From the NCBI GenBank assembly GCA_025056965.1, contig JANWVF010000132.1:1-56199 (forward strand): 56,199 nt of DNA, in the 5' to 3' direction. Source of the DNA: Thermoflexales bacterium. Its GTDB lineage: Bacteria; Chloroflexota; Anaerolineae; J036; Brachytrichaceae. The first letter of the stretch is position 1; every line of letters starts with the position of its first letter. The notes beneath the pieces are model-generated. The model saw only the letters and a list, made by a program, of their open reading frames with translations. It was not told the DNA's origin and made no database searches. A program made the position numbers and the translations under genes. Below, piece after piece: positions 1-56,199 of the stretch.

Positions 1-360
1 AATGTGCTCAATCGCGTCGCGCAGCGTGACGTATCTCTGGGCGACGGTCTTCTGGAATGGATAGAGGTTAACCACGACCAGATCTATCATGGGCGCGCCG
101 ATGCGGGCTAGGTCGGCGCGATCGGCATCCGTGTCGCGCGCTAAGATGGCGCCGTGGATGATGGGGTGCAGCGTCTTGACTCGGCCTTCCAGTATCTCCG
201 GCGAACCGGTCAGCTGTTCGACGGTAGTGACGGGCAGCCCAGCGTGTTGAAGTGCGCGAGCGGTGCCGCCGCTGGCGATCAATTCGACGTTGTGTTGGTG
301 CAGACCGCGCGCAAACTCAATCAATCGCGCCTTGTCGGACACGGACAAGAGGGCCTTCAT
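1..360 (-). CDS. purH: PurH, bifunctional AICAR transformylase/IMP cyclohydrolase (N-terminal 120 residues only)
   Basis: Catalyses the last two steps of de novo purine synthesis, formyl transfer to AICAR and ring closure to IMP. Only the first 120 codons lie in the window, and the gene continues past the left edge. The visible part is the MGS-like cyclohydrolase domain. It starts MKALLSVSDK, has the SGGTARAL phosphate-loop segment near residue 30, and carries GSPEILEGRVKTLHP near residues 52-66, a strong PurH signature. The ATG at 360-358 overlaps the purN stop in an ATGA arrangement, so the two purine genes are probably translationally coupled. The transformylase domain cannot be checked because it is outside the window. 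Confidence 0.95.
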   Translation of the reverse strand, partial: MKALLSVSDKARLIEFARGLHQHNVELIASGGTARALQHAGLPVTTVEQLTGSPEILEGRVKTLHPIIHGAILARDTDADRADLARIGAPMIDLVVVNLYPFQKTVAQRYVTLRDAIEHI

Positions 361-947
361 GATGAGCGCATTATAAGACTCGCGATGGCCTCTACGAGCA
401 ACTCGTGTTCAGTCTGATGGATGCGCTGCTCCAGGTCTTTCAACGTATCGGTAGGGTAGATCGGCACATCGCGGGTTGCGATGACCGGCCCGGTATCCAC
501 GCCTTCATCTACGTAGTGCACCATGACGCCGGTGTGCTGAATCTCGCCCCGCCGAAAGGCCTGATAGGCGGCTTCGATGCTGTGCATCCCCGGGAACATG
601 CCGGGCAGCGCAGGGTGAAGGTTGATGATCTTGCCGGCGAAACGGCGGACGAAGCCCGGGCCGAGGATGCGCATCCAGCCGGCACAGACGATCAAGTCCG
701 GCTGGTATGGCTCAATGACCTCGGCCAGCACCTCATCGTAACCGGCGCGGTCGAGGTGCAACTCTTTGTAAAACGGCAAGGGGATAGCCGGCACCCCTGC
801 ATCAATCGCGCGTTGCAGGCCAAAGGCGTCGGCCTTGTTGCTGATCACCGCGACGACCTGCGCAGGCAGCTCGCCGCGCTGACATGCGTCGAGGATGGCC
901 TGCAAATTGCTGCCGTAGCCCGAGATCAGGACGACGAGGCGTTTCAC
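357..947 (-). CDS. purN: PurN, phosphoribosylglycinamide formyltransferase
   Basis: Transfers a formyl group from 10-formyltetrahydrofolate to GAR in de novo purine synthesis. The protein has 196 aa, the normal family length. GYGSNLQAI at the N-terminus binds the phosphoribosyl phosphate. NLHPALPG carries the catalytic Asn and His, and DEGVDTGP carries the catalytic Asp. The start is GTG, with a GGAG ribosome-binding site six bases upstream. The stop overlaps the purH ATG by four bases. The SH3 lipoprotein gene ends only 19 bases upstream, so the three genes may share a transcript, although the lipoprotein has no obvious purine role. Confidence 0.96.
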   Translation of the reverse strand: MKRLVVLISGYGSNLQAILDACQRGELPAQVVAVISNKADAFGLQRAIDAGVPAIPLPFYKELHLDRAGYDEVLAEVIEPYQPDLIVCAGWMRILGPGFVRRFAGKIINLHPALPGMFPGMHSIEAAYQAFRRGEIQHTGVMVHYVDEGVDTGPVIATRDVPIYPTDTLKDLEQRIHQTEHELLVEAIASLIMRSS

Positions 948-966
948 GGTCGCTCCGCAAGGAGGC

Positions 967-2487
967 TTACTGTGTCTTAAAACAATCTACGATGACGTTG
1001 CGCGGGATGTCCGTCGTGGTGCCGTCGGACTTGACGACGTAGATCGTGAACAGATAGTAGCCCTTGTCAGGAATCGTGAACTGGAAGGTGCCGCTGGGCA
1101 GTTGCATCGGCATGCGCTTGCCCACGGCATCACCCGGAGTGATGCTGGACAGGTTGCCGGGGGGACAGTTCTCGAAGATGCCCGGCCCTTGACGCGTCGT
1201 GATCTCTAGCTCGGCTTTGACCGCGCCGTTGATTTGCCATTCCAGCGTCGCGGTCTTGGGTTGTCCTTGGTAGCCCAGCGGCACGTCCCCGATGTCGTCG
1301 CGCGGCGAGAAGCGCACGTTCTGGCTATAAGGCAAGACCGCCGATGCCGGGATGGGCGGCGTGGGCGTTGGCTTCGGCTGAGACGGCGTTGGGGTGACCG
1401 CCGGTGCAGTGCTCGGCGTGCCCGCCAGCGGCGGCGCAGCCACGATCGGGATGGCCGAGGCGTCACCAGTCAGGTCAACTAACTGGCCGAAGACCCAGGC
1501 GATGCCGCCGGGAACGCCGGCAACTTCGATCTGCCACCACTGTCCATTGGCACTCTTGCCTTTGACGGCAGCGGCGTTGATGCCCGTCGCCCTCAGCTCA
1601 CCCACCTTTGAGTAGGCCGTATCCGGTCCGCTGCGCAGGTTGGCGAACTCTTGTCCGGCTTTAAGCCTGACGAACGGGGGGCGAAGACCGGCAGGGTTGG
1701 TCGGCGCGTTTATGCTAGGGGAGGTCAAGGCGTCCGGCATGACGATCGGCAGCGTGGTCGTCACGCCGGTGATGTTGGCTACGGCAGCATATACCCAGCC
1801 GGTGCCGCCTGGGCCGCTGGGAAAGTTCACTTGATACCAAGTGCCGTCGGCGTTCCTGGAGAGCACCGGCACGCTTTGGCCCTTGTTGATCTGACCGACA
1901 ATCGGCGCGTTTAAATCCGGTCGTTGACGCACGTTGACGAAGTCGTTGGCTGCCGGCGGGCTGAGCAGCACTTGAGGCGTCGCAGGAGCGGGCGCAGCAG
2001 GATTCGCGACCGCCGCGGCAGGCGGCGCTTCGGTCGCCGGCGGCGCAGCAGTGGGAACCGGCGTCGGCTCGGCAGTTGGCATGGCCGTCGGCGGCGGCGC
2101 TTGGATGGTGATGAACACCGCATCAGAGGCGATCACCGATTCCCCTCGGTCGTTGATGCCTTTCAACTGGATGACGCTCGTCCCGACGATTTCTGCCGGT
2201 GCGATCCATGCCAGGCTGACGAAGAATTCATTCGGCCTGATCGGCTGGTCTACGGTGGCATAGCGCTCGTTGTTGATGAAGATATCTACCTGCTTCACCG
2301 CATCGCCGGTTACTCTGCCCTCGATCCGCACTTCGTCACCAACTTGAAATTGCGCGTTCGGCGGCGGCGACGTAATGGATGCAGTGGGAGGCGGAGCGCT
2401 GCCACAAGCAGCCAACGTCACCATCGCGATCGTCGCTAGGCCGATAAGGAGCTTGCGAGCAGGTCTCTTCGTCATCGTCGCTTTCAT
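967..2487 (-). CDS. Lipoprotein with an Ig-like domain and two SH3-type domains
   Basis: A 506-aa predicted surface lipoprotein. The N-terminus has basic residues, a hydrophobic stretch and a lipobox ending LAAC near residue 28. Residues about 35-130 look like an Ig-like beta domain. A Pro/Ala/Thr linker follows. Then come two bacterial SH3-like repeats, one around FVNVRQRPDLNAPIVG and one around FANLRSGPDTAYSKVG, each ending in a GxxWV motif. After a second Pro/Thr linker there is a C-terminal beta-rich domain (about 385-506). SH3b domains usually bind peptidoglycan or other cell-wall ligands. The exact role is unknown, and an envelope function is inference from domain type. Confidence 0.85.
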   Translation of the reverse strand: MKATMTKRPARKLLIGLATIAMVTLAACGSAPPPTASITSPPPNAQFQVGDEVRIEGRVTGDAVKQVDIFINNERYATVDQPIRPNEFFVSLAWIAPAEIVGTSVIQLKGINDRGESVIASDAVFITIQAPPPTAMPTAEPTPVPTAAPPATEAPPAAAVANPAAPAPATPQVLLSPPAANDFVNVRQRPDLNAPIVGQINKGQSVPVLSRNADGTWYQVNFPSGPGGTGWVYAAVANITGVTTTLPIVMPDALTSPSINAPTNPAGLRPPFVRLKAGQEFANLRSGPDTAYSKVGELRATGINAAAVKGKSANGQWWQIEVAGVPGGIAWVFGQLVDLTGDASAIPIVAAPPLAGTPSTAPAVTPTPSQPKPTPTPPIPASAVLPYSQNVRFSPRDDIGDVPLGYQGQPKTATLEWQINGAVKAELEITTRQGPGIFENCPPGNLSSITPGDAVGKRMPMQLPSGTFQFTIPDKGYYLFTIYVVKSDGTTTDIPRNVIVDCFKTQ

Positions 2488-2608
2488 ATTATGCGAGCGG
2501 CGCTCCGTCTTAGCTCATGTTCGTCTATGACCAAAATGGCGATGGGTGAGCCATGATGAATTGCCGCGGGCGATGCGCGTGCGGCTTCCACGTCGTATGC
2601 GATAGGAA

Positions 2609-3235
2609 TTAGACGACGCAACTTGGCGCAGATTTCCCGAGAATTCTAGCACCTACAGCCGTGAGGAGCAGCACGACGCCGGCCAACGTGAGCCACCACC
2701 CTACCCCTATCCCGACCGAACCTTGGTAGAGCGCTTCGACAAACGGTTTGATCACGAGATAGCCGATGAGCGTTACGGTCGAGGCAACCCCGCAGATGAT
2801 CGAGCAAACCGGGCGCGCCCACGTTGGCAGCCTGGCAGCTAGGATGATGACCGCGATGAGCGCAAAAACGCCCAGCGTGATGAAGAACTGCAGCCGGTAG
2901 TCCGGATGAGCATAAGCGGTCAGGATGTGCGGGTAAGCCGGCAGCCCCAGAGAGGCGATCAACATGGCGAACGCCCCGATGAGTGCGCGCCACGGCCAGG
3001 CTGCCGTGCGGCCGGCCATCGCTGCGAGCAGGGCAGCTGACCACAGCGGCAGCAGAAACCACTCGTTCAGAAAGACGCCTGCCCCGGGCGTGAAGTTGGT
3101 AGATATGGACAGGTCATGGCCGCTGCGCGTGAGCGGCGCAACGCGATGGGTCGCCCAGGGCAGGAAGTGTCCAAACAGCAGCGCAGACGTGGCTGCGACG
3201 TTGAGAATTGAGAAAGGAAGGCCGGCGCTTCGCAT
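2609..3235 (-). CDS. Hypothetical multi-pass membrane protein
   Basis: A 208-aa protein with about five hydrophobic segments: near residues 10-25, 60-75, 85-105, 115-135 and 150-205. I do not recognise a family. It starts 18 bases after the stop of the molybdopterin hydroxylase gene and could be co-transcribed with it. Its ATG lies at the edge of an 18-bp inverted repeat that also runs through codons 9-15, so translation may be limited by RNA structure, or the start may be misassigned. No downstream ATG offers a good alternative before residue 70. The 121 bases between its stop and the lipoprotein start hold nothing I can identify. Confidence 0.6.
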   Translation of the reverse strand: MRSAGLPFSILNVAATSALLFGHFLPWATHRVAPLTRSGHDLSISTNFTPGAGVFLNEWFLLPLWSAALLAAMAGRTAAWPWRALIGAFAMLIASLGLPAYPHILTAYAHPDYRLQFFITLGVFALIAVIILAARLPTWARPVCSIICGVASTVTLIGYLVIKPFVEALYQGSVGIGVGWWLTLAGVVLLLTAVGARILGKSAPSCVV

Positions 3236-3253
3236 TTCTCAATTTCTCAACGT
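3198..3253 (-). repeat. Inverted repeat between the hydroxylase stop and the membrane-protein start
   Basis: Bases 3198-3215 (ACGTTGAGAATTGAGAAA) are the reverse complement of 3235-3253 apart from one extra base, with a 19-base loop. The structure begins just after the TAA of the molybdopterin hydroxylase and covers the start codon of the next gene. No U-tract follows, so it is not a classical terminator. An intercistronic attenuator or mRNA-stabilising hairpin is the simplest reading. Confidence 0.6.
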
Positions 3254-5554
3254 TTAGATCTTGCCCATTGCCTTAAGCACGTTGTGAGGCTTCATCGGCA
3301 GCACAGTCATCCTCACGCCGACCGCTCGGTAAAGGGCGTTGGCAATTGCGGCGGCCGGTGGCACGATGGGCACTTCGCCCACGCCCTTGACGCCGAACGG
3401 ATGGTTGGGATTGGGCACTTCGATGACCACCGCGTCAATCATGGGCAGGTCGAGCGCCGTCGGCATGCGGTAGTCGAGCAAGCTGGCGTTCATCAGGTGG
3501 CCGTCTTTGTCGTAGTAATACTCTTCATTGAGCGCCCAACCGATGCCCTGCGCCACACCGCCGTGGATCTGGCCCTCGACGTAGCTGGGGTGAATGGCGC
3601 GGCCGACGTCTTGCGCTGCCGTGTAGCGCAGGATGTGTATCTTGCCCGTCTCGGTGTCCACCTCGATGTCTACGACGTGCGTAGCAAGCGCAGGGATGGC
3701 TCCTTTCGTGTCCAGCGACACGCTGACGCTCATCGGCCCGCCGGTCTCGTCCAGCTTGGCGCATAGCTCCTTGAAGGTGATGGTCTTCTCACCGTAGGAA
3801 TACACGTCGCCTTCAACGTTGATGTCATCGGCCGGCACCTCCCACAGCACGGCAGCGCGCTGCTTCATCTCTTTGATGATCTCCTTGCCGAGGTGGTAAG
3901 CGGCCATGCCGGAGCCGTAAGTCGTGCGGCTGCCGCCGGTGCCATCGTTGTAGCCGACCGTCTGCGTATCACCGACCATCGGCTTGACATCCTCATAGGC
4001 GATGCCGAGCGTCTCGGCCAGCATCATCGCTAGCGAAGCGCGGGTGCCGCCGATATCGGTGCTGCCTTCTAGATACGACACCGTGCCGTCGAGGTTGACT
4101 ACAGCTGAGGCAGACGACTTGCCATCCCAGTTGTACCAGAAGCCACATGCGACGCCACGGCCAACTCTCATGTGTGGCGCGCTGGGCTTCGGCAGCGGCG
4201 CGTTGTAGTGGGGATGCTTGGCGATGGCGTCTAGCGTCTCGATGAAGCCGATCCGACCGTACACCGGCCCGTCGGCGCGCCGATCGCCCTCCTTGGCGGC
4301 GTTGATGCGGCGGAACTCGATCGGGTCCATGCCCAGCTTCTCGGCCAATTCATCTATTACCGTCTCACCGGCGAAGGCGGCGTTCGTGCCGCCCGGCGCG
4401 CGGTAGGCTTTGGCCGCCGGCTTGTTCACGACCACGTCGTAGCCATCTATCTGCACGTTGTCGAGTTTGTACGGCGCGAAGATGACGCCCATGCCCGCGC
4501 CGACGGGGGAGCCGGGGAAGGCGCCGGCCTCGTATGCCAGCCAGGCCTGCGCCGCGGTGATCTTGCCGTCCTTGCGGGCACCCATCTTGACGCGAATCAC
4601 CGAGGCGCTAGTTGGGCCGGTGGCCTTCAGCACTTCGTCGCGCTGCATCCACATCTTCACTGGCCGATGGCCGGACTTGAGCGAGAGCAGAGCTGCCAGC
4701 GGTTCTAAATAGACCGGAAACTTGCCGCCAAAGCCACCGCCGATCTCCATCGGGATCACGCGAATCTGCGAGATCGGCACGTGCAAGATCTCGCTGAGGT
4801 CGCGGCGCTGGTCCCATGCGCCCTGCGTGCTGGTCCACACGGTGATCTGGCCGTCGGCGTTCCAAAGCGCCGTGCCGTTTTGTGGCTCGATGTAGCCCTG
4901 GTGCACGGTGTTGGTGTGAAACTCGCGCTCGACGATCACATCGGCCTCGGCGAAGCCCGCCTCCAAGTTGCCACGTGCGTGCTGCTCGTGGCTGGCGATG
5001 TTGGTGGGTTTATCGCTCACGACCTCGCCCAGCTCCCTGGTGCGCAGGTTGGGTAGGAGGATCGGGGCATCGTCCTTCATCGCATCGAGCACGTTCAGCA
5101 CCGGCGGCAGCACCTCGTATTCGACCTTGATCAAGGCCAGTGCTTCTTCGGCGATGTGGATGCTGGTTGCGGCGACCGCGGCAACGGGGTGGCCGTGATA
5201 CAGCACCTTGTCCTGCGCCAGCACGTTCTGGCTGAGGTAACTGTAATTTACGCTGCTCTCCCCGCTCTTGGCTACTTTGTCCTCGGCGGGTTTGAGGTCT
5301 TTGCCGGTGATGACGGCTTTCACGCCGGGGAGCTTCTCGGCGGCGCTGGTGTCAATCGAGAGGATGCGCGCGTGCGCATGTGGGCTGCGCAGTACCTTGC
5401 CATAGAGCAAGCCTTGCAGTTTCACGTCGGCGCCGTATTGGGCGCGACCGGTTACCTTATCCACGCCGTCCGGCCGAATGACGCGCTGGCCGATGACCTT
5501 GAAGCGCTTGCCATTCGCCTTCGCTTCCGTCTGCTCAACTTCCGCTAGTGTCAT
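3254..5554 (-). CDS. Xanthine dehydrogenase/aldehyde oxidase family molybdopterin-binding subunit
   Basis: Large catalytic subunit of a molybdenum hydroxylase (XDH, aldehyde oxidase, CoxL superfamily), 766 aa as usual for the group. The N-terminal domain (about 20-135) contains VTGRAQYGADV and RSPHAHARI. The molybdopterin-binding part has GGGFGGK near residue 275 and AYRAPGGT near 390. The C-terminus has DVGRAIHP and GVGEVP, whose Glu matches the active-site glutamate of the family. The segment corresponding to the CoxL signature loop reads AYRAPGGT, which does not suggest a form I CO dehydrogenase. Substrate cannot be assigned. The FAD and 2Fe-2S subunits that normally accompany it are absent on both sides. 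An AGGAGG ribosome-binding site stands eight bases before the ATG. Confidence 0.9.
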   Translation of the reverse strand: MTLAEVEQTEAKANGKRFKVIGQRVIRPDGVDKVTGRAQYGADVKLQGLLYGKVLRSPHAHARILSIDTSAAEKLPGVKAVITGKDLKPAEDKVAKSGESSVNYSYLSQNVLAQDKVLYHGHPVAAVAATSIHIAEEALALIKVEYEVLPPVLNVLDAMKDDAPILLPNLRTRELGEVVSDKPTNIASHEQHARGNLEAGFAEADVIVEREFHTNTVHQGYIEPQNGTALWNADGQITVWTSTQGAWDQRRDLSEILHVPISQIRVIPMEIGGGFGGKFPVYLEPLAALLSLKSGHRPVKMWMQRDEVLKATGPTSASVIRVKMGARKDGKITAAQAWLAYEAGAFPGSPVGAGMGVIFAPYKLDNVQIDGYDVVVNKPAAKAYRAPGGTNAAFAGETVIDELAEKLGMDPIEFRRINAAKEGDRRADGPVYGRIGFIETLDAIAKHPHYNAPLPKPSAPHMRVGRGVACGFWYNWDGKSSASAVVNLDGTVSYLEGSTDIGGTRASLAMMLAETLGIAYEDVKPMVGDTQTVGYNDGTGGSRTTYGSGMAAYHLGKEIIKEMKQRAAVLWEVPADDINVEGDVYSYGEKTITFKELCAKLDETGGPMSVSVSLDTKGAIPALATHVVDIEVDTETGKIHILRYTAAQDVGRAIHPSYVEGQIHGGVAQGIGWALNEEYYYDKDGHLMNASLLDYRMPTALDLPMIDAVVIEVPNPNHPFGVKGVGEVPIVPPAAAIANALYRAVGVRMTVLPMKPHNVLKAMGKI

Positions 5555-6258
5555 TTCTTTAGCCTCCTATTCGTGCTATAGGCGATGCCAATCATAACGA
5601 GTGGCAAGGCCAGTTACCTCTCCACTATCGAAGATTTTAAGCTTTTGTGCGCCGCAAGCCAAGAACGCAGCAGAAAGCATCGCTGCATTCCGGTGCGCAA
5701 GCGCCGAGCCTTGGATAGCCCATTTACCAGCTTCGCCTACTTGACGCGGTGGATGCGCACGGTGAGGAAGAATCTTTTGGGCCCACTCCGGGAGGGTGAA
5801 GCAGGGCTTACGCATCATCAAGGTTGCGCGCAGTGCAGGCCAGGCGGCTAAAGCGAAGGCGTAGGTAGGCGAAGGCAGTGCCTTCGCCTACCTGCTCCGT
5901 TTGGCCGGCAACTTGATCGCGAGCAGCGCTCTGATGCGTAAGCCCTGGAAGGTGAAGCGAAAGTGGCCGAGGTCTGCGTGGGCTGCTGTTGGGGGTTGAG
6001 CAGGCGGCGGCCGGGATCATTAGGCCGCCGAAGCAGCTTTGGGGATAGGTATAATCCCGAGCGTTTCGCGGACAGCAAATCGCTCAAACATAAAGTGAAT
6101 GATTGTGTGCCCGACGCAGAGTTTGCTTAGGATGTGAAATGTGCAATGATCTTTATGCTCTGCGCCGTCACCCGTTCACCTAGGCTATATACTTCTGAAT
6201 AACGGCACTGCCGCAGCAGGGACGAAGCAACAGTTCAGGCACCAAGACGACGTGACGT
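5555..6258. other. Long intergenic region with a MITE-like element and possible promoter
   Basis: About 700 bases without a convincing gene between the divergent hydroxylase and yqeY genes. The short reading frames here match nothing I know and partly follow the repeat arms. The central part (5791-5958) is a terminal-inverted-repeat element described separately. A TATAAT at 6050-6055 could be the -10 box of a promoter reading toward yqeY, but no good -35 is visible. Two 7-base arms (CGCAGAG and CTCTGCG, roughly 6116-6162) could form a weak leader hairpin. Confidence 0.6.
5791..5958. mobile_element. Candidate MITE: 144-bp element with 15-bp perfect TIRs and 12-bp flanking direct repeats
   Basis: The sequence AGGGCTTACGCATCA at 5803-5817 recurs as its exact reverse complement at 5932-5946, giving a 144-bp element. 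Immediately outside are GGAGGGTGAAGC (5791-5802) and GGAAGGTGAAGC (5947-5958), direct repeats identical at 11 of 12 positions that look like a target-site duplication. Inside is a second perfect inverted repeat of 15 bp (5863-5877 and 5879-5893) with a single-base centre. There is no transposase frame, so it would be non-autonomous. The GGGCTTACGCA-like end resembles insertion-sequence and MITE termini I recall from cyanobacteria, but that comparison is from memory only. Confidence 0.5.
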
Positions 6259-6723
6259 ATGGAATCCGTTCTCAAGCAGCGAATTCAGGAAGAGCTGAAA
6301 GCAGCGATGCGCGACGGCGATGAAGCGCGCAAAACCGTGTTTCGCCTGCTCGTCGCGCAAATCAAAAATGCCGAGGTTGAGGCCCGCACCGATGGACGCG
6401 GCGGCGTGCTGAGCGATAGCGATGTGTTAGCGCTGGTGCGGCGTGAGATTAAGCAGCATGAGGAATCGCTCCTAGAAGCCCAGAACGCCGGCCGCGAAGA
6501 CCTCGTTGCCCGGCAGCAAGCCGAGCTGGATGTGCTTAAATCGCTCCTGCCCAGGCAACTCTCCCGCGAAGAAATCATCGCCCTGGCCAGACAGACGATC
6601 CAGGAACTCAACGCGACCTCGCCCAAGCAGCATGGCCAGGTGATGAAGGCGCTGCAGCCGAAGGTGAAAGACATCGCCGACGGCAAGTTGGTGAGCGAAA
6701 TCGTGCGCGAACTGCTGGGATAA
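6259..6723 (+). CDS. yqeY: GatB/YqeY domain-containing protein
   Basis: A 154-aa stand-alone YqeY protein, related to the tRNA-binding tail of the GatB amidotransferase subunit. Family features are an N-terminal helical part (VLKQRIQEELKAAMRDGD, then VFRLLVAQIKNAEV) and the C-terminal QHGQVMKAL and GKLVSEIVRELL segments. The length is typical for the family. The protein is presumed cytosolic and to act around tRNA, but its precise role is not settled. It stands alone on the plus strand after a long leader, and its ribosome-binding site is weak. The next gene begins 114 bases downstream with no clear terminator between them. Confidence 0.92.
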   Translation: MESVLKQRIQEELKAAMRDGDEARKTVFRLLVAQIKNAEVEARTDGRGGVLSDSDVLALVRREIKQHEESLLEAQNAGREDLVARQQAELDVLKSLLPRQLSREEIIALARQTIQELNATSPKQHGQVMKALQPKVKDIADGKLVSEIVRELLG

Positions 6724-6837
6724 ACCTCCTAAGAACGCGCAATAACCGCATGCGCCGCGCTCCTGCCCGTTGGAGTGCGACGCGCATAGTGTTCTAGACG
6801 GCCAATTTATGCCAGCGGGCATGGCCGCGGGGTACGC

Positions 6838-9003
6838 ATGAACCTAGACGCGATTTCTGGCGCTCGCCGGCAACTCAGGCATACTCACCGACATAAAGTC
6901 GCCGCCCTGGGCGCGATTGCCGTGGCGACATTTATCGGCGTCACTGCCGCCCAACTCTTGCGCTACGTCATCGGCGCCGGTATGGTCTACAACGCAGGTG
7001 AGGTCGCCGCCTTCGACATCCGCGCCCCTCATCGGTTGATTTATGTGAGCGACGTCGAAACCAATCGCCAGCGCGATCTGGCCGAAGCCAGTGTTGCCCC
7101 GATCTTCACTCCACCCGACGCGCAAACGTCACGCCGCCAAATGTCGCTAGCATACGAAGCGCTCGATTACATCCAGCAGATCCGCACCGAACGGGACGTC
7201 GGCCTGGACGAGCGCGTTCGCAAACTGACCAGCTTGGATGAGCTGGTCATCCGCGAGTCCACCGCGCGCAACATCCTGGCGCTCGATGACGCTCAGTGGA
7301 ACCGCGTCTCGGCACAAACGTTGGCCGTGCTGGACGCCGTGCTGCGCCGTTCAATCCACCCGGGCAACCTCGATGAGACCCGCGCGATCGTGCCGCAGCT
7401 CATCAGCTTCAGCCTGCGCGCCGAAGAGGCCGACATCGTCAACCAGTTGGTGAGTGCCCTCATCGTGCCTAACACCAACTACGACTCGGCCGCAACCGAG
7501 GCTGCGCGCCGGGCTGCGCGCGAGAACGTCAAGCCGGTCGAACGCAAATACGAAGCGAACCAGATCATCATTCGCAGCGGACAGGTGATCGGTCCGGCGG
7601 AAATTGAGGCGCTGGAGCGATTTAACCTGCGGCGTCCGGCCCTTTCTTGGACCCACGTCGTCAGCGCGCTCATCCTAAGCGCGCTGACGACGACCGCGCT
7701 CGGCATGGGCATGCTGCACGCTCAGCGGAACGTCTTCAAGCGGCCAATCCGAGAGACGGCGCTCAGCGCTGCGCTGTTCATACTGGCGCTGGCGCTGGCT
7801 CGCTGGTTGTTGCCCGGGCATGGCGTGCTGCCCTACCTAGCGCCGCTGGCTGCCGTGTCCATCGCGATCACGAGTTGGTCCGGCCTGTTGCCCGGCATCA
7901 TCAGCGCGCTGCTCATGGGAGTGCTGGTAGGTCTGGGCATGGACAAGCAGCCCGAATTCATGGCTTGCATCACCGCCAGCGGCATCACCGCCTGCCTGAC
8001 GCTCGGTCGCGCCGAACGCCTGAGCAACTTTCTGCGCGCCGGGGTGATGGCCGGCGCTGCCCAATCGCTGATCGTGCTCGCGTTCAACCTGCCCACTGCT
8101 CAGCCCAACGACGCGCCGTTGGTCTTCGTCTACTTGATCGCCAGCCTGGCCGGCGGCGCGCTGTCGGCCGGCCTGGCATTGGCCATCCTCTACATCAGCG
8201 GCGCACTCTTCGACGTGACCACGGTGGTGCAACTGATCGAACTGTCACGCCTCTCCCATCCACTGTTGCAACAGATGGTGACGCAGGCGCCTGGCACTTA
8301 CCATCACACCCTCATGGTGACGAACCTGGCCGAGAACGCCGCCGAGCGCATCGGCGCCGATTCACTGCTCACGCGCGTCGGATCGTACTTTCACGATATC
8401 GGCAAGCTGGCCAACCCCCACTTCTTCATCGAAAACCAACTCGAAGGGCTTAATCCGCACGAGCAGCTCGACCCGCTGACCAGCTCGACCATCCTACAGA
8501 ATCACGTCACGGATGGCCTGAAGCTGGCCGCTAAATATCGGTTGCCGTCACGCGTGCGCGCCTTCATCGCCGAACATCACGGCACGACGAAAACGCTTTA
8601 TCAATACGCGCGCGCCTGCGAGCAAAGCGGTTGTGAAGTGGATGCCCGGCCGTTCCGCTACCCCGGGCCGCGCCCACAGAGCAAAGAGACGGCTCTGCTG
8701 ATGCTGGCCGACGGCAGCGAAGCCGCCGTGCGCGCCAACCGCTGCACGTCGGTCGAGGAGATGGACGAAGTCCTGCGCCGGTTGTTTGCCGACCGCCTGG
8801 CCGACCACCAGCTCGACGACAGCGACCTGACGCTGCGCGAGATGGAAGTCGTGCGGCAGTCGTTCCTGGAGACGCTGCGCGGCGTGTATCACCCTCGCAT
8901 GAGGTACCCTGCGCAGTTCACAACGTCCAAGGCTGATGCCGAGCCAAAGATCGCCGCCAAGCCTCTCCCGCCCACCCCGGATCAGGAACTGGCCGTGCCA
9001 TGA
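6838..9003 (+). CDS. pgpH: 7TM-HD family phosphodiesterase (PgpH/YqfF type, c-di-AMP)
   Basis: A 721-aa membrane protein with the full 7TMR-HD architecture. It has one N-terminal membrane segment (about 22-45), an extracytoplasmic helical domain (about 55-270), seven transmembrane segments (about 275-460) and a cytosolic HD hydrolase domain. The HD part shows YHHTLMV near residue 483, YFHDIGK near 517 and AEHHGT near 580, so the metal ligands appear intact. Family members hydrolyse cyclic di-AMP and so affect osmotic and potassium balance. That substrate is inferred from the family. Its stop overlaps the ybeY start (ATGA), as expected for the common pgpH-ybeY gene pair. Confidence 0.92.
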   Translation: MNLDAISGARRQLRHTHRHKVAALGAIAVATFIGVTAAQLLRYVIGAGMVYNAGEVAAFDIRAPHRLIYVSDVETNRQRDLAEASVAPIFTPPDAQTSRRQMSLAYEALDYIQQIRTERDVGLDERVRKLTSLDELVIRESTARNILALDDAQWNRVSAQTLAVLDAVLRRSIHPGNLDETRAIVPQLISFSLRAEEADIVNQLVSALIVPNTNYDSAATEAARRAARENVKPVERKYEANQIIIRSGQVIGPAEIEALERFNLRRPALSWTHVVSALILSALTTTALGMGMLHAQRNVFKRPIRETALSAALFILALALARWLLPGHGVLPYLAPLAAVSIAITSWSGLLPGIISALLMGVLVGLGMDKQPEFMACITASGITACLTLGRAERLSNFLRAGVMAGAAQSLIVLAFNLPTAQPNDAPLVFVYLIASLAGGALSAGLALAILYISGALFDVTTVVQLIELSRLSHPLLQQMVTQAPGTYHHTLMVTNLAENAAERIGADSLLTRVGSYFHDIGKLANPHFFIENQLEGLNPHEQLDPLTSSTILQNHVTDGLKLAAKYRLPSRVRAFIAEHHGTTKTLYQYARACEQSGCEVDARPFRYPGPRPQSKETALLMLADGSEAAVRANRCTSVEEMDEVLRRLFADRLADHQLDDSDLTLREMEVVRQSFLETLRGVYHPRMRYPAQFTTSKADAEPKIAAKPLPPTPDQELAVP

Positions 9004-9536
9004 CACCGCTCACGAGTCCTCACGCGGCGCAGCCGGCCCGCGACGCCGAGATTCACGTCCACATACGCGCAACGCATCGCGCGCGCGGGCGAACCTCGCT
9101 TGTGCGGCGCGCGGCGCGCGCTGCCCTGGCCCAGGGGCACGACCTGCCCGCGCGAATCGAGTTGAGCGTTCGACTCACCGACGACGCCGAGCTACGCATG
9201 CTGAATCGGCAATATCGTGCCGCCGATGTGCCTACCGATGTGCTCTCCTTCGGCGGCGAGGGCTACCGCGACGGTCGGCCGCGCGGCGACGGCGCTCCAC
9301 CGGAATATTTGGGCGACATCGCCATCTCCATGGAACGTTGCGCAGCGCAGGCCGCGCGTTATGGCCACCCGCTCGAGGACGAACTGGCGCTGCTGGTGAT
9401 CCACGGCGTGCTGCATCTGATCGGCTACGATCATCGCGCTCCGGCGCGCCAACGGCGCATGTGGCAAGCCCAGGATCGTGCCTTTGCCCTCATCGGCCGG
9501 CCCAATCCGCTGAAGCCAGATCAATTTCACGATTGA
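9000..9536 (+). CDS. ybeY: YbeY endoribonuclease/16S rRNA maturation factor
   Basis: A 178-aa single-strand-specific metallo-endoribonuclease needed for ribosome maturation and quality control. The zinc motif HGVLHLIGYDH (H-x3-H-x5-H) is complete near residue 133. The preceding TDVLSF and YLGDIAIS segments are also typical. An Arg-rich N-terminal stretch of about 40 residues is longer than in many relatives. The start overlaps the pgpH stop by four bases, supporting translational coupling. No stop-proximal terminator is visible, and the next small gene begins 64 bases later. Confidence 0.94.
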   Translation: MTPLTSPHAAQPARDAEIHVHIRATHRARGRTSLVRRAARAALAQGHDLPARIELSVRLTDDAELRMLNRQYRAADVPTDVLSFGGEGYRDGRPRGDGAPPEYLGDIAISMERCAAQAARYGHPLEDELALLVIHGVLHLIGYDHRAPARQRRMWQAQDRAFALIGRPNPLKPDQFHD

Positions 9537-9600
9537 GCGCCCTGCTCGGTAAGCCCGCGCCGCGAATGATTGCCCCGATCTATCCACACAATCCCGGACT

Positions 9601-9882
9601 ATGTGCTGCATCCTCTCTATCCTGTTCTTGATCGGTCCGCGCGCTGCCTTCATCGCCACCTGGCTTTTCACCGACCGCGTGGGGCGCGCCTTCGAGGGCG
9701 AGTGGCTGCTGCCGTTGCTAGGCGTGATTTTCTTGCCCTTCACGACTTTGTTCTACGTGCTGGTCTGGCAATCCGGCGGCCTACAAGGCGTGCTGCCGTG
9801 GGCGCTCGTCGCCCTGGGCTTCATCATAGACATCAGCTCGTATACTGGCAGCCTCTGGGGCAACCGCGAGCGCTTTGGTTGA
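9601..9882 (+). CDS. Small hypothetical membrane protein
   Basis: A 93-aa protein with three hydrophobic segments: residues about 2-22 (starting MCCILSILFLIGPR), 33-57 and 62-78. It ends with a short polar tail. I recall similar small proteins in other Chloroflexota but cannot give a function. No good ribosome-binding site precedes the ATG and no in-frame start lies nearby upstream. It follows ybeY on the same strand and runs convergently into the glycosyltransferase-NHL gene, with 25 bases between stops. Confidence 0.6.
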   Translation: MCCILSILFLIGPRAAFIATWLFTDRVGRAFEGEWLLPLLGVIFLPFTTLFYVLVWQSGGLQGVLPWALVALGFIIDISSYTGSLWGNRERFG

Positions 9883-9907
9883 ACAATCCACTCTGCAAAG
9901 CCGGCAT

Positions 9908-12900
9908 TCACTGTAAGCCGGCGCCGAGTGGAAACTCGACCACCGTGCCGTTGCGCAGGTTAGTCACGAACAAGGTGCCGGCGTGCACCTTCAGACCGGT
10001 CGGGCGATCGTCGGCGTCAAACGTGACGCCCGGCAACTGCAGCGATGTGCCGGTTAACGTGTAGGCCAACACCTGCGCCGTGCGCGGGCTGCTCACGAAG
10101 AGCGTGTTGCCGTGAATCGCCAGGTATGGCTTGTGATCCACCGCGCGCAACTCGGCCTCGTCCATGCGCTCCCAGGCCGCCACGCGCCACGCGCGCAGAA
10201 AGCGATAGTCCGGGTCGAATACCTGGATGCGCCGATTCCATGTGTCGGCCACGTAGATGTTGCCGGCCGCGTCCACGGCGATCCCCACCGGCTCGTCAAA
10301 TTGACCCTCGGCGCTGCCGCCGCCCCCAAACTGGGTGATGAAATTCCCGTCGCGGTCGAACACCTGCACCCGCTTGTTGCCGGTGTCGGTCACCAGCAAA
10401 CGGCCTGCGCGATCAAAGGCGATGTCGCGCGGGCCGAAGAACTGTGTGTCCGTGCCGAAACCGGGCTCGCTCGTCGCGCCGGGCCGCCCCCAAGCCGTCA
10501 CGAAATGACCCGTGGCGTCGAACTTCTGGATGCGATGGTTGAACGTATCCGCTACGTAGATATTCGTCGCTTCGTCCACCGCGATACCCCAAGGATCGTT
10601 GAACTTCCCGGGTTGGTTTCCGAATCCGCCGAAGCTGCGCACGATGCGCCCATCCGCGTCTTGCTGGAAGACCCGATTGGCGCGGCGATCAACGATGAAG
10701 CGTGTGCCGTCCGGCGCAAAAGCGATGCCGGCAGGATTCTGTAGGCTCGGCCCAATCGCGGGTCGGGCTTGTCCGCCGGCGATTGTGCCGCTGCGGTAAT
10801 CCCACAATCGGTCGGCGATGTCGCTGCGGATGAACAGCGAAAAGCGATGGCCGGGCGACCAATTCTCCGGCGTGAGCGACGTCTTGCCGAACAGCTTTGC
10901 ATACGGCTCGAAGTTGCGGTTGAAGGCGATCTCCCACAAGGCCGCGCGAGCTTGGGGATTGAACAGCGAGTAGCTGATGCGCTCCCAGTTTAGGCCGTAG
11001 TAGTCCTGCATGGGCCACCACACCAGCATATAGTCGAAGCGCACGTAGTTCGTCGCAAGCGCGTCCACGAATTGCGCGAACTGGGCGTCCTGCTCGCTGG
11101 CGATGATTGCGTCGAAATCTTCATAGTTGGGCGGCAGCTGGCTGCCCAGGAACTGCGCGCCGGGCCGGCGCTGCATGTACCACGACATCGGCCAGCTTGT
11201 CTCCTGGGTGTAGCCCACCCGCAACGGCTCGCGCCCACCGATGCGCTTTTGTAGATCGTCAATCTGGCTCAGCGCAATCTTCACGCCCGGCGCGCCGTGC
11301 GCGTAGAACAGGAACTCGCGCGTGTAATCGTAGTTAATGTAGGTCACCATCACGGCGGTGCGGACGGTGAGCGCGCTGAGCAATGCGAAGCCGGCCAAGC
11401 CCACAGCCGGCAGCCCGGCGCCGTTGGCCACGCGGCCCAACCCGTAGCCCACTGCGATGAGGGCGATCGCGCCGATGGCGAAGCTCAGCGCCCACTGCAA
11501 GGCATCGGCGACCGGGCGACCGGCTAAGTCCAGGCTACCGATGAGCGAAAGCGCGCGCGTGAACAGCAACACCGCCAACATTGCCAGGCCGGCCATCGCA
11601 AATCCCTGGGCGAGCCGGCCATAGGTCGGCGCAGGCCGCGACCTTAGCGCACCCAGCAGCGCTTCGCCCACCCGCTGGATGAACCAGCCGGTCAGAAAAG
11701 CCATCGGCAGCGCGAAGTGAACCACCAGCCAGGGCATCTTCTCGCCTGCGATGGTGTAGATGATCCATGTCGCCACCGTCCACCAAGCCAGGAAGAGCGG
11801 GAAGCGCTGCCGGCGCAGCTCAACGAGCAGGCGCAGGCGCGCGCGTAGCTTCAGCAGGCTTCGCACGGCCAAGGTCGCCATGGCGCATAGCGCACCGACC
11901 AGCACGGTGTACTCATACATGGGCACCAGCAGGAAGTAGTAGTACCAGGGCTGGTTGCCACGCTGAACGTCCTGCTGCGCCATCCAATAGCCCAGCTGGC
12001 CGACGAAGCCCGTGCCCAGGCCAGCCGGATTGGTGAACACCGTGGTGAACAGCGTCACGGTGATGGCGAGAAACACGCTGGCGATCACCAGCCAGCGCCG
12101 CCAATCCCAGGTCACGCCGATGGCGATGGCAATGGCGATGAGCGCCAGCGCCATGGCAAACATCGTCGTGATCACCTGCGGGTTCATCTGCAGGTTGCTC
12201 ATGTTGCCCAGCGTGCTGATCGGCACCAGCTCCTCGCCGCGGAAGACCTGCCAGATGCGGTTCTTGATCAGCAACATCGCCGGCGACCCCATGAACATCG
12301 TCGTCGTCACCAGGACGATGATGACGTTGAAGGCCGGCGCATGTCGGGTGGCGACGCGCAGCCAGCCGCCGAAGGTTACGCGATAGAAGTAGGCCAAGCC
12401 GACGCACACCAGCGCTGCCAGCACAACCATGACCGCGATATAGGCCAACGTGCTTAGCCCGGCCGTAGGAACGCCGGTCGGCGGCACGATCACGCCAAGC
12501 GCGCGCGCCAGCGCGCTGCTCACCAGCTCGAAGAGGATGCTCAGGCTGACCATGAACACGGCCGTGATTGCGCCGAAGCCGACCAGCAGCGCGGGGTCTT
12601 GCCAACGCCGGCCGCCGGGAAGTCCGCGTCTCCCGCGATACAACTGCCACAGCGCCAGCGCCGAGAGGAACACCATCAGCAGCGCTACCGCCAGGAACGA
12701 GGTGGCCTTATCCGTCGCGTGAAAGGCCAGCGCAGCGGTCAACCCGACCAGCCAGCCCGGCTGCCGGTCGTCCAAGTAGCGCCACATGCAGAGCACCGTC
12801 AGCGTCATCCACACCAGGATAAATTCTTCCTGACGGATGTAGCGCGCGTGATACAGAATTGAGGGCGAGATGAGCAACATGAACGACGTCGCCAGCGCGC

Positions 12901-13300
12901 CGACGCGCCCCAGCCAACGCCGGAACGCATAGGGCAAAGCAACCAGGACGACGCCGAAGACTGCCGTGGGAATGCGCGAGGTGAAATCATCCGCGCCGAA
13001 CAAGAAGTAGCTCAGCGCGGTGATGTGAAACAGGAAGGGCCCGTGCATGAGGGGCGTGTGCTGAAACCCCTTCCCGGTCGCCAGCAGATACGAGAAGTAG
13101 GTGTGCAGCGACTCGTCGTGGCTCATCACCCGCGCACCCATGTCGTAAAAGCGCGAGATGACGGCGATGAGGATGAATAGCGCGTAGAGCGCACGCTCCC
13201 AGGTCACCACCGCCAGCAAGGGCCGATCGAGCCATGCATCCTGCGCGGCAGTCGGCTGCGCGGCCTCCTCCGACTCGGGCAATCGCAGTTCACCGAGCAT
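9908..13300 (-). CDS. Agl23/TIGR03663-type membrane glycosyltransferase fused to an NHL beta-propeller
   Basis: A very large 1130-aa protein. Residues about 30-660 hold a dozen or more transmembrane segments with a GT-C (dolichyl-phosphate-mannosyltransferase-like) fold. The early loop contains SHDESLHTYFSYL, in which the acidic residue after the first membrane helix is a GT-C hallmark. Such proteins take sugars from polyprenyl-phosphate carriers on the outer face of the membrane. After a soluble domain (about 680-830), residues about 840-1125 form NHL repeats with units such as NIYVADTFNHRIQKFD and NIYVADTWNRRIQVFD, i.e. an extracytoplasmic propeller. An SD-like GGAGG stands about seven bases before the ATG. 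It is the last of a run of minus-strand genes including a second GT-C protein and a sortase. Acceptor and donor are unknown. Confidence 0.85.
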   Translation of the reverse strand: MLGELRLPESEEAAQPTAAQDAWLDRPLLAVVTWERALYALFILIAVISRFYDMGARVMSHDESLHTYFSYLLATGKGFQHTPLMHGPFLFHITALSYFLFGADDFTSRIPTAVFGVVLVALPYAFRRWLGRVGALATSFMLLISPSILYHARYIRQEEFILVWMTLTVLCMWRYLDDRQPGWLVGLTAALAFHATDKATSFLAVALLMVFLSALALWQLYRGRRGLPGGRRWQDPALLVGFGAITAVFMVSLSILFELVSSALARALGVIVPPTGVPTAGLSTLAYIAVMVVLAALVCVGLAYFYRVTFGGWLRVATRHAPAFNVIIVLVTTTMFMGSPAMLLIKNRIWQVFRGEELVPISTLGNMSNLQMNPQVITTMFAMALALIAIAIAIGVTWDWRRWLVIASVFLAITVTLFTTVFTNPAGLGTGFVGQLGYWMAQQDVQRGNQPWYYYFLLVPMYEYTVLVGALCAMATLAVRSLLKLRARLRLLVELRRQRFPLFLAWWTVATWIIYTIAGEKMPWLVVHFALPMAFLTGWFIQRVGEALLGALRSRPAPTYGRLAQGFAMAGLAMLAVLLFTRALSLIGSLDLAGRPVADALQWALSFAIGAIALIAVGYGLGRVANGAGLPAVGLAGFALLSALTVRTAVMVTYINYDYTREFLFYAHGAPGVKIALSQIDDLQKRIGGREPLRVGYTQETSWPMSWYMQRRPGAQFLGSQLPPNYEDFDAIIASEQDAQFAQFVDALATNYVRFDYMLVWWPMQDYYGLNWERISYSLFNPQARAALWEIAFNRNFEPYAKLFGKTSLTPENWSPGHRFSLFIRSDIADRLWDYRSGTIAGGQARPAIGPSLQNPAGIAFAPDGTRFIVDRRANRVFQQDADGRIVRSFGGFGNQPGKFNDPWGIAVDEATNIYVADTFNHRIQKFDATGHFVTAWGRPGATSEPGFGTDTQFFGPRDIAFDRAGRLLVTDTGNKRVQVFDRDGNFITQFGGGGSAEGQFDEPVGIAVDAAGNIYVADTWNRRIQVFDPDYRFLRAWRVAAWERMDEAELRAVDHKPYLAIHGNTLFVSSPRTAQVLAYTLTGTSLQLPGVTFDADDRPTGLKVHAGTLFVTNLRNGTVVEFPLGAGLQ

Positions 13301-13343
13301 CTACAAATCCTCCACTTCCACGAATCCTTCTCTCCCCTCCGAA

Positions 13344-15014
13344 TCATCTGTAGCCGCCGGCCCGCCTGGCCACGTCGTCGCGCAGCCAGAACACCCACAC
13401 GTCGGCGCGCGCCTCCGCCACGTCCCGAAACGCCAGCCAGCGCACTAATGGCAGGCAATCGAACCCGCCCTGCGGCAGGCTGACGCAGCGCACCTCGTCC
13501 AGCGATGCCTGCGCGGTGACCTGATAGTCCATCCCGATGAAATTACCGGCCAAGCGCGGCCTCTCCGGCGCGGGAGTCAGCACGGCATCCGGGCGACCTG
13601 CGTCTTCACCTCGACCAAAGCTGCGCTGATCGCGCAACGCCCAGTGCAACGCCGGCGGCGCTCCATCGGCGATGTGGATCGCCAACGCGCGCGGCTCGCC
13701 GGTCGCGCGCGTGCTCATCAGGCGCACGCTCTCCTGCAGCGCTCCCAGGCCCGGGGCAGCGGCCTGCGTGCGATACGGCTCGGCAGGATTGTGCGGGCGC
13801 ACGTGGTTCATCTGGACGCCGACGCCGAAGGAATACAAAGACAACACAGCGGCGCCGGCCAGCCCGATGCCGCGCAACGGTGCGCCGTAGTCCGCGCTCA
13901 GGCCACCCGCCGCAATCAGCGCCAGGATCAGCAAGGCAGCGATCAAGATCGCCACCAGCCACGTGCTGCGCCCTTGCCCGGCATACTGCCATACGCCTAG
14001 GCCGGCATAGATGAGCAATACGCAGGCGAGGGCGGCCACGGCGCCTTCGCGTTGCCACACAGCCCGGCGCCGCACCGAAGACCACAGTGCATCATACGCA
14101 TGCGAAGCCAGGCCCAGCATGCCGATCACCGTCGGCGTCAGCAGCGCAGCGTCGCGGCCGGCGGTGATGACGAGCACCGCCAAGCCTGCCGCACCCCACG
14201 CTGGCCAGGCCGCTTCGGCGCGCAGCCGGTCGCGCCGGATGACGAGCATGACGAGCGCGAACGCCGCCCCCAGCCATCCGACCGGCTCGCCGGTCACCAG
14301 GCCGAGCACGAGTCGCCCGACGGAAGCCGATTCATCTGCCCACAGCGCCCTGGCCCAGGTCGCATAGCCGTTGAACGCATCCCCCAGGCCGGACGGGCGC
14401 ATGAGCAGCGCGGTGGCCGACAGGACGAACGTTGCCAGCGCGATCGCAGCTGCGCGCGCCGAAAACCGAACGCCGCCTTGCGCCGGCGACGCCAATGCGC
14501 CGAGGGAAGCGACGACCAACGGCGCAATCGCATCGCTGCCGGTGGCGAGCAGCGCCCCCAGCGCCGCCGCCGCCCAGGCCGGTTGGCCGACGCGCCAGGC
14601 GCAATGCGCGGCGCCGGCCAACGTCCATGCCAACATCGCGCCGCCCATCTCTCGCGAGACGAACCACAGCGTAGGGGACAACGCGAGCAGCAAGCCGAAG
14701 ATCAACGCGCGCGTTCGTCCAAGCTGCCAGCGCAGCGCCGCGGGCAGCAGACACAACGCGACGCCGCTCAACGCCCCGGCCAAGCGCGCCGATACCTCGT
14801 TCGCGCCGAAGACGGCGAAGAGCAGCATCTGCAGCCACCCGAAGAGCGGATTCGAGAAGATGACCGGCTCGCCTCGCAGCGCCGCCAGCGCGTTCAAGGC
14901 CGCTGCCGCCTCCGCGTTCGTCAGCAAGAAATCTAGCCGGATCAGGCGCAGTCCACCCGCCAAAGCGGCGATGGTGCACCACAGCGCGAATTCGCGCGTC
15001 ACTCGATGCATCAT
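13344..15014 (-). CDS. GT-C/family 39-like membrane glycosyltransferase
   Basis: A 556-aa polytopic membrane protein from the chosen ATG. The first loop carries TNAEAAAALNALAALRG, comparable to the acidic loop of GT-39 enzymes, followed by about ten membrane segments and a C-terminal soluble part with Pro-rich PAPERPRL. It resembles the membrane half of the neighbouring Agl23-like protein but is shorter and has no NHL domain. A TTG at 15044 would add ten residues and overlap the sortase gene. The ATG pair at 15014/15011, with a GAGGG just upstream, is preferred. It is probably co-transcribed with sortase and the downstream glycosyltransferase, suggesting work on a cell-surface polymer. The substrate is unknown. 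Confidence 0.75.
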   Translation of the reverse strand: MMHRVTREFALWCTIAALAGGLRLIRLDFLLTNAEAAAALNALAALRGEPVIFSNPLFGWLQMLLFAVFGANEVSARLAGALSGVALCLLPAALRWQLGRTRALIFGLLLALSPTLWFVSREMGGAMLAWTLAGAAHCAWRVGQPAWAAAALGALLATGSDAIAPLVVASLGALASPAQGGVRFSARAAAIALATFVLSATALLMRPSGLGDAFNGYATWARALWADESASVGRLVLGLVTGEPVGWLGAAFALVMLVIRRDRLRAEAAWPAWGAAGLAVLVITAGRDAALLTPTVIGMLGLASHAYDALWSSVRRRAVWQREGAVAALACVLLIYAGLGVWQYAGQGRSTWLVAILIAALLILALIAAGGLSADYGAPLRGIGLAGAAVLSLYSFGVGVQMNHVRPHNPAEPYRTQAAAPGLGALQESVRLMSTRATGEPRALAIHIADGAPPALHWALRDQRSFGRGEDAGRPDAVLTPAPERPRLAGNFIGMDYQVTAQASLDEVRCVSLPQGGFDCLPLVRWLAFRDVAEARADVWVFWLRDDVARRAGGYR

Positions 15015-15030
15015 CCCTCGTTCGTGTGGC

Positions 15031-15648
15031 TCAGTTTTGCGCAAGCGGTCGGGCGATGACGATCACGCGGTGCGTATTGCTCCACTCCGGCCAACACGAG
15101 ACTAAGGTCAGGCGGTCATCGTTCATCGGCCGGATGTACCAAGCGTTAGCGATGCGCACTTCTAGGGGCTGATTGCGCTCACGCAGGATTTTGACCTCTT
15201 CCACGCGATAGACGACCTGCCGGTCACCCGCGCCCAGGCGAATTTCGTCGCCCGGCTGGAGCGTGTAAAGCTTGCGAAAGACGCCGCCGTAAATGTTATT
15301 GTGCCCGTTGAGGACGATATTCTTGCCTTCGCCCAACCGACCGGAATAATCATGCCAGCCCACGTTGGGGTTGTTCGGCGCCGTCCACTCCACGGCGTTT
15401 GCAGCAACCCGTCGGCCCGGCCCCACCGGCTGGATCGCCGCGTTGATCTTCAGCTTGTCAATCCAGATGCGCTCCGGTATCGGATGCGTCGCCGCAGCGA
15501 CTTGACCGGGCGGCGAGACCGATTGCGCCGGCGAAGCCGCGCTCACGCCAATTTCGCGGGCGAACAGCGCGATGCCAAGCGACACAAGCGCGGCTCCGGC
15601 CATGCTCGCCGCCCATGCCATCGTCCGTCTCACCGTCGCGCCGAACAT
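15031..15648 (-). CDS. Sortase family transpeptidase
   Basis: A 205-aa membrane-anchored sortase. One N-terminal hydrophobic segment (about 12-30) precedes the catalytic beta-barrel. The catalytic triad is visible: His116 in LNGHNN, Cys185 in LTLVSCWP and Arg194 in THRVIVIA. Sortases cut a C-terminal sorting signal and join the protein to a cell-surface acceptor. No LPxTG-like substrate is seen in this window, so partners are elsewhere or use a different signal. The gene begins 11 bases after tmk and is followed by two membrane glycosyltransferases, which supports a role in building surface structures. Confidence 0.9.
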   Translation of the reverse strand: MFGATVRRTMAWAASMAGAALVSLGIALFAREIGVSAASPAQSVSPPGQVAAATHPIPERIWIDKLKINAAIQPVGPGRRVAANAVEWTAPNNPNVGWHDYSGRLGEGKNIVLNGHNNIYGGVFRKLYTLQPGDEIRLGAGDRQVVYRVEEVKILRERNQPLEVRIANAWYIRPMNDDRLTLVSCWPEWSNTHRVIVIARPLAQN

Positions 15649-15659
15649 ACGCCCATGCT

Positions 15660-16283
15660 CTAGTCGGCGATGTTGAGCCGCGCCTTTACGATCTCCTTCA
15701 CTTGCGCGGCCACCTGATCCGCGCTCACCGACGCATCTATGAGCTGCCAGCGCTGCGGATCCTGAGCGATCAACTGGTGGTAGCCCTCACGCACGCGGCG
15801 ATGGAACTCGATCGCCTCAACATCCATTCGGTTGATCTCCGCGCCGCTGCTCAGCCGGCGCTGGAGCGCGCGCTCCGGATCTACGTCGAAGTACAGCGTC
15901 AGGTCGGGCTTGATGCCGTGCGTGACGAAATCGAGCAAGCTGCGCAGGAAGTTCAAGTCGAGGCCGCGGCCGTAGCCCTGGTAGGCCAACGTGCTGTCGG
16001 CGAAGCGATCGCTCAGCACAATGACGCCGCTCTGTAGGTGGGGCTGAACCTGTTCGGCCACGAGCTGCGCCCGCGACGCGCAATACAACATCAACTCGGT
16101 GCGCGCGTCCATCTCTGCGTTGCTCCGGTCATGCAGGATGGCGCGAATTGCGTCGCCGATCTTCGTGCCGCCAGGCTCGCGCAGGGTCAACACGCGCTGA
16201 TGATGGGTGCGCAACCACACCGCCAGGCGTTGGATTTGGGTCGTCTTGCCGCTGCCGTCTAGGCCTTCAAAGGAGATAAACAT
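15660..16283 (-). CDS. tmk: Thymidylate kinase
   Basis: Phosphorylates dTMP to dTDP for DNA synthesis. From the ATG at 16283 the protein has 207 aa, the normal length. It shows the P-loop FEGLDGSGKTTQ at residues 4-15, REPGGT near 37, and DRFADSTLAYQGYGRG near 90. A TTG start 36 bases upstream is possible, but the P-loop position favours the ATG. It lies between the R3H ATPase gene and the sortase gene in a tight minus-strand run. Being an ordinary housekeeping gene, it says little about its neighbours. Confidence 0.95.
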   Translation of the reverse strand: MFISFEGLDGSGKTTQIQRLAVWLRTHHQRVLTLREPGGTKIGDAIRAILHDRSNAEMDARTELMLYCASRAQLVAEQVQPHLQSGVIVLSDRFADSTLAYQGYGRGLDLNFLRSLLDFVTHGIKPDLTLYFDVDPERALQRRLSSGAEINRMDVEAIEFHRRVREGYHQLIAQDPQRWQLIDASVSADQVAAQVKEIVKARLNIAD

Positions 16284-16344
16284 CGAGAAAGATTGAGCGT
16301 TCAAGTTTCGCAAGTGCAAGGGTCGGAGGGGAGCGCCCGGACGC

Positions 16345-18069
16345 TCACTCCCTGAAAATGCGCACGCGGCGCATGGGTTCTTTGCCGTAAGAGTGCGAGA
16401 GCAGGTTAGAGGCGCGCGCCAATTGGTGCTGCTGCCGACGCACGAAGGCGTTCTGCGGTGAGAGGTCTACGACGCGCTCGCCGGCCAACACCCGCCGGAT
16501 GGCCTCCTCGGTCTCTTCGATCGCGCTCTCGTAGGACGTATGCTCGCCATCGGTCAGGCCGAATAGGTCGGCCAGGCAGCTTTCCATCTGCGCCACCGAG
16601 TTAGAGCGCAATACATAGATCGGCACGTTGTCCTGCTCGGCCTCAACAATCGTGCGCGGTCGCTGGCGATAATACGATTTGGCGGTGATCAAGACGTCGG
16701 CGTCGTCCAGGCTATCCACAAAGACCGCCGGGACGCCGATTTGGCGCGCTGCCTGCTTTAAGCGATGCTTCGACACGCCGAAGGCGTAGATGCGCATCGT
16801 CTTCGCCTCGTCAATGTGCGCCGCGATCTCCTCGGTTGCCTTCGACTCGCTTGTGCGCGCCGGGGGCTCGTTTGGCCGGATGAGCACCGACTCGCCCGAC
16901 TTGTCGGTGCGCAGCACGGGCAAATCCTCAACTTCGCGCCCACCGTAGCCGTCGCGCCGGAGCTGCCGGTCGCGCCGGTCGGAGGCCTCGGCGGCGCGAT
17001 CCGGTTTGCCATCCTGGGAGAGGCGGACGCGCTCGCTGCGCATGCGGCCTTCCTCATCCCAGTAGCGCAGCTCGGCCACCGGCATGCGGTTGCGCAACAG
17101 CGCGTCTACTGCCTCGCTGACGTCGTGGTGCACCAGCAGGCGATGCCGGTCGCGGATCTCGATCAGCACGTCGAAGGTCGGCGGGGCGCGCCGCTCCAAG
17201 ACGGTCTTCTGCGTGCCGCGTCGGCGGGCCTCTTCGTCCGATAGCGTCACGCTCTCGATGCCGCCGATCAGGTCGTTCAGCGTCGGGTTGACCATCAAGT
17301 TCTCAATGGTCTGGCCGTGTGCCGTCCCGATCAACTGGACGCCGCGCTCGGCGATGGTGCGCGCGGCCTCGGCCTCCTGCGCGCGCCCGATCTCATCAAT
17401 CACGATGACCTGCGGATTGTGATTCTCGACGGCCTCAATCATTACTTCGTGCTGCATGCTCGGTGTGGAGACCTGCATGCGGCGCGCGCGCCCTACGGCA
17501 GGATGGGGAATGTCCCCATCACCGCCGATTTCGTTGGATGTATCCACGATGACCACGCGCTTCGTCTCGGCCAACACGCGCGCCGCCTCACGCAGCATCG
17601 TGGTTTTGCCGACGCCGGGCTTGCCCAACAGCAAGATGCTTTTGCCGCTCTGGATGATGTCCTCGATGATCTTGAGCGTGCCATACACGGCGCGGCCCAC
17701 TCGGCAGGTCAAGCCGACCACTACGCCGCGCCGATTGCGGATGCCGGAGATGCGATGAAGCGTGCGGGCGATGCCGGCGCGATTGTCGGCGTCGAAGTCG
17801 CCGATGCGGCTGAGCACGTAGTCCAGGTCTTCTTGCGTCACCTCGGTCTGGCGCAGCACCAGCGATTCTTCGCGCGCAGCCGGGCTGCCGACGTCGCCGT
17901 TTGCGTCGGCGCTCACGTAGCGCGACTCGGGTAGCCGGCCCAAATCCATCACGACCTCGATCAGGTCGTTGAACCTTCCAATTCGTCTGATCGCCTCCGC
18001 GATCGAGGGAGGCAGCACACTCAACAGCGTATCAAGGTCATCAGTGATTCGCAGTTCTTGCATAGTCAT
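16345..18069 (-). CDS. R3H domain-containing AAA-type ATPase (Ycf45/SpoIIIAA-like)
   Basis: About 574 aa from the chosen ATG. The N-terminal region (about 5-110) is followed by an ATPase core resembling SpoIIIAA and plastid Ycf45. Walker A GKPGVGKTTM is near residue 149 and Walker B VIVIDEIG near 221, with a VDTSNEIGGDG segment between. A charged Arg-rich linker (about 345-420) leads to a C-terminal part ending in an R3H-like single-strand nucleic-acid-binding motif (QHQLARASNLLSHSYGKEP). Function is not established, and nucleic-acid binding is inferred from R3H. A longer start at 18135 exists, but 18069 or 18063 reduces the overlap with the upstream GNAT gene to 29 or 23 bases. Confidence 0.85.
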   Translation of the reverse strand: MTMQELRITDDLDTLLSVLPPSIAEAIRRIGRFNDLIEVVMDLGRLPESRYVSADANGDVGSPAAREESLVLRQTEVTQEDLDYVLSRIGDFDADNRAGIARTLHRISGIRNRRGVVVGLTCRVGRAVYGTLKIIEDIIQSGKSILLLGKPGVGKTTMLREAARVLAETKRVVIVDTSNEIGGDGDIPHPAVGRARRMQVSTPSMQHEVMIEAVENHNPQVIVIDEIGRAQEAEAARTIAERGVQLIGTAHGQTIENLMVNPTLNDLIGGIESVTLSDEEARRRGTQKTVLERRAPPTFDVLIEIRDRHRLLVHHDVSEAVDALLRNRMPVAELRYWDEEGRMRSERVRLSQDGKPDRAAEASDRRDRQLRRDGYGGREVEDLPVLRTDKSGESVLIRPNEPPARTSESKATEEIAAHIDEAKTMRIYAFGVSKHRLKQAARQIGVPAVFVDSLDDADVLITAKSYYRQRPRTIVEAEQDNVPIYVLRSNSVAQMESCLADLFGLTDGEHTSYESAIEETEEAIRRVLAGERVVDLSPQNAFVRRQQHQLARASNLLSHSYGKEPMRRVRIFRE

Positions 18070-19132
18070 GCGCGCCTGAGAGCGCGTCTTCGTGATACGC
18101 GCCTTCGCCGTCACTGGGCGAAGCGCGGGATTCAAGATGGATGGAAGCCGAGTGAGTGTTTTTGATCGCCGCCGCCTCGGCGGTTACCGGAGACCATACC
18201 GGATGATGGACGTGCACGGCGGTGTGGCGCACCATCAGCATGGTCGAGGTCATATGCACGAAGCCCAGCTCGTCCAGGATGGGAAGCATCCAGCTCTGAT
18301 AGTGTCGCACGGTCAGGTAGACCGGTCGCCAGTTGCGCGACGAGGATAAGTGCGCCAGTGCCAACCGCAGGGTGGGCAATGCGTCCCGCTCGGCGTCGGG
18401 ACGGAACAGCGCGTGCATGCCGTAACCGCGCTTGCCTTGGCGCACCGAGACGTGCGCGACCAGCTCGCTACCGCGCATCAGCACGAAGCCTCGATCCATG
18501 CGATGTGTGGCGCGCAGCAGGTCAAACGACACCTCGGCCTGATACGTCATCTTGGGAGCGGCGCGCAGGTGCAGCGCTTTGATCAACGGCTCGTCATCCT
18601 TGGTTTGCTCGCGCAGCCCGTTGACCTCCGGCAGCGCCCCCAGTTCCGGCTTGTTCGCCAGCTTGAGGACGTCTTGCTGGATGAGTGGGACGAAGCCGGC
18701 GCCTTGCAACGCCTCGGCTTCACCGCCGACCTCCGGCGCTTCGGCGACGATGTGGTGCGCGCCGCGCTGCGCGGCTTCGACGGCGAATTCTTGGGCGAGG
18801 TACATCCACGCCTCGGCCAATTCATCCGACTGCGCATGGGGCGCCATCAGCACAAGCGCTGCGCGGCGATGGATCGCCGTGCCGTTCTCGCCGTTGCTAT
18901 CGCCGTTGGCGTTCGGCAACACGTACATTACTCCGAACGCCTCGACGTCATGATCGGCATCTCGCTCGACCAGCACTACGGCATGATCGCGCCCACCCCC
19001 TAGATAAGAGCGAATCGCGTCGCGCAACGGATTTACGCCATCCACGGCCACCAACTCGCAGGCCAAAGGGCGAGCCCGCGCGGTCAGTCGCTGGATGACG
19101 CTCACATCACGAATATCGAACGGACGAATCAT
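18041..19132 (-). CDS. GNAT-fold acetyltransferase-like protein
   Basis: A 363-aa protein that starts MIRPFDIRDVSVIQRL, a common N-terminus of GNAT proteins, with a second half (about 175-310) that looks like another GNAT-type lobe (FVLMRGSELVAHVSVRQGKRG). The acetyl-CoA pyrophosphate loop (Q/RxxGxG/A) is not clearly intact, so catalytic activity is uncertain. The last 60 residues are polar and low in conservation signals. It heads the minus-strand run leading to the R3H ATPase. The 140-base gap upstream contains a TACAAT on the minus strand that could be a -10 box, without a clear -35. Confidence 0.65.
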   Translation of the reverse strand: MIRPFDIRDVSVIQRLTARARPLACELVAVDGVNPLRDAIRSYLGGGRDHAVVLVERDADHDVEAFGVMYVLPNANGDSNGENGTAIHRRAALVLMAPHAQSDELAEAWMYLAQEFAVEAAQRGAHHIVAEAPEVGGEAEALQGAGFVPLIQQDVLKLANKPELGALPEVNGLREQTKDDEPLIKALHLRAAPKMTYQAEVSFDLLRATHRMDRGFVLMRGSELVAHVSVRQGKRGYGMHALFRPDAERDALPTLRLALAHLSSSRNWRPVYLTVRHYQSWMLPILDELGFVHMTSTMLMVRHTAVHVHHPVWSPVTAEAAAIKNTHSASIHLESRASPSDGEGAYHEDALSGAHDYARTANH

Positions 19133-19272
19133 CCTGGGATTGAAACGTTCCGGTGTGGGCGTAGATGTGCTGCCGCGTCGCCGCCGAACACCTCGTCAGC
19201 GCCAGATTGTACTCTAGCATTTACCTTCGGCGAGTGACGACGGCACCGGAGCCAGGCTCGGCCGCATGGCGC

Positions 19273-20646
19273 CTACGCGGCGGCGCAAAAGTCGCGCACA
19301 ACCTCGTAAAGCACGCGCGCGCCCCAGGCTAGCGCGGAGATCGCCACGCGCTCGTCGTGGCCGTGCACCATCTCGAAGAAACTCTCGCCCGGCGCGAATT
19401 GCATCGGCGAGAAGCCGTAGCAGATCGCTCCCAGCCTGGCGACGTGCTTGGCATCGGTGGCGCCGGTCATCATGTAGGGCAGCGGGACGCCCTGCGGATC
19501 GTGCTGCCTCAGCGCGCGCTCGATCAGCCTGAACAGCGGCGTATCGAAGGGGAACTCGATCGCCTCGCCGCTGCTATCCACCCGGAACTCGACCGGCAGC
19601 TCATCGCCCAGCGTCTGGCGCAGCGCCTCGATCAGCCCGTCAGGAGTGGAGCCGGGCAGCGTGCGGCAGTCCAGGGTGGCCTCCGCCGATGAAGGCACGA
19701 CGTTGGTTTTGTAGCCGGCGCGCAGGACGGTGGGCACAACCGTATCGTGGGTGACGGCGTAAAGCTCGGCGGCCAGGCTGAAATCGCCGACTAGGCGATG
19801 TAGCGGCACCTCGTGCAGCGCCTCGATGTCCAGCCAGGCGCGCAGCGCGACGCCCTGGCCGCCACCGATGCCGTCGGCCAGGCCGGCGATGAACGCCCGC
19901 GCGGTCGGCGTGATGCGCGTCGGCAGCCGCGCGCGCGCCAAACGATCCACCGCGCGCGAGAGATGCACCACGGCGTTATCGGCATGCGGCACGCTGGCAT
20001 GGCCGGGCCGGCCGCGCGCGATCATGCGCATCCACACGTTGCCCTTCTCCGCCGTCTGGATGGGGTAGAAACGGCGGTTGCCGATGTGCAGGCTATAGCC
20101 GCCGAACTCGCTCAGCGCATATTCGGCGCGCAGCAGGTCGGGATGCCGCTCGACCAAGAGGCCGATGCCTTGGTTGGTGTCGGCCTCCTCATCGGCGGTG
20201 GCCGCTAGGATCAGGTCGCGGCGCAGGGTCAACCCATCATGGCGCATCGCCTGCGCGATGGCCAGGAATACGGCCAATTGCATCGCCGTGATGCCCTTCA
20301 TGTCGAGCGCGCCGCGGCCGTAGACGAAGCCATCCTTCACCTCACCGCCGAACGGATCCACCGTCCAGCGCTCGCGCTCCACCGGCACGACGTCGGTATG
20401 GGAATAGAGCAACAGCGGTGCGGCGCCGCCGTCGCCCCGGAGGCGCGCGATGACGTTGCCGCGCTTCGGCGCGGTCTCGATGACGACCGGCGCGATACCC
20501 GCCGCATGCAGGACGCGCGCCAGATACTCGGCAGCCAGCATCTCGTTGCCCGGCGGATTCGACGTGTCCAGACGGATTAGGTCGCGCAGATAGCGCACTA
20601 CGTCGTCGGCCAGCGACTGCCAATTCGGGGACGGCAGGGCGGACAT
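19273..20646 (-). CDS. M20 family metallopeptidase (ArgE/DapE/carboxypeptidase-like)
   Basis: A 457-aa dizinc hydrolase. The first metal ligands are in LLLYSHTDVVPV, the bridging Asp in GRGALDMKG, and the catalytic Glu pair in TADEEADTN. RGRPGHASVPH starts the dimerisation or lid domain, and a later His is in EMVHGHDERV. The family cleaves peptide or amide bonds of N-acyl amino acids or dipeptides, and the exact substrate cannot be read from sequence. The ATG at 20646 (MSALPSPNW) is preferred over an upstream start that would run into the region divergent with proS. The neighbouring genes do not suggest a pathway. Confidence 0.9.
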   Translation of the reverse strand: MSALPSPNWQSLADDVVRYLRDLIRLDTSNPPGNEMLAAEYLARVLHAAGIAPVVIETAPKRGNVIARLRGDGGAAPLLLYSHTDVVPVERERWTVDPFGGEVKDGFVYGRGALDMKGITAMQLAVFLAIAQAMRHDGLTLRRDLILAATADEEADTNQGIGLLVERHPDLLRAEYALSEFGGYSLHIGNRRFYPIQTAEKGNVWMRMIARGRPGHASVPHADNAVVHLSRAVDRLARARLPTRITPTARAFIAGLADGIGGGQGVALRAWLDIEALHEVPLHRLVGDFSLAAELYAVTHDTVVPTVLRAGYKTNVVPSSAEATLDCRTLPGSTPDGLIEALRQTLGDELPVEFRVDSSGEAIEFPFDTPLFRLIERALRQHDPQGVPLPYMMTGATDAKHVARLGAICYGFSPMQFAPGESFFEMVHGHDERVAISALAWGARVLYEVVRDFCAAA

Positions 20647-20965
20647 GCTAGGCGAAGTATAGCGAGGTACGCACGCGACCTCTGCCCGCGAGTGCGGTTC
20701 GATCATGTATTGTGCTCTTGCAAAATTGCCATCTTTAGATACACGAGACCAGGTGCAGGTAATAACTTACTGTAATCACCCAGGTTTGAGTGAGGCGAAT
20801 CGCTCCGACCCATTCCAGCGGCGTCCGACGCTAACGGTGGAGCAGACGAGCGGCGTTTGTATAATCACTGTCGCGCCTAACACGGCCGGCCCATCTCGCC
20901 GGCTGCTGCCGCGGTCGGCGCGTGCGCGCCCGCTCGTCACACGCGCATATACTCACAGTCCGATC
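20647..20965. promoter_or_regulatory. Divergent intergenic region between the M20 peptidase and proS
   Basis: This 319-base gap separates two divergent genes and should contain both promoters. A TATAAT at 20860-20865 reads toward proS about 100 bases before its ATG, with a weak -35. Open frames extend upstream of proS through this gap, but they lack ProS similarity, so I treat the gap as non-coding. No T-box or other riboswitch is recognisable. Confidence 0.4.
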
Positions 20966-22396
20966 ATGGCAAAGATCACCCCTCGCTCACAGGACTTTTC
21001 AGAGTGGTACCTCGACGTCATCCGCGAAGCGGATCTGGCCGATTACGCGCCAGTGCGTGGTTGCATCGTCGTCAAGCCGTATGGCTGGACGATTTACGAG
21101 CACATGCGCGACTACTTGGACAAGCGCTTCAAAGACACCGGCCACGTCAACGCTGCCTTCCCGCTGTTTATCCCGATGAGCTTCCTGCAGAAGGAAGCGC
21201 AGCACGTCGAGGGGTTCGCGCCGGAGTTGGCCGTGGTCACGCATGGCGGCGGCGAGCCGCTAGAAGAGCCGCTCGTCGTGCGGCCCACCAGCGAGACGAT
21301 CATCGGCTACTCCTACGCGCAGTGGATCAAGAGCTATCGCGACCTGCCGGTGCTGATCAATTGCTGGAACAGCGTAGTGCGCTGGGAGAAGCGCACCAAG
21401 CCCTTCTTGCGCACGATGGAGTTCTACTGGCAAGAGGGCCACACCGCCCACGCCACCCACGAAGAGGCGATGGAAGAAGTGCTGCGCATGCTCAACGTGT
21501 ATTACGACCACATGCGCGAAGACTGCGCGCTGACCGGCTTCCGAGGCCGCAAGAGCATCAACGAGCGCTTCGCCGGCGCGATCAACACCTTCTCCGTCGA
21601 GAGCATGATGGGCGATAAGCGCTCGCTGCAGAGCTGCACCAGCCATGACCTCGGCCAAAACTTCGCCAAGGCCTTCGAGATCAAATACCTCGACCGCGAC
21701 AACACCGAGAAGTATTGCTGGACGACCTCGTGGGGGCTGAGCTGGCGCTTGCTCGGCGCGGTCATCATGGTACACGGCGACGACCAGGGCTTGCGCCTGC
21801 CGCCCAAGATCGCCCCGATCCAAGTCGTGATCGTGCCGATCTTCAAGAACGACGAAGAGAAGTCGCAGGTCATGGCCGTTGCGGATCAGATCGCTAAGTC
21901 GCTCAAGGCATCCGGGCTGCGCGTGAAGCTGGACGACCGGGATGAGACGCCGGGCTACAAATTCAACGACTGGGAGATGCGCGGCGTGCCAGTGCGCGTG
22001 GAGATCGGTCCGAAGGACGTAGCCAACCGCAGCGTGGCGCTGGCTCGGCGCGATCTGCCCGGCAAGGCCGGCAAGTCGTTCGTGCCGCAGGATGGCTTGG
22101 CCGAGCGCATTCACGACCTGCTGCCGGAAATTCATGCCTCGCTGCTCCGGCAGGCCGAGGCGTTCCAGAACAGCCACATCCGCGAGTGCTTCACCTGGGA
22201 CGAGGTGAAGGAAGCCGTGCAAGACGGCTGGGCGCTCGCGCCGCTGGAGGACGATCCCAAGAACGACGCACGCATCCGCGAGGAGCTGACGGCCAAGAGT
22301 CTGAACTTCCCGCTCGACCAGCCGGAAGGCGAGTGGACGTGCGTGGTCAGCGGCAAGAAGGTGCGCGAGCGCGCGCTGATCGGCAAATCGTATTAA
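20966..22396 (+). CDS. proS: Prolyl-tRNA synthetase, short archaeal/eukaryote-like type
   Basis: Charges tRNA-Pro. From the ATG at 20966 (MAKITPRSQDFSEWY) the protein has 476 aa, which fits the ProS type without the inserted YbaK-like editing domain. Class II motifs are visible: RPTSETII (motif 2 region) near residue 108, WEKRTKPFLRT following it, and the HGDDQGLRLPP region near 268. The C-terminal anticodon-binding and zinc-binding-like extension runs to the conserved terminal Tyr (IGKSY). A 261-base in-frame extension upstream is not part of the protein. A strong inverted repeat follows the stop. Confidence 0.95.
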   Translation: MAKITPRSQDFSEWYLDVIREADLADYAPVRGCIVVKPYGWTIYEHMRDYLDKRFKDTGHVNAAFPLFIPMSFLQKEAQHVEGFAPELAVVTHGGGEPLEEPLVVRPTSETIIGYSYAQWIKSYRDLPVLINCWNSVVRWEKRTKPFLRTMEFYWQEGHTAHATHEEAMEEVLRMLNVYYDHMREDCALTGFRGRKSINERFAGAINTFSVESMMGDKRSLQSCTSHDLGQNFAKAFEIKYLDRDNTEKYCWTTSWGLSWRLLGAVIMVHGDDQGLRLPPKIAPIQVVIVPIFKNDEEKSQVMAVADQIAKSLKASGLRVKLDDRDETPGYKFNDWEMRGVPVRVEIGPKDVANRSVALARRDLPGKAGKSFVPQDGLAERIHDLLPEIHASLLRQAEAFQNSHIRECFTWDEVKEAVQDGWALAPLEDDPKNDARIREELTAKSLNFPLDQPEGEWTCVVSGKKVRERALIGKSY

Positions 22397-22402
22397 TTAA
22401 TC

Positions 22403-22450
22403 GCGAGGCGGCAGGGCGAGCAGGGGACGCTTCCCACCCTGCCGCCTCGC
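22403..22450. terminator. Inverted repeat between convergent proS and PCD genes
   Basis: Bases 22403-22416 (GCGAGGCGGCAGGG) are the exact reverse complement of 22437-22450, giving a 14-bp GC-rich stem with a 20-base loop. It lies between the stops of two convergent genes. On the minus strand the stem is followed by an AT-rich stretch (GATTAATTAATA). On the plus strand no T-run follows. A bidirectional terminator is the likely role. Confidence 0.6.
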
Positions 22451-22461
22451 ACGGGCGAACC

Positions 22462-22746
22462 TCAATGCGGCAGCCCGTCAATCTGCCGGGCCAGGTTGAA
22501 GTCCTTGTCGGTCAGGCCGCCGGCGTCGTGCGTGATCAGCGCCAGCGTGACCTTGTTCCACTTGATGGTGATGTCGGGATGGTGCTGCGCCGCCTCGGCC
22601 AGCACGCCCACCGCCGTGGCGAACATCAGCGACTGGGGAAAGCCGCTGAAGGTGTAGGTCTTGGTGATCTCTCCGGCCTCGTTCAAGCGCCAGCCTTCAA
22701 CCTGCGCCAGGCGCTCCTGAATCTGCGCGTCATTGAGCTTTGCCAT
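22462..22746 (-). CDS. 4a-hydroxytetrahydrobiopterin dehydratase (pterin carbinolamine dehydratase)
   Basis: A 94-aa protein matching the PCD/DCoH family, which dehydrates 4a-hydroxy-tetrahydropterins and recycles pterin cofactors of aromatic amino-acid hydroxylases. The family motif is clear: AEAAQHHPDI with the catalytic His pair, then KVTLALITHDAGGLT with the third His. The start at 22746 is fixed by a perfect AAGGAGG ribosome-binding site eight bases upstream, and a longer frame from 22791 is not needed. No phenylalanine hydroxylase is nearby. In such genomes PCD may act on other pterins, for example those for molybdenum cofactor enzymes, but that is inference. Confidence 0.93.
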   Translation of the reverse strand: MAKLNDAQIQERLAQVEGWRLNEAGEITKTYTFSGFPQSLMFATAVGVLAEAAQHHPDITIKWNKVTLALITHDAGGLTDKDFNLARQIDGLPH

Positions 22747-22780
22747 CGTCAAAACCTCCTTCGCTAATACAATCCAAGTT

Positions 22781-23272
22781 GTGTTGCGCATTATCCACGC
22801 GCGGAGCGAAGTTCACTTTGACCAGGCGCGCCTGCTGATGCGCGAATACCACGACGCGGTGATCGCGCTGGCCGCTGCGACCGGCGCTTGCACCTGATTC
22901 GACAGCTTCGACGCGGAGCTGGTGCAGCTCCCTGGAGCGTATGCGCCACCGCATGGCCGACTGCTGCTCGGCCTGACGGAGACGCAGGTCGCCGGCATGG
23001 CCGCATTGCAGCCCGTGGACGCGCTGACGGGGGAGATCAGGCGGCTATATGTGCGGCCAGCGGCGCGCCGTCAGGGCGTGGGACGCGGCCTGGTCGCCGC
23101 GCTCATCGAAGCCGCGCGCCAGGCCGGCTATGCGCTGCTGCGCTTGGAGATGCTGGAAGCGATGCGCGAGGCGCAAGCCCTGTTCCGTTCGCTGGGCTTC
23201 CGAGAGATCGAACGCTTTCGCGCGCCGGTTGGTGATACCGACCGGACGATCAGCCTAGGGCTGTGGCTCTAG
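22781..23272 (+). pseudogene. GNAT acetyltransferase interrupted by an in-frame TGA
   Basis: The downstream part, read from a GTG at 22922, is a clear GNAT domain: MAALQPVDALTGEIRRLYVR, then RRQGVGRGLVAALI (acetyl-CoA loop) and LFRSLGFREIERF. The same frame continues upstream to 22781 with sequence expected of a GNAT N-terminus (HFDQARLLMREYHDAV, then FDSFDAELVQLPG). The two pieces are separated by a single TGA at 22895-22897. Read through, the protein would be about 163 aa, a normal GNAT length. Either the gene is a recent pseudogene, the 116-aa downstream part is made alone, or the stop is a sequencing error. It is divergent from the PCD gene. Confidence 0.65.
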
Positions 23273-23286
23273 GCAGCGCGCACGCC

Positions 23287-25269
23287 TCACGACTCTGCGA
23301 TCTGCACGTATTCCTGTCGCAACACGGCCTCATCGCTGATCCCGAAGCGCGCCAGCAGCTTGCCGATGACGGCGGCCTTGCGCTCGGCGTCGCGCTTGCT
23401 CCAGGTGCGGCTCTTGATCTCCAAGAAGTAACCGTCGCGTGCCGGGTTCACCATGCGGTCAATGTTGATGAATAACTCCTCGTCGTCGTAGAACACCTCC
23501 CAGCGGAGGCGATCCTTCTCGACGTGCACCTCGCGGGCCGGCTTGAAGTACTCGCGGTAGAAGCGCAGGCTGCGATCGGCCGGCGACATGAAGCGCACCC
23601 GGCTGAGCAGGATGGAATGGGGGTATTCGCGTTCGCTCTGGCCGCTCACCAGCGTCAGCCGATAGCGACTGCCGACGACGTTGCCCTTCTCGTCCACGCG
23701 CTCGTCCTCGCGATAGCGCAGGCGCGACGGCTCATCGGCGAAGAAGAAGTACGTGTCGTATTGGCGATAGTGTACATGGCGAACGATGCTGATCTCGCCG
23801 CCGTTGATGATCTCGATGATCGGCTGCGGATCGCCGATGCGGGCTTTCACCTGAACCTCGAACGATTCCTCCTGCTGCACGCCGCCGATGGCCGCCAGCT
23901 TGCGCAGCACGTCGCTTTCGCGCGCGATGAGGAAGGAGTGAACTTGCTGCGCCAGCCGGTTGGCCTCCGACACAATTGCCGCCTCGTCCAGCGTGAGCAG
24001 CACGCGGTCGCGCATTAGCGGCTTGCCGTTCACGAACACGTCGCGCACGTCGCTGGACTTGCTGGAATACACGATCTGCGTGTAGATCGCATCGCTGCCG
24101 GCGGCGATGCCGGAGTACTGCGGCGTGCTGTGCAACCGGCATAGCTCCAGCACGATTACGTCGGCGCGCTTGCCGACTTCGAGCGAGCCGGTGACGTTGC
24201 CGATGTGCAGGGCGTGCGCACCCATCCGCGTCGCCATCAACATGGCCATGCGCGCCGGCACGGCAACTGGATCGCGCGTGCTGCCCTTGGCCAACAGCGC
24301 TGCCAGCCGCATCTCCTCGAAGTGGTCGAGGTCGTTGTTGCTGGCCGGACCGTCCGTGCCGATGCCGACGTTGAGGCCGGTCTTGAGCATCTGCGCGACG
24401 TTCGCGATGCCGCTGGCCAGCTTGAGATTGGCCGAGGGGTTATGCGCCACTGTCGCCCCGGCGTTGCGCAGCGTGCGCATCTCGCCGGCATCTATTGCTA
24501 CGCAGTGCGCGGCGATCACCTTAGCCTCCAGCACGCCGTTCTTCTTCACCCAGTTCACCACTGGCATGCCATGTTCGCGCCGGCTGTCCTCCACTTCCTG
24601 AAAGGTCTCGCTGATGTGGATGTGCAGCGGCACGTCGTAGCGGATGGCGATCTCGGCGCAGGCGCGCATCAGCGGGCCGCTGCAGGTGTAGGGCGCGTGT
24701 GGGGCGATCACCGGCGTGATCAGCGGGTGATCCTTCCACTTGCGGATGAACGCTTCGGTGAACTCCAGGCTCTCGTCTGCGCTCGAAGCATCGGGCGTGG
24801 GGAACTGCATGATGGTCTGTGAGCACAGCGCGCGCATGCCGACCTCGGCGATGGTCTGCGCGATGGTCTCCTCGAAGTAATACATGTCGTTCACGCAGGT
24901 TACGCCGCTGCGGATCATCTCGGCGCAGGCTAGGCGCGCGCCCAGCGCCACGAATTCCGGCGAGACGAACTTCCGCTCGACCGGCAGCATGTAGCCGTAG
25001 AGCCAGACGTCCAGCCGCAAGTCGTCGGCCAGGCCGCGCAGCAGCGTCATCGGCACGTGGGTGTGACAGTTGATCAGGCCGGGCATGATGCAGCAGCCTG
25101 TGCAGTCAATGACTTCGCTTGCGGTGTAGTCGGCTGCGATTTGATCGGCGTCCCCCACTGCCACGATCGAGTCACCGCGGATGGCGACGGCGCCGTTCGG
25201 ATACTGATGAAAGGCGTCGTCCATGGTGATGACGACGCCCCCGGTAAGCAAGATGTCGGCGTGCTGCAT
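23287..25269 (-). CDS. MTA/SAH deaminase-type amidohydrolase fused to a C-terminal CYTH domain
   Basis: A 660-aa two-domain protein. Residues about 1-440 are a TrzA/MtaD-like amidohydrolase. Metal ligands are in GLINCHTHVPM, HISETFQE, AAHCVAID and GTDGPASNNDL, a pattern of methylthioadenosine/S-adenosylhomocysteine deaminases and related aminohydrolases. Residues about 460-655 look like a CYTH (CyaB-thiamine triphosphatase) domain. It has FEVQVKARI in place of the ExExK strand, YRQYDTYFFF, RYRLTLVSG and a closing FINIDRMV...YFLEIKSR segment. CYTH enzymes bind triphosphates. The combination is unusual, and the substrate link is unknown. The ATG at 25269 is chosen from the domain start. It is divergent from the manganese-riboswitch operon. 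Confidence 0.82.
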   Translation of the reverse strand: MQHADILLTGGVVITMDDAFHQYPNGAVAIRGDSIVAVGDADQIAADYTASEVIDCTGCCIMPGLINCHTHVPMTLLRGLADDLRLDVWLYGYMLPVERKFVSPEFVALGARLACAEMIRSGVTCVNDMYYFEETIAQTIAEVGMRALCSQTIMQFPTPDASSADESLEFTEAFIRKWKDHPLITPVIAPHAPYTCSGPLMRACAEIAIRYDVPLHIHISETFQEVEDSRREHGMPVVNWVKKNGVLEAKVIAAHCVAIDAGEMRTLRNAGATVAHNPSANLKLASGIANVAQMLKTGLNVGIGTDGPASNNDLDHFEEMRLAALLAKGSTRDPVAVPARMAMLMATRMGAHALHIGNVTGSLEVGKRADVIVLELCRLHSTPQYSGIAAGSDAIYTQIVYSSKSSDVRDVFVNGKPLMRDRVLLTLDEAAIVSEANRLAQQVHSFLIARESDVLRKLAAIGGVQQEESFEVQVKARIGDPQPIIEIINGGEISIVRHVHYRQYDTYFFFADEPSRLRYREDERVDEKGNVVGSRYRLTLVSGQSEREYPHSILLSRVRFMSPADRSLRFYREYFKPAREVHVEKDRLRWEVFYDDEELFINIDRMVNPARDGYFLEIKSRTWSKRDAERKAAVIGKLLARFGISDEAVLRQEYVQIAES

Positions 25270-25310
25270 GGGTCGGTTATAGCACAGCGGGAAAACGCGA
25301 ACACCGACCA

Positions 25311-25338
25311 TTGACAAACTCGGCTATAGTGATATAAG
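25311..25338 (+). promoter_or_regulatory. Sigma-70-type promoter for the riboswitch transcript
   Basis: TTGACA at 25311-25316 and TATAAG at 25333-25338 are spaced by 16 bases, close to the housekeeping consensus. A start site about seven bases downstream would begin the transcript exactly at the 5' edge of the yybP-ykoY aptamer, which supports both calls. Confidence 0.75.
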
Positions 25339-25343
25339 GGTAT

Positions 25344-25455
25344 CCCGGTTGGGGAGTAGCCTTCTCCAAGATGAGACCAGCCGGTCGTCAGTACGGGCCT
25401 GGCGGCCTCGGCCGGCTGTAAGCGCCATTCCATGCGCGATAGGCGAGACCACCAT
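25344..25455 (+). ncRNA. Manganese riboswitch aptamer (yybP-ykoY motif)
   Basis: The leader contains the hallmark first loop GGGGAGTAGC at 25351-25360, the second conserved loop GGTCGTCAGTACGGG at 25383-25397, and the closing GGCGAGACC at 25442-25450. These are the conserved elements of the yybP-ykoY family, which binds Mn2+ between the two loops. CGGTT just before the first loop can pair with GAGACC at the end to form P1. The same GAGACC is the left arm of the following terminator hairpin, so ligand binding should favour read-through (an ON switch). The regulated gene is a cation exchanger, consistent with manganese efflux. Confidence 0.85.
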
Positions 25456-25488
25456 GGGGTAACGAACCATGGTGGTCTCGTTATGTTT
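25444..25488 (+). terminator. Riboswitch expression-platform terminator
   Basis: CGAGACCACCATGG at 25444-25457 is the exact reverse complement of 25467-25480, with a nine-base loop, followed by the T-rich TTATGTTT. The left arm overlaps the 3' strand of aptamer helix P1, so the two structures are mutually exclusive. Confidence 0.75.
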
Positions 25489-25504
25489 AACAGGAGCGAT
25501 AAAC

Positions 25505-26608
25505 TTGAATATTCCTACGTTGATCTTGTTCATCGTTGGATTGGGGTTGTTAATCGCCGGCGCCGAGCTGCTGGTGCGCGGCGCGGCGCGATTAGCAGCC
25601 GCAGTGGGCATCTCAGCGCTGGTGATTGGCCTCACCGTTGTCGCGTTCGGCACCAGCTCACCCGAACTGGCCGTGAGCGTGCAGGCGGCGCTGGCCGGAC
25701 AAGCCGACATCGCTTTCGGCAACGTCGTCGGCAGCAACATCTTCAATATTTTGGTGATCATCGGGCTCTCGGCACTGATCACGCCGTTGATCGTAGCGCA
25801 GCAGTTGGTGCGGCTGGATGTGCCGGTCATGATCGGCGTAACGGTGCTGGCGGCCTTGTTCGCGCAGAACCTGAACATCAGCCGGCTAGAAGGGATCATC
25901 CTGTTCGCCGGGCTGGTGATCTACACGATCTTCTTGTTCGTGCAAAGCCGGCGCGAGGCCAGCGCCGTGGTGGAGCAGGAATACGCGCAAGAGTTCGGTG
26001 AGCGACCCAGAGGGCCACTCCAGGTTGCGCTCAACCTCGTCTTCGTCGTAATCGGTTTGGGGATGTTGGTGATCGGCTCGCGCTGGCTCGTGGACGGCGC
26101 TGTGGCGATCGCGCGCGTCCTAGGCGTCAGCGAGCTGGTGATCGGGCTGACGATCGTCTCGGCGGGCACATCGCTGCCGGAAGTGGCTACGTCGCTCGTC
26201 GCGGCGATCAAAGGCGAGCGCGACATCGCCGTGGGCAATGCCGTAGGAAGCAACATCTTCAACTTGTTGTCCGTGCTAGGGCTCTCCAGCATCGCCGCGC
26301 CGTCCGGCATCTCCGTCGCGCCTGCGGCGCTCAACTTCGACGTCTGGGTGATGCTGGCCGTCGCCATCGCATGTCTGCCGGTGTTCTTTACTGGCTACCG
26401 AATCTCGCGCTGGGAAGGGGCGATGTTCGTCGGCTACTACATCGCCTACGTTGCCTACTTGATCCTCGCGGCGACCCAGCACGATGCCCTGCCGGCCTTC
26501 AGCAGCGCGATGCTGCTGTTCGTCATTCCGCTTACGCTGGTTACTTTGGCCGTCACGGTCTTTCGCGAGTTCTGGCTGCGCAAGCAACAGGCGGCGACGC
26601 AAGCTTAG
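25505..26608 (+). CDS. CaCA family cation exchanger (YrbG-like), probably manganese-regulated
   Basis: A 367-aa membrane antiporter of the calcium/cation exchanger family, with about ten membrane segments in two homologous halves. The alpha-repeats are plain: GTSSPELAVS followed by GNVVGSNIFN in the first half, and GTSLPEVATS followed by GNAVGSNIFN in the second. Such proteins exchange Ca2+, or in some cases other divalent ions, for Na+ or H+. The preferred start is TTG at 25505, eight bases after an AGGAG and just beyond the riboswitch terminator. An ATG at 25469 lies inside that terminator. Control by a manganese riboswitch suggests Mn2+ export. The mrp genes follow after 41 bases without a terminator. 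Confidence 0.88.
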   Translation: MNIPTLILFIVGLGLLIAGAELLVRGAARLAAAVGISALVIGLTVVAFGTSSPELAVSVQAALAGQADIAFGNVVGSNIFNILVIIGLSALITPLIVAQQLVRLDVPVMIGVTVLAALFAQNLNISRLEGIILFAGLVIYTIFLFVQSRREASAVVEQEYAQEFGERPRGPLQVALNLVFVVIGLGMLVIGSRWLVDGAVAIARVLGVSELVIGLTIVSAGTSLPEVATSLVAAIKGERDIAVGNAVGSNIFNLLSVLGLSSIAAPSGISVAPAALNFDVWVMLAVAIACLPVFFTGYRISRWEGAMFVGYYIAYVAYLILAATQHDALPAFSSAMLLFVIPLTLVTLAVTVFREFWLRKQQAATQA

Positions 26609-26649
26609 ATTGCCCGCGCCAACACCTCCAAGCGCGATCCAAACCGATC

Positions 26650-29600
26650 ATGAATGACGCGCTCGTGATCCCGCTCCTTATCTGCGCCGTCGGCACGATG
26701 CTCGCCGGTCTGTTTGTAGCGACGGCGCTTGGGGCGCGCATCTCCACGCGCGCCATGGGCTGGTTGCTAGCCATCGTCCCCGCCATCGCGTTTGGAGCAC
26801 TGATCGCGCAATCGCCGCTCGTCCTGGCCGGCCAGACGTTGAGCTGGTCCATCGCCTGGATTCCGTCGCTGGGGCTGCGCTTCTCGCTGTGGCTGGACGG
26901 CCTCAGCCTGCTATTTGGGTTGCTGGTGTCGGGCATCGGTATGCTCGTCGTGCTGTACGCCGGCTACTATTTCGCGCCGAAACACGCAGACGACGCACAC
27001 GGGGAGGACGGGAAATCCCATCCCCCTGCCTCTCAAGACGCCGATGCGCGATTCTTCTTCTACATTCTGCTGTTCATGACTAGCATGCTGGGGTTGGTGC
27101 TGGCCGGCGACGTGATCACGCTGTTCGTGTTCTGGGAGGGCACCAGCATCACCTCTTTTTTGTTGGTGGCGTACAAGTCTAAGGATGAAGACGCGCGCCG
27201 AGGCGCCTTCCGCGCGTTGTTCATCACCGGCGGCGGTGGGGTTGCGCTGCTGGCCGGGTTGATTTTCGCGTCGTCCATCGCCGGCAGCACCAGCTTCGCC
27301 GACATCGTGCAGCAGGGCGATGTGCTGCGGGCCAGCGAGCTATACCCGGTCATGTTTGCCTTGATCGCCCTCGGTGCGCTCACTAAGAGCGCGCAAGCGC
27401 CGGCACACTTCTGGTTGCCCGGCGCCATGAGCGCGCCCGCGCCGGCGTCGGCGTATCTGCACTCGGCCACCATGGTCAAAGCCGGCGTGTATTTGCTCGC
27501 GCGGCTGCATCCCGCCATCGGCCTAACCGATCTGTGGTTCTGGACGCTGAGCCTCGTGGGCCTAGCCACGATGCTCATCGGCGCATACGTCGGCTTTAAG
27601 CAGAACGACCTGAAAGCGCTGTTGGCCTATTCCACCGTCAGCCAACTCGGCGTGTTGGTCATGCTGATCGGCCAAGACACCGAGATCGCCTTCAAAGCCC
27701 TCGTGATCAGCGTCCTGGCGCATGCGCTGTACAAGAGCGCGCTCTTCCTGGTCACCGGCATTGTGGATCACGAGAGCGGCACGCGCGACCTGCGGCAGCT
27801 AGGGGGCATTTGGCGCGCAATGCCGGCCACGTTCGGCGTAGCCTTGATCGCGGCGCTCTCCATGGCCGGCCTACCGCCGCTCTTCGGCTTCTTGGCTAAG
27901 GAGACGCTGCTCGCCACGGCAACGCACCCCAACGTGCCGCCCATCGTGGATGTGATCTTCCCGGCGGCTGCGGTTGCCGCCGGTGCGCTCATCTTGGCAC
28001 AGGCCGGCCTAATCGTGTTCGAGGCCTTCTTGGGCAAGCCCAAGGCGGAGCTGCATCCTCACGAAGCCCCGCCGCCGATGTGGATCGCGCCGGCTATCCC
28101 GGCGGTCGTCTCGCTCGCCGTCGGCCTGCTGCCCGAGCCGGAAGCACTGGCGACGCTGCTGGCGCGCGCGGCAGCAGCGAGCTATGGCGCGCCGGTGAAG
28201 GTATCGCTGGCGCTGTGGACGGGCATCAGCGTGCCGCTGGTGTTAAGTGCCGTCGCCGTCACAATCGGCGCGATCACCATTGCGCTGCGCGGACGCCTGC
28301 GCCCACTATTCACGCGCCTCAGCGGCGCGCTCAGCTTAGAACCCCTCTACACCGGCGCGCTGAAAGCGATTGACGGTTTGGCGTGGCTGGTGACGCGCGT
28401 GCAGAACGGCAAGCTGCGCCTGTACTTGGCGATCATGTTGATCAGCGGCGGGGTGATCGTGGTGACGATCGGTCGCCTGAGCGTGCCGATAGTGGCGCCG
28501 GCCGATTTTGGCATGCGCCCCGAGCTGGCGGCGCTGCGCGTGTTCCTGTTGTTAGTCGTCGGCATCGCGGCGCTGGCCAGCGTGCGGCTGCGGCGCGACC
28601 TATTCGCGATTTTGGCGCTGACCGCGTCGGGCCTGAGCATTGCGGTGTTGATGATGTTGGAGCCGGCGCCCGACATCGCCCTGGTGCAGGTAGTCGTGGA
28701 GACGCTGACGATGGTGGTACTGGTGCTGGTGCTCACGCGCGTGCCGCGCGAACAGCGGGAGCGCGCCTTTGAATTCACCTTCCGACAGACTCGCCCCGGC
28801 TTGATCCGCGACGTGTTGATCGCCCTCGGCAGCGGCGCGGTGATGTTTGCGATCGTGATGACGGCGCTGGGCACGCGCCCGCGCGAATCGCAGGTGACGC
28901 CGTACTACGAGCAGAACGCCAAGCCGCTCACCGGCGCGAACGACATCGTCGGCGCGATCGTGATTGACTTTCGCGGCTTTGATACGCTGGTGGAGATCAG
29001 CGTCTTCGCGGCGGCCGGCCTGGCAATCTACACGCTGCTGCGCTACGCCTCGCGCAAGGCCGGCGATCGCGACGACGATATACCTGTGCTCGATGAGCGC
29101 ATGCTGCCGTTCCGCGGCATCGCCGGCCCGCTCACGTCGCCCTTCGTGCAAGCGCTGGCGAGGTTGATCCTGCCGCTCACCCTTCTGCTCGCGGCTACAC
29201 ATGTCCTATACGGCCACGACCAACCCGGCGACGGCTTCACGGCAGGCGTGATCATCAGCTTGGGGCTGGCGACGTGGTACGTCGTGTTCGGCTACGCCGA
29301 GACGAAGCGCCGCTTGGCGTGGCTGCAGCCGAGCCTGTTCATCGGCGCCGGCCTGCTGTTGGCCATCGGATCGGCGGTCGCCGCCGCGATCATCGGCGGA
29401 TCCTTCTTCTCGCCGGTGGACTTCGGCAAATTGATGGGGCTCGGCTTTCTGCCGCGCGGCGTGTATTTCAGCACGGCTACGTTTTACGAGCTGGCTATTT
29501 GTCTGACCGTCACCGGCGGCGCCGTGCTGATGCTCGATACGCTTGGCCATCCGAAGGACAGCGATGCCGAGACGACGCGCCAGATGGACGAGATCGCCGC

Positions 29601-29712
29601 GTTACGACGGCGCGGCGAGGTCACACTGGGCGAAGCCCCGGCATCGGACGGTGAAGGTCAGCAGTTGCCGGCTGAAGACAAGCGCCCGGAAGTTTTAGAG
29701 CGAGAGAGCTGA
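26650..29712 (+). CDS. mrpA: Mrp antiporter subunit A with fused MrpB domain (first copy)
   Basis: A 1020-aa polytopic subunit of the multi-subunit Na+/H+ antiporter (Mrp/Mnh). Residues about 1-500 carry the NuoL-like proton channel, with FWEGTSITSFLLV near 160 and THSKAQAPAH-like KSAQAPAHFWLPGAM near 250. About 637-800 hold the MbhD/MbhE-like membrane segments (EQNAKPLTGANDIVGAIV). About 823-975 are an MnhB domain (YGHDQPGDGFTAG), so separate mrpB is not needed. The start ATG at 26650 is 41 bases after the exchanger. It heads mrpAB-C-D-F-G. The protein is clearly homologous throughout to the second copy at 32308. Confidence 0.93.
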   Translation: MNDALVIPLLICAVGTMLAGLFVATALGARISTRAMGWLLAIVPAIAFGALIAQSPLVLAGQTLSWSIAWIPSLGLRFSLWLDGLSLLFGLLVSGIGMLVVLYAGYYFAPKHADDAHGEDGKSHPPASQDADARFFFYILLFMTSMLGLVLAGDVITLFVFWEGTSITSFLLVAYKSKDEDARRGAFRALFITGGGGVALLAGLIFASSIAGSTSFADIVQQGDVLRASELYPVMFALIALGALTKSAQAPAHFWLPGAMSAPAPASAYLHSATMVKAGVYLLARLHPAIGLTDLWFWTLSLVGLATMLIGAYVGFKQNDLKALLAYSTVSQLGVLVMLIGQDTEIAFKALVISVLAHALYKSALFLVTGIVDHESGTRDLRQLGGIWRAMPATFGVALIAALSMAGLPPLFGFLAKETLLATATHPNVPPIVDVIFPAAAVAAGALILAQAGLIVFEAFLGKPKAELHPHEAPPPMWIAPAIPAVVSLAVGLLPEPEALATLLARAAAASYGAPVKVSLALWTGISVPLVLSAVAVTIGAITIALRGRLRPLFTRLSGALSLEPLYTGALKAIDGLAWLVTRVQNGKLRLYLAIMLISGGVIVVTIGRLSVPIVAPADFGMRPELAALRVFLLLVVGIAALASVRLRRDLFAILALTASGLSIAVLMMLEPAPDIALVQVVVETLTMVVLVLVLTRVPREQRERAFEFTFRQTRPGLIRDVLIALGSGAVMFAIVMTALGTRPRESQVTPYYEQNAKPLTGANDIVGAIVIDFRGFDTLVEISVFAAAGLAIYTLLRYASRKAGDRDDDIPVLDERMLPFRGIAGPLTSPFVQALARLILPLTLLLAATHVLYGHDQPGDGFTAGVIISLGLATWYVVFGYAETKRRLAWLQPSLFIGAGLLLAIGSAVAAAIIGGSFFSPVDFGKLMGLGFLPRGVYFSTATFYELAICLTVTGGAVLMLDTLGHPKDSDAETTRQMDEIAALRRRGEVTLGEAPASDGEGQQLPAEDKRPEVLERES

Positions 29713-29768
29713 CGAGTCATCCACCCATCTGCTCACCTGACGACTCGCTTGACAAGGGAGAGATGCCT

Positions 29769-30101
29769 ATGGAAGTGTTTGTTGCCTTGACGATCAGCGT
29801 ATTGTTCGCCATCGGCGTGTTCCAGCTCCTGCGCCGCAACCTGATCCGTTCAGCTATCGGCATGGCCATCGTGTCGAACGCGATCAACCTCTTTCTGCTT
29901 GCTGCCGGGGCATATCGCGGCGAAGTTGCTGCCTATGCCAATCAGGTCGGCCAGCGCAGCGACGCGCTGCCGCAGGCGCTCATCCTCACGGCCATCGTCA
30001 TCAGCATGGGCGGCTTTGCCGTCGTGCTCTCGATGTTGTATGTACTCTCGGTGCGTTACAAGACCAGCGACAGCGACGAGGTGAAGGGGCTGACGCACTG
30101 A
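29769..30101 (+). CDS. mrpC: Mrp antiporter subunit C (first copy)
   Basis: A 110-aa NuoK-like subunit with three membrane segments. Signature segments are YQLL-like FQLLRRNLIRSAIGMA near residue 18 and QALILTAIVISMGGFAV near 70, with the GDSDEVKG-like SDSDEVKGLTH tail. The ATG at 29769 is preferred over 29763: it gives a protein of the same length as the second MrpC and better spacing from the GGGAG ribosome-binding site. Confidence 0.93.
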   Translation: MEVFVALTISVLFAIGVFQLLRRNLIRSAIGMAIVSNAINLFLLAAGAYRGEVAAYANQVGQRSDALPQALILTAIVISMGGFAVVLSMLYVLSVRYKTSDSDEVKGLTH

Positions 30102-30117
30102 CGAGGCATCTTGAAGC

Positions 30118-31608
30118 ATGACGTCATCCTCGCTGGTCATTCTCCCCATCATCATCCCGCTGACCGCTGCAGCGGTGGCGGTGTTGTTGCGCAACCATCG
30201 GCGCGCGCAAGCCGCCTGGGCCTTCGGCGCCATGGTCGCGTCGTTCATATGCAGCAGTGTGCTGCTGTGGGTGGTGACATCGAGCGGTGCGCCGGTCGTC
30301 TTCCAAGTAGGCGGCTGGCCGGCGCCGGCCGGCATTTCATTGGTCGGCGACCGGCTATCGGCGCTGATGGCAGTGATGTGCCAACTCGTATTAGTCGGCG
30401 GCTTCCTATACGCGCTGGGGTGTCGCGACCAGTGCGCGCAGTACCCGGCGTTCTACCCGCTCTTTCTGATGCTGGCCGTCGGCCTGACGGGCGCAATGCT
30501 CACCGGCGACTTGTTCAACCTGTTCGTGTTCGCCGAGCTGCTGGTGTTCGCCGGTGCCGCGCTCACAGCCATGTCCGACGACAAGTTCGGCACCGAAGCC
30601 GCATACAAATACTTCTACATCAGCTTTGTGGCTTCCATCGCGCTGCTGCTGGCCAGCGGTAGCTTGTATGTGTCGTATGGCACGCTGAACATCGCCGACC
30701 TGGCCCGACGCATCGCAGCCGATCCTTCACCGCCGCTGGCGCTGCCGGCCATGGCGCTGCTGATGATTTTCTTCATGGTCAAGGGTGCAGTGATGCCCTT
30801 TCACTTTTGGCAGCCGGACTTCCATACCGCTGCGCCGACGCCGGTGCATGCGGTGCTGTCGTCAGTGGTGGTCAAGCTCGGCATCTATGGCTTTCTGCGC
30901 ATGACCACGCTGCTGTTCGTCGAGCAAGCCGAGATCATCCGCGCGGTGCTGGTCGTCGTCGGCGCCGTCGGTGTGTGGTTCGGCGGCCTGGGCGCGGTTG
31001 GCACATACGACGCCAAGCGCATGTTGGCCTACTCAACGCTCGGCCAGCTCGGGTTCATCCTGGTCGCTATCGGCTGGGGCACGCCGCTGGCGCTGGCAGC
31101 AGCGATTGTGTATGCCTTCAACCACAGCCTGCTGAAAGCAGCGATGCTGATGCTGGCCGGCAGCGTCGCCAGCCATGCGCCGGTGAAGACGGCCGCTTTT
31201 GCGGCCATCACCGGGCTGGGCAAAAAGCTGCCCTGGGCCGGCGTGCTGTTCCTGCTGGGCGGCATGGGATTGGCCGGCATCCCGCCACTCAACGGCTTTA
31301 TCGGCAAGCTCATGTTGTTCCGCAGCGGCGTCGAGGCGCAGGCGTACCTGCCGCTGGCGGCCATCGGCCTGGCGGGCATCGTCACGCTGGTATACGTCAT
31401 TCGCGCCTTCCAGCGCATCTGGTGGGCGCCCTTGCCAGAGGGTGTTAAGCCTAAACCCTACGGCGACCGGCTGATCGCGCCGGCGTTGCTGATCGCGCTG
31501 AGCTTGGGACTGGGCATTTGGGCGGAACCGCTGGTGAGCCTGGCCGAGGCGACGGTGGCGTGGATGAGCAGGCCGGAACTCTACGTGCGCGCAGTGCTCG
31601 GCGGCTAG
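30118..31608 (+). CDS. mrpD: Mrp antiporter subunit D (first copy)
   Basis: A 496-aa NuoN/NuoM-like proton-conducting subunit with about 14 membrane segments. It shows GDLFNLFVFAELL near residue 130, with the conserved Glu, KGAVMPFHFWQPDFH near 222 with a conserved Lys, and AYSTLGQLGFIL near 302. It lies 16 bases after mrpC. The gene that normally follows, mrpE, is missing: mrpF begins only 20 bases after this stop. Confidence 0.93.
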   Translation: MTSSSLVILPIIIPLTAAAVAVLLRNHRRAQAAWAFGAMVASFICSSVLLWVVTSSGAPVVFQVGGWPAPAGISLVGDRLSALMAVMCQLVLVGGFLYALGCRDQCAQYPAFYPLFLMLAVGLTGAMLTGDLFNLFVFAELLVFAGAALTAMSDDKFGTEAAYKYFYISFVASIALLLASGSLYVSYGTLNIADLARRIAADPSPPLALPAMALLMIFFMVKGAVMPFHFWQPDFHTAAPTPVHAVLSSVVVKLGIYGFLRMTTLLFVEQAEIIRAVLVVVGAVGVWFGGLGAVGTYDAKRMLAYSTLGQLGFILVAIGWGTPLALAAAIVYAFNHSLLKAAMLMLAGSVASHAPVKTAAFAAITGLGKKLPWAGVLFLLGGMGLAGIPPLNGFIGKLMLFRSGVEAQAYLPLAAIGLAGIVTLVYVIRAFQRIWWAPLPEGVKPKPYGDRLIAPALLIALSLGLGIWAEPLVSLAEATVAWMSRPELYVRAVLGG

Positions 31609-31628
31609 CCGAGAAGAGGAGAAAGCGA

Positions 31629-31904
31629 ATGGAACAAATCCTGAGCGTCACGTTCGCGCTCGCGCTGTTCGTGCATGCGGTGCTGCTGAGCGTGGCCGTG
31701 TGGCGCACGCTGCGCGGCGAAAACGCCGTAGATCGCCTGTTAAGCGTAGAGCTGTTGAGCATGTTGGCGTTGTGCATGCTGATCTTGATCACGCTCATCA
31801 CCGGCGAAAGCATCTACATGGACATTGCCCTGGCACTGGCTGCGCTCGGGTTCATCGGCACGTTGGCATTGGCCAAGTACCTGGCCGACCAGCGCATGTT
31901 CTAG
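31629..31904 (+). CDS. mrpF: Mrp antiporter subunit F (first copy)
   Basis: A 91-aa subunit with three membrane segments. The conserved central stretch NAVDRLLSVELLSMLAL includes the family Asp, and the C-terminus is LALAKYLADQRMF. It is the same length as the second MrpF at 37853. The ATG at 31629 follows an AGGAGA ribosome-binding site. A longer upstream frame overlaps mrpD and is not needed. Confidence 0.92.
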   Translation: MEQILSVTFALALFVHAVLLSVAVWRTLRGENAVDRLLSVELLSMLALCMLILITLITGESIYMDIALALAALGFIGTLALAKYLADQRMF

Positions 31905-31932
31905 GCTGCTGAGGCTTAAGCGGATTGATCTT

Positions 31933-32298
31933 ATGGAGACTGTTTGGCGCATCTTGACCTTGGCATTGGTGGTCATCGGCACGCTCTTTTCAATCGTCGG
32001 CGTGCTGGGACTGATCCGTCTGCCGGACGTTTACACGCGGCTGCACGCAGCCGGCAAAGTGGGCGTCTTCGGCGCGGCGCTCTTGGCCGCCGCGGCTGCG
32101 CTCACCGCTCCATCGGTATTGGGCAAAGCGATCATCCTGATTGCGTTGCTGGTCATCGCCGGCCCGGTGGTATCGCATGCGCTGGCGTCGGCAGCCTACC
32201 GCATGGGCATCCCACTCAAGCGCGCCGTGCGCGATGATCTAGCTGCCGAACGAGATCGGCGTGCGGCCTTGCGCGACTTTCTAGATCATTCAGTATAG
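31933..32298 (+). CDS. mrpG: Mrp antiporter subunit G (first copy)
   Basis: A 121-aa subunit with three membrane segments. The family motif GVLGLIRLPDVYTRLHAAGK is at about residues 23-42, followed by GPVVSHALASAAYRMG. The ATG at 31933 is 28 bases after mrpF. The second mrpAB gene begins nine bases after its stop, so both gene sets are probably on one transcript. Confidence 0.92.
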   Translation: METVWRILTLALVVIGTLFSIVGVLGLIRLPDVYTRLHAAGKVGVFGAALLAAAAALTAPSVLGKAIILIALLVIAGPVVSHALASAAYRMGIPLKRAVRDDLAAERDRRAALRDFLDHSV

Positions 32299-32307
32299 TT
32301 TTAGGCG

Positions 32308-35300
32308 ATGCTCGCCCTCCCCATCATCGCGTGCCTGATCGGCGCATCTGCCGGGGCAGCGTTCACGTTCATCCCACGCGTCAGATCTATCCCCTCACAC
32401 GCGCTTGGGTGGCTGTTGGCCGTCGCACCGGCGAGCGCTTTTACCGCTATCGTGTTGCACGTGCCGCAGATCACAGCCGGTGATGCGTTGACCTGGCGCA
32501 TCCCCTGGCTGCCGGCACTTGGCGTCGAGTTTGCCTTCTACCTGGACGGCCTAAGCGCATTGTTCGGGCTGATCATCACAGGCATCGGGGCACTGGTGCT
32601 GATCTATGCCGGTTACTACTTTGCGCCTAAGCATGCCGACAAGCGGGCGACAGGCGGAAGCCACGCAGCGGCGCTGCACGGCAAACCGTCCCTTCACACT
32701 ACGGCTCATCAAACCAACGCCCACTTCTTCCTCTACGTCCTGCTCTTCATGACCAGCATGCTGGGGCTGGTGCTGGCCGGTGACGTGATCACGCTCTTCC
32801 TGTTTTGGGAAGGCACCAGCATCACGTCGTTCCTGCTGATCGCCTACAAGACTAAGGACGAAGAAGCCCGCAGCGGCGCGTTCAAGGCGCTTTTCGTCAC
32901 CGGCGGCGGGGGCATCGCGCTGCTGGCCGGGCTGCTGTTTGCTGCGGCCATCAGCGGCAGCACCGACCTGATGACCATCCTGAGCAACGGCGACGCGCTG
33001 CGCAGCAGCCCATGGTATCCGGTCATGTTGGGATTGATCGCTTTCGGCGCGTTCACCAAGAGCGCGCAAGCGCCCTTCCATTTCTGGCTGCCGAAGGCCA
33101 TGGCGGCGCCTACGCCGGCCAGCGCCTACCTTCACTCGGCGACGATGGTCAAGGCCGGCGTCTATTTATTGGCGCGCTTGCACCCCACGCTCGGGAACAC
33201 GCCATTATGGTTTTGGCTGCTGATTGTGACCGGCGGGACGACCATGTTGCTCGGGGCGATCATCGGCCTGCGCCAGAGTGACCTCAAGGGCATGCTTGCC
33301 TACTCGACCGTCAGTCAGCTCGGCGCATTGACGATGCTGATCGGCGAGGAAGCGCCGACGGCTTTCAAGGCGCTGGCGATCGGCATCTTGGCGCATGCGC
33401 TCTACAAGGGAGCGCTGTTCATGGTTGCCGGCATCGTGGATCACGAGACCGGCACGCGCGACCTGCGACGGTTGGGCAACTTGTGGCGCGTCATGCCGTG
33501 GACGTTCCTCATCTGCGGCATCGCGGCGCTCTCCATGGCCGGTCTGCCACCGCTGTTCGGCTTCCTGGCCAAGGAGACGCTGCTGGCCGCGGAGTTAGAG
33601 GAGGTGCTGCCGCGCCTGACGCGCATTGTGCTGCCTGCCGTCACTGTGCTCACCGGCGCGCTGATGCTGGCCCAAGCGGCCAGCTTGGCACTGGATACGT
33701 TCGTGACCAGGCCGGGAGTGGGCTGGCCAGCGGCGCGGCATGACTCGGAGGACGGACGGGCTCACTACGCCCTGCACGCGCACGAGCCACCGGCGGGTAT
33801 GCTGCTCGGCCCGGCCGCTTTGGCAGCGCTTTCGTTGATCATCACTGCGTTTCGGCCGGAGATTGTCGTCGGCCTGCTAGCCAGCGCGGCTACAGCCGCA
33901 TATGGCGCGCCGGTCAAGGTGGCGCTGGACCTGTTCCACGGCATCAACTTGCCCCTGATCCTAAGCAGCACTGCGATCGCGCTGGGTATTGTGCTGTTCA
34001 CGCTGCGCAGCCCAATTCGCAGCATCCCGAACGCGCGGGCGCTGAACATGAACCTTATTTACGACGGCGTGCTTCGCGTCCTGGATCGCGCTGCCGACAT
34101 CGCTACGCGCACACAAGCCGGTCGCATCCGCATTTACCTCGCGGTGATCCTCACGGCGTTCTTTGCGCTGGTGATCGCCTTTGGCGGGCTGTGGCGCGTT
34201 TTCGACGGCGCAGCGTTGGCCAACCTGAGTCGGCGCTTGTTCGACGAGCCGTTTAGCACGCAGACTGCGCTGCGCGCCTTCGGTTTGATCCTGGCCGTCG
34301 CGGCGTCGTTCGTGTCGGTCATCATCCGGCGCGACTTGCTGGCTATCATCGCGCTCGGCTCATCCGGATTGGCCATTGCTGTGGTCATCGCCCTCGAACC
34401 GTCGCCGGATGTGGCGCTAGTGCAAGCCGTGGTAGACACGCTGACGCTGGTGGTGTTGGTGTTGGCGCTCTCTCGGCTGCCCCACGCGCAGCGTCGGCGC
34501 GCCGAAGAGCTGAACGACTCCGGAATCCAGAAGTGGAACGCGCTGCTTGCCGTGGCCGGCGGCGCGTTAGTGACGGCGCTCTGTCTGTATGCCTTCGGCT
34601 CGCGCCCGCGCACATCGCTGGTCACGCCTTACTACGAGCAAAATGCCAAGCCGCTCACCGGGGCAGCAGACATCGTCGGCGCAATCGTGGTGGATTTTCG
34701 CGGCTTCGACACGATGATCGAGATCACCGTATTCAGCGTGGCCGGAATTGGCGTCTTTTCGCTGCTGCGCTACGCCATGAAGAAGCGCGAAACTGCGGGC
34801 TTGCCGGCCGAGGGTGAGATTGAGTCGAACCTGGCTGCGTCGTCGCAGCGGCCGCTGCCGCCCACGATCAGCGGAATTGACGGTGGACGCACGTCGCCGT
34901 TCATCCGCGCCCTCGGTTACGTGGCGCTGCTGTTGGCGTTCATCTTAGCCGTCGTGCAGATGGTCTACGGCCACGACCAGCCCGGCGACGGCTTCACCGC
35001 CGGTGTCACGCTTAGCCTGGGGATAGGGTTTTGGTACGTGGTCTTTGGTTACGATGAGGCTAAGCAGCGCTTGCGCTTCCTGCGACCTGGGCTGCTGATC
35101 GGCGCGGGAATCCTGACGGTCATGGCCGGTTCGACCGCACCGACGTTCCTCGGCGGTGGATTCTTCTCGCCGTTTGACTTCGGTGCGGCGCTGGGGTTGC
35201 CTTTGCCAGAGGGCTTCTACATCAGCACGTCGTTTTTGTTCGAGCTGGCCATCTGTCTAGCCGTCCTCGGCGCTGCTACCCTCATCATTGACACGCTCGG

Positions 35301-35325
35301 TCACCCGGAGCGAGATTTGGAATGA
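32308..35325 (+). CDS. mrpA: Mrp antiporter subunit A with fused MrpB domain (second copy)
   Basis: A 1005-aa paralogue of the first MrpAB protein with the same order of parts. The NuoL-like channel occupies about 1-500 (FWEGTSITSFLLI, KSAQAPFHFWLPKAM), the MbhD/MbhE-like region follows with EQNAKPLTGAADIVGAIV near 780, and an MnhB domain lies at about 860-997 (YGHDQPGDGFTAG). The channel Lys is in KSAQAPFHFW here and KSAQAPAHFW in the first copy. The two copies differ most in linkers and loops, indicating an old duplication, not a recent one. The ribosome-binding site is weak, so translation may be coupled to mrpG. Confidence 0.93.
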   Translation: MLALPIIACLIGASAGAAFTFIPRVRSIPSHALGWLLAVAPASAFTAIVLHVPQITAGDALTWRIPWLPALGVEFAFYLDGLSALFGLIITGIGALVLIYAGYYFAPKHADKRATGGSHAAALHGKPSLHTTAHQTNAHFFLYVLLFMTSMLGLVLAGDVITLFLFWEGTSITSFLLIAYKTKDEEARSGAFKALFVTGGGGIALLAGLLFAAAISGSTDLMTILSNGDALRSSPWYPVMLGLIAFGAFTKSAQAPFHFWLPKAMAAPTPASAYLHSATMVKAGVYLLARLHPTLGNTPLWFWLLIVTGGTTMLLGAIIGLRQSDLKGMLAYSTVSQLGALTMLIGEEAPTAFKALAIGILAHALYKGALFMVAGIVDHETGTRDLRRLGNLWRVMPWTFLICGIAALSMAGLPPLFGFLAKETLLAAELEEVLPRLTRIVLPAVTVLTGALMLAQAASLALDTFVTRPGVGWPAARHDSEDGRAHYALHAHEPPAGMLLGPAALAALSLIITAFRPEIVVGLLASAATAAYGAPVKVALDLFHGINLPLILSSTAIALGIVLFTLRSPIRSIPNARALNMNLIYDGVLRVLDRAADIATRTQAGRIRIYLAVILTAFFALVIAFGGLWRVFDGAALANLSRRLFDEPFSTQTALRAFGLILAVAASFVSVIIRRDLLAIIALGSSGLAIAVVIALEPSPDVALVQAVVDTLTLVVLVLALSRLPHAQRRRAEELNDSGIQKWNALLAVAGGALVTALCLYAFGSRPRTSLVTPYYEQNAKPLTGAADIVGAIVVDFRGFDTMIEITVFSVAGIGVFSLLRYAMKKRETAGLPAEGEIESNLAASSQRPLPPTISGIDGGRTSPFIRALGYVALLLAFILAVVQMVYGHDQPGDGFTAGVTLSLGIGFWYVVFGYDEAKQRLRFLRPGLLIGAGILTVMAGSTAPTFLGGGFFSPFDFGAALGLPLPEGFYISTSFLFELAICLAVLGAATLIIDTLGHPERDLE

Positions 35326-35377
35326 GGCGTCGGCGCGCTCGGCAGTGGAGCGCGTTCGCGCACTGGGAGGATAGAGC

Positions 35378-35710
35378 ATGGAAATCATCAAGGCCATTTC
35401 GATCGGTGCACTGTTCGGCATCGGGCTGTACCAACTCCTGCGTCGCAACGTCATCCGCTCGGCCATCGGCCTAAGCATCATCTCGAACGCGATCAACCTT
35501 TACTTGCTGTCCGTCGGCGCGTACGACGGCGTGGTCGAGGCATATGCGAAGGCCGTCGGCCAGCGCAGCGACGCACTGCCTCAGGCGCTCATCCTGACGG
35601 CGATCGTCATCAGCCTGGGCGGCTTCGCTTTCGTGCTGGCGCTGCTCTACGTCATCGCCGCACGTTACCGCACCGGCGACAGTGATGAGGTGAAGGGGTT
35701 GAGCCACTAA
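35378..35710 (+). CDS. mrpC: Mrp antiporter subunit C (second copy)
   Basis: A 110-aa NuoK-like subunit with LYQLLRRNVIRSAIGLS and QALILTAIVISLGGFAF. It is very similar to the first MrpC, including the SDEVKGLSH tail. A GGGAGG ribosome-binding site stands seven bases before the ATG. Confidence 0.93.
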   Translation: MEIIKAISIGALFGIGLYQLLRRNVIRSAIGLSIISNAINLYLLSVGAYDGVVEAYAKAVGQRSDALPQALILTAIVISLGGFAFVLALLYVIAARYRTGDSDEVKGLSH

Positions 35711-35740
35711 GGGCAGCTTCTGACTCATCGCAGCTCATCT

Positions 35741-37285
35741 ATGACACCTTCCTTAGCCGCGATCCTTCCGATCATCATTCCGCTCACGGCTGCGGCGGTC
35801 GCACTGCTGCTGCGGCGCAACTTCCGGCTGCAGGCCGCCTGGGCGTTTGGCGCGATGCTGACGGCATTCGCGACGAGCGCCTACTTACTGTGGACGGTGT
35901 GGTCCACGGGCCGGCCGGTCGTGTATCAGATGGGGCTGTGGCCGGCGCCATTCGGCATCACGATCGCCGCCGATCTCCTCTCGGCCACCATGGCGGCGAT
36001 GGCGCAACTGGTGTTCGTGTTCGGGTTCATCTACGCGCTGGGCGCCAAAGACAAGGCCGTGCGCCACTCGACGTTCTACCCGCTGTTCTTGTGTCTGGTC
36101 ACCGGGCTAAGCGGCGGCATGCTCACCGGCGACATCTTTAACTTGTTCGTCATGATCGAGCTGATCGTCATCAGCGGCGCCGTGCTCACCGCGCTGAGCG
36201 ACGACCGCTACGGTCCGGAGGCGGCTTACAAATACTTTCTCATCAGCACGGTCGCTTCGGTCTGCTTGCTGTTTGGGGTCGGCTGCTTGTACGTGAGCTA
36301 CGGCACGCTGAACATGGCCGACTTGGCCGCGCGCATCGCAGCCGATCAAGCGCCGGCCCTGCTGCCGGCCGCCATCGTCTTCCTGGCCGTCACGTTCATG
36401 ATCAAGAGTGCCGTCGTGCCCTTTCACTTTTGGCAACCCGACTTCCACACTGCCTCGCCAACGCCGGTATCGGCGATGCTGTCATCGGTAGTGGTGAAGA
36501 TCGGCGTCTATGGCTTCCTGCGCATGACCACGCTGCTGATGCCGCATGCCGACTGGCTGCGCGCGGTGCTCATCGCGCTGGGCATTGTGGGCGTCATCTT
36601 CGGCGGATTGGGCGCGGCCGGCACGCACAATGCCAAGCGCATGTTCGCCTATTCGACGTTGGCACAGATCGGCTTCATCCTTATCGGCATCGGCTGGGAC
36701 ACGCCGCTGTCGTTGGCCGCGGCAATTCTGTTCACCTTCAACCATGCGCTGATCAAGAGCACGATGCTGATGCTCAGCGGATATCTGGCCAGCCGCGCGC
36801 CGGTAAAGACGGCGTCGTTTGGCGTGCTGCGCGGCACAGGCAAATATGCGCCGCTGGCCGGCGTGCTGTTCTTTGTTGGGGGGATGGCCTTGGCCGGCAT
36901 TCCGCCGACCAACGGCTTCATCAGTAAGTTGGCGCTCTTCCAGAGCGGCGTGCAGGCTGCTCAAAGCGGCGACGTGAACGCGACATCGGCGTATTGGGCG
37001 CCGCTGCTGTTGCTCGGTATCTCCAGCATCATCACCCTGGTCTACGTCTTCCGCGCGCTGATGAAGATCTGGTGGGAGCCATTTGAGCCCAGCTCGCCGG
37101 AAGCCAAAGTGAAGACGGACGGCGACAGCTTGCTGGCGCCGGGCCTGATGATCGCGGCATGCGTCGCGCTGGGCATCTGGGCGCAGCCGCTGCTGCAACT
37201 GGCGCAAGACACGAGCGCATGGATGCGCCAGCCGCAGGCCTACGTGCAAGCCGTGCTGGGTGAGCGGACGAGCCGGCTGAGGTGA
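35741..37285 (+). CDS. mrpD: Mrp antiporter subunit D (second copy)
   Basis: A 514-aa NuoN/NuoM-like subunit. The key segments are GDIFNLFVMIELIV near residue 130, KSAVVPFHFWQPDFH near 222 and AYSTLAQIGFIL near 305. It starts 30 bases after mrpC. A loop near residues 405-420 (SGVQAAQSGDVNATSAYW) is longer than in the first copy and explains most of the length difference. Confidence 0.93.
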   Translation: MTPSLAAILPIIIPLTAAAVALLLRRNFRLQAAWAFGAMLTAFATSAYLLWTVWSTGRPVVYQMGLWPAPFGITIAADLLSATMAAMAQLVFVFGFIYALGAKDKAVRHSTFYPLFLCLVTGLSGGMLTGDIFNLFVMIELIVISGAVLTALSDDRYGPEAAYKYFLISTVASVCLLFGVGCLYVSYGTLNMADLAARIAADQAPALLPAAIVFLAVTFMIKSAVVPFHFWQPDFHTASPTPVSAMLSSVVVKIGVYGFLRMTTLLMPHADWLRAVLIALGIVGVIFGGLGAAGTHNAKRMFAYSTLAQIGFILIGIGWDTPLSLAAAILFTFNHALIKSTMLMLSGYLASRAPVKTASFGVLRGTGKYAPLAGVLFFVGGMALAGIPPTNGFISKLALFQSGVQAAQSGDVNATSAYWAPLLLLGISSIITLVYVFRALMKIWWEPFEPSSPEAKVKTDGDSLLAPGLMIAACVALGIWAQPLLQLAQDTSAWMRQPQAYVQAVLGERTSRLR

Positions 37286-37350
37286 ATCACCATGCCGATG
37301 CGCTTCGATATCAGGCTTCGAGATTGAGATTTTTTATTGAAGGAGATCAC

Positions 37351-37833
37351 ATGCTGGCATACCTGAGATTGACCTTGATTTGCTGGTTGATTTACCTGGC
37401 CATCACGGCCAACCTCGAGGTTGCGAACCTCGTAGTGGGCTTGCTGATCGGCTTGGCCATCGCCCTAATCCTCAAGCCGATGAGCCAGGCGTTATCGCTG
37501 CGGCGGTTGCCGGGGGCACTCTTCAACTTGGCCAAGTATGCGATCTGGTTGAGCATAGACATCATCCGCAACGGCATCCGCGTGGCGCGCATCGTGCTCG
37601 ACCCCAAACTGCCCATTCGACCGGGCATCATCGCCATCCAGGCCGGCATGAAGAGTGAGCTAGGCGTCGCACTCAGCGCACACGCCATCACCGTCACGCC
37701 GGGCGAGCAAGTCGTCGAGATCGGCGACGACGGCGTGATGTACACGCACTGCTTGGACGCGATCGCCAGCGCCGAGGGCGCCGAGGAGGCGCAGCGCAAG
37801 CGCCGGGCGATGCTGGAGAGCATCTTCGAGTAA
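37351..37833 (+). CDS. mrpE: Mrp antiporter subunit E (only copy)
   Basis: A 160-aa subunit with two or three N-terminal membrane segments and a cytosolic C-terminal part. Motifs are ANLEVANLVVGLLIG near residue 22, RNGIRVARIVLDP near 72 and SAHAITVTPGEQVVEI near 105. The ATG at 37351 has an AAGGAGA ribosome-binding site seven bases upstream. A frame beginning at 37282 overlaps mrpD and is rejected. It is the only mrpE for two otherwise complete gene sets in this window. Confidence 0.93.
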   Translation: MLAYLRLTLICWLIYLAITANLEVANLVVGLLIGLAIALILKPMSQALSLRRLPGALFNLAKYAIWLSIDIIRNGIRVARIVLDPKLPIRPGIIAIQAGMKSELGVALSAHAITVTPGEQVVEIGDDGVMYTHCLDAIASAEGAEEAQRKRRAMLESIFE

Positions 37834-37852
37834 CGCTGACGCGGAGGAAGCC

Positions 37853-38128
37853 ATGAAAGACCTGTTTCTGATCGTCGCCGTTGCGTCGCTAGTCGTCCAC
37901 GTGGGGATGATTTCGGTGGCCGTGCAGCGCGTCTGGCGAGGGGAGACGATCATGGACCGCGTGGTCGCCGCCGACGTCATCGCGACGCTGGTGTTGGGCA
38001 TCTTCGTGCTTCTGGCGCTGATTGACAACGACGCGCTTTACATAGACCTGGCGTTGGGGGCGTCGGCCATCAGCTACGTCGGCACGATCGCCCTGTCGCG
38101 CTACATCGCCAATCGGCAAATGTTCTAG
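37853..38128 (+). CDS. mrpF: Mrp antiporter subunit F (second copy)
   Basis: A 91-aa subunit with three membrane segments, containing ETIMDRVVAADVIATLVLG near residue 27 and ending ALSRYIANRQMF. It has the same length and C-terminal pattern as the first MrpF. A GGAGG ribosome-binding site lies seven bases before the ATG and 19 bases separate it from mrpE. Confidence 0.92.
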   Translation: MKDLFLIVAVASLVVHVGMISVAVQRVWRGETIMDRVVAADVIATLVLGIFVLLALIDNDALYIDLALGASAISYVGTIALSRYIANRQMF

Positions 38129-38165
38129 GGCTGCGTGCTCCGCTGTCCTCAATTTGCTTTACACG

Positions 38166-38540
38166 ATGGAAAGTCTCGGGTACCTGATTGCTACGCTCGC
38201 TATCCTGGTTGGCACGTTCTTCTCGGTCGTCGGCATCATCGGCTTGGTGCGTTTGCCGGACGTGTATTCGCGCATGCACGCCACCGGCAAAGTCTCGACC
38301 TTCGGCGTAGTCTTGCTCACGGTCGCCGCCGTGTTCGTCACGCCGCTGGCCTGGAGCAAGGCATTGGTGTTGATCGCGCTGTTGATCCTCGTCGGGCCGG
38401 TGGTCTCGCACGCGATTAGCTCGGCGTCCTATCGGCTGGGCATCCCCATGAAGCAGGCCGTGCGCGACGACCTAGCCGGCAAGCGCGTCAAGGCGCCGTC
38501 GCCTCCGATACAACCCGCACGAGTCGAGCGAGCGGAGTGA
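38166..38540 (+). CDS. mrpG: Mrp antiporter subunit G (second copy)
   Basis: A 124-aa subunit with GIIGLVRLPDVYSRMHATGK near residue 23 and GPVVSHAISSASYRLG near 78. The ATG at 38166 is chosen because MESLGYLIATL aligns with the METVWRILTL start of the first copy. A TTG at 38154 would add four residues. The tail is short and Pro-rich. This is the last mrp gene. Confidence 0.9.
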   Translation: MESLGYLIATLAILVGTFFSVVGIIGLVRLPDVYSRMHATGKVSTFGVVLLTVAAVFVTPLAWSKALVLIALLILVGPVVSHAISSASYRLGIPMKQAVRDDLAGKRVKAPSPPIQPARVERAE

Positions 38541-38645
38541 GGCCGTGTGCCGTTCGGTGCGGATGTGCGCGCGATGCACGGCCGCGGCCACGCGCACGCC
38601 GCGAACGATCCGAAGCACTCCATGCGATCTTTGACGAGTTCTGGC

Positions 38646-39716
38646 ATGACTAAGCCTACTGTGCCCGGCGCGCACATGCGCGCCGAAATCCTCGAGCAGC
38701 CTGAGGTGCTCCAGCGCTTGCTCGAACACGCCGACGCTGCGCTCGCGCCCATCGCCCGCATTGGGCGCGCCTGCCCTTTTGCCGTGTTGGCTGCGCGCGG
38801 CAGCAGCGACAACGCCTCGATCTACGGCAAGTACTTGCTGGAAGGCCAAGCCGGCATCCCGGCTGCGCTGGCTGCGCCTTCGCTCTACACGCTCTACGGC
38901 ACGCCACCGCGATTGGCCGGCGCACTGGTCATCGGTGTGTCGCAGAGCGGCGCCGCCGCCGATGTGATCGCCGTGCTTGAGGCAGGGCGGCGACAGGGCG
39001 CGGTCACGCTTGCCATCACCAACACAGCCGACGCACCCATTACGCGCGCCGCCGAGCATGTGCTACTGCTGAAGGCAGGTCCGGAGCAAGCACTAGCCGC
39101 CACCAAAACGGTCACCGCGCAATGCGCTGCATATGCCATGTTGGTCGCCCACATGACGGATCACGCGCACTTGAAGCAACAGCTGGCCGGCCTGCCCGAT
39201 TGCGTGCGCGAAGTGCTGACTTTGGAGCCGCGGCTGGCCGAGCTTTCCGAGTCGCTCCTCAACGAGGCGCGCGTCGTCGTGATCGGTCGCGGCTACGCCT
39301 ACGGCGCAGCTCACGAGATCGCCCTCAAGCTGAAGGAGACTTGCTTCATTGAGGCGCACGCTTACTCGGCAGCCGATTTTCTGCACGGGCCCGTGGCAAT
39401 GATCGAGCCGGGCTATGCGGCCATCGTGCTGCTCAACCACGATGAGACGTTGGAGACGACAGCGGAGGTAATCCGGCGCATCCTTCACCAAGGCGGGCAG
39501 GTGCTGTGCTTGGCCACCCAGCCGGCCGCCGCCGCGCTATCCGGCATGGGCAACCGCGCGGCGCTGACCACGCTGGCGCTGGGCGCGCCACCTAGCCTGC
39601 TCAGCCCGATCGTCTTCATCGTCGCCGGGCAGTTGCTCGCATTGCACCTGTCGGTGCGGCGCGGCCACAACCCGGACGTATCGCGCGGCCTGACCAAAGT
39701 GACGGTGACCAGATAG
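38646..39716 (+). CDS. SIS-domain sugar-phosphate isomerase/deaminase (GlmS C-terminal-like)
   Basis: A protein of about 356 aa with two SIS domains, like the isomerase half of GlmS, the AgaS/FrlB group and NagB-II. The first domain has AARGSSDNAS and GVSQSGAAADV. The second has VVIGRGYAYGAAHEIALKLK and the catalytic-region ETCFIEAHAYSAADFLHGP. The glutaminase half is absent, so it should deaminate or isomerise a sugar phosphate without making glucosamine-6-phosphate from glutamine. The start is uncertain: ATGs at 38622 and 38547 are also open, and none has a strong ribosome-binding site. The following PIG-L deacetylase gene could supply amino-sugar substrates, which is inference. Confidence 0.85.
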   Translation: MTKPTVPGAHMRAEILEQPEVLQRLLEHADAALAPIARIGRACPFAVLAARGSSDNASIYGKYLLEGQAGIPAALAAPSLYTLYGTPPRLAGALVIGVSQSGAAADVIAVLEAGRRQGAVTLAITNTADAPITRAAEHVLLLKAGPEQALAATKTVTAQCAAYAMLVAHMTDHAHLKQQLAGLPDCVREVLTLEPRLAELSESLLNEARVVVIGRGYAYGAAHEIALKLKETCFIEAHAYSAADFLHGPVAMIEPGYAAIVLLNHDETLETTAEVIRRILHQGGQVLCLATQPAAAALSGMGNRAALTTLALGAPPSLLSPIVFIVAGQLLALHLSVRRGHNPDVSRGLTKVTVTR

Positions 39717-39773
39717 CTGGGCGCGGCCGTTGTGTGAGGCGCACCCGCGTTCGGTAGAATCGGCGCACAACGG

Positions 39774-40529
39774 ATGCGCAAAGAATTCGTTCCTGCCTCG
39801 GCGATGGTCATCGTCGCCCATCCGGACGACATCGAGTTTGGCTGTGCCGGCACCTGCGCCAAGTGGGCCAAACACGGCGCGAAGATCGTCTACGTCCTCG
39901 TCACCAGCGGTAACAGCGGCACGCACGACCCCGCACACACCCGCGAGACCATTGCCGCGCTCCGCGAACAGGAGCAACGCGCCGCCGCCGAGATCTGCGG
40001 GGTGCACGAAGTGGAATTTTTGCGCTACAACGACGGCGAAGTGATGCCGACGTTGGAGTTGCGCAAAGACCTCGTGCGCATGATCCGCAAGCACAAGCCC
40101 GAAGTGGTGATTGCCATGGATCCGACGCGCATGTACGTCGGCAAGGAATACATTAACCACCCTGATCATCGAGCCGTGGCGATTGCCACGATGGACGCGG
40201 TTGCGCCGATCGCCGCCATGCCGTTGATGTATCCGGAGCTCGGCCCGGCGCACAAGGTGCGCGAGGTGTGGATTCAATGGGTAGACGACCCCGATACGTG
40301 GGTGGACATCAGCGACACGCTCGAGCTCAAAGTGCGCGCGCTGTTGCAGCACAAGAGCCAGGTGAGCGAGGAAGTGGCGCAGCGCGTCCGCGACTGGGCA
40401 TTCCAGGAAGGCAAAGGATTGATCCCGGCAGAGGCCTTCAAGGTGATCGTTCTAGAGAAGCGCGGCGCATTGGCCGGTGACGATAGGGCTCCCGAGAGCA
40501 AAGAGGCGGCGATGGCGCATGGGTCTTGA
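39774..40529 (+). CDS. PIG-L family deacetylase
   Basis: A 251-aa zinc-dependent de-N-acetylase of the PIG-L/LmbE/BshB group. The metal motif AHPDDIEFGCAGT lies near residue 15 and the later NHPDHRAVAI near 128 provides the third ligand. Family members remove acetyl groups from N-acetylglucosaminyl compounds, including thiol cofactor precursors and glycolipids. It follows the SIS-domain gene by 57 bases on the same strand, a reasonable pairing for amino-sugar turnover. The exact substrate is unknown. The short C-terminal tail (about 225-251) is charged and probably not part of the fold. Confidence 0.9.
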   Translation: MRKEFVPASAMVIVAHPDDIEFGCAGTCAKWAKHGAKIVYVLVTSGNSGTHDPAHTRETIAALREQEQRAAAEICGVHEVEFLRYNDGEVMPTLELRKDLVRMIRKHKPEVVIAMDPTRMYVGKEYINHPDHRAVAIATMDAVAPIAAMPLMYPELGPAHKVREVWIQWVDDPDTWVDISDTLELKVRALLQHKSQVSEEVAQRVRDWAFQEGKGLIPAEAFKVIVLEKRGALAGDDRAPESKEAAMAHGS

Positions 40530-40648
40530 GTGGGAGGCGAAGGTGAGCTGCGGCACGCAAAACGGCAGAACCTCGCATCCGCGATAGCTCGGCGCTTGTG
40601 CGCCCACCGCACGGCCGTCGCAGCGCACCCACAAGGTTCATCGAAAGG

Positions 40649-42475
40649 ATGCCCGGCGTGACTATGGCGACGTTCGTCTCCCCGGCCGCCGTGCTGGCCG
40701 TCATCCTCGCGATCGCATTCGCATTGATGCTGACGGATCGCCTGCGCCCCGATTTGGTCGCGCTAGGCGTCGCGTTGTCGCTCGGCCTCACCGGCCTGAT
40801 CACGCCGAGCGAGGTCTTCTCCGGATTCAGCAGCTCGGCAGTCGTCACCATCATCGGCATTTTCATCCTCGCCCAGGGCCTGCAACGCACCGGCGTGACC
40901 CGCGCCTTCGGGCGCTTCCTGGCTCAGGTTAATCGCGGCGGCGAGCGCGGCATGATCGCCCTAGTGATGAGCAGCGCCGCTTTCCTCTCCTTGTTCATGA
41001 ACAACATCGCGGCTGCCGCCGTGCTGCTTCCGGGCGCGGTGGAGGCGGTCAAACGTCGCCGGCTGATGCCCTCGAAGGTCATGATGCCGCTGGCGTTTGC
41101 GACGGCGCTCGGCGGCATGGCCACGCTGCTCACCACGGCAAACATCGTCGTCTCCGAGGCGCTGATCGTAGCCGGGCAACGCGGTTATGGGCTGCTCGAC
41201 TTCGCGCCGGTAGGCGCGCCGGTTGCGCTGGCCGGTGCGCTGTTCATGCTCACGATCGGCCGTCGGTTATTGCCTGCGCGTGACCCGGCCGCCCTCGCTC
41301 CCGAGCGTGCGGACGGCCACACGCTGACCCAGTCGTATGAACTTTTCGAGCGGTTGAACCGCGTGCACATTCCGCCCACGTCGAGCTTGGTGAATTGCCG
41401 CATCTCCGAGAGCGGCATCGGCAAGGAATACGGCATGAGCGTCATGGCCATCTTGCGCAACGGCCAGACCTTGCTGGCTCCGTCGCCTGATCAAGTCATC
41501 CGCGCTCATGACACGCTGCTGATCATCGGTCGCCGCGAGCGCGCCGAGCAACTGGCCCAGCGCGGCGCAATCGTCGAGCCGGATGGCCGATCGGACATCG
41601 AGATCACCTCCGATGATGTCTCGCTGGTCGAGGTGATGCTCGCGCCGCGCTCACGCGCCGTCGGCCAGACGCTGCGCCAGTTGCGCTTCCGCGAGAAGTT
41701 CGGCGCCAATGTGCTGGCGCTCTGGCATGGCGGGCGCTCCGTGCGCACCGACCTGGCATCCATCCCGTTGGAATTCGGCGACGCGATGCTGGTGCACGGT
41801 TCGCGCGAGGCGATCTCGCTTTTGCAGAGCGACTCGGACTTCCTCGTGCTGCGGCCGCCCAGCGGCGAAGATACGCCTGTTCGTGCCGACCGCGCCATCG
41901 CAGCAGTAGTGATTTTGGGCATCGTGCTGCTGGTGGCCGCCCTTGATGTCGTGCCGATCGCCCCGGCGATGATGCTAGGGGCATTGGCTATGGTGCTGTC
42001 CGGCTGCCTCTCGATGGACGAAGCGTATCGGGCGATCGAGTGGCGCGCCGTCTTCCTGATCGCCGGCATGCTGCCGGTCGGCATCGCGATGGAACGCACA
42101 GGCGCCGCCGATGCGCTCGGGCGAAGCATCGTCGCGTCGCTCTCCAGCCTAGGACCGACGGCGGTCGGCGCCGGCCTGCTGATTTTGACGATGGGGCTCA
42201 CCCAGGTGATGTCCGGACAGGTCACGGCTATCGTGATTGCCCCTATCGCGATCAGCGCAGCGCAGGCCATCGGCAGCGATCCGCGCGCGGTGGCGATGTT
42301 CGTCGCCTTGGGGTGCTCGCTTACCTTCATCACGCCGAGCGCGCACCCCGTGAACACGTTCGTGATGGGCGCAGGCGGCTACACGGCCGGCGACTATCCT
42401 CGCGTCGGCGCACCCCTCACGCTGCTATGCACTGCGCTCATCATCGCTCTGGTCGGCCTCATCTGGCGGCCGTAA
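40649..42475 (+). CDS. SLC13-type transporter with two central TrkA-C domains
   Basis: A membrane transporter of about 608 aa in the divalent anion:sodium symporter superfamily. An N-terminal membrane half (about 8-205) contains FSSSAVVTIIGIFILAQGL and SLFMNNIAAAAVLLP. Two RCK_C/TrkA-C regulatory domains occupy about 225-395 (ISESGIGKEYGMSVMAI and RAVGQTLRQLRFREKFG). A second membrane half (about 405-600) contains MSGQVTAIVIAPIA. This build is typical of the SAC1/SLC13 plus TrkA-C group, often annotated as sulfate or dicarboxylate carriers. The substrate is not determined. Starts at ATG 40649, GTG 40658 or ATG 40664 are all plausible. Confidence 0.85.
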   Translation: MPGVTMATFVSPAAVLAVILAIAFALMLTDRLRPDLVALGVALSLGLTGLITPSEVFSGFSSSAVVTIIGIFILAQGLQRTGVTRAFGRFLAQVNRGGERGMIALVMSSAAFLSLFMNNIAAAAVLLPGAVEAVKRRRLMPSKVMMPLAFATALGGMATLLTTANIVVSEALIVAGQRGYGLLDFAPVGAPVALAGALFMLTIGRRLLPARDPAALAPERADGHTLTQSYELFERLNRVHIPPTSSLVNCRISESGIGKEYGMSVMAILRNGQTLLAPSPDQVIRAHDTLLIIGRRERAEQLAQRGAIVEPDGRSDIEITSDDVSLVEVMLAPRSRAVGQTLRQLRFREKFGANVLALWHGGRSVRTDLASIPLEFGDAMLVHGSREAISLLQSDSDFLVLRPPSGEDTPVRADRAIAAVVILGIVLLVAALDVVPIAPAMMLGALAMVLSGCLSMDEAYRAIEWRAVFLIAGMLPVGIAMERTGAADALGRSIVASLSSLGPTAVGAGLLILTMGLTQVMSGQVTAIVIAPIAISAAQAIGSDPRAVAMFVALGCSLTFITPSAHPVNTFVMGAGGYTAGDYPRVGAPLTLLCTALIIALVGLIWRP

Positions 42476-42532
42476 AAGGCTATGCATCTTCTTAGACGAT
42501 TGCGCTAAGATTGTGTGTAGCTCGAGTCAACT

Positions 42533-43840
42533 ATGGCCCAGCGCGTGAACCGCATCGTGTTTGTCAATCCCGTCGGCGATTTGGAGACCATCTCACCAGA
42601 CGGCAGCGATCGCCGACTGCTCAGCTCGGGCGACATATTCTTCCAATTTCCCGCTTGGTCGCCTGATGGCCGGCGAATCGCCGCAGTAGGTGGCGCGCCG
42701 AACCGCATAGGGATCTTCGTGTTCGAGGATCGAGAGGATAGTGCGCTTGAGCCTCCCGCGCCTCGCGTGGTCTACGAGAGCAAGCGCGAAGCGCCGGTTT
42801 ACGTGTTCTGGTCGCCCGATGGCCGGCACCTTAGCTTCATCACGAACCGCCCGGAGGAACAGTCGTTGGGGTTGCACGTCGCCTCGCTGACGGATGCTCC
42901 GCGCCCGGCGTCCAGTCGCCTGGTAGCCACCGGTCGGCCATGCTTCTGGGACTGGAGCGCGGACGGCAAGCACATTCTGCTGCACACCGGACTGGCCGGC
43001 GAAGCCGGGGCACAGATTCGGTTCATAGACCCGTTCAACCCTTCCGGCGGCTATGCCAGCATCGCGCGGCCGGGGTTGTTTCAAGCTCCCGGCATCGCCC
43101 GCAGTGGGCGCTTCTGGGCCTTCGGCCAGGTCAACCGGGCCGGTGAACTCCAACTCGTCGTGGACGAACGCAACGCGAACAATCGCCTGCTCGTGCCGCA
43201 TCACGGCGTCGCCGCAATCGGCTGGAGCCCGACGCGCGATCAGCTCGCCTACATCAGCCCAACGGAGCCGGTGCGCACCTATTACGGCCCGTTGCGCTTA
43301 CTGGACGCCACCACCGGCAAAGTGACTCTGCTCACCGACGACACAGTGCTGGCATTCTTCTGGTCGCCCAACGGTCGCCATATCGCCTACTTCACCCTCG
43401 CGCAGATCGCCGAATACATTCGGCACAACGTCCTGCCAAATGCGGACGCCGCCGCGCGCGACGGTGGATTCCAGAACCGCGCGGAAGAAGCCGAGGACGA
43501 AACCGGCGAGACCGAGTCGCCGGGGTCAGAAGAGAGCCAAGCGGCGCGTGCGATCTGGTTCAACCTCTGGGTCGTGGACATCGAGCGGGGCGAGCACCGG
43601 CTGATTAGCACTTTTGAGCCGGCAGAGACATTTGTTGACTACTTCCTGCCCTTCTTCGACCAGTATGCTCTCAGCCACCGCATCTGGTCGCCCGACAGCG
43701 ACGCGATCGTGCTACCGATCCTCCGGCGCTCCGCCGACGGCAGCGAGCACACCCTGGTTTACGTCATACCGACTCTGCGCAAAGGCGAGGCACCTCGACC
43801 GATTGCCGAGGGCAGCATGGCATTCTGGAGCCAATGCTGA
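42533..43840 (+). CDS. TolB/PD40-like beta-propeller protein
   Basis: A 435-aa protein built from repeated propeller blades with the PD40 pattern. Examples are FPAWSPDGRRIAAV, VFWSPDGRHLSFIT, WDWSADGKHILLHT, FFWSPNGRHIAYFT and RIWSPDSDAIVLPI. It has no signal peptide or membrane segment, so it appears cytosolic, unlike TolB. An acidic low-complexity loop (about 315-340, rich in Glu) interrupts one blade. Function is unknown, and propellers of this type are usually scaffolds or binding modules. It is followed by an FHA-domain protein on the same strand about 130 bases later. Confidence 0.75.
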   Translation: MAQRVNRIVFVNPVGDLETISPDGSDRRLLSSGDIFFQFPAWSPDGRRIAAVGGAPNRIGIFVFEDREDSALEPPAPRVVYESKREAPVYVFWSPDGRHLSFITNRPEEQSLGLHVASLTDAPRPASSRLVATGRPCFWDWSADGKHILLHTGLAGEAGAQIRFIDPFNPSGGYASIARPGLFQAPGIARSGRFWAFGQVNRAGELQLVVDERNANNRLLVPHHGVAAIGWSPTRDQLAYISPTEPVRTYYGPLRLLDATTGKVTLLTDDTVLAFFWSPNGRHIAYFTLAQIAEYIRHNVLPNADAAARDGGFQNRAEEAEDETGETESPGSEESQAARAIWFNLWVVDIERGEHRLISTFEPAETFVDYFLPFFDQYALSHRIWSPDSDAIVLPILRRSADGSEHTLVYVIPTLRKGEAPRPIAEGSMAFWSQC

Positions 43841-43972
43841 GACGATGACCCGTCGAACGCCTCGGATCGCAGCACACCTCGACATCCTTACCCCGCAGGT
43901 GCGTCGTCTCACACAGGGGTGCATCCGGTCTGTCGCGGCGGGCATCCCGGTGAAGGGGTGAAGGATTCGCTT

Positions 43973-44440
43973 ATGGAATTCGCGCTAGTCGCGCTGCGCA
44001 TGCTGCTCGTCATCGCGCTATACGCTTTCCTCGGCGCGCTGCTGTGGGCCTTGCTGCGCGAACGCGCTTCGCCGCCTATGCCCGCTGCGCCTACCTCGCG
44101 GCTGATGCAACTGGCGGACGATGGGACGAGCTCGCGCGAAGTGCGGTCCTACGCGATCTACTCGGCAGCGTGGATCGGCCGCGATCCCAATTGCCTCGTA
44201 TGTGCCGACGACGAGTTCGCCAGCGCACGACACGCTCAGGTGCTTTGGCGGGCAGAAGATCAAGCCTGGTGGATCGAGGACAACCTAAGCCGCAACGGCA
44301 CATTCGTGAACGGTCAGCGGGTGATGCGCTGCCGACTTAAGGATGGCGACGTGATCGGCATAGGGCGGCTGCGATTCAAGTTCGAGTCGAACGGTGCGCA
44401 GGAGCACACGCATACACCCTCGCCGCCTACGCCGACATAG
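43973..44440 (+). CDS. Membrane-anchored FHA-domain protein
   Basis: A 155-aa protein with an N-terminal transmembrane helix (about 3-28) followed by an FHA domain (about 58-145). The phosphothreonine-binding residues are present: IGRDPNCLV, SARHAQVLW and SRNGTFVNGQRV. FHA domains bind phosphothreonine partners, which implies Ser/Thr kinase signalling, but no kinase gene lies in this window. The orientation predicted by the short N-terminus puts the FHA domain in the cytosol. The ATG at 43973 follows an AAGGA with suitable spacing. The tail is Pro/Thr-rich. The gene is convergent with ipk, with one base between stops. Confidence 0.88.
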   Translation: MEFALVALRMLLVIALYAFLGALLWALLRERASPPMPAAPTSRLMQLADDGTSSREVRSYAIYSAAWIGRDPNCLVCADDEFASARHAQVLWRAEDQAWWIEDNLSRNGTFVNGQRVMRCRLKDGDVIGIGRLRFKFESNGAQEHTHTPSPPTPT

Positions 44441-44441
44441 G

Positions 44442-45317
44442 TCATCCGTTGATCGCCGCGCTCGGCCCTACTAGCCGCGCGTCATCCGTCGCGACGATCT
44501 CTGTGCCGATTGGCTCCCCGCGCAACGCGCGCGAGATGCCGTTCTCGACTAGGCCTGAGAAGATGCGCACGGTCACCGTCGGGTGGGCCGTGACGAGATC
44601 GAGCATGTCGCGCACCTTGCTCGCCATGCCGCCGGTCACGTCTGCCCCACGCGAGCCGCCCACGCCTTCACGAACCTGATCCCAGTTGAGCGGGGTGATG
44701 CGTGGCACGACCGCGAGAGCTGCGCCGGGACGTTGGGGAACCTCTTCCTTCGCCGCCGTGAATCCCCGATATACGCCTTCGGTTTCGCCGGCTAACAGCA
44801 CGTGCGTCACCGGCAAGCCGTCGGCGAGATAGGCGAATACCTCTTCAGTTGAGACGATCGTCCCGCCGCGCACATCGTCAAACGCTACGTCGCCCATCAC
44901 CAATGGGACAAGGCCATGCTCCAGCGCCGTCCGGATCGGCACGACATCGAGGTAAACCAGCCGACCATCCACGCAGCGTGCGCTGGCCGATGGGCAAAAA
45001 CTGACTATCGGCAGCCCTGCCTCGTGGAGCGCATCGGCTACGATGCGGTTCAAACGCGCCGCCGCCACCGACACCTCGGCGAAACCACGCCAGCCTTCGG
45101 CATTGCGCACACCGGCGCGCGTGCCGTATCGCTTCGCCGCCGCATGGCCGAACGATCCGCTGCCGTGTCCCAACAGCAAGCGAGGCGCAGAGCCAGGTGC
45201 CCTCTCCCTGTACCAATCCACAATCTCCATGGCCAGACGACGGATTACATCCAGGCGCGGCGTGTTCGGCCTCGTTTTGTCGGTAATAAGAGAGCCACCG
45301 AGCTTAAGAAAGATCAC
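44442..45317 (-). CDS. ipk: Isopentenyl phosphate kinase
   Basis: A 291-aa amino-acid-kinase-fold protein. It begins MIFLKLGGSLITDK, the nucleotide-binding Lys/Gly loop, and has GHGSGSFGH with the catalytic His58 that distinguishes isopentenyl phosphate kinase from fosfomycin and glutamate kinases. GAxVTGGM-like ADVTGGMASKV near residue 230 completes the ATP site. IPK phosphorylates isopentenyl phosphate to IPP, the last step of the alternative mevalonate route described for archaea and for the chloroflexote Roseiflexus. Other pathway genes are not in this window. The start is GTG. The gene is divergent from the copper cluster across about 210 gene-free bases. Confidence 0.88.
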   Translation of the reverse strand: MIFLKLGGSLITDKTRPNTPRLDVIRRLAMEIVDWYRERAPGSAPRLLLGHGSGSFGHAAAKRYGTRAGVRNAEGWRGFAEVSVAAARLNRIVADALHEAGLPIVSFCPSASARCVDGRLVYLDVVPIRTALEHGLVPLVMGDVAFDDVRGGTIVSTEEVFAYLADGLPVTHVLLAGETEGVYRGFTAAKEEVPQRPGAALAVVPRITPLNWDQVREGVGGSRGADVTGGMASKVRDMLDLVTAHPTVTVRIFSGLVENGISRALRGEPIGTEIVATDDARLVGPSAAING

Positions 45318-45526
45318 TTGAAACCAACCTTAATCGGTAATGCGGAATAAACGACCTCGTTTGAGGCTGCCGGTGCTGCCGTGCCGTCTCGACAGGCACA
45401 ATATTATCTATGGCTTTTCGCACCATCGCGCGATCGAATTAGTTTCCTCGGTATGATTTCCATCACGCCGCGATAGTGCGGATGCGCACTACTCATTATC
45501 TAAGGCTGGATTAATATTTCGCCTCG

Positions 45527-45892
45527 ATGCGCGTGTTGCAGCGAGTCACCTTGCTGTTCATCGCAGGGCTTGTTCTCGCCGCGCCGATGTTGTGCGTGCA
45601 GTTCTGCGAGCTCCAAAGGAATGTCGCTCGACGGCACATATCGCTTGCCGATATGGCGCGATTGCACGCGCTGAGTTTAGCGGAGCGCAAAGCACAGCAT
45701 GATCATCATCACGACGATGATCGCGCGCCTTTAGCGCGCCTCAAACAGATGGTGAATAGCGTCACGGAGTTCCTCCTCACGGTGAGCATCGCCATCTGCG
45801 CGCTGATCATCGCACAGCGGTTTACTTCTCCGCTGCTGCGCCTGAACTACCCCCTTCTAGCCGTGCCCACGCCACCCCCTAAGGGCTTCTAA
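45527..45892 (+). CDS. Small His-rich membrane protein of the copper cluster
   Basis: A 121-aa protein with an N-terminal hydrophobic or signal-like segment (about 5-25), a short soluble part with the metal-binding-like cluster HDHHHDDD at about residues 63-70, and a second membrane segment (about 82-100). The tail is Pro-rich. I recognise no family. The position just upstream of copD and the CopC-MbnP gene, together with the His/Asp cluster, suggests metal binding, probably copper. That is inference. Cys residues occur in the first segment (MLCVQFC). It is the first gene of the plus-strand copper cluster, and its ribosome-binding site is weak. Confidence 0.6.
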   Translation: MRVLQRVTLLFIAGLVLAAPMLCVQFCELQRNVARRHISLADMARLHALSLAERKAQHDHHHDDDRAPLARLKQMVNSVTEFLLTVSIAICALIIAQRFTSPLLRLNYPLLAVPTPPPKGF

Positions 45893-46031
45893 GCTTCACC
45901 CCCGTTCTTACCCGTAACGCGCATTTGGGTGCGCCGAGTGCGTGCGACGCATCTGAACTGCGCACTGCGTCAACGCATCGAACACACGCACGTATTACCG
46001 TCATCGGAATCTGAGTCCTTTAGCCGAGGGC

Positions 46032-47099
46032 ATGATCAATCTGCTCGAGCCGCCGGCGCGAGCGGTGCTTTACATCGCGCTTATGGTCATGGTCGGCCTG
46101 CCGATCGGCCTGTATGGCGTCGTGCTGCCGATCTTCCACCGCCATGGGATCAGCGGGCAGCTCATCTTAGGCACAGCCCGACGTATCCAGGCTATCGCCG
46201 CCTTGGCGATGTTGGCCGGCGCTACGGCTTTCTTCATCGCACAGGTCGTCCCGCTCGAGCTGGAATTCGGAAGCCTTGCAGAGTGGGTCGAATTCACACG
46301 GCGTTCGCTGCTCGGGCAGATGTGGATCGCTCGTCTGGTGCTGGGATTGATCGCTCTGGCAGCGCTGAAGCTGGTCATGAGTCCGACTGCCGGCTTAGTT
46401 GCCTGCGCGTCGGCAGGGCTGGCAGCGCAGACCACTATCACGCTCACCGGCCACAGCGCGGCGATGGGCGAGGGGTGGATGCCGGTCGCCGCGGATTTCG
46501 CGCATCTCCTGGCGGGGGCGCTGTGGGGCGGCGGCCTAGTCATCTTGTGGGTCGCCGTGCATCATGTGGCGCGCAGCCGGACACCCCAGAGCGCCGAAAT
46601 GGTGCGCGCGCTGATCCGGCGCTTCTCGCCCTTCGGCATCGCCGGAGTCGCGCTCGTCGCCGGCACAGGCGTGGCGCTCTCTTCGTTGCATGTGGCCGAC
46701 GCCGATGCGCTGCGGAACTCCGACTACGGCCGGCTGATCCTACTGAAGGCGCTCCTTGCCGTGGGGGCAGTTGCGTTCGCGGCGTTGCACAAGTTCGCAA
46801 CCCAGCAACAGCTGAAGTCACACGCCGACGTGCGACGCTTTAGCCGCACCTTGCTGGCCGAGTTGGCGTTGGTCATCGGCGTCTTCTTCGGCGCGGCGCT
46901 GCTGTCCTCCACTGCACCGGCACACCAATACGTGACCCACCAGATGCCCGACGGCTCTACGCACACGATGCCGATCACGGATCCAGATTTTCAGCGCGCG
47001 CTGCGGATCGTCGCATTGGCGACACTCGCAGTGGGCGCCATTGCGTGCGCGCTGGAATGGCGCGCGCGCCTCAAGACTTCCTCAGAGGTAAAGGTATGA
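46032..47099 (+). CDS. copD: CopD-family copper import membrane protein
   Basis: A 355-aa polytopic protein with about eight membrane segments. The CopD core is recognisable by HSAAMGEGWMPVAADFAHLL near residue 143 (His/Met-containing), GALWGGGLVIL near 165 and the C-terminal half with SDYGRLILLKALL near 235. A loop near residues 294-318 is rich in His and Met (AHQYVTHQMPDGSTHTMPI), suitable for copper passage. CopD proteins take copper from periplasmic CopC and move it into the cytoplasm. The following gene encodes a CopC-fused protein and starts within the copD stop (ATGA), indicating tight coupling. Confidence 0.88.
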   Translation: MINLLEPPARAVLYIALMVMVGLPIGLYGVVLPIFHRHGISGQLILGTARRIQAIAALAMLAGATAFFIAQVVPLELEFGSLAEWVEFTRRSLLGQMWIARLVLGLIALAALKLVMSPTAGLVACASAGLAAQTTITLTGHSAAMGEGWMPVAADFAHLLAGALWGGGLVILWVAVHHVARSRTPQSAEMVRALIRRFSPFGIAGVALVAGTGVALSSLHVADADALRNSDYGRLILLKALLAVGAVAFAALHKFATQQQLKSHADVRRFSRTLLAELALVIGVFFGAALLSSTAPAHQYVTHQMPDGSTHTMPITDPDFQRALRIVALATLAVGAIACALEWRARLKTSSEVKV

Positions 47100-48307
47100 G
47101 AAGCTACACTCGGTTTGCGGCAGTCTTTGCGCTTGCTGCATCGCTCACCCTGACGACGAATCGAACGACTTTCTCGCACGCAGTGCTGGTCAGCGCCGAG
47201 CCGGCGCCGAACTCGACGATCGGCACTTCGCCCAAGCAGATCAAACTGGTGTTCAGCGAGGCGCTTCAGGACGTCGGGCATTCCATCACGCTGCTCGACG
47301 AGAAGAAGAACAAGGTTGAGATCGGTAAGCCGATGCTCGACCCACAGGACAAGACCAAGAAGACGCTGATAGCCGAAGTGCCGGTAAAGCTCGCGCTCGG
47401 CAGCTACACTGTGGAGTGGAAGAACCTTGCGACGGATGGTCACTCTGAGAAGGGGAGCTTCAAATTCACCTTGACCGAGATGACGGAGATGACGCTGAAG
47501 TTCGCCTTCAAAGCTGGTCGAGAGCCGGTCGCCTGCGGCAAGGAGATCAAGAACCTCGGCGCCCGGCGCACCACGGCGCAGATCATGGACGCCCGGATGT
47601 ACATCTCCAACATCCGCTTGATCGGACCCAGCGGCCAAGTGCCCTTTGAACTCACCCCGGACGGCAAATGGCAGACCGACCGCGTGGCACTGCTCGACTT
47701 CGAGGACGGCAGCGCCATGTGCAAGGAAACCGGCAACGCCGACCTGCGCGATGTGATCGTCGGCAAAGCGCCGGCCGGCCGATACACCGGCATCATCTTC
47801 GACGTGGGCATTCCCTTCGAGCTGAACCATGCCGATGTCGCCGTCGAGGCCGCGCCCCTGAACATCCAGGCCTTGTGGTGGAACTGGCAGACCGGCTACA
47901 AGTTCGTGCGGATTGACCTGGCCACGAACAGTGCACCCCCCAACGACAAGTGGTTCATCCATCTGGGCAGCACCGGCTGCGGCGGCAAGATGGGGCACGG
48001 CAGCGACCCGCATGGCATGGCCAACAAGCCCCCGGAGAAGCCCTGCAACAACCCCAACGTCTTCACGGTTCGGCTGAACCGCTTCGATCCGAGCAAGGAT
48101 CTGATCGTGGCCGACCTGGCCGGCTTGCTGACCAACGTCAATATCGCCCAGTCCACACCCAAGCCGGCCGGCTGCATGTCCGGCGTGGATGACCCCGACT
48201 GCCGACGGCTGATCCCGAACTTCGGCCTCTCGCTGGCCAACGGTCAATGCGTGAACGGCTGTCGCGGTCAGCGCTTCTTTCGCGTCGAGGCAGCGGCCAA
48301 ATCCTAA
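47096..48307 (+). CDS. CopC-MbnP fusion protein (copper-binding, four-Cys metallo-mystery family)
   Basis: A 403-aa exported protein. After a signal peptide (about 1-27) the mature end would be His28 (HAVLVSAEPAPNS), the CopC N-terminal copper ligand. Asp114 and His116 in ATDGHSEKGSFKF complete the CopC Cu(II) site. Residues about 131-400 match the MbnP family (metallo-mystery pair, four-Cys motif). It has LKFAFKAG at the start, Cys147 in VACGKE, Cys209 in AMCKETG, the Trp-rich WWNWQTGYKF at 261-270, HLGSTGC near 290-295, and further Cys residues near 317, 360, 369, 385 and 389. In MbnP a Trp is converted to kynurenine by MbnH for copper binding. An MbnH-like gene lies in the same cluster. 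The ATG overlaps the copD stop. Confidence 0.85.
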   Translation: MRSYTRFAAVFALAASLTLTTNRTTFSHAVLVSAEPAPNSTIGTSPKQIKLVFSEALQDVGHSITLLDEKKNKVEIGKPMLDPQDKTKKTLIAEVPVKLALGSYTVEWKNLATDGHSEKGSFKFTLTEMTEMTLKFAFKAGREPVACGKEIKNLGARRTTAQIMDARMYISNIRLIGPSGQVPFELTPDGKWQTDRVALLDFEDGSAMCKETGNADLRDVIVGKAPAGRYTGIIFDVGIPFELNHADVAVEAAPLNIQALWWNWQTGYKFVRIDLATNSAPPNDKWFIHLGSTGCGGKMGHGSDPHGMANKPPEKPCNNPNVFTVRLNRFDPSKDLIVADLAGLLTNVNIAQSTPKPAGCMSGVDDPDCRRLIPNFGLSLANGQCVNGCRGQRFFRVEAAAKS

Positions 48308-48321
48308 AAATCCGTGATCAG

Positions 48322-48350
48322 GCCGGTGGGCGCGCGGCGCGCCCACCGGC
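48322..48350 (+). repeat. GC-rich hairpin after the CopC-MbnP gene
   Basis: GCCGGTGGGCGCG at 48322-48334 is the exact reverse complement of 48338-48350 with a three-base loop. No T-run follows, so complete termination is doubtful. It lies 15 bases after the stop and 48 bases before the cytochrome gene. It may partially terminate or protect the upstream mRNA and set the ratio between copper-binding and cytochrome genes. Confidence 0.6.
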
Positions 48351-48397
48351 ACACAAAGACATTCCCCTGTAAGCTTTCTGAGAGGAGTATCGCAACT

Positions 48398-48895
48398 ATG
48401 ATGAACATCAAACTACACAAGAACGTTCGACGTGCGCTGCTGGCTGCTAGCGCTGGCATTGTATTGGCGCTCACGGCCTGTGGCGGCGAGGCCGCTCCCG
48501 AGCCAACCCAGGCCCCGGTTGCGCCCGCTGCCGAGCCGACGAAGGTTCCGGCGGCAATTGTGGAGAAAGGCAAGACCGTCTTCAACCAGTATGGCTGTCA
48601 GGCCTGCCATGCCATCCAAGGCTTCGCCAACGGCGCCGTTGGTCCGGCGCTGGATAACCTCTACACCAATGCGCTCAAGACCATCGCCAGCGAGGAATAC
48701 AAGCGCAGCGAGGGCAAGGCAACGACGGCAGAGGAATACATCCGCGAGGCCGTCCTGAATCCGAATGCCTTCGTCGTCGCTCAGTGCCCAACCGGCCCTT
48801 GCCCCAAGGGCGTAATGATCCAGAACTTCAAGGATCAAATCAGCGAATCCGAACTAGAGGCGCTGATTGGCTATTTGATGACGCTGGGGCGTTAG
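48398..48895 (+). CDS. Lipoprotein c-type cytochrome
   Basis: A 165-aa lipoprotein with a signal peptide ending in lipobox LTAC (Cys28), a Pro/Ala/Glu linker (about 30-52) and a class I mono-haem cytochrome c domain. The haem motif is CQACH at residues 67-71. A Met in CPKGVMIQNF near residue 148 is the probable axial ligand. Two further Cys residues flank it (QCPTGPC), which is unusual and might form a disulfide. Located between the MbnP and MbnH genes, it may carry electrons to or from the di-haem enzyme, but that is inference. An AGAGGAG ribosome-binding site supports the ATG pair at 48398/48401. Confidence 0.88.
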   Translation: MMNIKLHKNVRRALLAASAGIVLALTACGGEAAPEPTQAPVAPAAEPTKVPAAIVEKGKTVFNQYGCQACHAIQGFANGAVGPALDNLYTNALKTIASEEYKRSEGKATTAEEYIREAVLNPNAFVVAQCPTGPCPKGVMIQNFKDQISESELEALIGYLMTLGR

Positions 48896-48907
48896 GTCAC
48901 ACGTGGC

Positions 48908-48933
48908 GAGGGCGCAGGATCAGCTGCGCCCTC
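48908..48933 (+). repeat. Intercistronic hairpin between cytochrome and SCO-like genes
   Basis: GAGGGCGCA at 48908-48916 and TGCGCCCTC at 48925-48933 are exact reverse complements with an eight-base loop. It has no T-run and sits 13 bases after the cytochrome stop. It is the second such hairpin in the copper cluster. Confidence 0.5.
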
Positions 48934-48957
48934 ACCGCGCATCCGGCGCCGGGTCAT

Positions 48958-49621
48958 ATGACATCGCTTAAATCTACCGGCTACGCTTTCCTAGCCCTGT
49001 TGCTGTGCGGTGGCGTTATCGCCGGCGCGCCTATCGCCGACCGACTCGCGCAGTTGAGCCTGGTTAGGGCGCGAATGCACCTGCGGACGGCCTGGCGCGC
49101 GGTCGCGCCGCTGGCCATGCCGGGATATACCGACACGCCCGCTCACCACGCGATCCACATTGACGAGCCGCAGCGCCCGCCGAGCATAGCCTTCGTGAAC
49201 GGACATATAGACCGATTCACGCTGGACGAACTACGCGGCTACGGCGTGCTGCTGTTCTTCAGCAGCCGCGAGTGTGATGGCCCTTGCATCTACGTGCTGA
49301 AACAATTCGCACACGTCAAAGCCGCGCTCGGTGCATACGCAGCACGGGTTCGATTCGTGATCGTCGGCGTGGACGCAGAGCATGACCGCTCGCCTTCGCT
49401 GCTGCGCGTCGTGCGGTCATACGACCCGGATTTCATGGCGCTGACGGCGGATGCGCAAATATTCGCACAGTTCGCGCGCAAGCACGGCGCGACCATCCTG
49501 CGAACACCTCGAGGGACACACGGCGCGCCGGTCTTGCTCGCGCCCTATATCGTTTACCTAAATCCGGAGGGCTTTTGGACGATGTGCTTCCCGCCCGATA
49601 TGCCCGCCGAGGAGATCGCGG

Positions 49622-49650
<29 letters not shown>
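48958..49650 (+). CDS. SCO1/SenC-like thioredoxin-fold protein
   Basis: A 230-aa protein with one N-terminal membrane anchor (about 8-28) and an extracytoplasmic thioredoxin fold. The SCO-type CxxxC copper or redox motif is Cys106-Cys110 (RECDGPC), after the strand GVLLFFSS. FVIVGVDAEHDRSPSLL matches the SCO middle segment. The third copper ligand of SCO proteins, a His shortly before the final YLIDPDG-like strand, is not evident here, where the sequence reads VLLAPYIVYLNPEG. It may therefore act as a thiol reductant or be a divergent copper chaperone. It overlaps the start of the MbnH-like gene by 29 bases, so the two are translationally linked. Confidence 0.8.
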
Positions 49651-51205
<1,555 letters not shown>

Positions 51206-51215
51206 TCACCGCTGA

Positions 51216-51256
51216 GGCGGTTCAGGTCGCTCGCAACGACCTGAACCGCCCTTTTT
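51216..51256 (+). terminator. Strong intrinsic terminator of the copper cluster
   Basis: GGCGGTTCAGGTCG at 51216-51229 is the exact reverse complement of 51237-51250, with a seven-base loop, followed by CTTTTT. It stands ten bases after the MbnH stop and ends the plus-strand cluster. On the opposite strand the T-run is missing, so it does not serve the convergent macroglobulin gene. Confidence 0.9.
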
Positions 51257-51272
51257 ATCGGCACGAAGCCGA

Positions 51273-54200
51273 CTAGCGCTGGATGGTGAATGCTGCGCCA
51301 TCGCTTCGCCCGAACACCTCGGGGAAGTAAGTCTGCTCAACCGACGCCGGCATCACTTTGAACTGGCCGACGATGCTAGGCCGGATGACGTAGGTGTATT
51401 CATATGTGCCGGCAGGCAGGTAGCTGGCGAACACGGCCACGCGGTCATCGTAGACCTCGCGGTGGGTGAAGTACCACCAGCCCCAGCCAACCTTGCTGCC
51501 GAAGGCGGGGACAAAAGATTCGTTGCTTGGGTAGATCGTCTGGCTGGTCTTCAACGAGGTGTCCACAGCCTCGGCGCCGCCGGGAAGCGGATCAGTGACG
51601 CGCACGTAGTACAAGTCGTTCGGCGCAACGATGGTCAGACGCACGCGCACGTTCTGCCCGACCCGCGCGCTGCTGATGGCCGGACATGGCTTATCCAGCG
51701 TCGGCGTGCAGTCGGCCAGTTCATACTTGCGCGCGATCACGATGCCGCGGTTAATAGCAGGTGCCGTATCCGCGGGCAAGTAAGCGCGCAGGTGGGCGGT
51801 GTAGTATAGGCGTCCCTGACCTGCGCCGCGCTCGAAGACCAGCTCGTTCGCCTGATTCTGCAGTAGGCCGGCGACGGGGACGACTGCTTCTACGGATTGG
51901 CCCTGCGGATCGGCCTGGCCGCGCAGCAGGCTTTGATCGTTCAGCGTCACCCGCCAGTCGAAGGCGCTGCGGCGCTCACCGGTGGCGCCGATCCATTCGG
52001 CGAAGGCGACAATCGCCCACTCGGTCTCCTGTGTGGTAGACCAGCCGCTGCCCTCGCGCGCGGCCATCAACCAGCGCACGACGTTGGGGACGAGGGCACT
52101 GCCCGCGTCGAGCCGCGCCAGGGCCGCCAGCACAATAGCCGTGCTGCGCGTATCGCTGAAGAAGTTCGCCCAGTCGCGCTCGCGCTCCTGCCACGATATG
52201 CCGGTCGCGCTGGAGATGGCTGCTGACTGGATGTCGGCCAGCAGTGTCTTAATGCGCGCGTCGCCCGGGTTCACCCTGTCCAGCGCCATGGCCAGCAGCG
52301 CTTGGCCGTAGTGGCTGAGCTTGGCGCGGTTTTCGTAGAGCGCGCCGAGCCGACCGCTGTCGCCGCGCCCGGACTCGGCCTGCGCGAACAGGATGTAGGC
52401 TTGCCGGTTGGCCGCCGTCGCGTCGTTCAGGTCGCTCGGCGGCTTGAGCTGTTCGTTGAGGTAGAAGTGGGCGCGGTTCAGCGTAGCTTCATCCACCGGG
52501 AAGCCGGCTTGTTGCGCGCGCGACATGGCCAGCACGACGTGGGCGCTGATCATCGGATCGCTGCTGCCCGTCCACCAGCCCCAACCGCCGTCGCTGTTTT
52601 GTTGGCCGTAGAGGCGTTGCAGGGTTGCGGCGACGTCGTTTTGCAGCGCAGCGGCGCCGTTGGTCGGTTGGATGCCGGCCTGCGCTAGTGCCAAGTTCAC
52701 GATCAAGCGCGAAGCAGCCCAGTCGGCGCTCTCATACGGATAGGACTCCAGCGCCTCCACGCCCTTCGCCGCCGCAGCACCTAGACCGGTATCCGCGCGC
52801 ACGGTCAAATCGCCTTGGCCGGTGTTCAAGCGCGGCGGCAGCGCGACCAGCTCCAGCTTGCGTCCGGGCTCGCCTAAGTCGCCTGCCGTGCCGACCGTCT
52901 CCGGCGCGGCGTAGCGCAGAACCGGGATGCCGTTTGGCCGGCCGAACACGCCGGGCTGCACGCTGTCTTGCAGCCCTCCGCCGGTCACCGTCATGGTGAT
53001 CTCGGCAGAGGCTGCTGTGCCGACTGGCGGCTCCTGCACGATCACCGTCCAATCCACGCGCGCTGTGCCGCCGGCTTTGACGTTGACTTGCTGGATGGCA
53101 TCGCCCCCGATTAGCGTGAGGCCGGTGGAGACGAGGGCAACTTGCACGCCCAGATCAGCCGTAGTGTTGTTATTCACCACAGCGCCGATTGTGACCATAT
53201 CGCCGGCGACGAAGAAGCGCGGCGTTACCGGACGCACGAGCAGCGGTTTGGTGGAGACAACGTCCTTGGTCGCCTCGCCTACCCGAGTGTCGGGCGTGAT
53301 CGCGCGCGCGGTCATTCGCCACGTCGTCAGGTTGTCGGGAAGGATGATTTGTACGCGCGCTCGACCGGACTCATCGGTGCGCACGATGGCGTTCCAGTAG
53401 GCAGTATCTTTAAAGTTGCTCCGGACGAACTGCGCGTTGGCGACTGCCTCGCCGCCACCGCCGCCGCCCTTCGCCTGCGCAGCCGTCATCCTCTCAGTAA
53501 TGCGATCTACGTTGACGTTGAGCGTGCTGGCCGTGCGCACGCTGAGCGGCCGCTGGCCGTAGAACGCGTCGAGGATTGGTTGAACATTTGAATCGGCCAG
53601 GCTGAGCACCGCCTTGTCCACCAGCGCCAACGAAAGCTCGGCCTGAACCGGATTGCCGGCGACGTCGGTCACGCGAATGTCGTAGGTGGCCGTGTCGCGC
53701 GGGGCGTATTGCGGCCGGTCAGGCGTGATCTCGATGTTGAGGGCGAATTGCGTCGGCTCAACTGCAAACTGGGTGTAGCCCAGCCGGTAGGCCGGCACGG
53801 GATTCCTGTTGTCCACACCTTTGACCAGCATGACCGAGACGTAGACGTTCGGCGCGAAGCTCGGCTCAATCGGGATGTCCAGCACGTCGCTGTTGGTGCG
53901 CAGGGTGATGGTCTTGCGTTGGATGAAGCCGCCGCGCTCGATGGTGAGGAGCGCCGTCGTTGCGCCTTGGAACGGCGACGGCACGAGCACACGCGCGGTC
54001 TCGCCCACCCGGTAGCTGCGCTTATCGGCCTTCAGCTCAATGCGATCGTTGTTCTCGATGCGCCAAGCCACATATTCGCGGTCAGATGAGACGTAGACCG
54101 ATGTGCCGGCGGCCACGGCCGGCGCGCTGCCTCGCGGGCTAGCGGCGACGATGTAATATTCGCCCCCTGCCTCAGGCCGGAAGCTGGCTGCGGCCTTGCC

Positions 54201-56199
54201 GTCGGCATCGGTCGTGATGGTGACCGAGAACACCTCGGTGTCGCTGGGGACGGAGCTGTAATACAGCCCGCCATACTGATCCTGCTCCTGAGTCGTGAAC
54301 CACTGGCGTCGGTTGAACGACACGACGACCGGAATGTTCGGCTGCGGCTGGCCTTCCCAGTTCACCGCGATCACCTCGGCGGCAACTTCTTCACCGGCGT
54401 TGAAGACGTAGCCGCGCGGGGCGATGCCGAAGTACGCTGTGCCTTTGTGGACGATGACCTCGGTGCGCGCCGAGATGCTCTGATCGTTGATGTCGGTCAC
54501 GTTGACTTCTAAGGTGAAGCGCCCGCTGGTCTTGCGCTTGCTCAGATCGGCCGGCAAGCGCAGCGTCAATCGCCCTTGGGCGTCGGTGACGCCTTCGCCG
54601 CTGGCGACCGGCTCGTTGAAGCCGAAGAAACGGCCTGGGCTGTAGTCGAAGTCACCGAAGACATAGCCGCCCACACCGGTATAGCGGTCAAAGAAATAGT
54701 CGCTAGCCAGCAAAGACCAGTACACCTGCGCGCCTGCGACGTTGCCGCCGAAGAAATACTGGGCGCTCACCGTGGCGTTGATCGTCTCGCCGTCTAGGTA
54801 GTCCACCTTGTCGGTCGCTACCGTCACCTCAAATTCAGGTGGGCGATACGCGGCCACGAGGAACGGCACGCCGTAGTAGCTGCACGGCGGGTCGTCTTTG
54901 CCGGGATTAGTCCGCGGAACGCAGACTTGGATGTAGTACTGGCCGGTGACTGCGCCGTTGCCCAGCGCAAATTGGCCGTCGAAGCCCCCGTTGCCGTCCA
55001 GCGGCACGGTCGCGCTGAACACTTGTTGGCCCTGGCTGTTGAAAATGGATAGGTTGACCTGAGCGACGTCGGCCGGCACGGCGTAGCGCGCGTCGTCATC
55101 GCGGCGCACGATGCCCTTGTAGAACACCATTTGGCCAGGGCGATAGATCGGGCGGTCGGTGTAAACGTAGGCGAAGAACGGCTCGGCTTGATAGCGCCCG
55201 GGCAGGTTGAAATCGTAGATGTTGATGCCGTAGGACATCTCGCTCCAGGCGATGCCGAACAGACCTGACATGCCGGGCTCGCCGACCAGCGCGTAAAGCG
55301 TGTTGTAAGGCCGGTAGCTCTCGGGGAAGGTGACGAAAGCTTGGCCGGCCTCTTCGCCGCTGCCGGTCGTTGTAGAAGCGATCTCGGCGAACGTGTGATC
55401 GCGGAAGGAGACCGGCACGCCCGACAGCGGCGCGCCGGTGTTCAAGTTGGTCACCCAGGCCAGCCCTTCTCGGTCGCCGCGCTTCAGCCCGATGTGCAGG
55501 TTAGTGACGATGAGGATGTGGCGAATGGGCTGAAAGTCGCGGTCGAGGGCGACCAGCTCCGGCGCGCTGACTTCGAGCATGTAGATGCCGGGGGACAGCG
55601 CGCCGCCGTCCTCTCTAAGCGACACTTTGTAGTTGGCCGATTCGTTCAAGCCGGCCGTCGTCATCACCGACCACCGCCGTATCAACTGGTCGGCGCCGGG
55701 CTTGAAGGCGCGCAAGTTTTCGTAGGCGTTGAGCGCGCCGGTGACGTCGTAGAACTGCTGGGGGGTCAGCGCGATCAGCGTGAACTCTAGCCGGGTGACG
55801 TTGCGATACAGCACGAACAACTGTGTCGGCTGCGCAGCGTTGTAGGTGCCGATGAAGCCGTCGCTCTGCACCACGACTGCAGGTGGCAGCGGACCAGTGG
55901 AGAAGCGCACCTCGGTATCTTGGCCGATTTTGACGCCGTAGATGTCGGCCATGTCGCCGCCAATGCGCACGCGATATGCAGTAGAGGGCTTGAGGTCAAC
56001 ATTGAGCAAGAACTCGTTGCTCAAGTCGTCGTAGTAGCTATATGCGTTGGTCAGCGTGATGGGCGGGTCGAAAGTTAGGTTGGCGATGATGGTGGGCACA
56101 GACATCGGCGCGCTGAAGCGGATGGAGAAGCCCTCGTCTTGCGGGGCACGCTCCTGGCCGTTAGTCGGGCGCGTGGACACGACGGAAGGGAGAGGCACC
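51273..56199 (-). CDS. Alpha-2-macroglobulin family protein without thioester (C-terminal 1641 residues)
   Basis: The upstream end of this gene is beyond the right edge. The visible part has the bacterial macroglobulin build. An Ig-like/Big_5 domain is at about 1-110, followed by MG domains (YVYTDRPIYRPGQMVFYKG near 345 is the MG2/MG3 signature). A bait-like Gly-rich stretch (AKGGGGGGEAVANAQFVR) lies near 915-932 and the ANATO-like TTWRMTARAITPDTRVGEA segment near 965. The alpha-helical thioester domain is at about 1120-1400, then the receptor-binding-like end. At the thioester position the sequence reads YPYESADWAAS in place of YPYGCxEQ, so no covalent trap can form. Such proteins are thought to inhibit foreign proteases at the cell surface. 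Confidence 0.88.
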   Translation of the reverse strand, partial: VPLPSVVSTRPTNGQERAPQDEGFSIRFSAPMSVPTIIANLTFDPPITLTNAYSYYDDLSNEFLLNVDLKPSTAYRVRIGGDMADIYGVKIGQDTEVRFSTGPLPPAVVVQSDGFIGTYNAAQPTQLFVLYRNVTRLEFTLIALTPQQFYDVTGALNAYENLRAFKPGADQLIRRWSVMTTAGLNESANYKVSLREDGGALSPGIYMLEVSAPELVALDRDFQPIRHILIVTNLHIGLKRGDREGLAWVTNLNTGAPLSGVPVSFRDHTFAEIASTTTGSGEEAGQAFVTFPESYRPYNTLYALVGEPGMSGLFGIAWSEMSYGINIYDFNLPGRYQAEPFFAYVYTDRPIYRPGQMVFYKGIVRRDDDARYAVPADVAQVNLSIFNSQGQQVFSATVPLDGNGGFDGQFALGNGAVTGQYYIQVCVPRTNPGKDDPPCSYYGVPFLVAAYRPPEFEVTVATDKVDYLDGETINATVSAQYFFGGNVAGAQVYWSLLASDYFFDRYTGVGGYVFGDFDYSPGRFFGFNEPVASGEGVTDAQGRLTLRLPADLSKRKTSGRFTLEVNVTDINDQSISARTEVIVHKGTAYFGIAPRGYVFNAGEEVAAEVIAVNWEGQPQPNIPVVVSFNRRQWFTTQEQDQYGGLYYSSVPSDTEVFSVTITTDADGKAAASFRPEAGGEYYIVAASPRGSAPAVAAGTSVYVSSDREYVAWRIENNDRIELKADKRSYRVGETARVLVPSPFQGATTALLTIERGGFIQRKTITLRTNSDVLDIPIEPSFAPNVYVSVMLVKGVDNRNPVPAYRLGYTQFAVEPTQFALNIEITPDRPQYAPRDTATYDIRVTDVAGNPVQAELSLALVDKAVLSLADSNVQPILDAFYGQRPLSVRTASTLNVNVDRITERMTAAQAKGGGGGGEAVANAQFVRSNFKDTAYWNAIVRTDESGRARVQIILPDNLTTWRMTARAITPDTRVGEATKDVVSTKPLLVRPVTPRFFVAGDMVTIGAVVNNNTTADLGVQVALVSTGLTLIGGDAIQQVNVKAGGTARVDWTVIVQEPPVGTAASAEITMTVTGGGLQDSVQPGVFGRPNGIPVLRYAAPETVGTAGDLGEPGRKLELVALPPRLNTGQGDLTVRADTGLGAAAAKGVEALESYPYESADWAASRLIVNLALAQAGIQPTNGAAALQNDVAATLQRLYGQQNSDGGWGWWTGSSDPMISAHVVLAMSRAQQAGFPVDEATLNRAHFYLNEQLKPPSDLNDATAANRQAYILFAQAESGRGDSGRLGALYENRAKLSHYGQALLAMALDRVNPGDARIKTLLADIQSAAISSATGISWQERERDWANFFSDTRSTAIVLAALARLDAGSALVPNVVRWLMAAREGSGWSTTQETEWAIVAFAEWIGATGERRSAFDWRVTLNDQSLLRGQADPQGQSVEAVVPVAGLLQNQANELVFERGAGQGRLYYTAHLRAYLPADTAPAINRGIVIARKYELADCTPTLDKPCPAISSARVGQNVRVRLTIVAPNDLYYVRVTDPLPGGAEAVDTSLKTSQTIYPSNESFVPAFGSKVGWGWWYFTHREVYDDRVAVFASYLPAGTYEYTYVIRPSIVGQFKVMPASVEQTYFPEVFGRSDGAAFTIQR

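Follow-up and report, generated by a model that had tools for sequence, protein, structure and literature searches.

A Mn2+ riboswitch of the yybP-ykoY class, missed by Rfam at its cut-off, precedes a CaCA exchanger and Mrp operon in an Anaerolineae bacterium

Introduction

For the Mn2+ riboswitch of L. lactis, a strand swap between aptamer helix P1.1 and a terminator has been proven (PMC11087558). The loop L3 adenosine that contacts Mn2+ is A41 in L. lactis and A48 in X. oryzae (PMC6754395). In B. pertussis, the CaCA-superfamily protein BP3410 is a Mn exporter under a yybP-ykoY element; it is induced by Mn and lowers cell Mn (PMC8546581). A Mrp antiporter, that of Thermomicrobium roseum, has in turn been described as a Ca2+/H+ antiporter (cited in PMC5703873).

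Here we analyze a leader from a Thermoflexales bacterium with a 3.1-Mb, 99%-complete genome, whose named relatives are Candidatus Roseilinea and further Anaerolineae (Chloroflexota). Coordinates refer to the window, the whole 56,199-nt stretch of DNA that was analyzed, unless a locus is given. A sequence-only reading of this DNA had proposed a Mn riboswitch controlling a CaCA exchanger. We find that the leader carries a known kind of switch, which is real though missed by Rfam.

Results

The leader spans ~200 nt between a minus-strand amidohydrolase gene and the plus-strand exchanger gene. At its upstream end, a promoter can be read from the sequence (25311-25338, +), with a -35 element TTGACA (25311-25316), a 16-nt spacer and a -10 element TATAAG (25333-25338). 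Our promoter scanner missed it because the scanner demands a T at the sixth -10 position, where this box ends in G. TTGACA with a TATA-like box also precedes the aptamers of relatives L002-L012. At the other end, a Shine-Dalgarno sequence AGGAG (25492-25496, +) lies outside the terminator stem and 8 nt ahead of a TTG at 25505-25507. Assignment of this TTG as the exchanger start is supported by relatives L009, L013 and L014, which have ATG at the homologous position. The near-consensus promoter and TTG-started exchanger of the sequence-only reading thus both hold. An ATG at 25469 was rejected as a start because it falls within the terminator and has no good Shine-Dalgarno sequence.

Between promoter and start codon lies the Mn2+ (yybP-ykoY) aptamer (25347-25453, +), delimited by covariation and by our own covariance model, R1; the Rfam model RF00080 scores it below cut-off. 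The RNA folds as a four-way junction of P1.1 (25347-48 and 25350-52 with 25449-53), P1.2 (25359-61/25442-44), P2 (25363-66/25373-76), P3.1 (25378-84/25412-18), P3.2 (25395-99/25404-08) and P4 (25422-25/25434-37), all on the plus strand. The outer P1 is short, with 5 pairs and one bulged U. All of the conserved loops claimed for the class are found. The L1 strand TGGGGAGTAGCC (25350-25361, +) is unchanged among 11 relatives, and its G-rich loop GGGGAGUAGC is accompanied by the 3′ partner (G/A)AGACC; GG[AG][AG]GTAG of L1 occurs in 94/94 distinct Anaerolineae aptamers. Loop L3, recognized by sequence and alignment, reads TCGTCAGTACG (25385-25395, +), and A25390 within it aligns with the invariant Mn2+-contacting adenosine, A41 in L. 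lactis and A48 in X. oryzae. The 3′ core GGCGAGACC (25442-25450, +) is evident from sequence reading. The full leader has a folding z of -4.94.

We examined covariation in 11 leaders of close relatives from the same bacterial family (genera g1, g3 and g8), on which the known P1-P4 layout was imposed. The stems of these leaders vary, whereas L1, L3 and the 3′ core are preserved: 95.8% of cells are paired, 9 pairs show two-sided change, and covariation is 0.360 (0.163 when shuffled). In 94 distinct Anaerolineae sequences, 96.5% of cells are paired, 25/27 pairs show two-sided change, and covariation reaches 0.679 (0.205 shuffled), with pairing falling to 30-39% in slid controls. Because this larger alignment was fitted to the model, the unfitted test on 11 relatives is the fairer one.

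The leader is poorly served by Rfam. RF00080 gives 17.6 bits in the window (E 0.0053), short of the gathering cut-off of 45 that defines membership by the Rfam threshold, and Rfam at gathering score finds no match in the window or in 20 loci. Across the window's own genome, RF00080 has no match at E 0.001. Minor cmscan matches to GlsR4 and CRISPR-DR22 were rejected as chance. We built R1 from 11 related Chloroflexota exchanger leaders; it scores the window at 121.9 bits (E 1.5e-32, 25341-25459), with the window leader itself among the training sequences. R1 also recovers 30/30 tested Burkholderiaceae aptamers that lie above the Rfam cut-off (E <= 0.007), most of them ahead of GDT1 genes, one ahead of MntP and one ahead of a CaCA gene. 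By this sequence comparison, the aptamer shares common descent with recognized Mn aptamers.

R1 detects aptamers in 80/396 Anaerolineae genomes, whereas RF00080 places 0/298 above cut-off and 13 at E 0.001. This disparity reflects a failure of model coverage, not of structure, and Mn switches in Anaerolineae are systematically overlooked by Rfam at its cut-off. The search with Rfam's yybP-ykoY model that the sequence-only reading had called for came back empty at threshold, which that reading had named as a refuting outcome; the empty result reflects a public model blind to the class, and R1 supplies the match. The lack of a match at gathering score might favor a chance resemblance with no riboswitch, but covariation rules this out. 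The cross-class matches of R1 and the genes behind related aptamers also speak against it, as does the motif pair GGGGAGTAGC-N60..90-GAGACC, which occurs a single time in the window and in 0/100 shuffles. We consider the chance of such a coincidence negligible.

We next considered the ligand through the first genes behind 97 Anaerolineae aptamers. These encode P-type ATPases (40), TerC (21), CaCA proteins (12, all in family f1), M50 proteins (7), Zn_peptidase_2 (5), DedA/VTT proteins (4), GDT1 (3), MntP (1) and M48 (1); representatives were confirmed, and 3/97 first genes were unplaced or apparently mis-called. The known Mn genes are among them, in the form of P-type ATPases, TerC, GDT1 and MntP. 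Some belong to recognized Mn-export families (named in PMC13274385), which fits Mn2+ as the ligand. Three lines of evidence thus strongly uphold the identity as a Mn riboswitch proposed earlier: covariation, the known Mn aptamers that R1 recovers, and the genes of Mn homeostasis that lie behind related aptamers. A yybP-class variant answering another divalent ion, such as Ca2+, would suit a target gene of the Ca/Na-exchanger type; ligand variants of the class have been suspected (PMC7266159), and one streptococcal member is described in a review as having the higher affinity for Ca2+ (PMC9495176). Against such a variant, L1 and the L3 adenosine match validated Mn aptamers, and related aptamers precede GDT1, MntP and TerC genes. 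We therefore judge a change of ligand to be quite improbable.

The same census shows membrane zinc metalloproteases behind Anaerolineae Mn aptamers, of the M50 site-2 (7), Zn_peptidase_2/YugP (5) and M48/HtpX (1) types (loci L145, L146, L163, L178, L189, L190, L196, L198, L199, L202, L112, L017 and L018). Through such arrangements, an excess of Mn could be tied to mis-metallation or to the quality control of membrane proteins. The four aptamers ahead of DedA/VTT-domain membrane proteins are at L175, L180, L184 and L186. In the library searched, no paper was on point for Mn riboswitches in connection with Mrp, with Chloroflexota or with site-2 proteases.

Downstream of the junction, and overlapping it, is an intrinsic terminator (25444-25488, +), with a stem of 14 perfect pairs (25444-25457/25467-25480), a 9-nt loop (25458-25466) and a T-rich tail (25481-25488), at -27.1 kcal/mol. 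A terminator scanner missed this hairpin because its loop exceeds 8 nt. Its 5′ arm takes in the final base of P1.2, the strand that partners L1, and P1.1, as the earlier claim of an arm shared with P1 would have it. Because the 3′ strand is shared, aptamer and terminator pairing are mutually exclusive. This overlap is general: of the 53 related leaders that we folded, nearly all have a downstream hairpin that starts in the aptamer 3′ strand. The OFF state (-55.6 kcal/mol) is lower in energy than the ON state (-36.3 kcal/mol), as expected if ON requires ligand.

Together, these features make it very likely that the leader acts as a Mn2+-class riboswitch that turns transcription ON. Transcription would start just ahead of P1. 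At high Mn2+, the ion would bridge L1 to L3 in the nascent transcript, stabilizing the P1 switch helix and holding strand 25442-25453 in the aptamer; the terminator would then be blocked, and polymerase would read into the exchanger gene and probably on into the Mrp operon. At low Mn2+, the same strand is predicted to pair with 25467-25480, forming the terminator and ending transcription. Once made, the exchanger would lower cytoplasmic Mn2+, most likely by antiport.

One point against this scheme is the tail, TTATGTTT, which is imperfect (6 T of 8). In the window's genus, g1, the U-tract is broken though T-rich (TTATGTTT, TTGCATTTT), as might be expected if the hairpin acted on translation or on Rho-dependent termination in place of intrinsic termination. 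The Shine-Dalgarno sequence and start codon lie outside the stem, however, tails of T7-T8 occur in the sister genus g8, and a T-rich tail immediately follows the hairpin in 41/53 related leaders. We give these other modes little weight, and intrinsic termination is most likely the mode of control.

The controlled gene encodes a 367-aa CaCA exchanger (25505-26608, +) with two alpha-repeats. It matches Na_Ca_ex (PF01699, E 5.3e-69) and TIGR00367 (292 bits, cut-off 180), and is a homolog of NCX_Mj (E 4.3e-35). Directly downstream, after a 41-nt gap, is a Mrp cation/proton antiporter operon (26650-32298, +) consisting of an A/B fusion (26650-29712), C (29763-30101), D (30118-31608), F (31620-31904) and G (31930-32298), all on the plus strand. 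The exchanger is probably co-transcribed with these genes. A second Mrp gene set begins at 32308, the two sets running head to tail across 26650-35710. In relatives, the exchanger is often a tandem pair.

At every aptamer-bearing exchanger locus, mrpA follows on the same strand. Adjacency of exchanger and mrpA without an aptamer is widespread in Chloroflexota and found in some Burkholderiales, so that the operon is probably the older element and the switch a later recruit. In two species of the window's genus (G002 and G008), the exchanger-mrp operon is intact and the aptamer is only a relic (L007:180-366, +; L004:2620-2815, -). What is left comprises the promoter, the right arm of the terminator, P4 and pieces of L3, whereas the L1 core and P2 are gone. 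Mn control is thus dispensable in these species. The sequence-only reading was right about the exchanger gene and missed both the Mrp operon directly behind it and this loss.

Neither R1 nor Rfam finds an aptamer at the genome's second exchanger (contig C142; 63% identical), and among the close homologs scanned (55-64% identical) from Proteobacteria, Verrucomicrobia, cyanobacteria and Planctomycetes there is no convincing aptamer. The leader of the second exchanger (L216:1550-2050, -; G000:C142) has short repeats that occur around 'cacgaatgg', and a GC hairpin in it precedes TTTTACTT.

Whether the exchanger itself moves Mn2+ is a separate question from what the switch senses. Judged by precedent, the Mn2+ export predicted in the sequence-only reading is plausible, and we lean towards Mn2+ as the physiological substrate. 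Mn aptamers elsewhere lie mainly ahead of Mn exporters, and the Bordetella CaCA protein under such an aptamer lowers cell Mn (PMC8546581). A further PF01699 gene behind an Rfam-recognized aptamer (L242) points the same way. In a search confined to TerC, MntP and GDT1, the 99%-complete genome gave no match. Alternatively, the switch may sense Mn2+ while the exchanger, together with Mrp, serves mainly to swap Ca2+ for Na+ or H+, leaving Mn2+ as a regulatory signal or side substrate. The many aptamer-free exchanger-mrpA pairs and the decay of the aptamer in two genus members that retain the operon are both consistent with this arrangement. So are the unchanged Ca/Na-exchanger signature residues of the window protein and the Ca2+/H+ activity of the T. 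roseum Mrp (PMC5703873). Comparing aptamer-linked with other exchangers, we found no residues in the alpha-repeat motifs that mark Mn-specific proteins. With no distinguishing metal-site residue, and with aptamer-free operons common, the sequence of the protein does not in itself imply that it transports Mn2+. We regard a mainly Ca2+-handling exchanger as a less probable but serious alternative to Mn2+ export.

CaCA proteins may have come under Mn control more than once. A Burkholderiaceae PF01699 gene (L242) lies behind an Rfam-recognized Mn aptamer, and its product is no more than a distant relative of the exchanger in the window (22-32% identity over patches), so recruitment of CaCA proteins to the switch looks independent in the two lineages. 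This comparison suggests at least two recruitments.

Discussion

Mn riboswitches are among the commonest in bacteria, yet the current public model, applied at its cut-off, fails to detect those sampled in Anaerolineae; R1 provides a model that recovers them. With the genes found behind these switches, the reach of Mn control grows to include a CaCA-Mrp operon as well as membrane metalloproteases. The abundant pairing of exchanger and Mrp genes also becomes one whose substrate can be tested. If Mn2+ is indeed exported, the locus might form a sodium-cycle module run by a Mn2+ riboswitch, in which a Na+-driven CaCA protein expels Mn2+ and Mrp restores the Na+ gradient, the switch having been recruited to an older operon independently of Bordetella. 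Taken as a whole, this scenario is tentative and somewhat doubtful.

The locus resembles described systems in different parts. As in T. roseum, also a member of Chloroflexota, a Mrp system is linked to a divalent cation; in contrast to the window, no riboswitch is reported there. The exchanger shares the alpha-repeats GTS.PE and GN..GSN with NCX_Mj (MJ0091) and with the E. coli YrbG-type antiporters of TIGR00367. It differs from NCX_Mj in having Asn at the aligned position of D240 (NCX_Mj numbering), in the mrp genes that follow and in the Mn switch ahead. With B. pertussis BP3410 it has in common a CaCA-type protein behind a Mn riboswitch; Mn induction and export are experimental findings in BP3410 only, and the relation between the two proteins was gauged through L242 as a stand-in for the BP3410 sequence.

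The riboswitch itself departs from RF00080 and the L. lactis example (PMC11087558) in its Rfam score (17.6 against a cut-off of 45), its P1.2 of GCC/GGC, its short and bulged outer P1 and its place ahead of a CaCA-Mrp operon. It agrees with them in L1 (GGGGAGTAGC), in the Mn-contacting adenosine of L3 and in the P1-P4 layout. As in L. lactis, the 3′ strand of P1.1 is common to aptamer and terminator, in an arrangement consistent with an ON switch.
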